In this document: positions 1-37,730 of the stretch, piece by piece
Position numbering within the stretch: position 1 is the first letter of the stretch
Layout: the number at the start of each line of letters is the position of its first letter
Source: Phreatobacter sp.
Lineage (GTDB): Bacteria > Pseudomonadota > Alphaproteobacteria > Rhizobiales > Phreatobacteraceae
Length of the DNA: 37,730 nt
Reading direction: 5' to 3'
Assembly: GCA_019749835.1 (NCBI GenBank)
Contig: JAIEPJ010000305.1
Location: 1-37,730, forward strand
Notes under the pieces: model-generated
The model's input: only the letters and a program-made list of their open reading frames with translations
What the model was told of the DNA's origin: nothing
Databases searched by the model: none
Translations under genes and position numbers: made by a program

Positions 1-1
1 G

Positions 2-70
2 GCGACCGGCGAGGACCTCGAGAAGAAGCAGAAGGAAGCCGCCGCCGAAGAGGGCGACGCCGCGGAGTGA
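2..70 (+). CDS. C-terminal tail of an unidentified protein (partial)
   Basis: An open frame enters from the left edge and stops with TGA at 68-70, giving a 22-residue, very charged tail rich in Glu, Lys and Ala that ends in GDAAE. A strong intrinsic terminator follows within 40 bases, which supports a real gene end. Such acidic, alanine-rich tails occur on several ribosomal and ribosome-associated proteins of alphaproteobacteria, but too little is visible to name the protein and no function is claimed. Confidence 0.6.
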   Translation, partial: ATGEDLEKKQKEAAAEEGDAAE

Positions 71-106
71 TCCGCCTCGCCGTCTTGCGAAGGCTCCAGA
101 CACCAG

Positions 107-133
107 AAGGGCGGCCCTCGGGTCGCCCTTTTC
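107..133 (+). terminator. Rho-independent terminator
   Basis: A 10-bp stem (AAGGGCGGCC pairing with GGTCGCCCTT, one G-T wobble) closes a CTCG tetraloop at 117-120 and runs into a short T-rich stretch (129-133). It lies 37 bases after the stop of the partial plus-strand gene. The stem is nearly symmetrical, so it could also end transcription of the minus-strand esterase, whose restored reading frame stops at 144. Confidence 0.85.
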
Positions 134-143
134 TCATGCGCGC

Positions 144-982
144 TCAAGCCCCGAAAAAGGCCGTCAGGTCGTCCAGCACCGGCGTCCAGCGCATCAGCGG
201 GGCCAGCGCCAGAATGGTTCCGACATGGCCGACGCCGTCATAGCGGCGCAGCGTGACCGGCACGCCGGCCGCCTCCAGGCGGGCGGCCAGGGCATCGGTG
301 TTGCGCGGCAGGACGGTGGTGTCGGCCGTGCCCGTGCCGAGGAAGATGCGCGGGGCACACCGCGGCGGGCGAAGGTGACCGGCTGCGTTTCCGCGAGGTT
401 GCGCGCCGCGCCGAAGGCCGCCCGGGTGACGGGCCCTTCGAGCGGCAGGAAGTCATAGGGCCCGGAGAGGCCCGCCACCGCCTTTACCGTGGAGCGCGGC
501 ACGCCGGCGCGGGCGAGATAGCGCGGATCGAGCGCCAGCATCATGGCATTGTAGGCCCCGGCCGAATGTCCGGCGAGGAAGATGCGCCCGGGATCGCCAC
601 CATAGCGCGCTATATGGGTCCGCACATGGCCGAGTGCCCGCGCGCCGTCCTCGATGAAGGCGGGGAAGCGGACATCGGGCACGAGACGATAATCGGCGAT
701 AACCGTCACATAACCGCGGCCGGCGAAGGCCTCGCCGACGAAGCCGTAGGTGCCCCTGGACCCGCTCGACCAGGAGCCGCCATAGATGAAGAACAGCACC
801 GGACTGCGCGGGGCCCCGCCCCGCGGCAGATAGATGTCGAGGCGCTGGCGCGGATCCGGCCCGAAGGGGATGTCGCGGGTCGGCAGGTCCTGGCCGAGGG
901 CCGGTGCGGCCGGCAGGGCCAGGCCTGCGGCCGCGCCGGCGAGAAGAGCCGGCACGGCGCGGCGCGAGGGGACGAGGGTCAT
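144..982 (-). pseudogene. Secreted alpha/beta-hydrolase (BD-FAE-like esterase), frameshifted
   Basis: From ATG at 982 the protein starts with a signal-like segment (basic SRR, then an Ala/Leu-rich stretch ending near ALGQ) and continues as an alpha/beta hydrolase: oxyanion region FFIYGGSWSSG, nucleophile elbow GHSAGA and GLSGPYDFLP. It stays convincing up to about VTFARR (near position 370), then turns into nonsense that stops at 194. Another frame takes over exactly there with PRIFLGTGTADTTVLP, a late histidine in YDGVGHVG, and an ending in DDLTAFFGA with TGA at 144-146. The total length is 839 bases, one short of a multiple of three, so a single-base deletion around 350-378 is the simplest cause. 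All triad parts are present across the two frames, so the break is recent or a sequencing error. The natural substrate is unknown; related enzymes hydrolyse short acyl esters. Confidence 0.8.
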
Positions 983-1074
983 GCGGAGGCTCCTGTCAGG
1001 TCACTGCAGCGGGTAACCCGCCACAGGCCCGTTCGGTTGCAGCACTCACCCCCTCGTGACGGGACGGCGCCCGG

Positions 1075-1719
1075 TCAGTTCGCTGCAAAGCAGTAGAAGC
1101 GGCCATCACCGCCGGTCGCCCGCAGCGAGGGCATGTCGCAACCGCGCGAGGGATGCGAAGTGTTCCACGACAGTGCCGGCGGCTCGGTGTTCAGGCCCAT
1201 GCGGTCGTGGTGACCGACCATGGCGGAGCCTTCGCCATTCTTCGTCCAATTGCCGCAGGTGCGGTCGGCGTCACCCGAGAAGGCGGTCCCGTCGGCCTGG
1301 CTGCCGGTAAGGATATCGTGCTGGTTCGGCGTGTCACCGCGCCCGTTCACCACCGCACCGGCCTCGGTCAGCGCCGTCTGCTTGGTGAGGTTGTTGGTGC
1401 CATGCAGTTCGGCCACGGAGGCCGCGATAACGACGCCGCGGGCATTGGCCCAGGGGCCCGCGCCGATGCGGTCACGCGCATTCACCGCGCCGGCCCCTTG
1501 CGTCGACAGATAGGCGCGCCAGGTGCGGTTGCCGGCCCCCGCCGCCGCGGCGAGCGCCTGGCAATGCCGGTCGGCGCCGGCGAGCCCGCCGAGATTGCCG
1601 CCATCGAGTGGCGCGGAGGTGATGAAGAAACCCATCGGAGCCTGCTGGGCCGCCGCAGGGCCTGCCATCACGGCAGTCGCACACGCCCCGGCGAGGGCGA
1701 TTTTCAGGATCAGTGTCAT
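1075..1719 (-). CDS. Secreted lectin-like protein
   Basis: This is a 214-residue protein with a classical signal peptide (about residues 1-25, cleavage after an AAA just before QQAP). The mature part begins with a block typical of small exported proteins of Rhizobiales often labelled lectin: GGNLGGLAGADRHCQALAAA, WRAYLST, a NQHDILTGS loop and a Cys-containing C-terminal block (CDMPSLRATGGDGRFYCFA). The four cysteines of the mature part could form two disulfides, consistent with a periplasmic or extracellular C-type-lectin/endostatin-like fold. The gene stands alone on the minus strand, with about 90 bases to the esterase gene. The family assignment rests on motif memory; sugar binding is not shown by the sequence. 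Confidence 0.65.
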   Translation of the reverse strand: MTLILKIALAGACATAVMAGPAAAQQAPMGFFITSAPLDGGNLGGLAGADRHCQALAAAAGAGNRTWRAYLSTQGAGAVNARDRIGAGPWANARGVVIAASVAELHGTNNLTKQTALTEAGAVVNGRGDTPNQHDILTGSQADGTAFSGDADRTCGNWTKNGEGSAMVGHHDRMGLNTEPPALSWNTSHPSRGCDMPSLRATGGDGRFYCFAAN

Positions 1720-1832
1720 GGTGTCCTCCCGGGACGCGATGCCTTGTCGTTACGGCATCTCCGGGCGAGCCTAGGTAGCCCTGGTCAGGCGACCAAGACA
1801 CAGGTCGGTGAGACAGGTAACCGTGTTACGCC

Positions 1833-3161
1833 TCAGCCGCGCCCCTCCGCCAGCTTGCGCACGGAGGCAGCCGCCACCACCTCGCGGCGCTCGGCATAGG
1901 CCTCGTGGTTCTCCTCGATCCGGCCGAGATCGTAGAGGTAGTTGACCATCACCCCGTGGGACTGGCCAAGGCCCGCCTCCGACAGGTCGGCACCGGCATT
2001 GATGCGCTCCAGCCGGGCACCATTGCCGAGATGGAAACGCGCCACGGGATCGAGCGGCCGATTGCCGGTGGTCTTGGCGGTGAGGAAATAGCGCGCGGCA
2101 CACCGCGCCAGCAGCTTGTCGACCTTCTGGGCGCGGGCGCTATCGGCGCGCCAGTCGGGGACGTCCAGCGCCGCCAGCAACTGGCGGTCCTCCTCAAGCA
2201 GGAAGCCGGTCTCGGTCTTGCGCTCCTTGGCAAGCCATTTGGCGAAGCCCGGCACCGGCGACAGGGTGACGAAGGTGGTCAGCTTCGGCAGCTCCCGCTT
2301 CAGTTCCTCCACCACCTGCTTGATCAGCAGGGACCCGAAGGAGATGCCGGCGAGCCCCGTCTGGCAGTTGGAGATGGAGTAGAAGACGGCGACGCGCGCC
2401 TCGTCGGCGGCGAGCGGCGCGCCGCCTTCCGCAATCAGCGGGCCGATCGCGGCGGGGATGTCGACCGTCAGCGCCACCTCGACAAAGATCAGCGGCTCGT
2501 CGTCGAGGCGCGGATGGAAGAAGGCGTAGCAGCGGCGGTCGACGGGTTCGAGGCGACGGCGCAACGCGTCCCAGTCCCGGATCTCGTGGACCGCCTCGTA
2601 GCGGATGATCTTTTCCAGGATGTTGGCCGGCGTCGACCAGTCGATGCGCCTCACGACCAGAAACCCCCGATTGAACCAGGACGAGAAGAGATGGACGATG
2701 TCGTCATCCAGGACCTTCAGATCGGGATGGGCGGGCAGCGTGGCAAGGAGATCGTCGCGCATCCGCACCAGCGCGGCGGTGCCGCGCGGCGCCAGGTTCA
2801 GGCGGCGGATCAGTTCCTGCCGGCGGGGTTCGGCGGCGGCATGGAGCGTGGCGGCGGCGGCCGGCGAGGGATCGGCCTGATAGGCGGCGATGGCGGCATC
2901 GAGCTTGCCGCGGTCGGCGCCAAACCCTTCGGCGAAGTCGCGCAGCACGGCGAGGCGCCCGGCCTCGTCGAGCTGGCGGTAGCCGTCCAGGATATCCCGA
3001 GCCACCGCCGTTCCCGAGGCTTCACCCCGCCGCGACAGGAGCGCCCGGGCCAGGGCCACGATGTCGGATGGCTTGCGGGGCTGCAATTCGACCGGCTTCC
3101 AGCCGATCAATTCACGGCTGCGGCGCGAAACGGTCGCCAGCATGTCGGTGACGAAGGTCAT
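1833..3161 (-). CDS. Malonyl-CoA decarboxylase
   Basis: This cytosolic enzyme decarboxylates malonyl-CoA to acetyl-CoA and CO2. The 442-residue protein has the family's all-helical N-terminal domain (about 1-150, ending near LVRMRDDLLA) and the acetyltransferase-like catalytic domain, with hallmark segments FLVVRRIDW, CYAFFHPRLDDEPLIFVEV, YSISNCQTGLAGISFG, the serine motif TLSPVPGFAKWL and the histidine motif ARFHLGNGA. The serine and histidine correspond to the residues considered catalytic in the human enzyme. I chose ATG at 3161 because GAGGAGG lies just upstream; a longer frame to 3209 has no such site and adds an unlikely Gly/Pro-rich stretch. No malonyl-CoA synthetase or malonate transporter is adjacent, so it may serve malonyl-CoA homeostasis. 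Confidence 0.93.
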   Translation of the reverse strand: MTFVTDMLATVSRRSRELIGWKPVELQPRKPSDIVALARALLSRRGEASGTAVARDILDGYRQLDEAGRLAVLRDFAEGFGADRGKLDAAIAAYQADPSPAAAATLHAAAEPRRQELIRRLNLAPRGTAALVRMRDDLLATLPAHPDLKVLDDDIVHLFSSWFNRGFLVVRRIDWSTPANILEKIIRYEAVHEIRDWDALRRRLEPVDRRCYAFFHPRLDDEPLIFVEVALTVDIPAAIGPLIAEGGAPLAADEARVAVFYSISNCQTGLAGISFGSLLIKQVVEELKRELPKLTTFVTLSPVPGFAKWLAKERKTETGFLLEEDRQLLAALDVPDWRADSARAQKVDKLLARCAARYFLTAKTTGNRPLDPVARFHLGNGARLERINAGADLSEAGLGQSHGVMVNYLYDLGRIEENHEAYAERREVVAAASVRKLAEGRG

Positions 3162-3251
3162 GGGGCCTCCTCGGCCGGGCCACGAACCCGGCTCCCGCCA
3201 TGCTGCCACAGATTGCTGCGCCGCGGCGAGACCCTCCGAAAGGCGAAACGC

Positions 3252-3539
3252 CTAGCCGATCGGCTGCCAGTCGATGTGCAGTTCCTCGCGGAACGCGAAG
3301 CGCTTGAGGTGATCGGCGACCACATCCTCAAGGGTCGGCAGCCGGTCGGCGGAAGCGTCGAGCTTCAGGCTCAAGACGTCGCCATTGGCGGTCAGCATCA
3401 GCGCCGCCTCCTCGCTGAACGGCACCCTTCCGGAATGCTCGTCGAAGGAGACGGCGAACTTGTGGCTCCAGTGCTTGCAGAGCTGCTGGAGATAACGACT
3501 GGCATGAGCCGTCGCGATATCGGCCAGGGAAACGGGCAT
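3252..3539 (-). CDS. DUF2218 domain-containing protein
   Basis: This is a 95-residue protein covering the whole DUF2218 family: N-terminal block ASRYLQQLCKHWSHKF, then FSEEAALMLTANGDVLSL, and a C-terminal amphipathic helix with DHLKRFAFREEL before the final WQPIG. ATG at 3539 matches the usual family start (MPVSLADIATAHASRYL) and has GGAGG upstream; an upstream ATG at 3575 would add 12 untypical residues. No signal peptide or membrane segment is visible, so it is probably cytosolic. Family members are often found near siderophore or iron genes, but nothing here supports that link. The function is unknown. Confidence 0.85.
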   Translation of the reverse strand: MPVSLADIATAHASRYLQQLCKHWSHKFAVSFDEHSGRVPFSEEAALMLTANGDVLSLKLDASADRLPTLEDVVADHLKRFAFREELHIDWQPIG

Positions 3540-3661
3540 GGTCACGACCTCCGAGGACACCCTCGTTGAGGCCATGATTGGCACCGATCGTGGGACAAAT
3601 TGCACCCCGCCGGACCGCAGGGCACCTGCGCGCGACCCGAATGCCCGGCAGCCATGCCCTT

Positions 3662-4438
3662 TTAGCGGTTCTTGAAGGCCGGCTTGCGCTTCTCGGCGAA
3701 GGCGGACATGCCTTCCTTCTGGTCGGCCATGGCGAACATCGCGTGAAAGACGCGGCGCTCGAAGCGGATGCCTTCGGCCAGCGTCGTCTCATAGGAGCGG
3801 TTCACCGACTCCTTGGTCATCATGACCGTGGGCATCGACATGTCGGCGATCTGGCCCGCGACCTTCACCGCTTCCTCGATCAGATCGGCGGCCGGGACGA
3901 TGCGCGAGACGAGCCCGACACGCTCGGCCTCCGCCGCATCCATCATCCGCCCGGTGAGGCACATCTCCATGGCCTTGGACTTGCCGACGAAGCGGGTGAG
4001 ACGCTGGGTGCCGCCGGCGCCCGGCATGACGCCGAGCTTGATCTCCGGCTGGCCGAACTTCGCCGTTTCGGCGGCCAGGATGAAGTCGCACATCATGGCG
4101 AGCTCGCAGCCGCCACCGAGCGCGAATCCGGCCACGGCTGCGATCATCGGCTTGCGCCGCTGGCCGACGCGATCCCAGGCCGTGATGAAGTCCTCCAGAT
4201 AGCTCTCCGGATAGGTCTTATCCTTCATCTCCAGGATGTCGGCGCCAGCCGCGAAGGCCTTCTCCGACCCGGTGACGACGATGCAGCCGATGGCAGGATC
4301 CTTCTCGAACCCGTCGAGCACCTGGTTCATCTCGCCGATGAGCTGGCTGTTCAGCGCGTTCAGCGCCTTGGGACGGTTGAGGGTGATCAGCCCGACCTTG
4401 CCGCGGGTCTCGACGATGAGGGTCTCGTAGGTGGCCAT
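3662..4438 (-). CDS. Enoyl-CoA hydratase (crotonase family)
   Basis: The 258-residue protein belongs to the crotonase superfamily and closely resembles short-chain enoyl-CoA hydratase, which adds water to 2-trans-enoyl-CoA in fatty-acid or branched-chain amino-acid oxidation. The oxyanion-hole segments are clear (KAFAAGADI and [12 protein letters not shown]). Both catalytic glutamates are present, Glu112 in GGGCEL and Glu132 in FGQPEI, spaced 20 apart exactly as Glu144/Glu164 of the rat mitochondrial enzyme. The C-terminus [17 protein letters not shown] is also typical. ATG at 4438 has GAGGA upstream. The gene stands alone between coaA and DUF2218, with gaps of more than 100 bases, so it is probably its own transcription unit. 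Confidence 0.95.
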
Positions 4439-4562
4439 GGACGGTCCTCGTTGGATCGGGTGGTGTCAGAGAGCTATCCGAGGCGACCGGGCCTGTCATC
4501 TCGTCCGATCGGGGATGCGGCAACCGGGCATGACGCCCAGGAGAGGGACGCGACCTCGCCTC

Positions 4563-5558
4563 TCACACCCTTCGCAGGCTGACGCTCTCGATCTTGTGGT
4601 CGTTGGCCTTCTTCAGGATCAGCTTGGCGCGGTGTCGCGTCGGCAGGATGTTGTCCCTGAGGTTGACGAGGTTGATGCCGTACCAGAGCGCCAGTGCCGT
4701 CTTCATCGCCTCGAAATCCGACTTTTCGGCATAGCGGCGGAAATAGCTCTGCGGGTCGCGGAAGGCCGTCTCGCGCAGCCGCATGAAGCGGTCGAGATAC
4801 CAGCGCTCCAGCACCTCCTCCTCCGCGTCGATGAAGATGGAGAAGTCGAAATAGTCGGAGACGAAGGGGATGGCCTTGCCCTCGCGCGGGGCGCGGCCGG
4901 TCTGCAACACGTTGAGCCCCTCGACGATGAGGATGTCCGGCCGGTCGACCTCCACCGTGCCGCCGGGCACGACGTCATAGACGAGATGCGAATAGACCGG
5001 CGCCCGCACATGCCGCTCGCCCGCCTTCACGGCGGCGAGAAAGCGCAGCAGCGCCTTGGTGTCATAGCTCTCGGGAAAGCCCTTCTTCTTCATCAGCCCT
5101 TCGCGCTCAAGATGGGCGTTGGGGAAGAGGAAGCCGTCGGTGGTGACGAGATCGACCTTCGGCGTGTTGGACCAGCGCGACAACAGCGCCTGCAGCACGC
5201 GCGAGGTGGTCGACTTGCCCACCGCGACCGAGCCGGCGACACCGATGACGAAGGGGATCTTCACGTCCTTGGCGCCGAGGAAGGACTGGCTGGCGCGCGA
5301 CAGCTTCTGCTGGGCCGCCACATAGAACGACAGCAGGCGCGAGATCGGCAGGTAGATCGCCTCGACCTCCTCGATGGACAGCTGGTCGGTGAAGGAGCGC
5401 AGCTTCGTCACCTCCTCCGGCATCAGCGTCATCGGCGTGTCGGCGCGCTTCTCGGCCCATTCGGCACGCGAAAAGACGCGATAAGGCGAGGGATTGCCAT
5501 TGGGAGGCTCGACCAGGGCGGCGGCGGCGAGGCTTGCGGGCATCAGGCGCTCGTTCAT
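4563..5558 (-). CDS. coaA: Type I pantothenate kinase
   Basis: This enzyme phosphorylates pantothenate, the first step of coenzyme A synthesis. The 331-residue length fits bacterial type I PanK. Visible marks are the N-terminal block [13 protein letters not shown], the Walker A loop [12 protein letters not shown] (106-117), TTDGFLFPN, the helix block [33 protein letters not shown] and the Walker-B-like [12 protein letters not shown]. The start overlaps the end of hisE by four bases (ATGA), so the two genes are translationally coupled. The hisE-coaA pair is a common alphaproteobacterial arrangement. Confidence 0.96.
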
Positions 5559-5890
5559 TCTGAGGTCTTCGGACGCGATGCCTTTTCGGCATGGCCCGAC
5601 TGGGACGTGCGACGGGCGAGTTCCGCCATCACCGCGTCGAGGGTGACGCCGCGCGCCTTCCAGACGATCAACAGGTGGAACAGCACGTCGGCGCTCTCCG
5701 CCACCAGGCCGTCACGGTCGTTCTCGGTGGCGGCAATGATCGCCTCGATTGCCTCTTCGCCGAACTTGCGGGCGCAGTGGGAGGCCCCTTTGGCGAGCGA
5801 CGCCGCAGTATAGCTCTCGGCAGGCGCCGCGTTGGCGCGCTGGGCGACGATCACCTCGAGGTCGGCGAGCGAAAAGGAACTCATCGGCAC
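5555..5890 (-). CDS. hisE: Phosphoribosyl-ATP pyrophosphatase
   Basis: HisE hydrolyses phosphoribosyl-ATP to phosphoribosyl-AMP in the second step of histidine biosynthesis. The 111-residue protein shows the MazG-like metal-binding four-helix pattern: [29 protein letters not shown] (GEEAIE Glu cluster) followed by [16 protein letters not shown] (ESADxLFH). The ATG at 5890 is followed two codons later by another ATG (5884), and either could be used. The gene overlaps coaA by four bases. Upstream, the usual hisH-hisA-hisF genes are absent: the next gene is a GNAT acetyltransferase on the same strand, separated by 117 bases with no evident gene. Confidence 0.94.
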
Positions 5891-6007
5891 GCAGTCCCTG
5901 GCCTTCGGGGACGAGGCCTGCGACGACAGGCCCCGAAAGAGGCGGCATGATGCAGATTATGAGGCCGATGTCACGGTGGCAGAAGGGATGATGCGGTGCA
6001 GCATGGC

Positions 6008-6499
6008 TCAGGCGAGGGCGCGGACCATGAACAGAGCGTCATCGCCATAGCTCGCCAGCTTGGCCGCAAGGCCCGGGACATCTTCAATGGCGAAGCCCTG
6101 GCGCCGCCAGAAGCCCATGGACCCGTTGACCGCGACGAGACTCATCGCGGCAAAACCGACACTCCCGGCGTGGTCGGCCAGCGCGGCGACAGCCATAGCC
6201 GCCGCTCCCGTCCCGCGTGCCGCAGGCATCAGCGCAAGATCGTGGATGTAGTAGCTCTCCGCCCCCACGGGCAGCGCGCCGAGAAGCGCATTCAGCGGCG
6301 GGCAGGAACCGGCCGGCCAGGGATGGCTGATCACATAGGCGCCGAGCCCGCCATTGCCGGAGAGCACACGGCAGCCCTCGGGATGAAGCCGCAGCCGTTC
6401 GGCAAAGATGGCATCCTCCTCGGGAAAATCGGGATGGACCGCGGCCGCGATGGTGCTGACGGCGGGCAGATCCGCCGGTGTCATGGCGCGCCATTGCAC
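6008..6499 (-). CDS. GNAT family N-acetyltransferase
   Basis: The 163-residue protein has the GNAT fold order: N-terminal beta strand WRAMTPADLPAVSTIAAAVHP, the central beta4 segment YYIHDLALMP, the acetyl-CoA pyrophosphate loop PAARGTGAAAMAVAALADHA, and the C-terminal VNGSMGFWRRQGF block that is near-universal in the family. It probably acetylates a small amine or an N-terminus in the cytosol; the substrate cannot be inferred. The start is GTG at 6499, only 5 bases after the CHAD gene's stop; an ATG at 6484 is the alternative. It is the last gene of an msrA-CHAD-GNAT operon. Confidence 0.88.
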   Translation of the reverse strand: MQWRAMTPADLPAVSTIAAAVHPDFPEEDAIFAERLRLHPEGCRVLSGNGGLGAYVISHPWPAGSCPPLNALLGALPVGAESYYIHDLALMPAARGTGAAAMAVAALADHAGSVGFAAMSLVAVNGSMGFWRRQGFAIEDVPGLAAKLASYGDDALFMVRALA

Positions 6500-6504
6500 G
6501 GCAG

Positions 6505-7284
6505 TCAGGCCCGCGCCCTGCGCCAGCTTTTCTCGACCTGCGAGGGCTTGGCGGCAAAGGTCTTGTCGCCGGTCCGCGCCACTTCCCGGGCGAGGCGCGT
6601 ATGACGGGCTGCGATGCGGATGCGCTTGGCGCGCCCGGCATCGTCATGGGTCATCCGCTGCGACAGCAATTCGAGATCACGGATGGCCCCCATCAGTTCG
6701 CCGAGCCGGTCGAGCTTGCCCGCCTTCGGCCGGGCACCGCGCGGCCTCACCTCGTCCAGCGCTTCGACGAGGTGCAGGCAATCCTTGATCCGCTTGCGGG
6801 CATCGTGCAGCGGCTCCTCGCCGGGCGCCGTCTCATAACTCCGGTAGGCCCGCCGGGCCTTGGCGTAGGCCCGCGCGACGGCCTTGGCGAGATAGTGCCG
6901 GGGGGCGTCCTGCGGCGCGAGCCGGCCGATCACCCGCGCCTGGCGCTTCAGCGCCTCGCCGAGCGCCACGAGATCGACTCGATCGCCGCGCGCGGCACCC
7001 GGACCGCGTGCCCCGACCGTACGGGCCGCCTCCTCCAGCGCATGGGCGTCACGCAGCGGCGCCAGCGTATGGGCGAAGGCGCGCAGGAAGCCGTTCTCGC
7101 GGGCCACCGCCTGCCGCGCCAGGGGCCGCAGGGCACGCAGCAGGCTGCGGGCCCTCTTGATGTGACGCCTGGCCAGATGCACCGCGGCGACCTGGTCCTT
7201 CTCGGAGGCGAGCAGGCGTCCGGCGGCGCGGGCATGGGCCGCCGCCGCCAGCGCCAGGTCATGCGCCTCCGCCACCGCCTTCAC
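6505..7284 (-). CDS. CHAD domain-containing protein
   Basis: CHAD domains are conserved histidine alpha-helical domains that bind inorganic polyphosphate. This 259-residue protein is almost all CHAD: it has two repeats of helical pairs, with basic/histidine signatures [18 protein letters not shown] near the N-terminus and [18 protein letters not shown] in the second half, the latter being the classic HxxRxxxKxxR pattern. There is no CYTH domain, signal peptide or membrane helix. I place the start at GTG 7284 because it overlaps the msrA stop as GTGA, a typical coupled junction; an upstream in-frame start at 7338 would lie inside msrA. It may bind polyphosphate or polyphosphate-coated surfaces. 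Confidence 0.85.
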
Positions 7285-7934
7285 GCGGCGACTCCCGTGC
7301 CGATCGGGCAGGAGACGCCGGTGCCGCCGAGCCCGCAATAGCCGTGCGGGTTCTTCGCCAGATATTGCTGGTGATAGGTCTCGGCGAAATAGAAGGCCGG
7401 CGCTGCGACGATCTCCGTGGTGATCGGTCCGTAACCCTTCGCCGCCAGCGCCCGACCATAGACGGCTCTGGAGGCCTCGGCCGCCGCACGCTGCGCCTCG
7501 GTCGTCGGATAGATGCCCGACCGGTACTGGGTGCCGACATCATTGCCCTGGCGCATCCCCTGGGTCGGATCATGGCTCTCCCAGAAGGTCGACAGCACCT
7601 GCTCGGTCGAGACTTCGGCGGGGTCATAGACCACCAGCACCACCTCGTTGTGACCCGTCAGTCCCGAACAGACCTCCTCATAGGTGGGATTGGGCGTGAC
7701 GCCGCCGGCATAGCCGACCGCCGTCACGAAGACGCCGGGCAATTGCCAGAACTTGCGCTCGGCGCCCCAGAAACAGCCGAGGCCGACGACCAGCGTCTCG
7801 AAGCCTGCGGGATAGGGGGCCTGCAGCGAATGGCCGTTGACGAAGTGCCGCTCGGCCGTCGGCAGCGCCGTCTCCCGGCCGGGCAGGGCCTCGCCGGGGG
7901 TGGGCAGTGCGAGCTTCTTCCTGAATCCGAACAT
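7281..7934 (-). CDS. msrA: Peptide-methionine (S)-S-oxide reductase
   Basis: MsrA reduces methionine-S-sulfoxide in proteins and free methionine, repairing oxidative damage. The 217-residue protein carries the GCFWGAER active site (nucleophile Cys54), the TGHNEVV and YRSGIYP substrate-pocket segments, [22 protein letters not shown] with candidate resolving cysteines, and an N-terminal extension of about 45 residues common in alphaproteobacterial MsrA. There is no signal peptide, so it is cytosolic. ATG 7934 has a strong GAGGAGG site upstream. It leads an operon with the CHAD and GNAT genes and is divergent from the dioxygenase gene. Confidence 0.96.
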
Positions 7935-8131
7935 GGAATACCTCCTCGATCCCCCTCATTCGCGATCCCGGGCTTCGGTCTTACCCGCGCGATCCTGACA
8001 CGACAACATGGGTCCTCTGCCGGCGATCCACAACACGCCTGCGTGATGGACGCGCACCTCACCGTTTCGTGGGTTGCCGGGCGGGGCGTCGTCTCGCCAT
8101 GTCGCAGCGGGGAACCACGAGGACGACCGCG

Positions 8132-8809
8132 ATGACCGACGCCATCCAGCAAACCATGCCGGAGCGCCACCAACAGACCGGCCGGGGCGACCGGCCAGAC
8201 GCTTTGCGCCGCAGCCTCATCGCAGCCCCCGCCTTGATCCTCGTCGCCGGCCCGGCCTTTGCGACGGGCATGGTCACACCGCCGCAGATGCGCGGCCCCT
8301 ATTATCCCGTGACCAAGCCCACCGATTCCGACCTCGACCTGACGCAGGTGGCCGGCCGCAGCCAGCGCGCCGAGGGCGAGGTGATCGAGGTCACCGGACG
8401 TGTGCTCGCAGCACGGGGCGGCGCCCTCCCCGGCGCGACGGTCGAGATCTGGCAGGCCGACCACCAGGGCCGTTACCACCATCCGCGTGAAAGCGCCGGA
8501 ACGGCCGATCCGAATTTCCAGGGTTTCGGGACCGTCCGCACCACGCAGGCCGGCGCCTTTCTCTTCCGCACCATCCGGCCGCGCTTCTATGGCAGCGGCT
8601 CGTTCATGCGCACGCCGCACATCCATTTCCGTGTTGCCGCTGCAGGCCGGCCGGATCTGGTCACGCAGATGTATTTCCCCGGCGAGGTGATGAACGCCCG
8701 TGATTCCCTGTTCCGCTCGCTCTCCGGAGAAGCCGCACGCGACGCCCTCACCGCCGTCCTCGAGCCGGCGGCCCTGCCGCGCTTCCGCTTCGACATCGTC
8801 CTCGCCTGA
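8132..8809 (+). CDS. Intradiol ring-cleavage dioxygenase-like protein (exported)
   Basis: The 225-residue protein has the intradiol dioxygenase beta-sandwich: GPYYPV (56-60), the transthyretin-like segment GEVIEVTGRVLAARGGALPG, VEIWQADHQGRYHHP, and TPHIHFRV followed by VTQMYFPGE. Likely Fe(III) ligands are Tyr115 (GRYHHP), Tyr153 (RFYG), His163 and His165 (HIH). Unlike cytosolic protocatechuate or catechol dioxygenases it begins with a twin-basic and hydrophobic stretch (RRSLIAAPALILVAGPAFA, about 26-45), pointing to Tat or Sec export. Exported members of this family are common in proteobacteria and mostly uncharacterised. ATG 8132 is preferred (AGGA site about 8 bases upstream); ATG at 8099 is an alternative. 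No other aromatic-ring genes adjoin it. Confidence 0.85.
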   Translation: MTDAIQQTMPERHQQTGRGDRPDALRRSLIAAPALILVAGPAFATGMVTPPQMRGPYYPVTKPTDSDLDLTQVAGRSQRAEGEVIEVTGRVLAARGGALPGATVEIWQADHQGRYHHPRESAGTADPNFQGFGTVRTTQAGAFLFRTIRPRFYGSGSFMRTPHIHFRVAAAGRPDLVTQMYFPGEVMNARDSLFRSLSGEAARDALTAVLEPAALPRFRFDIVLA

Positions 8810-8813
8810 CGCC

Positions 8814-9137
8814 TCAGCGCCGGCCGATGACGCCGATCTGTGGCGCGCGGCTGCGCCCGATCCACATCAGCAACGCGCCGAGCCCGAGGCCGACGGCCGC
8901 CGCCGGCAGACCGATCAGGGTGAGCACGACGGGATCCCAGACCCAGGGCGGACCAGCCTGGCGCAACCAGGCCTCGGCCTGCGTCAGGCTGTCCAAATGC
9001 ACGGCGCGCCACGTGTCCGAGAGCGCCGTCGCGATCAGCCGCTGGCCGGCAATCGATCGTGTTCCATCGATGACCAGCGCCACGAAGCCGGCGACGATCA
9101 GGACAAAGCCGAGGATGCGGAACGGGAGTCGGATCAT
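8814..9137 (-). CDS. Small two-helix membrane protein
   Basis: A 107-residue protein with two clear membrane segments: residues about 5-24 (FRILGFVLIVAGFVALVIDG) and about 72-92 (LIGLPAAAVGLGLGALLMWIG). Between them lies an amphipathic stretch with Trp-rich PPWVWDP. The C-terminus is basic and probably cytoplasmic. Similar small proteins are widespread in Rhizobiales without a known function. It is convergent with the dioxygenase gene, ending 4 bases after that gene stops. I do not recognise a named family with certainty. Confidence 0.7.
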   Translation of the reverse strand: MIRLPFRILGFVLIVAGFVALVIDGTRSIAGQRLIATALSDTWRAVHLDSLTQAEAWLRQAGPPWVWDPVVLTLIGLPAAAVGLGLGALLMWIGRSRAPQIGVIGRR

Positions 9138-9422
9138 GGCTCTCCACGGGGCGGGATGGCCGTCACCTATCCCTGCGTCAGGCCATCCGCAAGCCCACAG
9201 CCCAAGGGATCGCCGTCTGTTGATCCGGGTCGCAATGCGGGCTGGCGATCATGAACGCTTCGGTCGCCGCGCCCCGGCCCTGCCGGACGCCCCGCCGCGG
9301 GGGGCCAACGTGGGTCATCCGATGGGACCGCGCCATCCACGTGAAAGCGCCGAACAGGCCGCGCGAGGCGATTGCGGCGCGGCGGTCGATCCGCTAAACA
9401 CGTCCGGCGCGCCGCGCGGCAT

Positions 9423-9499
9423 GCACCCGTAGCTCAGCTGGATAGAGCGTTGCCCTCCGAAGGCAAAGGTCGCACGTTCGAATCGTGCCGGGTGCGCCA
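9423..9499 (+). tRNA. tRNA-Arg (anticodon CCG)
   Basis: This 77-base tRNA has an acceptor stem GCACCCG/CGGGTGC, D-arm AGCTCAGCTGGATAGAGC, anticodon stem TTGCC/GGCAA with loop CTCCGAA (anticodon CCG), T-arm with GTTCGAATC, discriminator G and an encoded CCA at 9497-9499. It reads CGG arginine codons. Its 3' end is a classical integration target, and the remnant of an integrase-like reading frame begins 110 bases downstream. Confidence 0.97.
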
Positions 9500-10113
9500 G
9501 TTGCTTAATGCCGCGAAATCAGCGGGTTCAGTCAGGCCGTACCCTAGGGATAAAGCCTCGTCGGAACAGCCGGTCATAAGCTGGTCACACCGTACGAAAG
9601 GCCGCGACATGGCTTCCCTCCGTAAGCGCCGCGGCAAATGCCATGCGCAAGTCCGACGCACTCGACAGTTGCCGAACATGCACGGCCCTCAGTCGCAAAG
9701 ACGCCGTGCTGGCGACCAGGCAGGTCGAGTGTTCGCCTGATCGGGCGGGCATCGTAGGGATCCCGGACCGCCTGGTTGCCAGACACCACCAACATCCATT
9801 GGCGCCGAAAGCGCCAGTTCCCAACAGGTGGAAGCCCGGCTTTCTCTCTCTCGAGGCTGTCGGCTCCGGGACGACTTCCGCAACGCCACCTACCCGACCG
9901 ACCGAGACCAACAGCCCGCCCCTCATCCGCCTGTGGGGGGTGGTGATCACCAGCGGCACGCTGCAAAGGGCCATGCCCCGGCGCCCAAAGCGAGACCCGC
10001 AATGCAGACCGGCCGTCGACCCCGCAGCAGGGCTCCCGCCATGGCGCTTGGTCTGGCGTCCGCCCGTCACACGTTGCCCTGCGCAGAGGGCGGGCGCGAG
10101 ATCACGGAGCACG
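9500..10113. other. Stretch without an intact gene after tRNA-Arg
   Basis: About 610 bases contain no convincing intact gene. The first 240 bases include the start of a degraded integrase (listed separately). The rest, about 9741-10113, shows only short open frames in several frames without recognisable motifs or ribosome-binding sites. I see no terminator with a U-tract for the convergent binding-protein gene. The mix of a tRNA, a broken integrase and decayed sequence is what an old integration boundary looks like. Confidence 0.6.
9609..9740 (+). pseudogene. Degraded tyrosine-recombinase (phage integrase) N-terminus
   Basis: ATG at 9609 opens a 43-codon frame starting MASLRKRRGKCHAQVRR, which closely resembles the SAM-like/AP2-like arm-binding N-terminus of tyrosine integrases (pattern MAS-x-RKR-x-GKW-x-A-x-VRRKG). 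The similarity then continues in the +1 frame: 9685-9729 reads ALSRKDAVLATRQVE, matching the usual FxxKxDAExWARQVE that follows in such integrases. A frameshift therefore lies between about 9660 and 9685, and no catalytic domain (R-H-R-Y residues) follows. Its orientation and its position right after tRNA-Arg fit a decayed island integrase. The call rests on one short conserved region. Confidence 0.5.
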
Positions 10114-11661
10114 TCACTTTGTGACGCCCCATGTGATGGGCTGGCCTGCGGGCCACGGCCTGTATCCCTGAACGCGGGGATGGCTCGCCTCGACATTGGG
10201 ATTGAAGTAGAGGCCGATGATGGGAACGTCCTGGCGGATCATCGCGTGGAGCTGCGCGAAGAGGCCGGCCCGCGTCCTGTCGTCGCTCGTCCTCTCGCTC
10301 TCCGCCAGCAGGCGGATGGCTTCGGCGTTTCCGTACTGGGCCGTCTTGGTCTGGATCTTGTCGGCGATGAAGGTCGCGTACATCAGCCCGGGATCGAAGC
10401 GGGCGGAAAAGCCGAAGGACTGGATCTGGAAACGCCCGTTGAGATAGTTCGACAATTGGGTCGCCCAGTCGATCACCTCCAACTGGACCCTGAACCCTGC
10501 GGCGCTCAGCATCGCCTCCGCCATGACCGCGTTCTGGTACATGTTGGCAAACTGCCGGTTCGTCTGGAGCCACAGAGGCTCGCCGCGGTAACCGGCCTCG
10601 CGCAGCAGCGCCCGGGCGCGGGCGGGATCATGGGCTGGCCACTGGAGATAGGCGGGCGAGAAGAAGGCGGTGGCCTCGCTCACCGCGGAGGGATTGGCCT
10701 CCGCCATGCCGATGTTGCGCGCCTCGGCGATCTGCTTGAGGTCGAGGGCATGGGCGATGGCCTGCCTGATCTTGACGTTGGACAGGAGCGGATCGTCCGT
10801 CTGCAGCAGCAGCGTCGACCAGCTGAGCCCCAGCGCTGCGGTGACCGTCATCCCTCGCTGCTTCAGCGTGTCGATCTGCTGCGGCTCGATCTGGTGGACG
10901 ACATCCACCGCGCCGGTCACCAGTGCAGCCTCGCGCGCACTGCTGTCCGGGATGATCCGGAACTGGACCTGGTCCACCTGCATGACGCGGGCCCCGGAAA
11001 AGCCGTCGGCCGGTGCCGCCGAGGAGCGATAGTCCGGCACTCTGTCGAGGAGAACATATTCCGCCCGGCGCCATTCGCGCAGGCGCAGCGGCCCGGAGCC
11101 GATCGGGTTCGCCCATCTGCCCTCGGCATCGACACTGTCCGGATGAGCGGCGACGATGTGGCACTGGAGGTTGGCGAGCTGCTTGAGGAAGACGCCACTC
11201 GACCGGTCGAGGCGGAACACCACCGTCCGCGGATCGGGCGCCTCCACCGCCGCCACCCGCGCGCCCGAGCGACCGTCGAAGATGGCGCGGCAGGCCCAGG
11301 TCGAGGCGCCGATCAGGCGGTCCCACACCCACTTCACCTCGGCTGAGGTCACCGGCTTGCCGTTGTGGAACGTGGCGCCCTCCCTCAGCGTGAAGGTGTA
11401 GGTGCGCCCCTCGTCGGAGACCTGCCAGCTGTCCGCCAGCGCCGGGCCGACCGTGAGGTCACGCCGATAGGCAACCAATCCCTCGAAGATCTGGTGGATG
11501 ACCGTGTCCGTGTTCGAGTCGCGATTGACGCCCGGCTCGAGGCTGCGGATATCCGCATTCATGCCGATCACGAGGCGGCTCGGCGTCTGCGCAGGCGCAG
11601 ACGCCGGCAGCATCGATGCGAGCACAATCATCAGCGACAGGGTCCACAAGGTGCGGGTCAT
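10114..11661 (-). CDS. ABC transporter periplasmic binding protein, peptide/nickel family (SBP_bac_5)
   Basis: This 515-residue lipid-free binding protein has a signal peptide (MTRTLWTLSLMIVLASMLPA, cleavage near APA/QTPSR) and the family 5 layout: LVIGMNADIRSLEPGVNRDSNT, IFEGLVAYR, the TFTLREGATFHNGKPVTSAEVKW signature at about 90-115, WANPIGSGPLRLREW, VKIRQAIAHALDLKQIAE and a C-terminal DVPIIGLYFNP. Relatives bind peptides, opines, glutathione or other small amino compounds. ATG 11661 is preferred over 11667 because GGAG sits 8 bases before it. It is the third gene of the amidase-hydrolase-binding-protein operon; its likely permeases and ATPase are at 18063-22098. Binding specificity is unknown. 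Confidence 0.93.
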   Translation of the reverse strand: MTRTLWTLSLMIVLASMLPASAPAQTPSRLVIGMNADIRSLEPGVNRDSNTDTVIHQIFEGLVAYRRDLTVGPALADSWQVSDEGRTYTFTLREGATFHNGKPVTSAEVKWVWDRLIGASTWACRAIFDGRSGARVAAVEAPDPRTVVFRLDRSSGVFLKQLANLQCHIVAAHPDSVDAEGRWANPIGSGPLRLREWRRAEYVLLDRVPDYRSSAAPADGFSGARVMQVDQVQFRIIPDSSAREAALVTGAVDVVHQIEPQQIDTLKQRGMTVTAALGLSWSTLLLQTDDPLLSNVKIRQAIAHALDLKQIAEARNIGMAEANPSAVSEATAFFSPAYLQWPAHDPARARALLREAGYRGEPLWLQTNRQFANMYQNAVMAEAMLSAAGFRVQLEVIDWATQLSNYLNGRFQIQSFGFSARFDPGLMYATFIADKIQTKTAQYGNAEAIRLLAESERTSDDRTRAGLFAQLHAMIRQDVPIIGLYFNPNVEASHPRVQGYRPWPAGQPITWGVTK

Positions 11662-11674
11662 CGGCATCTCTCCG

Positions 11675-12544
11675 TCACGTTCGGGGGGTGGGTGAGGAAG
11701 GCGGGAGCCGGGGAATGCGCTCGCCGAAAAAATCCACAACAGCCGGCAAGAGGCCGTCCCAGCGATGGGCCACGCCGGGAACGGCGTCATGACGCACGAC
11801 GATTCCGTTGCGCTCGAAACTGGCCTTGAGCGAAGCCAGCCGTTCCGGCCGGTTCTCCCCCGCCACGTCCCAGTCGGACCGCCAGGCGGGATGGGACGGG
11901 GTGATGGTGATCTCCCAAGTGTCGAGGTCGTCGGCGCCGATGACCGTCTGGACCGCCACGGTCCGCATGGCCTCGATATCGATAGGACGGCCCCAGACCG
12001 CTGCGAAGTCACGCACGCCGACCCAGTAGTCGCGCTCGCGGTCGAGCAGCGTGACGATGCCAGGCGCCCCGATAGATACGGCCTGGAGCCGTTCGGGGTG
12101 CAGGTAGAAGAACCGATGGGCGAAATGGCCACCGCCCGAGAATCCGAAGAGGCTGAAGCGGGGACCGGCGAGGCGATAGCGCGCTCCGATCTCCTCCACC
12201 ATGGCGAGGAGGGCGAGATCATAGCGGATGGGGCAGGGAACCATCAGCTTGTAGGACGACACATCGGCCGGGCCGGTGATGCCGGCGGGAAAGAGCGGCG
12301 CCAGGACGATGCAGGAATGGGCCTCGGCGAAGGCGGCGAATGCATCGCGGCTGCCGGTGGCGTCGCGCAGGGTGCCGTGCACGACCACGGCCAGCGGATA
12401 GCCTTGTGTGCCGTCTTCGTCATATCCGAGAGGCACATAGGCGCAGTAGGAGAGCCGCGGGTCGAAGCGGCTGGCATAGACCGTTGTCCTGCCGAAATCG
12501 TAGGAGGACAGCTTTCGACCGTGGACGCGGCGCGATGGGGTCAT
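11675..12544 (-). CDS. Alpha/beta hydrolase
   Basis: The 289-residue cytosolic protein has the alpha/beta-hydrolase core: strand and oxyanion segment YPLAVVVHGTLRDATG, nucleophile elbow FGFSGGGHFAHRF (Ser in GFSGG), an acidic candidate in VIGADDLDTWE and a late histidine in PGVAHRWDGLLPAVVDFF. The organisation resembles PHB-depolymerase/Fes-like esterases, but I do not recognise a named family. The start ATG overlaps the amidase stop by four bases (ATGA at 12541-12544), and the binding-protein gene starts 13 bases downstream. It is therefore co-translated with the amidase and probably acts on the same imported compound, for instance by cleaving an ester or amide. Confidence 0.85.
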   Translation of the reverse strand: MTPSRRVHGRKLSSYDFGRTTVYASRFDPRLSYCAYVPLGYDEDGTQGYPLAVVVHGTLRDATGSRDAFAAFAEAHSCIVLAPLFPAGITGPADVSSYKLMVPCPIRYDLALLAMVEEIGARYRLAGPRFSLFGFSGGGHFAHRFFYLHPERLQAVSIGAPGIVTLLDRERDYWVGVRDFAAVWGRPIDIEAMRTVAVQTVIGADDLDTWEITITPSHPAWRSDWDVAGENRPERLASLKASFERNGIVVRHDAVPGVAHRWDGLLPAVVDFFGERIPRLPPSSPTPRT

Positions 12545-14013
12545 TCCGCGCTCCAGGCGGGGGAGAGAGGCGTGCGTGGAATGCCGTGGGCCTCGATCAC
12601 CTCCGCCGCGTCGAAGATCAGGTCCTCTCGGAACCGGCCGGCGACGACCTGCACGCCCGTCGGAATGCCTCCCGCAAGGCCAACCGGGACCGAGAGGCCG
12701 GGAAGCCCCAAGACGGAGATCGCCATCATCGGTCCCTGGGCCTCCAGAACGCGCGCCGTTGTCGGCGCATCCGTCAGGTCGAAGCCGACGCGGTAGGGCA
12801 GGTCGTAGGACACTGGCATGACCACGACAGGATAGGTCTCAAGGAAGACCTGCCATTCCCGCAGCGCCGCCGAGCGCTCGCCGAGGGCGGAAAGCACGTC
12901 CTGCGGGCCGTAGGCGGGCAGAACCTCGTGCCAGAGGGCGACCGCCCGCCGGATGCCCTCGTCGCCGTTCCTGTCGATGAGCGGCTGAAGGCCCGCCATC
13001 ACGTCGGGCATGGCCATCTTCGCCCAGATACGCGCAATCGCGTCGATCCGCGGCGGGCTGACCTCTTCGACCACATAGCCACCGGCAGCCAGCCGCCGCC
13101 CGGCCTCGCGCACGGCGTTCGACACCTCCGGCGCGACGGCGGCCTCTGCGGACCCGGGCACGAGAGCCACCCGCAGGGGACGCGACGGCGGCGGAAACGG
13201 CGCCGGGACCACGCATCGCGTGTCGAGCGGGCTCGGCTGGGCCATGACGGCGAAGGCGAGGCGCATGTCGCGCATCGAGCGGGTGAGCGGCCCCTGCACG
13301 GCCATGAGCTGCGACGAGATCGGCGCGAGGCCGGTGGCCGTGCCGTTGTTCGAGGGGATGCGGCCATGGCTCGGCCGGAGCCCAAAAATGCCGCAGCAAT
13401 AGGCGGGGTATCGCACGGAGCCCGCGATGTCGTTGCCATGAGCGATGGGGCCGAGGCCGGCAGCGACCGCGGCTCCCGCGCCGCCAGAGGAGCCGCCAGG
13501 TGTCACGTCGCGGTTCCAGGGATTGAACGTCTGCCCGTGCAGATCGTTGTCAGTATGCCAGCGCATCGAATAGCCCGGCGTGTTGGTGCGGCCAATGACG
13601 ACCGCGCCGGCGCGACGCAGATTGACGACGACCGGGTTGTCGCTGGCAGCGATCAGGTCGCGATAGGCGACGATGCCCCCGTCCGTCGGATGCCCCTGCT
13701 GATCGATGTTCACCTTGACCGTGACGGGAACGCCGTGGAGCGGCCCGACAAGGTCGCCACTGCGAAGCAACGCGTCGGCGCGCGCGGCATCGCGCAAGGC
13801 CTCCGCGTCGAAACGGCGGACGACGGCGTTGAGCACGCCGTTGATCGTGTCCATGCGCTGCAGGCAGGCTTCGACCGCGTCCCTGCTCGAGACCACACCG
13901 GCGCGGATCAGCCCGGCGAGTTCGCTCGCATCGAGGGACCACAGGTCGCAATCGGCACGGACGGCATCGGCGCGGGACCTCGCCAGAGGATGAGCGGACA
14001 TTGCTGCGGACAT
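12541..14013 (-). CDS. Amidase (amidase-signature family)
   Basis: The 490-residue protein carries the Ser-cisSer-Lys triad of amidase-signature enzymes: Lys100 in GVPVTVKVN, Ser175 in PGGSSGGAG and Ser199 in DIAGSVRYPA. Spacings (75 and 24 residues) equal those of mammalian fatty-acid amide hydrolase. These enzymes hydrolyse amide bonds to a carboxylate and ammonia or an amine. The C-terminal block MAISVLGLPGLSVPVGL is also typical. There is no gatB/gatC context, so it is not a Glu-tRNA amidotransferase subunit. It is the first gene of the minus-strand operon with the hydrolase and binding protein, divergent from the GntR-type regulator. A TTGACA hexamer (minus strand, 14063-14058) and a T6 motif lie 37-51 bases upstream. 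Confidence 0.94.
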   Translation of the reverse strand: MSAAMSAHPLARSRADAVRADCDLWSLDASELAGLIRAGVVSSRDAVEACLQRMDTINGVLNAVVRRFDAEALRDAARADALLRSGDLVGPLHGVPVTVKVNIDQQGHPTDGGIVAYRDLIAASDNPVVVNLRRAGAVVIGRTNTPGYSMRWHTDNDLHGQTFNPWNRDVTPGGSSGGAGAAVAAGLGPIAHGNDIAGSVRYPAYCCGIFGLRPSHGRIPSNNGTATGLAPISSQLMAVQGPLTRSMRDMRLAFAVMAQPSPLDTRCVVPAPFPPPSRPLRVALVPGSAEAAVAPEVSNAVREAGRRLAAGGYVVEEVSPPRIDAIARIWAKMAMPDVMAGLQPLIDRNGDEGIRRAVALWHEVLPAYGPQDVLSALGERSAALREWQVFLETYPVVVMPVSYDLPYRVGFDLTDAPTTARVLEAQGPMMAISVLGLPGLSVPVGLAGGIPTGVQVVAGRFREDLIFDAAEVIEAHGIPRTPLSPAWSAE

Positions 14014-14049
14014 CGATAAACCCTCCGGATTGCCATGGAGGACGATGAC

Positions 14050-14064
14050 ATGTTTTTTGTCAAC
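14050..14064. promoter_or_regulatory. T6 motif upstream of the amidase operon (copy 1)
   Basis: ATGTTTTTTGTCAAC lies in the intergenic region between the divergent amidase operon and the GntR-type regulator. It is the first of four copies of a T6-containing element found in promoter regions of this cluster. On the minus strand it contains TTGACA, a good -35 hexamer for the amidase operon, so a bound regulator would block or contact RNA polymerase. Operator function is inferred from recurrence only. Confidence 0.45.
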
Positions 14065-14206
14065 TCATGAGACATCACTATCCGTGGTTCCTGTCCCTGT
14101 GGCGGACCGTGACGGCTGCGACTGCGCGGCCGGAAGATCGGGCTCGCAGATATCCGACCAGCCTCTTCGCCCAGGCCCCCTTTCAGGCTATGCCAGGACC
14201 CCGTTC

Positions 14207-15199
14207 ATGACGTCGTCCACGGCACCCATGTCTCCAAAGCCCAGAACGCCAGCCGCCCTTTCGCGCCGCGGCAAGCCAGTCTCTGCCGGCGCCGCAAGGT
14301 CTGCCGCCGCCATGACCCCGGCGGAAGTTCCGAGCAGGCTACAGCGGGATCTCCTGCCACGAATCGTGGAACTTCTGCGCCTGGACGCGTCGGAGCCCGG
14401 CCACCGGATCACCGAGGCTGCGATGGCACGGCGCCTGCACGTCTCCCGTACCCCCGTCCGGGCAGCACTGAAGCACCTCGCCGAGCGGGGCGTTCTCACT
14501 GCCCTTCCAGAGGGCGGGCTGACGCTTGCCCAGCCGCTCGACCAGGTGGCGGATGCGCAATTTTCCTCCGCCGGCGTGGAGATCGACGTCTGGTGTTCGC
14601 GGATGGCGCGCGACCGCCTGTCGGGGGCTTTGCCGCCCCAGGTGTCGGAAGCCGATCTGATGCGGCGCTACGATCTCGGTCGGCCGCTGCTGCTCCGGAT
14701 CCTCAACAAGCTCGCCGAGGTCGGCCTCGTCGACCGACTGCCCGGGCACGGCTGGCTGTTCTCACCCGTCAACGATCCCGCTGCCATCGCCGAAAGCTAT
14801 GCGTTCCGCCGCATTATCGAGCCGGCCTCCCTGCTCGAGGCAGGTGGCCGTATCGATCCGGCCTGGCTCGCAGAAATGCGCCGCCGGCACGAGGATATGA
14901 TGACCCGGACCTGGAGCGAGGCGCTCGCAGTGTCGCTGTTCGAGATGAACGCGGATTTCCACGAAGGCCTCATCGCCGCTTCGGGCAACCGTTACCTCCT
15001 GCTCGCGATCCAGCAGCAGACAAGGCTGAGACGCTATACGAACTATGAATGGCGCTACGGTTCTGAGCGCGTGAAAGTGTCCTGCCTGCAGCATCTGGAG
15101 ATTATCGCGCGGCTCGAGGCGGGCGAGGTCGAGGTCGCCGCGGCCCTCCTGCGCCAGCATCTCGACCTGGCCAGGACCGTGAGCCTTGGACCGCGCTGA
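14207..15199 (+). CDS. GntR-family (FCD) transcriptional regulator with two HTH domains
   Basis: The 330-residue regulator has a first winged-helix domain at about 45-110 (ITEAAMARRLHVSRTPVRAA then ALKHLAERGVL, the standard GntR recognition helix pattern), a second winged-helix-like segment at about 128-188 (LPPQVSEADLMRRYDLGRPL then LLRILNKLAEVGLV and GHGWLFSP), and an FCD ligand-binding domain from about 192 (YAFRRIIEPASLLEAGG, FEMNADFHEGLIAASGN with Asp and His metal ligands). Normal FCD proteins are about 220-250 residues with one HTH. The start is uncertain: ATG 14207, 14228 and 14312 are all possible and none has a strong ribosome site. Its divergent position makes it the obvious controller of the amidase operon and perhaps of the whole cluster. 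Confidence 0.88.
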   Translation: MTSSTAPMSPKPRTPAALSRRGKPVSAGAARSAAAMTPAEVPSRLQRDLLPRIVELLRLDASEPGHRITEAAMARRLHVSRTPVRAALKHLAERGVLTALPEGGLTLAQPLDQVADAQFSSAGVEIDVWCSRMARDRLSGALPPQVSEADLMRRYDLGRPLLLRILNKLAEVGLVDRLPGHGWLFSPVNDPAAIAESYAFRRIIEPASLLEAGGRIDPAWLAEMRRRHEDMMTRTWSEALAVSLFEMNADFHEGLIAASGNRYLLLAIQQQTRLRRYTNYEWRYGSERVKVSCLQHLEIIARLEAGEVEVAAALLRQHLDLARTVSLGPR

Positions 15200-15240
15200 G
15201 GGCGGCCCAGGGCTGACGATCGAGACCCGGCCCTTGCATG

Positions 15241-15257
15241 ATGTTTTTTAAATTGCC
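15241..15257. promoter_or_regulatory. T6 motif upstream of the aminotransferase gene (copy 2)
   Basis: ATGTTTTTTAAATTGCC lies 131 bases before the aminotransferase start and 42 bases after the regulator's stop. It shares the ATGTTTTTT core with three other copies but diverges in its right half. TTGCAT at 15234-15239 and CATAGT at 15257-15262 sit at a 17-base spacing and could be a weak promoter overlapping the motif. Confidence 0.35.
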
Positions 15258-15387
15258 ATAGTACATTCATGGCGATTTTGCGTCCGGGACGTCCGGACCG
15301 GCTCGCCTGGCATGGCCGGTTGCGGCATGCCGACCCATCGCTCCCGATCCGCAAGGCCTGGGCGCGACAGCCGGACCAGGTATTGCG

Positions 15388-16722
15388 ATGACGATTGTTC
15401 CCCAGCTCAATCTCAGCCGCGAGGCGCTCGACCCCTACTGGATGCCATTTACCGCCAACCGTGCCTTCAAGGCCGATCCGCGCCTGATGATCGCGGCGAA
15501 AGGCATGTACTACACGACCGCCGAGGGGCGGCAGGTGCTCGACGCCATGGCGGGGCTGTGGTGCGTCAATGCCGGCCACGGCCAGCAGCGCATCACCGAC
15601 GCCATCTGTGATCAGGCGGCGCATCTCGACTACGTCTCCTCGTTCCAGATGGGCCACCCGATTGCCTTCAAGGCGGCCGAACGCATCGCCGGCCTGACGC
15701 CGGCCGGGATGGATCACATCTTTTTCGTCAATTCCGGATCGGAGGCGGTCGACACCGCCCTCAAGATCGCCCGCGCCTATCACCGCATGCGTGGTGAGGG
15801 CCATCGCACGCGGCTTGTCGGTCGCGCCAAGGGCTATCACGGCATGGGCTTCGGTGGCCTGTCGGTCGCCGGTATCGGCCGCCACCGCCGCGACTTCGGG
15901 CCGCTCCTGCCCGACGTCGCCCATCTCCCCCACACCTATTCCCGCGAGCACCAGGCCTTCTCGCGCGGCCAGCCGGCCTGGGGTGCCCATCTCGCAGACG
16001 AGTTGGACGCCATCGCCCAGATCAACGACCCCTCGACGATTGCAGCCGTGATCGTCGAACCGGTGACGGGTTCGGGCGGCGTCCTGCCGCCGCCCAAGGG
16101 TTATCTTGAGCGTCTGCGGGCCATCTGCGACAGGCACGGGATCCTGCTCATCTTCGATGAGGTGATCAGCGGCTACGGTCGCCTCGGTGCCCCCTTCGGC
16201 TCCACGGCGCTGGGAGTCACACCCGACATCATCACCTGCGCCAAGGGCATGACGAACGGCGCCGTCCCCATGGGCGGCGTCATCGCCTCAGCCCAGGTCT
16301 ATGATGCCTTCATGGCTGGGCCCGAGGGCGCCGTCGAACTGATGCATGGCTATACCTATTCGGGGCATCCACTCGCCTGCGCCGCGGCCATCGCCTCGAT
16401 CGACGTCTATGAGGAGCAGGACATCTTCGCCAACTGCGCCCGCATGTCGGCACGCTGGGAGGAGCAGGCCCATTCCCTTCAGGGCGAGCCCCACATCGTC
16501 GACGTCAGGAACCTCGGGCTCCTCGCCGCCGTCGAGATCGCGCCAAAGCCCGGCGAACCCGGAGGCAGGGCCTTGGCCGTCGGCAATATATGCTTCGAGG
16601 CCGGCGTGCTGGTCCGCACGGCCGGCGATGCCCTGGTCCTGTCTCCACCGCTGATCATCGCCGATGGCGAGATCGACCGGATCTTCGAGACGATCCGGGG
16701 CGCCGTCCGGGCCATCGCCTGA
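15388..16722 (+). CDS. Class III aminotransferase (omega-amino acid:pyruvate type)
   Basis: The 444-residue PLP enzyme resembles beta-alanine/omega-amino acid:pyruvate transaminases: start block LDPYWMPFTANRAFK, WCVNAGHG, FFVNSGSEAVDTALKIAR, GRAKGYHGMGFGG, VIVEPVTGSGGVLPPPKGYL, LIFDEVISGYGRLG and the PLP lysine in TCAKGMTNGAVPMGG. A C-terminal block with LVLSPPLII closes the active site. It moves an amino group from a terminal amine or beta-amino acid to pyruvate or a similar acceptor. In this cluster it probably acts on an amine released by the amidase or the C45 enzyme. It is single on its strand, with the C45 gene convergent after 33 bases. Confidence 0.93.
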   Translation: MTIVPQLNLSREALDPYWMPFTANRAFKADPRLMIAAKGMYYTTAEGRQVLDAMAGLWCVNAGHGQQRITDAICDQAAHLDYVSSFQMGHPIAFKAAERIAGLTPAGMDHIFFVNSGSEAVDTALKIARAYHRMRGEGHRTRLVGRAKGYHGMGFGGLSVAGIGRHRRDFGPLLPDVAHLPHTYSREHQAFSRGQPAWGAHLADELDAIAQINDPSTIAAVIVEPVTGSGGVLPPPKGYLERLRAICDRHGILLIFDEVISGYGRLGAPFGSTALGVTPDIITCAKGMTNGAVPMGGVIASAQVYDAFMAGPEGAVELMHGYTYSGHPLACAAAIASIDVYEEQDIFANCARMSARWEEQAHSLQGEPHIVDVRNLGLLAAVEIAPKPGEPGGRALAVGNICFEAGVLVRTAGDALVLSPPLIIADGEIDRIFETIRGAVRAIA

Positions 16723-16755
16723 GAAGGGGTGGCAGTTCCCCCGCGCCTGCCGCCA

Positions 16756-17910
16756 CTATTCGGCGGCGCGCAGCACGCAACCGTCGAAGGTCCCTTCGAC
16801 GGCGGCGTCCTCCATGTCCAGCCGGTAGGTGGTGAAGGTCGGGTCGATCGCCGGCAGCATCGCCACCTCCATCCGACCGAGCGAGGGCGTCATCACCACC
16901 ATCGCCACTGTCGCCGTCACCATCCCCGACAGGGACGGGAAGGGCGGGCGGCAGACCGAGCGCGGCGACTGGAAGGTGTCGAGCAGGGCTTCCTTGACGC
17001 GATCGGCCGTCACGCGTCCGCGATGCAGCTCGATGAGCTGGCGCACCCGCAGGTCGCGGTACAGCGAATCCGGCGTGGTCGCGATACCCGTGTCACTGAG
17101 CTTCGACAGGGCGACCGGGCTCTGCCAGTGGTTGGCATGGGCCAGGATGCCGGCGTCCGGGAAGACCTGGAAGGTCTCGTCCGGTGCACATTCGAAATCG
17201 ATCACGATCCCGGCGGGATGACTGATGATCATGTTGTTGGATGCCGATTTCGGCGTCGCATAGACCGCATGCATCGCCATCGCCAGATTGTCCTGCTGCA
17301 AGGCCTTTCGGCGGATCAGGGCAAGAGGCACGCCCGTCTGGCTGTAGTCACGATCGGATTGCAGGTAATTCGCCGTGATGGCGATGCCGGCGGCATTGAA
17401 GCCGGAACGGGCAAGGCCGCCGGCCTCGGTGAAAGTCAGGATGTCCGGGCCGTCGGTACGCCTGATCTTCAGAACGACCGTGGTCTCGGCACATTCCACC
17501 TTCCAGTCCCAGTTCTGTGCATGGATCAGACGTCCGTCCGCCGTTGCCTCCCCCGTCACGACCAGACCGGTGCATTCCATGTCGGCGGCGACAGCGGCCC
17601 GGCGGCGCCGCGCCCCCAGCTTGAGGATCTCGGTGCGCGCGTTCAGCAGCACCACGTCTTCGAAGGGAACGCGAGCCCCCCGCGCGATGCCCTGCATCTC
17701 TGGCACATAATCGGCATCGAAACGCTCGATCGTTGGCAGGAAGCCTGCCACCATCCCGTTAATATCGGAGATCGCGAGGTCGGCCCCTGCGAGCTGCTCC
17801 TGGTAATGCGCGATGCCGAGCCGGACGCGGTCGCGCGCGGCCTCGCCATATTGCTCGCCCCGCTCCTGGGGAGAGCCGCAGACCTCGATCAGCGGTGCCG
17901 GCGTTGCCAT
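16756..17910 (-). CDS. C45 family autoproteolytic acyltransferase/hydrolase
   Basis: The 384-residue protein belongs to the Ntn-hydrolase family C45 (isopenicillin-N acyltransferase-like). Features are the N-terminal block GSPQERGEQYGEAARDRVR, VLLNARTEIL, the predicted self-cleavage site before Cys113 (DMECTGLVV), AQNWDW, FNAAGIAITANYL and HANHWQSP. Family members cleave N-acyl amides (penicillin side chains, acyl-homoserine-type or acylated amino compounds) with the new N-terminal Cys as nucleophile. No signal peptide is visible. ATG 17910 is preceded by AGGATTAGGA and by a T6 motif only 11 bases upstream. It is divergent from the permease operon. Substrate unknown; with the amidase it gives the cluster two different amide-cleaving enzymes. 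Confidence 0.9.
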   Translation of the reverse strand: MATPAPLIEVCGSPQERGEQYGEAARDRVRLGIAHYQEQLAGADLAISDINGMVAGFLPTIERFDADYVPEMQGIARGARVPFEDVVLLNARTEILKLGARRRRAAVAADMECTGLVVTGEATADGRLIHAQNWDWKVECAETTVVLKIRRTDGPDILTFTEAGGLARSGFNAAGIAITANYLQSDRDYSQTGVPLALIRRKALQQDNLAMAMHAVYATPKSASNNMIISHPAGIVIDFECAPDETFQVFPDAGILAHANHWQSPVALSKLSDTGIATTPDSLYRDLRVRQLIELHRGRVTADRVKEALLDTFQSPRSVCRPPFPSLSGMVTATVAMVVMTPSLGRMEVAMLPAIDPTFTTYRLDMEDAAVEGTFDGCVLRAAE

Positions 17911-17920
17911 TCCTAATCCT

Positions 17921-17936
17921 ATTGTTTTTTGTCGAC
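17921..17936. promoter_or_regulatory. T6 motif upstream of the C45 hydrolase gene (copy 3)
   Basis: ATTGTTTTTTGTCGAC ends 11 bases from the C45 start codon. It shares TGTTTTTTGTC-A/G-AC with copy 1 at the amidase promoter. A protein bound here would overlap the ribosome-binding region or the transcript start of the C45 gene. It contains the palindrome TGTCGACA (17930-17937). Confidence 0.45.
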
Positions 17937-17984
17937 ATGAAAACCATTATCGTTGATGATGAAGGCGAGCAAGGAGATAGAAGG

Positions 17985-17999
17985 ATGTTTTTTATCAAT
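17985..17999. promoter_or_regulatory. T6 motif upstream of the permease operon (copy 4)
   Basis: ATGTTTTTTATCAAT lies 63 bases before the first permease start, in the divergent region shared with the C45 gene and 48 bases from copy 3. All four copies read with the T-run on the plus strand, whichever gene they serve. Confidence 0.45.
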
Positions 18000-18062
18000 C
18001 ATCAAACCGTCAGCACGCCGGACGTCGGTCGGGCCGGCGTGCCGAATTGAGGGATTGCGCCG

Positions 18063-19010
18063 ATGGTCGGCTACATCCTCCGTCGCCTGCTGCTGACGAT
18101 CCCCACCCTGGTTCTTGTCGCGTTGGCGGTCTTCGCACTGATCCGCATGGTTCCCGGCGACCCCGCGCAACTGATGCTGGGGGACAGCGCCGATGCCGAG
18201 ACTCTCGAAGCCCTTCGCCGGGCGATGGGCCATGACCTTTCTCTCGCGGCGCAGTTTCTGCACTGGAGCGGCCGGGTGCTGACCGGCGATCTCGGCACCT
18301 CGATCACCAGCCGCGAACCTGTCCTTCCCTTGATCCTGACCCGCTTCGGGGTCACGGCCCAGATCGTCATCGTCGCTGTCGCCCTGTCGAGCCTGATCGC
18401 CGTCCCCTTGGGCATGATGGCGGCCTGGCGACAGAACTCGGGCCTCGATCTCGGGATCACCTCCTTCTCGACGCTGATGGTGTCCCTGCCGAGCTTCTGG
18501 CTCGGCCTGATCCTGCTCCTCGTCTTCGGCGTCTGGCTGCAATGGCTGCCGATCGTTGGCTATGTCGGCCTCGCCGAGGACCCCCTGCGATCCCTCAGCT
18601 TCATCGTCCTGCCGGTACTGACGCTGGTGCTGATCGAGGTCGGCGTTCTCACGCGCATGGCCCGGGCCGCCACCATCGATGTCCTCAGCCTCGATTACGT
18701 GGCGCACGCCCGCGCCAAGGGCGTCTCGGAAGCGGCCGTCATGGCCCGCCACGTGCTCCCCAATGCCTTCGCCCCGACCCTCACCCTCATCGGCGTCGTG
18801 CTCGGCAACCTTCTCGGCGGCATTGCCGTCATCGAGACGGTCTTCACCCTGCCCGGGCTTGGGCGGCTGATGGTCGACGCCATCTTCCAACGCGACTATC
18901 CCGTGGTTCAGGGCGTCATGCTGTTCATCGCCACGACCTATGTCCTGGTGAACCTCGCCGTCGACCTCGCCTATCCCCTCTTCGATCCCCGTGTGGCGGC
19001 GGAGGCGTGA
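18063..19010 (+). CDS. Peptide-type ABC transporter permease (DppB/OppB family)
   Basis: The 315-residue inner-membrane protein begins MVGYILRRLLLTIPTLVLVALAVF, the standard first helix of DppB-like permeases, followed by MVPGDPAQLMLG and about five further helices. The cytoplasmic coupling loop is clear: ARAATIDVLSLDYVAHARAKGVSEAAVMARHVLPNA, which docks with the ATPase. It ends VDLAYPLFDPRV as is usual. The next permease starts within its stop codon (TGATG at 19008-19012). It presumably works with the binding protein at 10114-11661. Confidence 0.94.
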   Translation: MVGYILRRLLLTIPTLVLVALAVFALIRMVPGDPAQLMLGDSADAETLEALRRAMGHDLSLAAQFLHWSGRVLTGDLGTSITSREPVLPLILTRFGVTAQIVIVAVALSSLIAVPLGMMAAWRQNSGLDLGITSFSTLMVSLPSFWLGLILLLVFGVWLQWLPIVGYVGLAEDPLRSLSFIVLPVLTLVLIEVGVLTRMARAATIDVLSLDYVAHARAKGVSEAAVMARHVLPNAFAPTLTLIGVVLGNLLGGIAVIETVFTLPGLGRLMVDAIFQRDYPVVQGVMLFIATTYVLVNLAVDLAYPLFDPRVAAEA

Positions 19011-19822
19011 TGCGCCCACGTCTCAACCTCGTCATCGGCGGGACACTGGTCGCCGGTCTGGTCGCCATGGCTGTGACGGCTCTGGTCTGGACACCGGCGA
19101 GCCCGGTGCGCGTGAACATCCGGGTGCGCCTGCAACCACCCTCCGGCCAGTACTGGCTTGGCACCGACGAATTCGGCCGCGACGTGCTGTCCCGGCTGAT
19201 GGCAGGTGCACAGACGAGCCTGAGCGTCGCGCTCGCGACCGTGGCGGTCGCCATGGCCATCGGCATCGCCGTGGGCGTCACCAGCGGCTTCTTCAGAGGC
19301 TGGGTCGACAGGCTGCTGATGATGGGCAACGACGCCCTTCTGGCCTTCCCCGGCATCCTGCTGGCGCTCGGCCTCCTCGCCGTCATCGGCCCTTCGCAAT
19401 GGGGGATCGTCCTGGCGCTGGGGCTCGCCTACGCCCCCACCGTCGCCCGCGTCGTGCGCGGACAGGTGCTGTCCCTGCGCGAGCGCGAATTCGTCGAGGC
19501 GTCGAGAGCCCTCGGCAATGGCGAGGGATACACGCTGGTCCGCCATGTTCTCCCCCATACCGTCTCGCCGCTGATCGTGCTCGCCACGTCCATGTGCGGC
19601 TGGGTCATCCTCGCCGAGAGCGCCCTGTCGTTCCTCGGACTCGGCGTGCCGCCGCCAGCGCCGACATGGGGCAACATGCTGTCGGCGGCGCGCCCCTTCA
19701 TGGAGACGGCGCCGCTGCTCGCCGTCGTGCCGGGCGTGATGATCGCGCTCTGCCTCCTGGGCGCGAACCTGCTCGGGGACGCACTGCGCGATCTCCTCGA
19801 TCCGAGGATGCTGGGACAATGA
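19010..19822 (+). CDS. Peptide-type ABC transporter permease (DppC/OppC family)
   Basis: The 270-residue permease has the DppC signature YWLGTDEFGRDVLSRLMAGAQ after the first helix, then helices around ATVAVAMAIGIAVGVTSG, LLAFPGILLALGLLAVIG, the coupling loop EREFVEASRALGNGEGYTLVRHVLPH, SALSFLGLGVPPPAPTWGNML and VVPGVMIALCLLGANLLGDALRD. The start at 19010 is fixed by overlap with the previous stop, and the end overlaps the ATPase gene by four bases. It forms the heterodimeric channel with the preceding permease. Confidence 0.94.
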   Translation: MRPRLNLVIGGTLVAGLVAMAVTALVWTPASPVRVNIRVRLQPPSGQYWLGTDEFGRDVLSRLMAGAQTSLSVALATVAVAMAIGIAVGVTSGFFRGWVDRLLMMGNDALLAFPGILLALGLLAVIGPSQWGIVLALGLAYAPTVARVVRGQVLSLREREFVEASRALGNGEGYTLVRHVLPHTVSPLIVLATSMCGWVILAESALSFLGLGVPPPAPTWGNMLSAARPFMETAPLLAVVPGVMIALCLLGANLLGDALRDLLDPRMLGQ

Positions 19823-22098
19823 CCTTCCTGCCCTCCGCCTCGCCGGACCTTCGGATCGTCCCGGCCGCCGCACCGGTTCTGTCGGTGCGCGACCTGAAGG
19901 TCGGCACGCCATCCGGCTTCGTCGCCGTCGCCGGGATCAGCTTCGACATCGGCGCAGGAGAGGTCGTGGCGATCGTCGGCGAATCCGGCTCGGGGAAGAC
20001 CGCCACCGGACGCGCGGTGATCGGCCTTCTGCCGGCGGGCCTCGCCGTCACCGGCGGTTCCATCAGCATCCACGGTCGGGAAGTGACGGCCCTGGCGCCG
20101 CGTGACTTGCGGTCAATCCGCGGCGCCGTGGTGGGCATGGTTTTCCAGGAGCCGATGGTATCGCTCAATCCGGCCCTCACCATCGGCGTGCAGATGTCGG
20201 AAGCCATGCGGATCCATACCGCCATGACCGACACCGCCATCCGCGAGGCGATCCTCACCATGCTCAGCCGCGTCGGCATTGCCGAACCCGCAGCCTGCCT
20301 TGCCGCCTATCCTCATGAGTTCTCCGGCGGCATGCGGCAGCGGATCATGCTGGCCAGCGTCATGCTCCTGAAGCCGAGACTCCTCATCGCCGACGAACCG
20401 ACCACCGCCCTCGACACCCTGTCCCAAGCCGAGGTGCTTGACCTGATGACGGAGTTGACGCGCGAGAGCGGCACGGCGGTCATGCTCATCACCCACAATC
20501 TCGGACTTGTCGCCCGCTACGCCCACCGGGCCCTCGTCATGCGCCAAGGCGAAATCGTCGAGGAGGGCTCGGCGCGCCGGCTGCTGGCCGCTCCGCGCCA
20601 TGCCTATACCCGCGCCCTTCTCGACGCCCTGCCGCGCCGCGCGGTCCGCCGGGCTGCTCCCGTCTCGGGCGACCCGGTGATCCGCGCCGAGGGGCTTTCC
20701 GTCCGTTTCATGGCGGGCAGCGGCTGGGTCCGGTCGCGCCGGACCGTGCTCGCGGTGGACGGCGTGGACCTGTCCGTCCACGCCGGCGAGACGGTTTCGC
20801 TCGTCGGCGGATCCGGATCGGGCAAGACGACCTTCGGTCGGGCCATGCTGCGACTGGTCGAGCCAAACGCCGGACGCATCATTTTCCGCGGCGAGGATGT
20901 TTCACGCCTGACAGGTCCCCGCCTGCTGCCCTTCAGGCTGGCCTGCCAGATCGTCTTCCAGGACCCCTATTCCTCGCTCGACCCGCGGATGCGGGTCGAC
21001 GCGATCGTCAGGGAGCCGCTCCGGCTGGTTCCCGGCCTCGACCCGGTGGAAGCCGCCAGGCGCGTTTCCGCGATGCTGGACGATGTCGGTCTGAGCGGGA
21101 TCGGTGACCGATATCCGCACCAGCTCTCGGGCGGCCAGCGGCAGCGCGTCGCCATCGCCCGCGCCCTGGTGAGAAGGCCTGATTTCGTCGTGGCCGACGA
21201 GCCCGTTTCCGCGCTCGACATGACCATCCAGAAGCAGATTCTGGCCCTGTTCAGGTCGCTTCAGCAGTCCTATGGCTTCGCCTGCCTTTTTGTCAGCCAC
21301 GACCTGGCCGCCGTCGAGGAGATCTCCGATCGGGTGGTGGTCATGCAGCAGGGACGGATCGTCGAGGAGGGGTCTCGCGATGCTGTCTACGACAAACCCC
21401 GACACGCCTACACGCGGCGGCTGCTCGCGGCCTCCCCGCGTCTTGGCACAGACGGAGCCGGTTCCGGAGAAACGACAATGAATGATCAGCATGCCATCGA
21501 CGGCCGCGACGGCCTGCGCCGGATCTATGACCAGCCGGCGGAAATGACGACGCGCAAGATTCTCGACCGACTCGACGAACATTGCCGGCGGTTCATCGCC
21601 CTGTCGCCCTTCCTCACCATTGCCAGCACCAGCGAGAACGGCACGGATTGCTCGCCGCGCGGTGACGAACCCGGCTTTGTCCAAGTCGTCGACGACCGGA
21701 CGCTGCTGCTGCCCGACCGGCGGGGCAACAACATCCTGGATACGCTCCAGAATGTGCTGACGAAACCGGAGGTGGGGCTGCTCTTCCTCGTGCCGGGGCT
21801 GAACGAGACCTTGCGCGTCAATGGCAAGGCCCGGATCGTGACCGACCCCGCCGTGCTCCAGTCGATGGCCATCAAGGGCAAGATCATTCCGAGTTCGGCG
21901 ATGGAGATCACCGTCGAACAGGTCTATTTCCACTGTGGCCGGGCGATCCTGCGGTCGGACCTGTGGAACGCCGAGAAAAAGGTCGGGCGTGAAGCCTTCC
22001 CCCCACTCGGCACCGTCCTCGCCGACCAGATCAAGGGTGTTGATGCCGAGACGGCCAACCAGCGTCTGAATGTAGCCTACACGACCAATCTCTACTGA
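19819..22098 (+). CDS. Double ABC ATPase (DppD-DppF type) fused in frame to a PPOX flavoprotein domain
   Basis: One uninterrupted frame of 759 residues. ATPase 1 (about 20-270) has Walker A GESGSGKT (54-61), signature FSGGMRQR (168-175) and Walker B LLIADEP. ATPase 2 (about 285-540) has GGSGSGKT (330-337), LSGGQRQR (436-443) and [11 protein letters not shown]. Both halves show the HAYTR-LL ending typical of oligopeptide/dipeptide ATPases. After a 15-residue linker the same frame continues at Met554 into a 206-residue PPOX-type, FMN-binding domain resembling the MSMEG_1061/DR2398 flavoprotein family ([43 protein letters not shown], ending NLY). A good ribosome site, GGAG, lies 8 bases before the Met554 codon, so the domain may also be made separately. 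It energises the two permeases before it. Confidence 0.85.
21478..22098 (+). CDS. PPOX-class FMN-binding protein (possible separate product of the fusion frame)
   Basis: This is the 3' part of the ATPase fusion, given separately because it looks like a complete gene: ATG 21478 with GGAGAA 8 bases upstream and a 206-residue product covering a whole PPOX-type split-barrel flavoprotein. Relatives bind FMN or F420 and are thought to reduce or oxidise small molecules; the family closest in motif pattern (TIGR04025-like) has no settled reaction. In the +1 and +2 frames, stop codons fall right at this start (within GACAATGAATGA), as would be expected if the two genes originally overlapped and a small indel in the ATPase tail joined them. 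Both fused and free forms could exist. Confidence 0.55.
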   Translation: MNDQHAIDGRDGLRRIYDQPAEMTTRKILDRLDEHCRRFIALSPFLTIASTSENGTDCSPRGDEPGFVQVVDDRTLLLPDRRGNNILDTLQNVLTKPEVGLLFLVPGLNETLRVNGKARIVTDPAVLQSMAIKGKIIPSSAMEITVEQVYFHCGRAILRSDLWNAEKKVGREAFPPLGTVLADQIKGVDAETANQRLNVAYTTNLY

Positions 22099-22194
22099 TG
22101 CCGGTCGACGGGAGGCTCCGCCAGCCACCAGCCCCCCGGCGAGGCGCGCCAGCGGCCACGCCGAAGCAGTCGACGGCCCCCGCGGCGCGGTTCA

Positions 22195-23883
22195 TCAGGC
22201 CACGCCAAGCCAGTCTGGCGGCATCGCGGGCGCCTTGCCGGAACAGGCTGCCTCGACACATTGGGCGATGGTGCCGAACCGCATCCGGCGCCCGGTCAGC
22301 CCCGGTCCGTAATGCGCGTACTTTCCGGAATTGGTCATCACCACGCGGGCGGTCGGCGGAAACACGGGCTCCGAAATCGAGCACCAGCACAGATCCGGCA
22401 CGACCTTCACACCGGCAGCCTGCAATCGGCCGAGCGTTCCGTCCCGCTCGATCTCCGCCAGTGTCGTCCGGCCGGCCGTCACGATCAGTGCCGTCGCCAG
22501 ACTGCGGCTGTCCGGGAGGAGGCTTGCCAGCTTTCGGCATTCGCAGGCCGAGGCGTGGGGGCTGCCGATGGCGATCAGGTCGACCTCGTCGGGGGCCGCG
22601 TTGAACAGCGCCCAGAGCCTGCGGAAATCATCGCCGGTCAGGGTCACGGCATCGGCCCTGTCGACCGGCGGCAAGCCGGCTTCGGGCGTATGCCCGACGA
22701 CATGGAGCATCGGCGCCGCCGATGTCGTGCCGAAGGCCGCGCAGAGGGCCTTGAGGTCGTCGCCCGAGGCGGCCAGCGCCTCGCATCCGAGGACGACCGG
22801 AATGCGATCGGGGGCGGCTTCGCCGACCAGCCAGCCCAGCATCGGCCAGAAGGCGTCGTCCACGGCCGCCGGCGCCGCGACGCGGATGAGCCGCTGCGGA
22901 CGGCGATTGTCCGGCAGATAGACGCCTGAGAGCGGGGCGCGACCCGTCAGCGCGATGCAGAGATCGAGAAAGTCGGGATGCTTGACGGTCCGGGCACCCA
23001 GGACAGAATTGGCATAGATCACCGCATTGGACTCGGACCAGCCGATATCCTCCCCGGCCCTTGGCAGATCGTCGAGCAGATAGGGCGCGCAGGTGAAACT
23101 GGATCGGGCCCCCATCGCGACATAGGCATCGGCGAGGCGGCTGGCCGGCCCCCCGAAATCCTCGGGCACGCCCTGCGCGCGCCAGTTCTCGCGATCGACC
23201 GAGATCGCATTGGTCGTTGTCGGGACCACGACCCGCCCGCCCATGGCCACCATCTCTTCGGCGAAACGCAGATTGGCCGGGCTCGCATAGATGCAGCCGT
23301 CGATATGCACCCGGGTGACGGAGCACAGGGACGTCGCGCCCTGGCTCGCCGCCATGGCGACGAGGATCTCCATCGCGCATTGCGCGGCGAGGCCATGCAC
23401 CCCGGCGAGGATGGCGCGGTCGCGGTCGGTCAGCACGAGGCCGCCGGCAGCCGGCGGCGTCAGGGCGATCGCTTCGCCATCCACCATCAAGGCGGCATCG
23501 GTGATGACGACCCTGTCCGCCCTCGCCACGCGATCGAACAACGGGCGCGCAAGCCGCACCACCGGCACGCCGCAGCCGAAGAGCCGCGCGGCAACAAGCG
23601 CGCCAAGGGTCAGCACATCCTCGCTCTCGCTGAAGATCAGCGCGGCTGGAGCACGCCGGTTCAGCGCGAGATCGAGCAGGACACCGCTCCCCGTGCAGGA
23701 ACCGCGGCTGGTGGGCATCATGAGCACGGCACCGGCGACGTTCACACCCTGCAGCGGGTGATGCACGTCGATCACGCGCGCCGTCGCCGGATCGACACCA
23801 CCCCAGAAGCTCAAGCCCTCGGAGGTCGCGACGACGGGACCCGAGGCCTCACCGGCCAGGACGATGCGTGCACTCATGGTCAT
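22195..23883 (-). CDS. Aconitase X, single-chain (probable cis-3-hydroxy-L-proline dehydratase type)
   Basis: The 562-residue protein joins the small swivel domain (DUF126-like, about 1-135: [38 protein letters not shown]) to the large AcnX domain (DUF521-like, from about 150: [112 protein letters not shown]). Characterised single-chain bacterial members dehydrate cis-3-hydroxy-L-proline and carry an Fe-S cluster; suitable cysteines are present (SCSxx, CECR, CWCS regions). ATG 23883 or 23877 may start it. It converges with the ATPase-PPOX gene. No proline racemase/epimerase or pyrroline reductase gene is visible nearby, so the exact hydroxyacid substrate stays open. Confidence 0.88.
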
Positions 23884-24476
23884 GGGGCGGTCAACCTTGC
23901 GTCGCGGGATATCCCTCGTCGTTCAGAACGGCGCGGGCTGATTGCGATGGTCCAGGCTGACCGGACCCGTGCATGGCAACACGTCGCGGTCAGCCGGAAA
24001 CAGGTTGGCTCAAGTCCGGCCAGCACCGCAAGCTGGACCGGCAGGTGTCGGCGGGAACCGTGGTGCATGAAGGCGACGGACGGCGCGAGCCCGTGGAATG
24101 CGCGTCGGGTTCACCACTGACGTCTCCCCGGCGCCGGGCGGCTGTGCGCTGCCGGCGCAATGCGGCCGGACCTTGCGGCTATCCGGGGCTCGTCACCCGG
24201 CTCCAGCACCGATGACACCCATGAACCGCGGCGCGTCGATAGCGGGGGCCGAAGGCCGCGCCGCGATGCGTCACGCCTGCGAAAAGCAGACGCTTGGGTA
24301 TGGGCCAGACGCGGCGCTCGCCTCAGCTTTTGCGGCAGGCGTGGCAGGTCAGTTCGCGCTGAGAAAAAAACGACTGAGCCCGCATGTGGCTGAGCCAGGA
24401 AACGACTGAGCAGAGACCTCGCCGGCTGCAGCTGAAGCTGCGGACGAGACGAGCCGTCGAACAGGGAGGATCATCG
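23884..24476. other. 593-base intergenic region between divergent aconitase X and binding-protein genes
   Basis: No convincing gene is visible on either strand; the short frames present lack ribosome sites and recognisable motifs. The region should contain the promoters of both flanking genes. The part next to the binding protein is locally A-rich (A7 at 24364-24370) and holds a 12-base direct repeat (listed separately). I looked for cobalamin, glycine and SAM riboswitch cores and saw none. Confidence 0.6.
24368..24411 (+). repeat. Direct repeat AAACGACTGAGC, two copies
   Basis: Perfect 12-base copies lie at 24368-24379 and 24400-24411, 32 bases apart (about three helical turns), ending 65 bases before the binding-protein start. 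A shorter related piece, GGCTGAGCC, sits between them at 24388-24396. Same-face direct repeats upstream of a promoter are typical of AraC-type activator sites, and an AraC-family regulator is encoded at 27065-27901. The pairing is an inference. Confidence 0.5.
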
Positions 24477-25745
24477 ATGCGCAGGACAATTCTCGCCGTA
24501 TTCGCGGCCTTGGCCATCTGGATGCCAGGCGCGGCCTTCGCCCAGGGCGGCGGCACCATCAAGATCGGCATTCTGGTCGCGCTGGAAGGCGCCTTTGCGG
24601 CCGGCGGCGCCGATGGCGTCCGCAACGTCGAACTGGCGCTCAGGCAGATCAACAGCACCATCGGCGGCCGGCGGATCGAGACCGTCGTAGCCCCCACCGA
24701 TACCCGTCCGGACACGACGATCCGGATGGCGCGCAAGCTTATCGAGCAGGATCGCGTCGACATTATCATCGGGCCCCTGTCCGGGTCCGAGGGCATCGCC
24801 ATGCGCGATTTCGCCAAGACGATCCCCGGCAATGTCGTGATCAACGGTATTTCCGGCGCCCTTGAAACGACCTGGGTCGATCCGGCACCGAACTTTTACC
24901 GCTTCAATCTCGATGGCGCCCAGTGGGGCTTCGGCCTCGGCAGCTATGTGGTGAAGCAGAAGAACTGGCGCCGCGTGGTGAGCATCGCCGGCGACTATTC
25001 GTTCGGCTACACCAACTTCATGGGCTTTGCGATCGACTTCTGCAGGGCCGGCGGCGACATCGTCCAGCGCTTCTGGCATCCCCTCGGCCAGGCCGATTTC
25101 GGCGCCATCATCGCCCAGCTTCCCGACAACGTCGACGCGATCTATCTCGGTCTTGGCGGCACCGATGCCATCAATTTCCTCAACCAGTACCAGCAGGCCG
25201 GCGAGCGCACGCGCCTCATCGGCGGGACGATCATGGCCGACCAGACGGTGCTGACCGCCCGCGGTCGCGCCAAGGACGTGCTGCGGGGAACGCCGACCTC
25301 CGGCCCCTTCGCCGTCGACAACCCGGATGCCGCCTGGCAGGCCTATGTGAAGCTCTATCAGGACAGCTTCCCGGCCAACCAGCGCTTCCCGACGCCCTCG
25401 CTCTTCGGCCTCGGCTACTACATCGCCACCCTCGCCGCGATCCGGGGTCTGGAAGCGGTCGGCGGTGACCTCAGCAACGGCCAGGCGCGCTTCAAGGAGG
25501 CGCTGAACAAGATCCAGCTCGACAGCCCGATCGGCCGGATCACCCTCAACGAGAACCGCCAGGCCACCGGCACTGTCTTCATCAACGAGGTCGTCGAAGG
25601 CACCGACGGCAACCTGACGAACAAGATGGTCGCCAGGACGGACAACGTCACCCAGACGCTCGGCATGACCGCCGAACAGTACCGGGCGATCGGACTGCCT
25701 TCCCGCAACGTCGTCGACTGCGCCCGGTTGCGCGCCGGCGGCTGA
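24477..25745 (+). CDS. Branched-chain-type ABC transporter binding protein (Peripla_BP_6)
   Basis: The 422-residue protein has a signal peptide (MRRTILAVFAALAIWMPGA, cleavage after AFA) and the two-lobed leucine/amide-binding layout: IKIGILVALEGAFAAGGADG, VELALRQINSTIGGRRIE, DTTIRMARKLIEQDRVDIIIGPLSGSEG, SIAGDYSFGYTNFMGF, LGGTDAINFLNQYQQAG and SLFGLGYYIATLAAIRGLEAVGG. Relatives import amino acids, amides, urea or aromatic acids. ATG 24477 has an excellent GGGAGGA site. It is followed by an intrinsic terminator, so it can be made in excess of the rest of the importer encoded from 28018. Confidence 0.94.
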   Translation: MRRTILAVFAALAIWMPGAAFAQGGGTIKIGILVALEGAFAAGGADGVRNVELALRQINSTIGGRRIETVVAPTDTRPDTTIRMARKLIEQDRVDIIIGPLSGSEGIAMRDFAKTIPGNVVINGISGALETTWVDPAPNFYRFNLDGAQWGFGLGSYVVKQKNWRRVVSIAGDYSFGYTNFMGFAIDFCRAGGDIVQRFWHPLGQADFGAIIAQLPDNVDAIYLGLGGTDAINFLNQYQQAGERTRLIGGTIMADQTVLTARGRAKDVLRGTPTSGPFAVDNPDAAWQAYVKLYQDSFPANQRFPTPSLFGLGYYIATLAAIRGLEAVGGDLSNGQARFKEALNKIQLDSPIGRITLNENRQATGTVFINEVVEGTDGNLTNKMVARTDNVTQTLGMTAEQYRAIGLPSRNVVDCARLRAGG

Positions 25746-25766
25746 CCTCACGGGACTGCTCGCGGG

Positions 25767-25794
25767 AGAGGCCGGCGCCATGCCGGCCTCTTTC
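25767..25794 (+). terminator. Intrinsic terminator after the binding-protein gene
   Basis: A perfect 10-bp stem, AGAGGCCGGC (25767-25776) with GCCGGCCTCT (25782-25791), encloses a five-base loop and is followed by TTC, giving TTT at 25791-25793. It begins 21 bases after the binding-protein stop. The short U-run makes it an imperfect terminator, which could attenuate rather than end transcription into the next gene. The loop contains the in-frame ATG 25780, which argues against that codon as a start. Confidence 0.7.
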
Positions 25795-25851
25795 GACCAG
25801 GCTCCTCTTGCGGATCGCCCCGGCACTATCCCGGGCGACAAGGCGGACCGG

Positions 25852-26907
25852 ATGACGTTGATCGGCTATCTCACGCGAACGCAGTTCGCGGATGGCGCCA
25901 TCGACGATGCCCTGCCCGAAGAGGCTTCGCGGCTCGGCAAGGCGCTGGTGCTCATCGACACCGAACCCGGTGCGGCGGAGGCGCTCGCCCGCGTCAGGGA
26001 TGCCTTGCCGCATCTGCGGCTGGCGACGACCACCGTCAGTGCCGACGCGCCGCTGCGTGCGGAGATCGCCCGCGTGGCGGAGGAACTGAAGCGCGCCGAT
26101 GCGGCGACCATCATCGCCATCGGCGGCGCCGGGGCCATCGGTCAGGCGCGCCTTGCCGCCGATGCGGCTATCCGGCGAGGCCGCCTCTGCGCCGTCATCG
26201 CGGTGCCGGTCAGCCTGTTCGACCTCGGCCTCGGCAGGCAGGTCCGACCGCGCGACGGAGAGCCGGTATCCTGTCCGCGGCCTGACCGGGTGATCGCCGA
26301 TCCGACGGCACTGGCCCATCTTCCGCCACGTCGGCTCGCCGCGGCGGGCATGGAAATTCTGGTCCATGCCATCGAGGCCTATGCCAGCCCGACCTTCAAC
26401 CCGCCGGCCGACGGCCTGGCCCTGGAAGCGGTCCGCCGCCTCGCCCGCTGGCTGCCTGTGGCCGTAGCGGCGCCTGACAATGCCGAGGCACGGCGCGAGG
26501 CGCTGGCCGGCGCCCTGACGGCCGGGCTCGCCATGGAAAAGAGCATCGGCGGCGTCGATGCGCTCGCCCACCCCCTCGAGGACGCATTGGTGGGACGGGC
26601 CATGCCGGGCGAGTTGCACGCGCCCGTCCTGGCGGCCTTCGTCGGTTTCAATGCCCGCGCCGTCGGCGACCGCTATGGCGCCCTTTCGGACACCATGGGC
26701 CAGGGCGGGGCGGTGACGGGGCTGGATATCCAGCTCGCCGCCTTCGCCCGTGCGCTCGGCCTGCCAGCGGCCTTGCGGGAAACGGCCACCGACCCCAATC
26801 GTTTCGCCCAGGTCGCGGTCCGGGCGGCGGATGATCCCGCCGCTTTCGCAAATCCGCGGCTCCTCACCCCGGGGGACTGCGAGCGCATCCTGGAGGCGGC
26901 ATGGTGA
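25852..26907 (+). CDS. Iron-containing alcohol dehydrogenase fold protein (maleylacetate reductase-like), altered metal site
   Basis: The 351-residue protein follows the maleylacetate reductase / group III alcohol dehydrogenase layout: start TRTQFADGAIDDALPEEASRLG, ALVLIDTEPG, a Rossmann region with TIIAIGGAGAIGQARLAAD, VIAVPVSLFD, PDRVIADPTALAHLP, then the helical domain AAGMEILVHAIEAYASPTFNP. Maleylacetate reductases make 3-oxoadipate in hydroxyquinol degradation. The usual metal ligands are changed: Asp in DxLxH is Glu (MEILVH), the first His of VHALAHPL is Asp (VDALAHPL), and the His of the PHAETH-like motif is Gly (MPGELH). The nucleotide loop also lacks the third Gly of GGGS. It may use another metal, or be non-catalytic. 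I chose ATG 25852 because 25780 lies in a terminator loop and would add untypical residues. Confidence 0.75.
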   Translation: MTLIGYLTRTQFADGAIDDALPEEASRLGKALVLIDTEPGAAEALARVRDALPHLRLATTTVSADAPLRAEIARVAEELKRADAATIIAIGGAGAIGQARLAADAAIRRGRLCAVIAVPVSLFDLGLGRQVRPRDGEPVSCPRPDRVIADPTALAHLPPRRLAAAGMEILVHAIEAYASPTFNPPADGLALEAVRRLARWLPVAVAAPDNAEARREALAGALTAGLAMEKSIGGVDALAHPLEDALVGRAMPGELHAPVLAAFVGFNARAVGDRYGALSDTMGQGGAVTGLDIQLAAFARALGLPAALRETATDPNRFAQVAVRAADDPAAFANPRLLTPGDCERILEAAW

Positions 26908-26942
26908 GCCGGCGCACCCCTGTCCGCGGCACCATGCCGTTG

Positions 26943-26960
26943 GTCGCGGGGAACCGCGAC
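26943..26960. other. GNRA-loop hairpin after the dehydrogenase gene
   Basis: A perfect 7-bp stem GTCGCGG/CCGCGAC closes a GGAA tetraloop 36 bases after the dehydrogenase stop. No U-tract follows, so it may be an RNA 3'-end stabiliser or Rho-assisted stop rather than a classic terminator. Confidence 0.35.
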
Positions 26961-27064
26961 AGGCGCGGCGAATCGCCCGTTGCCAGCCCGGGAGCCTGCG
27001 GTAAGGTCAAGAAAAAAGGGCAGCGACAAAAAGAAAAGACGCCCGTTCATCAGGGAGGAGCGTT

Positions 27065-27901
27065 GTGAGTGTTGCTCACGCTGTCGCGCACGGCGTGTTT
27101 GGTCGCGTCTGCCTCTACGTGATGGACAAGGCCATGGCGCCGCATGCGCATCGGGAAGGACATCTCATCTTCCACATCCATGGCCCGCCGGCCGAGGTCG
27201 TGGTGGATGGCCGAGCCTATCCGGTGTCCGCCGGCCGAGCCGTCGCGGTCAGTCCCTGGCAGCCGCATTTCTATCGGCCCCTGGTCTCGCGCGAAAACGT
27301 CCTCGCCCTGGTGCTCTATATCCGTCCTGGCTGGTTCGTCCATGCGAGCTGTCAGGCCTCGGAAATCCTGCGTTTCGGGCGCGTCGGAGTCGAAGTCTCC
27401 GACAGGCTGGGGCGCCTGGTGGCCGATACCAGCCAATTGCTCTCCGCCCGGCGCGGCAACGACGGCGACTTCGAGGATCGCCTGAGTGCCCTCACCCAGG
27501 CCTGCTTCGACCAGACCTGGCAATGGACGGCGGAGGGCCAGCACTTCATCGGCCAGGAACGGCCCTTGCGTGACTTCCGCATCCGCCGCGCACTCCGGCT
27601 TCTCGACGCCACGCTCGGCGAACCGGTCGATCTTGCCCGTCTCTCACGCGCCGCCGGCTTGTCGCGCCCCCACTTCTTCAAACTGTTCCGCGAACAGATA
27701 GGCCTTCCCCCCACCATCTACGTCAATGCGCTGCGGATGGAACGGGCGATCGAGCGTCTGGCGCTCGGCAAGGAGACGGTGGCCGATATCGGCCTCGACC
27801 TCGGCTTCTCGACGCCGGCCAGTTTCTCCCGGTTCTTCATCGCCAACGGGGTCGTCCCACCGAGCACCTATCGGCGCAGTGTCATGACCCATGCACAGTG
27901 A
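27065..27901 (+). CDS. AraC-family transcriptional regulator
   Basis: The 278-residue regulator has an N-terminal cupin sensor domain (about 15-110: MAPHAHREGHLIFHIHG, VVVDGRAYPVSAGRAVAVSP, WQPHFYRPL) and a C-terminal double HTH (about 175-272: IRRALRLLDATLGEPVDLARLSRAAGLSR, HFFKLFREQIGLPPTIYVNALR, then ETVADIGLDLGFSTPASFSRFF). The start is GTG 27065 with GGGAGGAG 5-11 bases upstream; an in-frame TTG at 27062 is less likely. It lies between the binding protein and the permease operon and is the natural candidate for sensing the imported compound and activating 24477 and 28018 onwards. Confidence 0.92.
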   Translation: MSVAHAVAHGVFGRVCLYVMDKAMAPHAHREGHLIFHIHGPPAEVVVDGRAYPVSAGRAVAVSPWQPHFYRPLVSRENVLALVLYIRPGWFVHASCQASEILRFGRVGVEVSDRLGRLVADTSQLLSARRGNDGDFEDRLSALTQACFDQTWQWTAEGQHFIGQERPLRDFRIRRALRLLDATLGEPVDLARLSRAAGLSRPHFFKLFREQIGLPPTIYVNALRMERAIERLALGKETVADIGLDLGFSTPASFSRFFIANGVVPPSTYRRSVMTHAQ

Positions 27902-28017
27902 CGCCGGTGACACCCGCGAAAGAAAAGACCCTCGGTAAAGCCGACCCTCGCAAGTCGGCCTAGCCTTGATGCGGCTGGCGACGACGGTGCCGCGAGCCTT
28001 CATGTGTCGACGGTGTG

Positions 28018-29034
28018 ATGGAAAAATTCGCCAAGAACCATCCTCTCTGGACTTTGGTGATCGCGCTCCTGGTGGCGGGCTTCCTCTGGCTCGTCTTCGC
28101 CCCATGGCCCCCGGAGCTTGAGGCGGCGGTCGGACGCAAGCGGATATTCCTCAATGCCCTGCTCGGCGGCATCACCCTCGGCGCGCTCTATTTCCTCGTC
28201 GCCTCGGGCTTCACACTGATCTTCGGGCTGATGCGGACCGTCAACCTGGCCCATGGCTCGCTGTTCCTGCTCGGCGGCTATATCGGCTACGAGGTCGCCA
28301 CCCAGTCGGGATCGTGGCTGCTCGCCTTTCCCGTCGTCTTCGTCGTGGTCGGCTTCCTCGGCCTCGTCATGCAGCGCTTCATCTTCTCGCACATGGAAGG
28401 CGAGGAACTGCGCCAGACCCTGGTCAGCATCGGCCTGTCGATCGTGCTGGCGGATCTCATGCTCTGGTTCTGGGGTGGGCAATCCTACACGACGCTCGCG
28501 CCGGCCCTGCTGCGCGGTCCGGTCGAACTGCCCATCATCTCCTCGATCAATCCGACCAGCGGCGAAGCCATCTACATCCGCTATCCCTCGGTGCGCATCT
28601 GGATCCTCGTCGCGGCCATCGTTATCGGCCTGGCCATGTGGCTGGTGCTGAACCGCACCTCGCTCGGCATGGTGATCCGTGCCGGTGTCGACGATCGTGA
28701 GATGCTCGCTGCCTCTGGCGTGCGGATCAAGCTGGTCTTCCTGGCCGTCTTCGTCTTCGGGGCCGGCCTCGCCGGCATGGCCGGGATCATCGGCGGCACC
28801 TTCCAGTCGCTGTCGCCAGGCGAAGACACGCGGTTTCTCCTCGCCAGCCTGGTGGTGGTGATCGTCGGCGGCATGGGCTCGATCGCCGGTGCCGCGATCG
28901 GTGCGATCATCATCGGCGTGACCGAACAGATGGGTCTGGTCTATGCGCCGACCTATTCGGTGGTTTTCACCTTCCTGATCATGGCGGCGGTCCTGGCCTT
29001 CCGGCCGCAGGGCCTTCTGGGCGCGGGACGGTGA
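28018..29034 (+). CDS. Branched-chain-type ABC transporter permease (LivH family)
   Basis: The 338-residue permease has an extra N-terminal membrane helix (WTLVIALLVAGFLWLVF) before the standard LivH core, which starts NALLGGITLGALYFLVASGFTLIFGLMRTVNLAHGSLFLLGGYIGY. The coupling loop region NRTSLGMVIRAGVDDREMLAASGVRI and the last helices (LASLVVVIVGGMGSIAGAAIG, then FRPQGLLG) are typical. ATG 28018 and GTG 28015 are both possible starts, neither with a strong ribosome site. The next gene follows after 3 bases. It is the first gene of a tight operon that runs to the window end. Confidence 0.93.
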   Translation: MEKFAKNHPLWTLVIALLVAGFLWLVFAPWPPELEAAVGRKRIFLNALLGGITLGALYFLVASGFTLIFGLMRTVNLAHGSLFLLGGYIGYEVATQSGSWLLAFPVVFVVVGFLGLVMQRFIFSHMEGEELRQTLVSIGLSIVLADLMLWFWGGQSYTTLAPALLRGPVELPIISSINPTSGEAIYIRYPSVRIWILVAAIVIGLAMWLVLNRTSLGMVIRAGVDDREMLAASGVRIKLVFLAVFVFGAGLAGMAGIIGGTFQSLSPGEDTRFLLASLVVVIVGGMGSIAGAAIGAIIIGVTEQMGLVYAPTYSVVFTFLIMAAVLAFRPQGLLGAGR

Positions 29035-29037
29035 ACG

Positions 29038-30114
29038 ATGTCGCTGGCTGATCAGGCCCCGCCCCGGGCAAGCAGGGGCGCCACCAAGACCGCCGGGCCG
29101 ACATCATGGATCGAGCGGATCCCGGCGGCCTGGTGGGCCGCTGCCCTGGTGCTCCTCGCGATGCCCCTCGTCGCCAACAATTTCTGGCTGTTCCAGGTGA
29201 TGGGCTGGACCTTCATCCTGGGCATGATCGCGGTCAGCCTGACCTTCCTCGCCGGCTATGGCGGCATGGTGAGCCTGCTGCAGATGAGCATCGCCGGCCT
29301 CGCCGGCTACATGGTGGCCATTCTCGGTCCCTCGGGAACGACGTCCATCAGCCTCGGCCTGTCCTGGTGGATCGTGCTGCCGGCAGCCTTCCTGATCGCG
29401 GCGATCTTCGCCACCCTGTCGGGTGCTCTCGCGGTCAGGACCGAGGGCATCTACACGATCATGATCACCCTCGCGATCGCCGCGGCGTTCTTCTATTTCA
29501 CCCGGCAGAACTACACGATCTTCAACGGCTATTCCGGCTTCAACCTGGTCCTGCCGCCGCGGCTTTTCGGCGTCGACTGGCGCGATCCCGTTGCATTCTA
29601 CTACCTGTGCCTGGGATGTGCCGCGCTCTGCTACGGCGCGGTGGTCTATGTCTCCCGGTCGCCCTTCGGCCTCGCCCTGCAGGGCGTGCGGGACAATCCC
29701 CGGCGCATGGCGGCCCTCGGCTTCAACGTTACCGCCCACCGCGTCGCCGCCCATGCCTTCGCCAGCATCTTCGCCTCCATGGGCGGGATACTGCTGGTCT
29801 GGCAGAACGCCCAGATCGCGCCGGGAACCATCGGCATATCCTCGGCCATCGACGTGCTGGTCGTCGCCGTCGTCGGCGGCATGCGACGCCCGCTCGGCGC
29901 CTTCGTCGGCGCCTTCATCTACGTCATTCTCCAGACCTTCTCGCCCGACGTCCTCGGGGCCTTCGGCTTCTCGGCGGAACGCTTCAAGCTGATCATCGGC
30001 ATCGGCTTTCTGGCCGTCGTGCTGTTCTCGCCCGACGGCGTGATGGGCCTCTGGGACCGCTGGCGCGCCCGGGCCGCCCGACGGGTCGATCCCCTGACGG
30101 GGCAGCCGCGATGA
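29038..30114 (+). CDS. Branched-chain-type ABC transporter permease (LivM family)
   Basis: The 358-residue permease has the LivM pattern: a hydrophobic start (AAWWAAALVLLAMPLVAN), GWTFILGMIAVSLTFLAGYGGMVSLLQMSIAGLAGY, the helix with GALAVRTEGIYTIMITLAIAAAFFYF, the coupling loop PFGLALQGVRDNPRRMAALGFNVTAHRVAAHAFA, VVAVVGGMRRPLGAFVGAFIY, and FSPDGVMGLWDRWRARAARR at the C-terminus. It overlaps livG by four bases (ATGA at 30111-30114). It forms the channel with the preceding LivH-type protein. Confidence 0.94.
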   Translation: MSLADQAPPRASRGATKTAGPTSWIERIPAAWWAAALVLLAMPLVANNFWLFQVMGWTFILGMIAVSLTFLAGYGGMVSLLQMSIAGLAGYMVAILGPSGTTSISLGLSWWIVLPAAFLIAAIFATLSGALAVRTEGIYTIMITLAIAAAFFYFTRQNYTIFNGYSGFNLVLPPRLFGVDWRDPVAFYYLCLGCAALCYGAVVYVSRSPFGLALQGVRDNPRRMAALGFNVTAHRVAAHAFASIFASMGGILLVWQNAQIAPGTIGISSAIDVLVVAVVGGMRRPLGAFVGAFIYVILQTFSPDVLGAFGFSAERFKLIIGIGFLAVVLFSPDGVMGLWDRWRARAARRVDPLTGQPR

Positions 30115-30899
30115 GCCTCTCGACCGTCAACGAGCGTCCCGGCCAGATGAACAGCGGCAATGCGCTGGAGCTGCGCGGCATCACCAAGATGTTCGGTGCC
30201 CTCGCCGCCATCGCCGACGTCACGATTTCGGTGCGTCCGGGCGAACGGCGCGCCGTGCTGGGGTCCAACGGTGCGGGAAAGACCACGTTGTTCAACTGCA
30301 TCACCGGCGACTTTCCGGCGACGTCAGGCATCATCCGGTTCTTCGGCGAGGACGTGACGGCCTTCCCGCCCTATGAGCGCATCCGCCGCGGCCTGCGCCG
30401 CACCTACCAGATCTCCTCGCTCTTCGCCGGCCTGACCGTCATCGACAATGTCTACCTGGCCTGCCGCGGCGTCTCGCGGAACCGCTATTCGCTTCTGCGG
30501 CCGCGCAGCGACGACGCCCTCGTCCATGCCGCCGAGATGCTGGTGGAAGCGGTCCATCTCACGGCGGTCAAGGACCGCCTCGTCGGCGAGCTCGCCTATG
30601 GCCAACAGCGGCAGCTCGAGATCGCCCTGGCGATGTCGGGCGCGCCCCGCTTCATCCTGTTCGACGAGCCGGCGGCCGGCCTGTCGCCGACAGAGCGCCG
30701 CGACCTGGTCACCATCCTGACCTCCCTGCCCGCCCATATCGGCTACATCGTCATCGAGCACGACATGGACGTGGCGCTTCGCGTCGTCGAGAGCGTGACG
30801 ATGATGCACAACGGACGGGTCTTCAAGGAGGGCAAGCCGAGCGAGATCGAGGACGATCCGGAGGTCCAGGAACTCTATCTGGGAGGCGGGCATGGCTGA
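30111..30899 (+). CDS. Branched-chain-type ABC transporter ATP-binding protein (LivG family)
   Basis: The 262-residue ATPase shows the LivG order: LRGITKMFGALAAIADVTISV, Walker A GSNGAGKTTLFN, the Q-loop block RRTYQISSLFAGLTVIDNV, signature LAYGQQRQLEIALAM, Walker B FILFDEPAAGLSPTERRDL and switch histidine VIEHDMDVAL. The usual LSYG signature serine is Ala. It overlaps the following fusion gene by 8 bases. It powers the importer as a heterodimer with the LivF domain of the next protein. Confidence 0.95.
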   Translation: MSLSTVNERPGQMNSGNALELRGITKMFGALAAIADVTISVRPGERRAVLGSNGAGKTTLFNCITGDFPATSGIIRFFGEDVTAFPPYERIRRGLRRTYQISSLFAGLTVIDNVYLACRGVSRNRYSLLRPRSDDALVHAAEMLVEAVHLTAVKDRLVGELAYGQQRQLEIALAMSGAPRFILFDEPAAGLSPTERRDLVTILTSLPAHIGYIVIEHDMDVALRVVESVTMMHNGRVFKEGKPSEIEDDPEVQELYLGGGHG

Positions 30900-33117
30900 G
30901 CGCTTCCCCGTTCCCGCAAAGGCCGGAATTCCGGTCCTGCAACTGCAGGGCGTCAATGTTTTCTACGGCCGCAGCCATGCTGTACAGGGCGTCGACCTGA
31001 CGCTTCACTCGGGCGTGCTCTCCGTGGTCGGCCGCAACGGCATGGGCAAGACCACCATGTGCAAGGCCATCATGGGCCTTGTGCCGATGTCATCGGGCTC
31101 GATCCGGTTCATGGGCGAGGAGATTGCCGGCCAGGCGCCGGCAGATATCGCGAGGCTCGGCATCGGCTACGTGCCGCAGGGGCGCCGGCTGTGGCGCTCG
31201 CTGACGGTGCACGAGCACCTGCGGCTGATGTCCAAGCCGAAGGGGCGGTGGACGCCGGAACGCATCTACGAGGTATTCCCGCGGCTGGCGGAACGGCGCA
31301 ACAATGGCGGCGCCCAGCTGTCCGGCGGCGAGCAGCAGATGCTGGCCATCAGCCGCGCCCTGCTGATGAATCCGCGCCTGTTGATCATGGACGAGCCGAC
31401 CGAGGGACTTGCCCCCGTCATCGTCGCCCATGTCGAGGAGACGCTGGTCCGTCTCGCCGCCGAGGGCGATGTCTCCATCCTCGTCATCGAGCAGAATATC
31501 GGTGTCGCCACCCAGATGTCCGATCCGGTGGCGATCATGGTCAACGGGCGGATCAACCGCGTCATCGCCTCGGCGACGCTGGCCGCGGACCGCGACCTGC
31601 AGCAGCGGCTGCTCGGTGTCGGGCGCCACGGCCATGACGATGCCGATGCGGGAGCCCAGGATGCGGGGGCGGGCGCGACGCCGGTTGCCGTGCCGGCACC
31701 GGTCAACCAGGGACCGATCCGGGTCTTCATGGCCAATCCGGTCATCCCGACACGCTGGTCGAAGGATGTGCCGGCTGCCCAGATCGAGGCCGCGGCCCGC
31801 ACCGTCTCGCGCCCGACGCTCGCCACCATCGACGGCCGGGTGATCGGTGACACATCGGCCCTGGCCGCCCGTGGACCGAGCGAGCCCCATGTCATCATCG
31901 CGGGGACGCTCGACACCAAGGGCGACGAGTTGCGATACATCCGCGACATCATCAAGGCGGCCGGGCTGCGCACCCGGCTGGTGGATGTCTCGACCCAGGG
32001 GCGCAACCACGGGGCCGATGTGTCGGCGCAGGAGGTGGCGCTCGCGTCACCCCGCGCGCTTCCCGGTCTCGCATCAGGTGATCGCGGTGCCGCCGTCGCG
32101 GCAATGACGGAGGCCTTCGCCACCTGGATCGCCGCGCAGCAGGACGTGCTCGGCCTGATCTCGGCCGGCGGCTCCGGCGGCACGGCCATCGCGACCGCCG
32201 CCATGCAGATGCTGCCCATCGGCGTGCCCAAGATCATGGTCTCGACCATGGCCGCCGGCAATGTGGCGCAATATGTCGGCTCCACCGACATCACCATGAT
32301 GCATTCGGTCACCGACGTTCAGGGGCTGAACCGCATCTCGCGCGCCGTGCTCGGCAATGCGGCCCATGCCATGGCCGCCATGGCCAAGGCCCATCTGGCG
32401 ACCCCCCGGCCGGATCCGTTGCGGGAAAGGCCACTCGTCGGGCTGACGATGTTCGGGGTCACCACGCCCTGCGTCCAGCAGGTCGCCAAGCTCATCGCGG
32501 CCGACTGGGAGCCGCTCGTGTTCCACGCCACCGGCGTCGGCGGGCGGTCGATGGAAAAGCTGGTGGACTCACGGCTGCTGCAGGGCGTCATCGACGTCTC
32601 GACGACCGAAGTCTGCGACATGCTGATAGGGGGCATCCTGCCGGCGACCGAGGACCGTTTCGGCGCGGTTATCCGCACCAGGCTTCCTTATGTCGGATCG
32701 GTCGGCGCCCTCGACATGGTCAATTTCGCCGCGCCCGATACGGTTCCGCAGCACTATCGCGGCCGCAACCTCTACCCCCACAATCCGCAGGTGACGCTGA
32801 TGCGCACCACGGCCGACGAAAACACCCGCATCGGGCGCTGGATCGGCGAAAGGCTCAATCTGATGGAGGGGCCGGTGCGGTTCCTCATTCCCGAAGGCGG
32901 GGTCTCGTCTCTCGATGCGCCGGGCAAGCCGTTCTTCGATCCGGAAGCCGATGCCGCACTCTTCCAGGCCCTCACCGAGACTGTCCGCATCACGGCCAAC
33001 CGGCAGCTGATCCGGTTGCCGCACCATATCAACGATCCCGCCTTCGCACAGGCTCTGGTCCGCGAGTTCCTCGCGCTTCACCAGGGCCGCCGCGGCGCCG
33101 CGCGCAAAAGGACCTGA
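30892..33117 (+). CDS. LivF-type ABC ATPase fused to a Tm-1-like (UPF0261) ATP-binding domain
   Basis: A single 741-residue protein. Residues about 15-242 are a complete LivF ATPase: Walker A GRNGMGKT (47-54), QGRRLWRSLTV, LSGGEQQMLAISRAL, Walker B LLIMDEPTEGLAP, VIEQN. Residues about 243-330 are an Ala/Asp-rich linker with a conserved-looking patch FMANPVIPTRWSKDVPAAQI. From about 332 the protein is a UPF0261/Tm-1-like domain: VIIAGTLDTKGDELRYIRDII, VDVSTQGRNHGADVS, GLISAGGSGGTAIATAAMQMLPIGVPKIMVST, YVGSTDITMMHSVTD, GLTMFGVTTPCVQ, VFHATGVGGRSMEKL, DVSTTEVCDMLIGG and ANRQLIRLPHHINDPAFAQA. That domain has a known ATP-binding fold, with no settled reaction. It is followed after 3 bases by the TIM-barrel partner, and probably senses or modifies the imported substrate. 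Confidence 0.92.
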   Translation: MAERFPVPAKAGIPVLQLQGVNVFYGRSHAVQGVDLTLHSGVLSVVGRNGMGKTTMCKAIMGLVPMSSGSIRFMGEEIAGQAPADIARLGIGYVPQGRRLWRSLTVHEHLRLMSKPKGRWTPERIYEVFPRLAERRNNGGAQLSGGEQQMLAISRALLMNPRLLIMDEPTEGLAPVIVAHVEETLVRLAAEGDVSILVIEQNIGVATQMSDPVAIMVNGRINRVIASATLAADRDLQQRLLGVGRHGHDDADAGAQDAGAGATPVAVPAPVNQGPIRVFMANPVIPTRWSKDVPAAQIEAAARTVSRPTLATIDGRVIGDTSALAARGPSEPHVIIAGTLDTKGDELRYIRDIIKAAGLRTRLVDVSTQGRNHGADVSAQEVALASPRALPGLASGDRGAAVAAMTEAFATWIAAQQDVLGLISAGGSGGTAIATAAMQMLPIGVPKIMVSTMAAGNVAQYVGSTDITMMHSVTDVQGLNRISRAVLGNAAHAMAAMAKAHLATPRPDPLRERPLVGLTMFGVTTPCVQQVAKLIAADWEPLVFHATGVGGRSMEKLVDSRLLQGVIDVSTTEVCDMLIGGILPATEDRFGAVIRTRLPYVGSVGALDMVNFAAPDTVPQHYRGRNLYPHNPQVTLMRTTADENTRIGRWIGERLNLMEGPVRFLIPEGGVSSLDAPGKPFFDPEADAALFQALTETVRITANRQLIRLPHHINDPAFAQALVREFLALHQGRRGAARKRT

Positions 33118-33120
33118 GAC

Positions 33121-33951
33121 ATGCCGCGCTTCTCCAAGTCCGAGTTGCTCGATCGCTACAGGGGCATGGTCGCCCGCGGCGAACCGATCGTCGGCGGCGG
33201 CGCCGGAACCGGCCTGTCTGCCAAATGCGAAGAGGCCGGCGGCATCGACCTGATCGTCATCTACAATTCCGGTCGCTTCCGCATGGCCGGCCGCGGGTCG
33301 CTGTCGGGGCTGATGCCCTATGGCGATGCCAACCAGATCGTCATGGAAATGGCCGGCGAGGTCCTGCCGGTGGTCACCAAGACGCCGGTCATCGCCGGCG
33401 TCTGCGCCACCGACCCGTTCCGCCAGATGGACGTGTTCCTCGACGAGGTGAAGCGCATCGGCTTTGCCGGCGTGCAGAATTTCCCCACCGTCGGGCTGAT
33501 CGACGGCGTCTTCCGGGCCAATCTCGAAGAGACGGGCATGGGCTACGGCCTTGAGGTCGATATGGTCGCCCTCGCCAACGCCAAGGACCTGCTGACGACG
33601 CCCTATGTCTTTTCGCAGGACGACGCCCGGCGGATGGCGGGTGTCGGAGCCGACATCATCGTCTGTCACCTCGGCCTGACCACAGGCGGCTCGATCGGTG
33701 CGGAAACCGCGCTGAAGCTGCAGGACTGCCCCGCCATCGTCGACGCCTGGGCAGCCGCGGCCCTGGCCGTGAAGCCGGACGCCGTGATCCTGGTTCATGG
33801 CGGCCCGGTCGCCACACCCGCCGATGCCGATTTCATTCTCAAGAACACCCGCCACTGCCACGGCTTCTACGGAGCCTCCTCCATGGAGCGCCTCCCGGTC
33901 GAAGTGGCGATCCGCGATCAAACCCGCGCCTTCAAGGCGATCAGCCGCTGA
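33121..33951 (+). CDS. TIM-barrel protein of the Tm-1 C-terminal / phosphoenolpyruvate hydrolase-like family
   Basis: The 276-residue protein has the family's opening [50 protein letters not shown], followed by [79 protein letters not shown] and [19 protein letters not shown], ending in [13 protein letters not shown]. This is a complete (beta-alpha)8 barrel. In tomato Tm-1 and many microbial proteins this domain follows the UPF0261 domain in one chain; here the two are adjacent genes separated by 3 bases. The reaction is not known; the family resembles phosphoenolpyruvate/isocitrate-lyase-type barrels. Confidence 0.88.
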
Positions 33952-34005
33952 GGCGGCGCACCCAACACGACGAGCCCACCAGAGAAACGTCGGGAGGAAC
34001 ATGAC

Positions 34006-36621
34006 ATGACCGGACAGCTCATCGGAGCCCTGATCCTCTGGCTGATCGTCGCCGTGATCGCCATCGCGATCATCGTCTATCTCGTCAACTGGCTCTACCG
34101 GCGCTCGTCCAAGGAGGTATCGTTCGTCCGGACCGGCCTCTTCGGCGAAAAGGTGGTGATCAATGGCGGCGCCTTCGTGCTGCCGATCATCCACGACGTC
34201 ACCCCGGTCAACATGAACGTGCTGCAGATGGCGGTGACGCGCAGCAAGGACACCGCACTGATCACCCGCGACCGCATGCGGGTCGACATCGATGCCGAAT
34301 TCTACGTGCGCGTCAGGCCGGACAAGCCATCCGTGGCCATCGCCGCCGCCACGCTCGGCCGTCGGACGCTGCAGCCTGATCAATTGAACACCCTGCTCTC
34401 CGGCAAGTTCATCTCGTCGCTGCGCACCGTTGCCGCCGCCATGTCGATGGAGGAGATGCACGAGCAGCGCGGGATCTATGTCCAGCGCGTCAAGGAGGCC
34501 GCCGCCGAGGCCCTCAACCAGAACGGCCTCGTCCTGGAATCGGTGGCGATCACCGACCTCGACCAGACCGACCTTCAGTATTTCAATCCGTCCAACCGCT
34601 TCGACGCCGAGGGTCTGACGCGCATCATCGAGGAGATCGAGGAGAAGCGGAAACTGCGCAACGACATCGAGCAGGAATCGATGATCAAGATCCGCAGCCG
34701 CAATCTGGAGGCCGAGCGCCAGGCGCTCGACATCGAGCGGGAGAGCGAGTCGGCGCGGCTGGAACAGCAGCGCGAGATCGAGATCCGGCGTGCCGTGCAA
34801 CGCACCGAGATCGCCCGTGAGCGGGCCGCCCGCGACACCGAGGCCGAACAGGCCCAGATCGTCTCCCGCGAGGAGATCGAAAAGGCCAAGATCGCCAATG
34901 AGCGGGCAATCAGCGAGGCGCGCATCGCCTCCGACCGCGACATCCGCCAGCAGGAAATCGCCAGGACGAAGGCGGTCGAGAGCGCTGAAATCGCCGCGCG
35001 CGAAGAGATCGAAACCGCCAGGATCGCCAATGATCAGGCGATCCAGGCCGCCCGCATCGCCTCGGACCGCGAGATCCGTCAGAAGGAGATCGAGCGCACG
35101 AGATCGCTTGAGCAGGCCGAGATCGCCGCACGGGAGGCGGTCGAGCGCTCGCGGATCGCCCAGGAGGCACAGGTGAGTGCCGAGCGCATCGATCGCGAGA
35201 AGGAGATCAAGAATCTCGAGATCGCCCGCAACAAGGCTCTCGATGAAGCCGAGATCGCGGCCCGCGAGGCCGTCGAGAAGGCCCGGATCGCCCAGGACAT
35301 CGCGCTCACCGCCGAGCGCATCGCCTCCGACGAGGGCAAGCGCAAGCTGGAAATTGCGCGGAACCGCACGGTCGAGGAGGCCGAGATCGCCGCCCGCGAG
35401 GCGACGGAAGCAGCCCGCATCGCCCAGGAGAAGGCAACCGCTGCCGAACGCATCGCCTCCGCGCTCGCCACCCGGCAGTTGGAGATCAAGAGCACCGAGC
35501 AGCTCGAGGCCGCCGAGATCAAGCGGCGCGATGCGGTCGAACGGCAGCGCATCGCCGCCGAGCTGAAGATCGAGGAGGAGCGCATCGCCTCGTCGCAGAC
35601 CCGCGAGGTGTTGCAGATCGAGCAGAAGAAGGCGGTGGAGGTGGCCGAGGAGAACCGCGCCATCGTCATGGCCGCCAAACGCGCCGAGCGCTCGGAGGCC
35701 GACAAGACCCTGCGCCAGACCGAGATCATCGCCAAGCAGGAGGTCGAAAAGACCGATGTCGCACGCGAACAGGCGCTGGAAGCAGCGCGACTGGAGCGCC
35801 GCCGCGCCATCGAGCAACTGGAGGTCGCCCGATCCCAGGCGCTGCAGGAATCGCAGATCGCTTCCAACGAAGAGGTGGAGCGCGCCCGCATCGCCTCCGA
35901 CCGCGGCCTGGACGAGGCTCGCGTCGGTCGGCAACGCGACCTTCGCCGGCTCGAGATCGAGCGGGAGCGCGACGTGGAGAACGCCGCGATGGACAAGGCG
36001 ATCACGCTCTACGCCAAGTCTCTCGAGGAAAGCGCCGCAGCCGTGAAGGCCGAACTGGCCAAGGCCAAGGCGGTCGAGGCGGCCGAGCTGGTTCAGACGG
36101 TCAAGGAGAGCGAGACCGCCAAGCGGCGCAAGACCGTCGAGGTGATCAATGCCGAGAAGGCGGCCGAGGAGGTGCGCATCGCCGCCGAGGCCGACAAGAT
36201 CCGCAAGGCCATCGACGCCGAGGCCCAGAAGCTTCTCTACGAGGCCGAGAACGTACTCACCGACGGCGCCCGCTACGGGCTCTTCCGTCGCCGCCTGCTC
36301 GATCGGATCGAGGGCATCGTGCGCGAAAGCGTCAAGCCCATGGAGAAGATCGAGGGCATCCGCATTCTCCATGTCGACGGCCTGCAGGGCACAGGCGGTG
36401 GCGGGGGCGGATCGTCGCGCACGCCGACTGACGAGGTGATCGATTCGGCCCTGCGCTACCGCGTCCAGGCGCCGCTCATCGACCAGGTGCTGAAAGAGAT
36501 CGGCATCGAGGGCGGCAATCTTGCCAAGATGGGAGGGCTGATGCGCGAGGCCTCCGACATGCAGCGCGTCGCCAAGGACGCTCAGCCGCCCAAGCCCAAA
36601 GATGACGGCGAGAAGAAGTAA
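34006..36621 (+). CDS. Giant flotillin-like SPFH protein with hendecad coiled coil
   Basis: The 871-residue protein starts with one membrane helix (about 5-30, LIGALILWLIVAVIAIAIIVYLVNW), then an SPFH/band-7 domain (about 35-205: VSFVRTGLFGEKVVINGGAFVLP, NVLQMAVTRSKDTALITRDRM, LNQNGLVLESVAITDLDQT, YFNPSNRFDAEG). From about 210 to 760 it is continuous charged coiled coil. Residues 283-546 are six tandem 44-residue units, each four 11-residue hendecads beginning Ala/Glu-x-Ile (for example AEIAAREAVEK). A Gly-rich linker (about 791-799) leads to a helical C-terminus ending DDGEKK. Ordinary flotillins/YqiK are about 430-700 residues. GGGAGGA precedes ATG 34006. Flotillins scaffold membrane microdomains; here it sits between importer and oxidoreductase genes. 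Confidence 0.92.
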   Translation: MTGQLIGALILWLIVAVIAIAIIVYLVNWLYRRSSKEVSFVRTGLFGEKVVINGGAFVLPIIHDVTPVNMNVLQMAVTRSKDTALITRDRMRVDIDAEFYVRVRPDKPSVAIAAATLGRRTLQPDQLNTLLSGKFISSLRTVAAAMSMEEMHEQRGIYVQRVKEAAAEALNQNGLVLESVAITDLDQTDLQYFNPSNRFDAEGLTRIIEEIEEKRKLRNDIEQESMIKIRSRNLEAERQALDIERESESARLEQQREIEIRRAVQRTEIARERAARDTEAEQAQIVSREEIEKAKIANERAISEARIASDRDIRQQEIARTKAVESAEIAAREEIETARIANDQAIQAARIASDREIRQKEIERTRSLEQAEIAAREAVERSRIAQEAQVSAERIDREKEIKNLEIARNKALDEAEIAAREAVEKARIAQDIALTAERIASDEGKRKLEIARNRTVEEAEIAAREATEAARIAQEKATAAERIASALATRQLEIKSTEQLEAAEIKRRDAVERQRIAAELKIEEERIASSQTREVLQIEQKKAVEVAEENRAIVMAAKRAERSEADKTLRQTEIIAKQEVEKTDVAREQALEAARLERRRAIEQLEVARSQALQESQIASNEEVERARIASDRGLDEARVGRQRDLRRLEIERERDVENAAMDKAITLYAKSLEESAAAVKAELAKAKAVEAAELVQTVKESETAKRRKTVEVINAEKAAEEVRIAAEADKIRKAIDAEAQKLLYEAENVLTDGARYGLFRRRLLDRIEGIVRESVKPMEKIEGIRILHVDGLQGTGGGGGGSSRTPTDEVIDSALRYRVQAPLIDQVLKEIGIEGGNLAKMGGLMREASDMQRVAKDAQPPKPKDDGEKK
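34852..35643 (+). repeat. Six tandem 132-base units encoding 44-residue coiled-coil repeats
   Basis: Inside the flotillin-like gene, residues 283-546 fall into six units of exactly 44 residues, starting at 34852, 34984, 35116, 35248, 35380 and 35512. Units 2-5 begin AEIAARE, unit 6 begins AEIKRRD and unit 1 AQIVSRE. Each unit splits into four 11-residue blocks with Ile at position 3. The DNA copies have diverged, so the amplification is old, but the phase is strictly kept. Confidence 0.85.
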
Positions 36622-36632
36622 GGCAGACAATC

Positions 36633-37070
36633 ATGGCCCGCGTCTATGTCTCCAGTGTCGTCAATGCGCCCGCGGCCCGGGTCTGGGCCCGGGTGCGCGA
36701 TTTCAACGGTCTGCCCAACTGGGTTCCCGCCGTGGCGGAGAGCCGGATCGAGAACGGTGAGCCCGCCGACAAGGTGGGCTGTGTCAGGGCCTTCTCCCTG
36801 CGCAACGGCGACAAGCTGCGCGAGAAGCTGCTCGGCCTCTCCGACTTCGACATGTTCTGCACCTATTCGATCCTCGACAGCCCCATGCCGCTCACGGACT
36901 ACGTGGCGACCCTGCGGCTGACGCCGATCACTGATCAGGATCGCACCTTCGTCGAATGGTCCGCCGAGTTCGACTGCGCCCCGGAGCGGGAGCAGGAACT
37001 CGTTTCGAACATCGGCACCAACGTCTTCCAGGCGGGTTTCGACTCGCTCAAGCGCGCCTTCGGAGGCTGA
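36633..37070 (+). CDS. SRPBCC family protein (CoxG-like), first copy
   Basis: The 145-residue protein is a single START/Bet-v-1-like hydrophobic-pocket domain: SSVVNAPAARVWARVRDFNGLPNWVPAVAESRIENGEPADKVGC, then an antiparallel sheet (RAFSLRNGDKLREKLLGLSD, CTYSILDSPMPLTDYVATL, TFVEWSAEF) and the long C-terminal helix ELVSNIGTNVFQAGFDSLKRAF. Such proteins bind lipophilic ligands; CoxG-type members help dock or mature molybdenum hydroxylases at the membrane. It begins 11 bases after the flotillin gene and is about half identical by eye to the next protein, so the pair arose by duplication. Confidence 0.88.
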   Translation: MARVYVSSVVNAPAARVWARVRDFNGLPNWVPAVAESRIENGEPADKVGCVRAFSLRNGDKLREKLLGLSDFDMFCTYSILDSPMPLTDYVATLRLTPITDQDRTFVEWSAEFDCAPEREQELVSNIGTNVFQAGFDSLKRAFGG

Positions 37071-37071
37071 T

Positions 37072-37524
37072 GTGCCCAAGGTCGTCCGCAGCACCATCAT
37101 CAACGCGCCGGTCGATGCCCTCTGGGCCGTCCTGCGCGACTTCAACGGTCACGACCAGTATCACCCCATCGTCGCCGCCAGCGCCATCGAACGCGGCCAT
37201 CCCGCCGACAGGATCGGCTGCGTCCGCAGGTTCACCCTGCAGGACGGCAGCGAGCTGCGTGAACAGCTCCTGTCCCTGTCGGATCTGGAAATGACCTACA
37301 GCTACTGCCTGCTCGACACGCCGATCCCGCTGTTCAACTACGTCGCCCATATCCGGCTTTTGCCGGTGACCGACGGCAACCGCAGCTTCTGGCACTGGGA
37401 AAGCCGCTTCACCACGCCCCCGGGCCGCGAGGCGGAACTGGCCGAGACGGTCGGCAACGACGTGTATTCGGCCGGCATGGAAGCTGTCCGCCACCTCCCC
37501 GAACTCCAAGGTGGAGCGCCCTGA
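37072..37524 (+). CDS. SRPBCC family protein (CoxG-like), second copy
   Basis: The 150-residue protein has the same fold and motif order as its neighbour: STIINAPVDALWAVLRDFNGHDQYHPIVAASAIERGHPADRIGC, REQLLSLSDLEMTYSYCLLDTPIPLFNYVAHI, FWHWESRFTTPPGREAEL and a C-terminal helix. The start is GTG 37072, one base after the previous stop codon, with the GGAGG of the previous gene's end (37062-37066) as ribosome site. Having two copies suggests a heterodimer or two related ligands. Its stop is two bases from the next start. Confidence 0.88.
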   Translation: MPKVVRSTIINAPVDALWAVLRDFNGHDQYHPIVAASAIERGHPADRIGCVRRFTLQDGSELREQLLSLSDLEMTYSYCLLDTPIPLFNYVAHIRLLPVTDGNRSFWHWESRFTTPPGREAELAETVGNDVYSAGMEAVRHLPELQGGAP

Positions 37525-37526
37525 CC

Positions 37527-37730
37527 ATGGCGATCGAGTTCCGCACCGCCACGACCTTCTCGGACGCCGCCGGCCTCATCGCAGGCGACCGCACCGCCCG
37601 GCTGCTGTCAGGCGGAACGCTGATCATGCGCGACATCAACGAGGGCCGGCTCACCGACGGGCTCATCCTGCGGCTCGTCGATCCCGCCTATCGGCAGATC
37701 ACGCTGTCCGGCAGGGTCGAACTGGGGGCG
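37527..37730 (+). CDS. FAD-binding subunit of a molybdenum hydroxylase (xanthine/CO dehydrogenase medium subunit family), 5' part
   Basis: The visible 68 residues match the N-terminal FAD-binding domain of CoxM/XdhB-type subunits: FRTATTFSDAAGLIAGD, then the FAD-diphosphate loop RLLSGGTLIMRDINEGRLTDG (usual form AGGT-DL-P-M), and LILRLVDPAYRQITLSG. The protein continues beyond the window. This subunit passes electrons from the molybdenum and Fe-S subunits to an acceptor. It starts two bases after the second SRPBCC gene, as in cox-type operons where CoxG-like proteins accompany the hydroxylase. Confidence 0.8.
   Translation, partial: MAIEFRTATTFSDAAGLIAGDRTARLLSGGTLIMRDINEGRLTDGLILRLVDPAYRQITLSGRVELGA

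Follow-up and report, generated by a model that had tools for sequence, protein, structure and literature searches.

CO dehydrogenase carries a CO-type active-site loop, and encapsulin cargo enzymes carry a flexible linker followed by a short conserved C-terminal peptide. The coxMSLDEFG cluster of Oligotropha carboxidovorans encodes FAD, 2Fe-2S and Mo subunits followed by CoxD (AAA) and CoxE (VWA), and the part of the source consulted proposes that the enzyme is recruited to the membrane (PMC4240915). Flotillins, which form cages and, in bacteria, functional membrane microdomains, combine Band_7 and Flot domains with an N-terminal hydrophobic segment and a long non-heptad coil; for human flotillin, a 186-residue helical wall and a cage 32 nm wide are given in the accessible sections of PMC11260169. 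A further point of reference is the plant Tm-1-like protein and its bacterial counterparts, the UPF0261/TBST pairs, for which the available passages of PMC5028733 do not state a bacterial function. The tomato member of the family blocks a virus, and a statement of a bacterial role was not found among open-licence PMC papers.

Features of these systems meet in an operon of Phreatobacter sp. that runs to the end of contig C312, the whole of which (37,730 nucleotides, referred to as the window) was analysed. The first-pass annotation, which was blind to anything further downstream because the window is the entire contig, had described nine plus-strand genes spaced by -8 to 54 bases up to the contig end, and the gene calls agree; the start it had given at position 28018 is an ATG, and the LivH frame was called from a GTG at 28015. 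The first genes encode a LivH-type permease (28015..29034) and a LivM-type permease (29038..30114), both with the Pfam domain BPD_transp_2, a LivG-type ATPase (30111..30899, ABC_tran) and a second, LivF-type ATPase (within 30892..33117). On the same strand upstream lie genes for a Peripla_BP_6 periplasmic binding protein (24477..25745; open frame from 24384, with the likely start and signal peptide at 24477), an Fe-ADH-like protein (25780..26907), which only some of the relatives share, and an AraC-family regulator (27065..27901). Two permeases, two ATPases and the binding protein make up an importer of the Liv/Urt type, though its proteins missed every cut-off of the urea and branched-chain equivalog models.

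A Tm-1 module had also been proposed as a unit separate from the importer. The module is present, but the separation was wrong, since the LivF ATPase and the UPF0261 half form one protein: the fusion (Pfam ABC_tran, UPF0261 N and C) consists of the ATPase at approximately residues 1-240 and the Tm-1 N-half at approximately residues 330-730. The next gene (33121..33951, plus strand, Pfam PEP_hydrolase) encodes a TIM barrel corresponding to the Tm-1 C-half, so that UPF0261 adjoins a PEP_hydrolase/TBST domain. Both halves of the Tm-1-like protein are thus found as neighbouring genes, with UPF0261 joined to an ABC ATPase here and to the barrel there. The best solved matches of the UPF0261 part are the tomato Tm-1 chains (3wry), and the sole solved match of the barrel is 2p10. 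In two pooled genome samples, a flotillin gene was adjacent to all 17 distinct places with a long, fused UPF0261 frame and to none of the 33 with a short frame (10/10 against 0/14 in the class sample, 9/9 against 0/19 in the phylum sample, two of whose nine long-frame places were shared with the class sample). A role in anti-phage defence was considered and set aside: six PADLOC models matched the fusion (best mad3, E 1.7e-20), all of them inside its LivF ATPase part (residues 28-218), and these matches were taken as general ATPase similarity; the flotillin and the barrel matched no PADLOC model.

The flotillin of this operon (34006..36621, plus strand, 871 aa) has a hydrophobic N-terminal segment, an SPFH domain (Pfam Band_7), a long coil and a Flot C-terminal domain, and these features place it in the family. 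The coil, delimited by eye at approximately 500 residues, has an 11-residue period and a 44-residue super-repeat. In contrast to known flotillins, the protein is dedicated to an importer operon and its coil far exceeds the 186 residues of the human wall; against the FloT equivalog NF058507 it scored 24.6 bits, compared with a cut-off of 700. It is followed on the same strand by genes for two SRPBCC proteins (36633..37070 and 37072..37524), the second of which ends 2 bases before the gene for the FAD subunit. Both had been labelled CoxG-like, a label that found no support: they match Polyketide_cyc2 (PF10604), and a scan with the E-value limit set to 10, in which HMMER filters remove most weak matches, listed only PF10604, PF03364 and one weak unrelated model, and not the CoxG model, which we take to be PF06240. 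A hydrophobic C-terminal anchor is a trait of CoxG, and no hydrophobic stretch of membrane-anchor strength occurs in either protein (maximum 19-residue hydropathy 0.74 and 1.02).

The window closes on a 68-residue fragment (37527..37730, plus strand) without a Pfam match of its own. It is identified as the beginning of CoxM, which is the FAD subunit of a Mo-hydroxylase, because it shares an exact overlap of 21 bases with C130, another contig of this genome, and its reading frame goes on there as CoxM. On C130 the operon continues with the rest of CoxM, CoxS, CoxLa, CoxLb, CoxD, CoxE, an amidohydrolase, a lactonase-like protein and the start of an SGL-isochorismatase gene. The CoxS- and CoxL-type subunits expected within the next 10 kb were accordingly found, with the Mo subunit in two pieces and with CoxD and CoxE in addition, and the anticipated ring-opening enzymes have candidates there in lactonase- and amidase-family hydrolases. 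A XdhC/CoxF maturation gene, likewise predicted, was not seen in the G002 and G008 operons, for which predicted genes were read rather than assigned by Pfam gene by gene. The C130 proteins were identified by similarity to those of a relative, L043, which were in turn assigned with Pfam, PDB and NCBIfam; CoxM is 95% identical to that of L043, which matches FAD_binding_5 and CO_deh_flav_C. With FAD, 2Fe-2S and Mo subunits all present, the enzyme belongs to the xanthine oxidase family.

CO dehydrogenase was rejected as the identity of this enzyme, as neither the scores nor the best solved matches support it. The two Mo pieces scored 152.5 and 112.1 bits against 991 for TIGR02416 (CO dehydrogenase large subunit), a model of an unsplit subunit on which a split member would also score low, and the best solved matches of both were nicotinate dehydrogenase (3hrd), whose Mo subunit is likewise split in two, and 4-hydroxybenzoyl-CoA reductase (1rm6). 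We know of no flotillin or importer block beside either enzyme. The subunits, CoxD and CoxE follow the same order as in coxMSLDEFG, from which the locus differs in its split Mo subunit with an AMRGFG motif in place of the CO-type loop, in the added importer, Tm-1 module and flotillin, in the unseen CoxF and in SRPBCC proteins without a CoxG match. The hydrolases fell far below the cut-offs of their nearest NCBIfam models (L-fuconolactonase 98/400 bits, 4-pyridoxolactonase 51/325, PRK11440 hydrolase 73/195, RutB 61/378 and biuret amidohydrolase 57/370), and the gluconolactonase-like domain was assigned via Pfam.

The arrangement is not a matter of chance, since close relatives share both order and strand: the same gene order was found in all 77 close relatives whose sequence extends far enough to include the flotillin, and every one with room for both had flotillin and importer together, as the first-pass annotation had implied. 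Its inclusion of a Mo-hydroxylase was right for this operon, but the enzyme is dispensable to the block. A second operon type (type B), represented by 22 loci, has the block without a Mo-hydroxylase, and its SRPBCC 2 bears a dehydrogenase-sized extension, which in 8/8 tested loci is a C-terminal zinc-type dehydrogenase. Despite these different enzymes, the flotillin adjoins the LivF~UPF0261 fusion in both types, and both types link SRPBCC 2 to a redox enzyme, either by fusion to the dehydrogenase or as neighbour of the FAD subunit. One long conserved gene set, comprising importer, scaffold and Mo enzyme, is carried by many soil- and plant-associated bacteria, and a tail on the enzyme that is confined to loci with the scaffold genes suggests a membrane-bound production line.

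The Mo subunit CoxLa is extended at its C-terminus by a tail that is rich in Pro and Ala and closes with a conserved peptide, in most cases RFSSVFGTRRR. The tail was present in all 86 distinct loci with a flotillin in view and in none of 33 flotillin-less loci, each with at least 8 kb visible upstream. Its linker is variable (26% Pro, 17% Ala), in contrast to the conserved final 11 residues; the terminal RRR occurs in 92/92 distinct tails and the full RFSSVFGTRRR in 59/92, compared with 0/38 among untailed proteins. 3hrd_A is matched up to residue 416 of its 425, and therefore lacks such a tail. CoxD and the amidohydrolase are each present in 31 of the 33 flotillin-less Rhizobiaceae loci, so the tail tracks neither. 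Across Rhizobiaceae loci, fusion, barrel, SRPBCC 2, flotillin and tail are gained or lost as one set. Tail length did not track flotillin length (89 loci, rho -0.18, p 0.10), and the type-B loci did not yield the terminal peptide.

Gene order, fusion, family assignments, the tail and its co-occurrence with the block are established, and the interactions, the cage and the chemistry are proposed. We favour, at a probability of about one half, a membrane-anchored assembly for uptake and oxidation in which the tail tethers the Mo-hydroxylase to the importer/flotillin block. The Liv-type importer would take up a small compound, on which, or on a derivative of which, UPF0261 on the second ATPase and its partner barrel probably act at the inner face of the transporter. 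Judging from solved flotillins, the dedicated long-coil flotillin may assemble on the inner membrane as a cage or platform. The two SRPBCC pocket proteins could hand either the compound or a lipophilic electron carrier on to the redox enzyme, which in this operon type is the Mo-hydroxylase with the split Mo subunit. The low-complexity, probably disordered tail would hold this enzyme at the block, most likely at the flotillin, and the lactonase- and amidase-family hydrolases would open the product. The organising role first suggested for the flotillin thereby gains indirect support from the tail. The linker and terminal peptide recall encapsulin cargo, with the flotillin as the putative dock here. 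A bolder version, in which the flotillin is a dedicated inner-membrane metabolic compartment and the docking peptide loads the Mo-hydroxylase onto or into the flotillin cage beside the Tm-1-ATPase importer, so that uptake, activation and oxidation proceed without release in a module open to at least two oxidoreductases, is put forward tentatively and may well not hold.

The tail might instead bind the membrane itself and take the Mo-hydroxylase to the respiratory chain, leaving the flotillin to alter the lipid surroundings only. A basic, aromatic RFSSVFGTRRR-like end with three invariant arginines could bind lipid, both SRPBCC proteins lack an anchor, and the non-essential CoxG of Oligotropha is, in the portion of PMC4240915 consulted, proposed to recruit CO dehydrogenase to the membrane. 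Such a peptide would be useful without a flotillin too, yet none of the 33 flotillin-less homologues carries it, and the conserved FSS..G pattern exceeds the specificity that lipid binding needs, which makes this rather unlikely. The tail could also dock on SRPBCC 2 or the LivF~UPF0261 fusion, with the importer passing the compound straight to the enzyme, and the data do not separate this from docking on the flotillin: fusion, barrel, SRPBCC 2 and flotillin co-occur with the tail together, so no partner is singled out, and what sets the flotillin apart is that it most resembles a scaffold. All of these parts are missing together from the untailed loci, and we consider this alternative improbable as well.

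The locus could also be an ordinary catabolic operon in which the flotillin travels along as a general membrane organiser and the tail serves as a spacer for solubility that binds no partner. Its parts do come from known families, and the tailed CoxLb proteins form a single clade in a 68-row tree, which points to a single origin of the tail; tail and block may thus reflect one joint inheritance without joint function. A spacer, however, would not keep the final 11 residues fixed beside a drifting linker, nor does this explanation sit well with a flotillin that keeps to the fusion in both operon types, whose enzymes differ; we judge it unlikely. Quinone is the cargo of a mycobacterial CoxG, and a quinone rather than the substrate could be carried by the SRPBCC pair, an idea that is compatible with the tethered assembly and that we regard as possible but doubtful. 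The pair precedes the FAD subunit here, and the other type joins SRPBCC 2 to a zinc-type dehydrogenase in one protein, but L133, an importer/Tm-1 locus in which the query set matched no redox gene, has an SRPBCC gene as well.

Flotillin positions specific to the type with the Mo-hydroxylase (type A) were merely scattered, rather than forming a patch that could serve as a docking site. A six-frame peptide scan of 27 sequences (frames of at least 60 residues) matched CoxLa in 11; beyond these, G138 and G164 matched loosely in their type-B amidohydrolase and G181 gave one match within a frame of 175 residues. A second cargo was not adopted; the search pattern overlooked Yoonia (L103), whose tail has a variant ending, and the scan is thus not exhaustive. 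The N-terminus of the type-B amidohydrolase contains an FxGWGGxR-like stretch, a loose resemblance to the tail that was noticed post hoc and is missing in several of these proteins.

If the tethered assembly is correct, it would give a flotillin with a defined client, docking signal and pathway, and would make the long-debated role of bacterial flotillins testable by one short peptide; the Tm-1/UPF0261 family, for its part, becomes physically linked to an importer. Each part comes from a known family, and no description of their conserved combination, of the ATPase fusion or of the tail was found in open-licence PMC papers. A 1353-residue minus-strand frame (32569-36630) opposite the flotillin and its neighbours was taken as an antisense frame. 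The operon was found on plasmids as well as on chromosomes.

The window spans the whole of contig C312 from a draft genome. Gene calls together with Pfam placed a plus-strand series running from 28015 to its end: LivH, LivM and LivG of an importer, a 741-residue protein fusing LivF to UPF0261 (the LivF–UPF0261 fusion), a PEP_hydrolase-like barrel (the C-terminal half of Tm-1), a flotillin of 871 residues, SRPBCC 1, SRPBCC 2 and the start of CoxM, the FAD subunit of a Mo-hydroxylase. Intergenic gaps range from -8 to 54 bases, and LivH is preceded by genes for a binding protein, an Fe-ADH-like protein and an AraC regulator. The series continues on a second contig of the same genome, C130, whose reverse strand opens with an exact 21-base copy of the window end and carries, in order, the rest of CoxM, CoxS (2Fe-2S subunit), CoxLa and CoxLb (two pieces of the Mo subunit), CoxD, CoxE, an Amidohydro_2 protein, a lactonase-like MBL protein and the start only of an SGL–isochorismatase fusion. 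The same gene series is uninterrupted in a complete genome (G008) and a draft (G002). Among the named relatives of the fused ATPase, Phreatobacter MAGs were the nearest. Opposite the flotillin and its neighbours, a 1353-residue open frame (32569-36630, minus strand) was interpreted as antisense to high-GC coding DNA.

A search of a collection holding one genome per species (84,980 species) found 434 relatives of the fusion, of which the closest 80 were examined. Wherever the stretch was long enough, these retained LivH (76/76), LivM (77/77), LivG (79/79), the barrel (78/78), the flotillin (77/77), both SRPBCC genes (72/72 each), CoxM and CoxS (72/72 each), CoxLa and CoxLb (71/71 each), CoxD (70/70) and CoxE (63/70), the seven CoxE misses being taken as loci whose stretch stops there; having been picked by similarity, the 80 are not an unbiased sample. 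The link between fusion and flotillin was also probed free of such a choice, in 210 genomes of the class and 299 of the phylum; the searches scored just the top first-look candidates of each genome, at cut-offs of 1e-50 and 1e-40, and a few short-frame places sit close to contig ends. The class sample held 25 UPF0261 places, 11 of them in long frames; a flotillin lay at most 1 kb away on the same strand at 10 of these, and within 3 kb of none of the 14 short-frame places (Fisher p 3e-6, long versus short frames). The 12 kb retrieved around the eleventh long-frame place (G267) contained neither a LivF match nor a flotillin. In the phylum sample, as read from the tables, flotillin was present at 9/9 long-frame places versus 0/19 others. 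Two genomes (G000 and G088) occur in both samples, giving 17 distinct long-frame places in total, and the fusions of G361, G408, G447 and G463 are deduced from frame length.

In operons that combine this block with a Mo-hydroxylase downstream (type A), the CoxLa of flotillin-bearing loci extends 67-165 residues past the end of untailed homologues. The tail is rich in Pro (26%) and Ala (17%), and while the extension varies by locus, its terminal peptide is conserved, reading exactly RFSSVFGTRRR in 59 of 92 distinct tails and ending in RRR in all 92, compared with 0/38 untailed CoxLa. Across 130 loci, from which four duplicates were dropped, 86 had both flotillin and tail and 33 had neither (at least 8 kb upstream viewed), with no mixed cases; the remainder comprised loci cut upstream (three tailed, three untailed) and one broken locus. 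Both forms occur in Rhizobiaceae, to which, by our own reading, the family of G312 with its Shinella- and Sinorhizobium-like loci belongs. Here 247 genomes yielded 46 CoxLb loci, and among the 45 fetched, 10 showed flotillin and tail, two were tailed with the contig cut upstream, and 33 had no flotillin in view. CoxLa stops 83-89 residues past the AxRGFG motif in 32 of these 33 and is broken in one. They carry CoxD (31/33), CoxE (29/33), the amidohydrolase (31/33) and SRPBCC 1 (25/33), some misses being slice ends, and none gave UPF0261, the barrel, the flotillin or SRPBCC 2 as a best match. In Sinorhizobium BG8 (L107 and L153), the reading frame of CoxLa is broken.

All 32 tailed rows of a 68-row CoxLb tree fall into one clade (support 96). 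The association of tail and block is therefore one gain, since retained and carried across families, with Yoonia sitting among Rhizobiaceae rows, rather than a set of independent gains.

The flotillin combines a strongly hydrophobic N-terminal segment with SPFH and Flot domains and a coil of 11-residue period and 44-residue super-repeat (26% identity at shift 11, 35% at shift 44). Counted from a fixed N-terminal motif, flotillins with a Mo-hydroxylase in view span 832-1142 residues (89 rows) and the others 523-941 (24 rows); three of the latter exceed 800 and probably represent cut type-A loci (L044, L045 and L051), the rest reaching up to 720. The helical wall of human flotillin is 186 residues long (PMC11260169). 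In a plasmid collection, 229 Escherichia records matched the N-terminal 398 residues of the window flotillin, at about 45% identity among the matches listed, and several are annotated as flotillin.

The block also occurs without a Mo-hydroxylase. In these type-B operons (22 loci: L106, G088, G138, G164, G181, G187, G243, G312, G373 and L187-L199), SRPBCC 2 comes after the importer, fusion, flotillin and SRPBCC 1 and sits in a frame 482-588 residues long. At all eight loci scanned with Pfam, this frame has a zinc-binding dehydrogenase C-terminal to its SRPBCC part; the G187 frame comes from a separate search, the frame listing having chosen another match there. At 19/22 loci the barrel separates fusion and flotillin; in G187 it lies upstream, and it had no match in the fetched stretches of G312 and G373. 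Amidohydrolases of ten type-B loci (L187, L189-L195, G138 and G164) carry a short Gly/Ser-rich extension ahead of the catalytic domain, in most cases with an (F/Y)xxWGGxR-like stretch loosely resembling the end of the type-A tail; the extension is absent in L198, L199, G187 and G243. Beside the G138 operon, L111:17731-19518 (minus strand) encodes a PEP_hydrolase domain fused to a part resembling sigma-54 activators and to a Fis-type HTH; the protein is apparently a regulator based on the Tm-1 C-half barrel.

At L133, the importer, UPF0261, barrel and SRPBCC 1 are encoded separately and no flotillin lies among them (the sequence viewed reached about 2 kb further), which looks like a pre-fusion state. 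L200 carries a flotillin but lacks the block. At L102, Tm-1 pairs adjoin sugar-type importers, an SRPBCC protein and Gfo/Idh/MocA and cupin genes, and the annotation there names no flotillin. A haloarchaeal (Salinigranum) plasmid (L104:11328-14987) holds the same split Mo-hydroxylase and an SRPBCC gene, without a flotillin match there.

Taking the genes as observed and the interactions between their products as our deduction from sequence, the importer would most likely hand its compound to the ATPase-tethered Tm-1 pair, and the SRPBCC pockets would ferry either the resulting product or a lipophilic electron carrier to a redox enzyme that the tail keeps at the flotillin scaffold; the oxidised product would then be opened by the hydrolases. 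In Oligotropha, CoxG is proposed to bring CO dehydrogenase to the membrane and is dispensable (PMC4240915); tail and flotillin may take over that role here. Full-text searches of open-licence PMC papers brought up none with a title or abstract start on this cluster, which leaves its absence from print unproven.

Among the loci listed, the MBL and SGL–isochorismatase genes had no match in untailed ones, where the room past the amidohydrolase was often below 2 kb, and they follow the amidohydrolase in most tailed loci with room. One such downstream product in type-A operons, encoded at L095:9584-11182 (minus strand), is a 533-residue fusion of SMP-30/gluconolactonase-like and isochorismatase parts.
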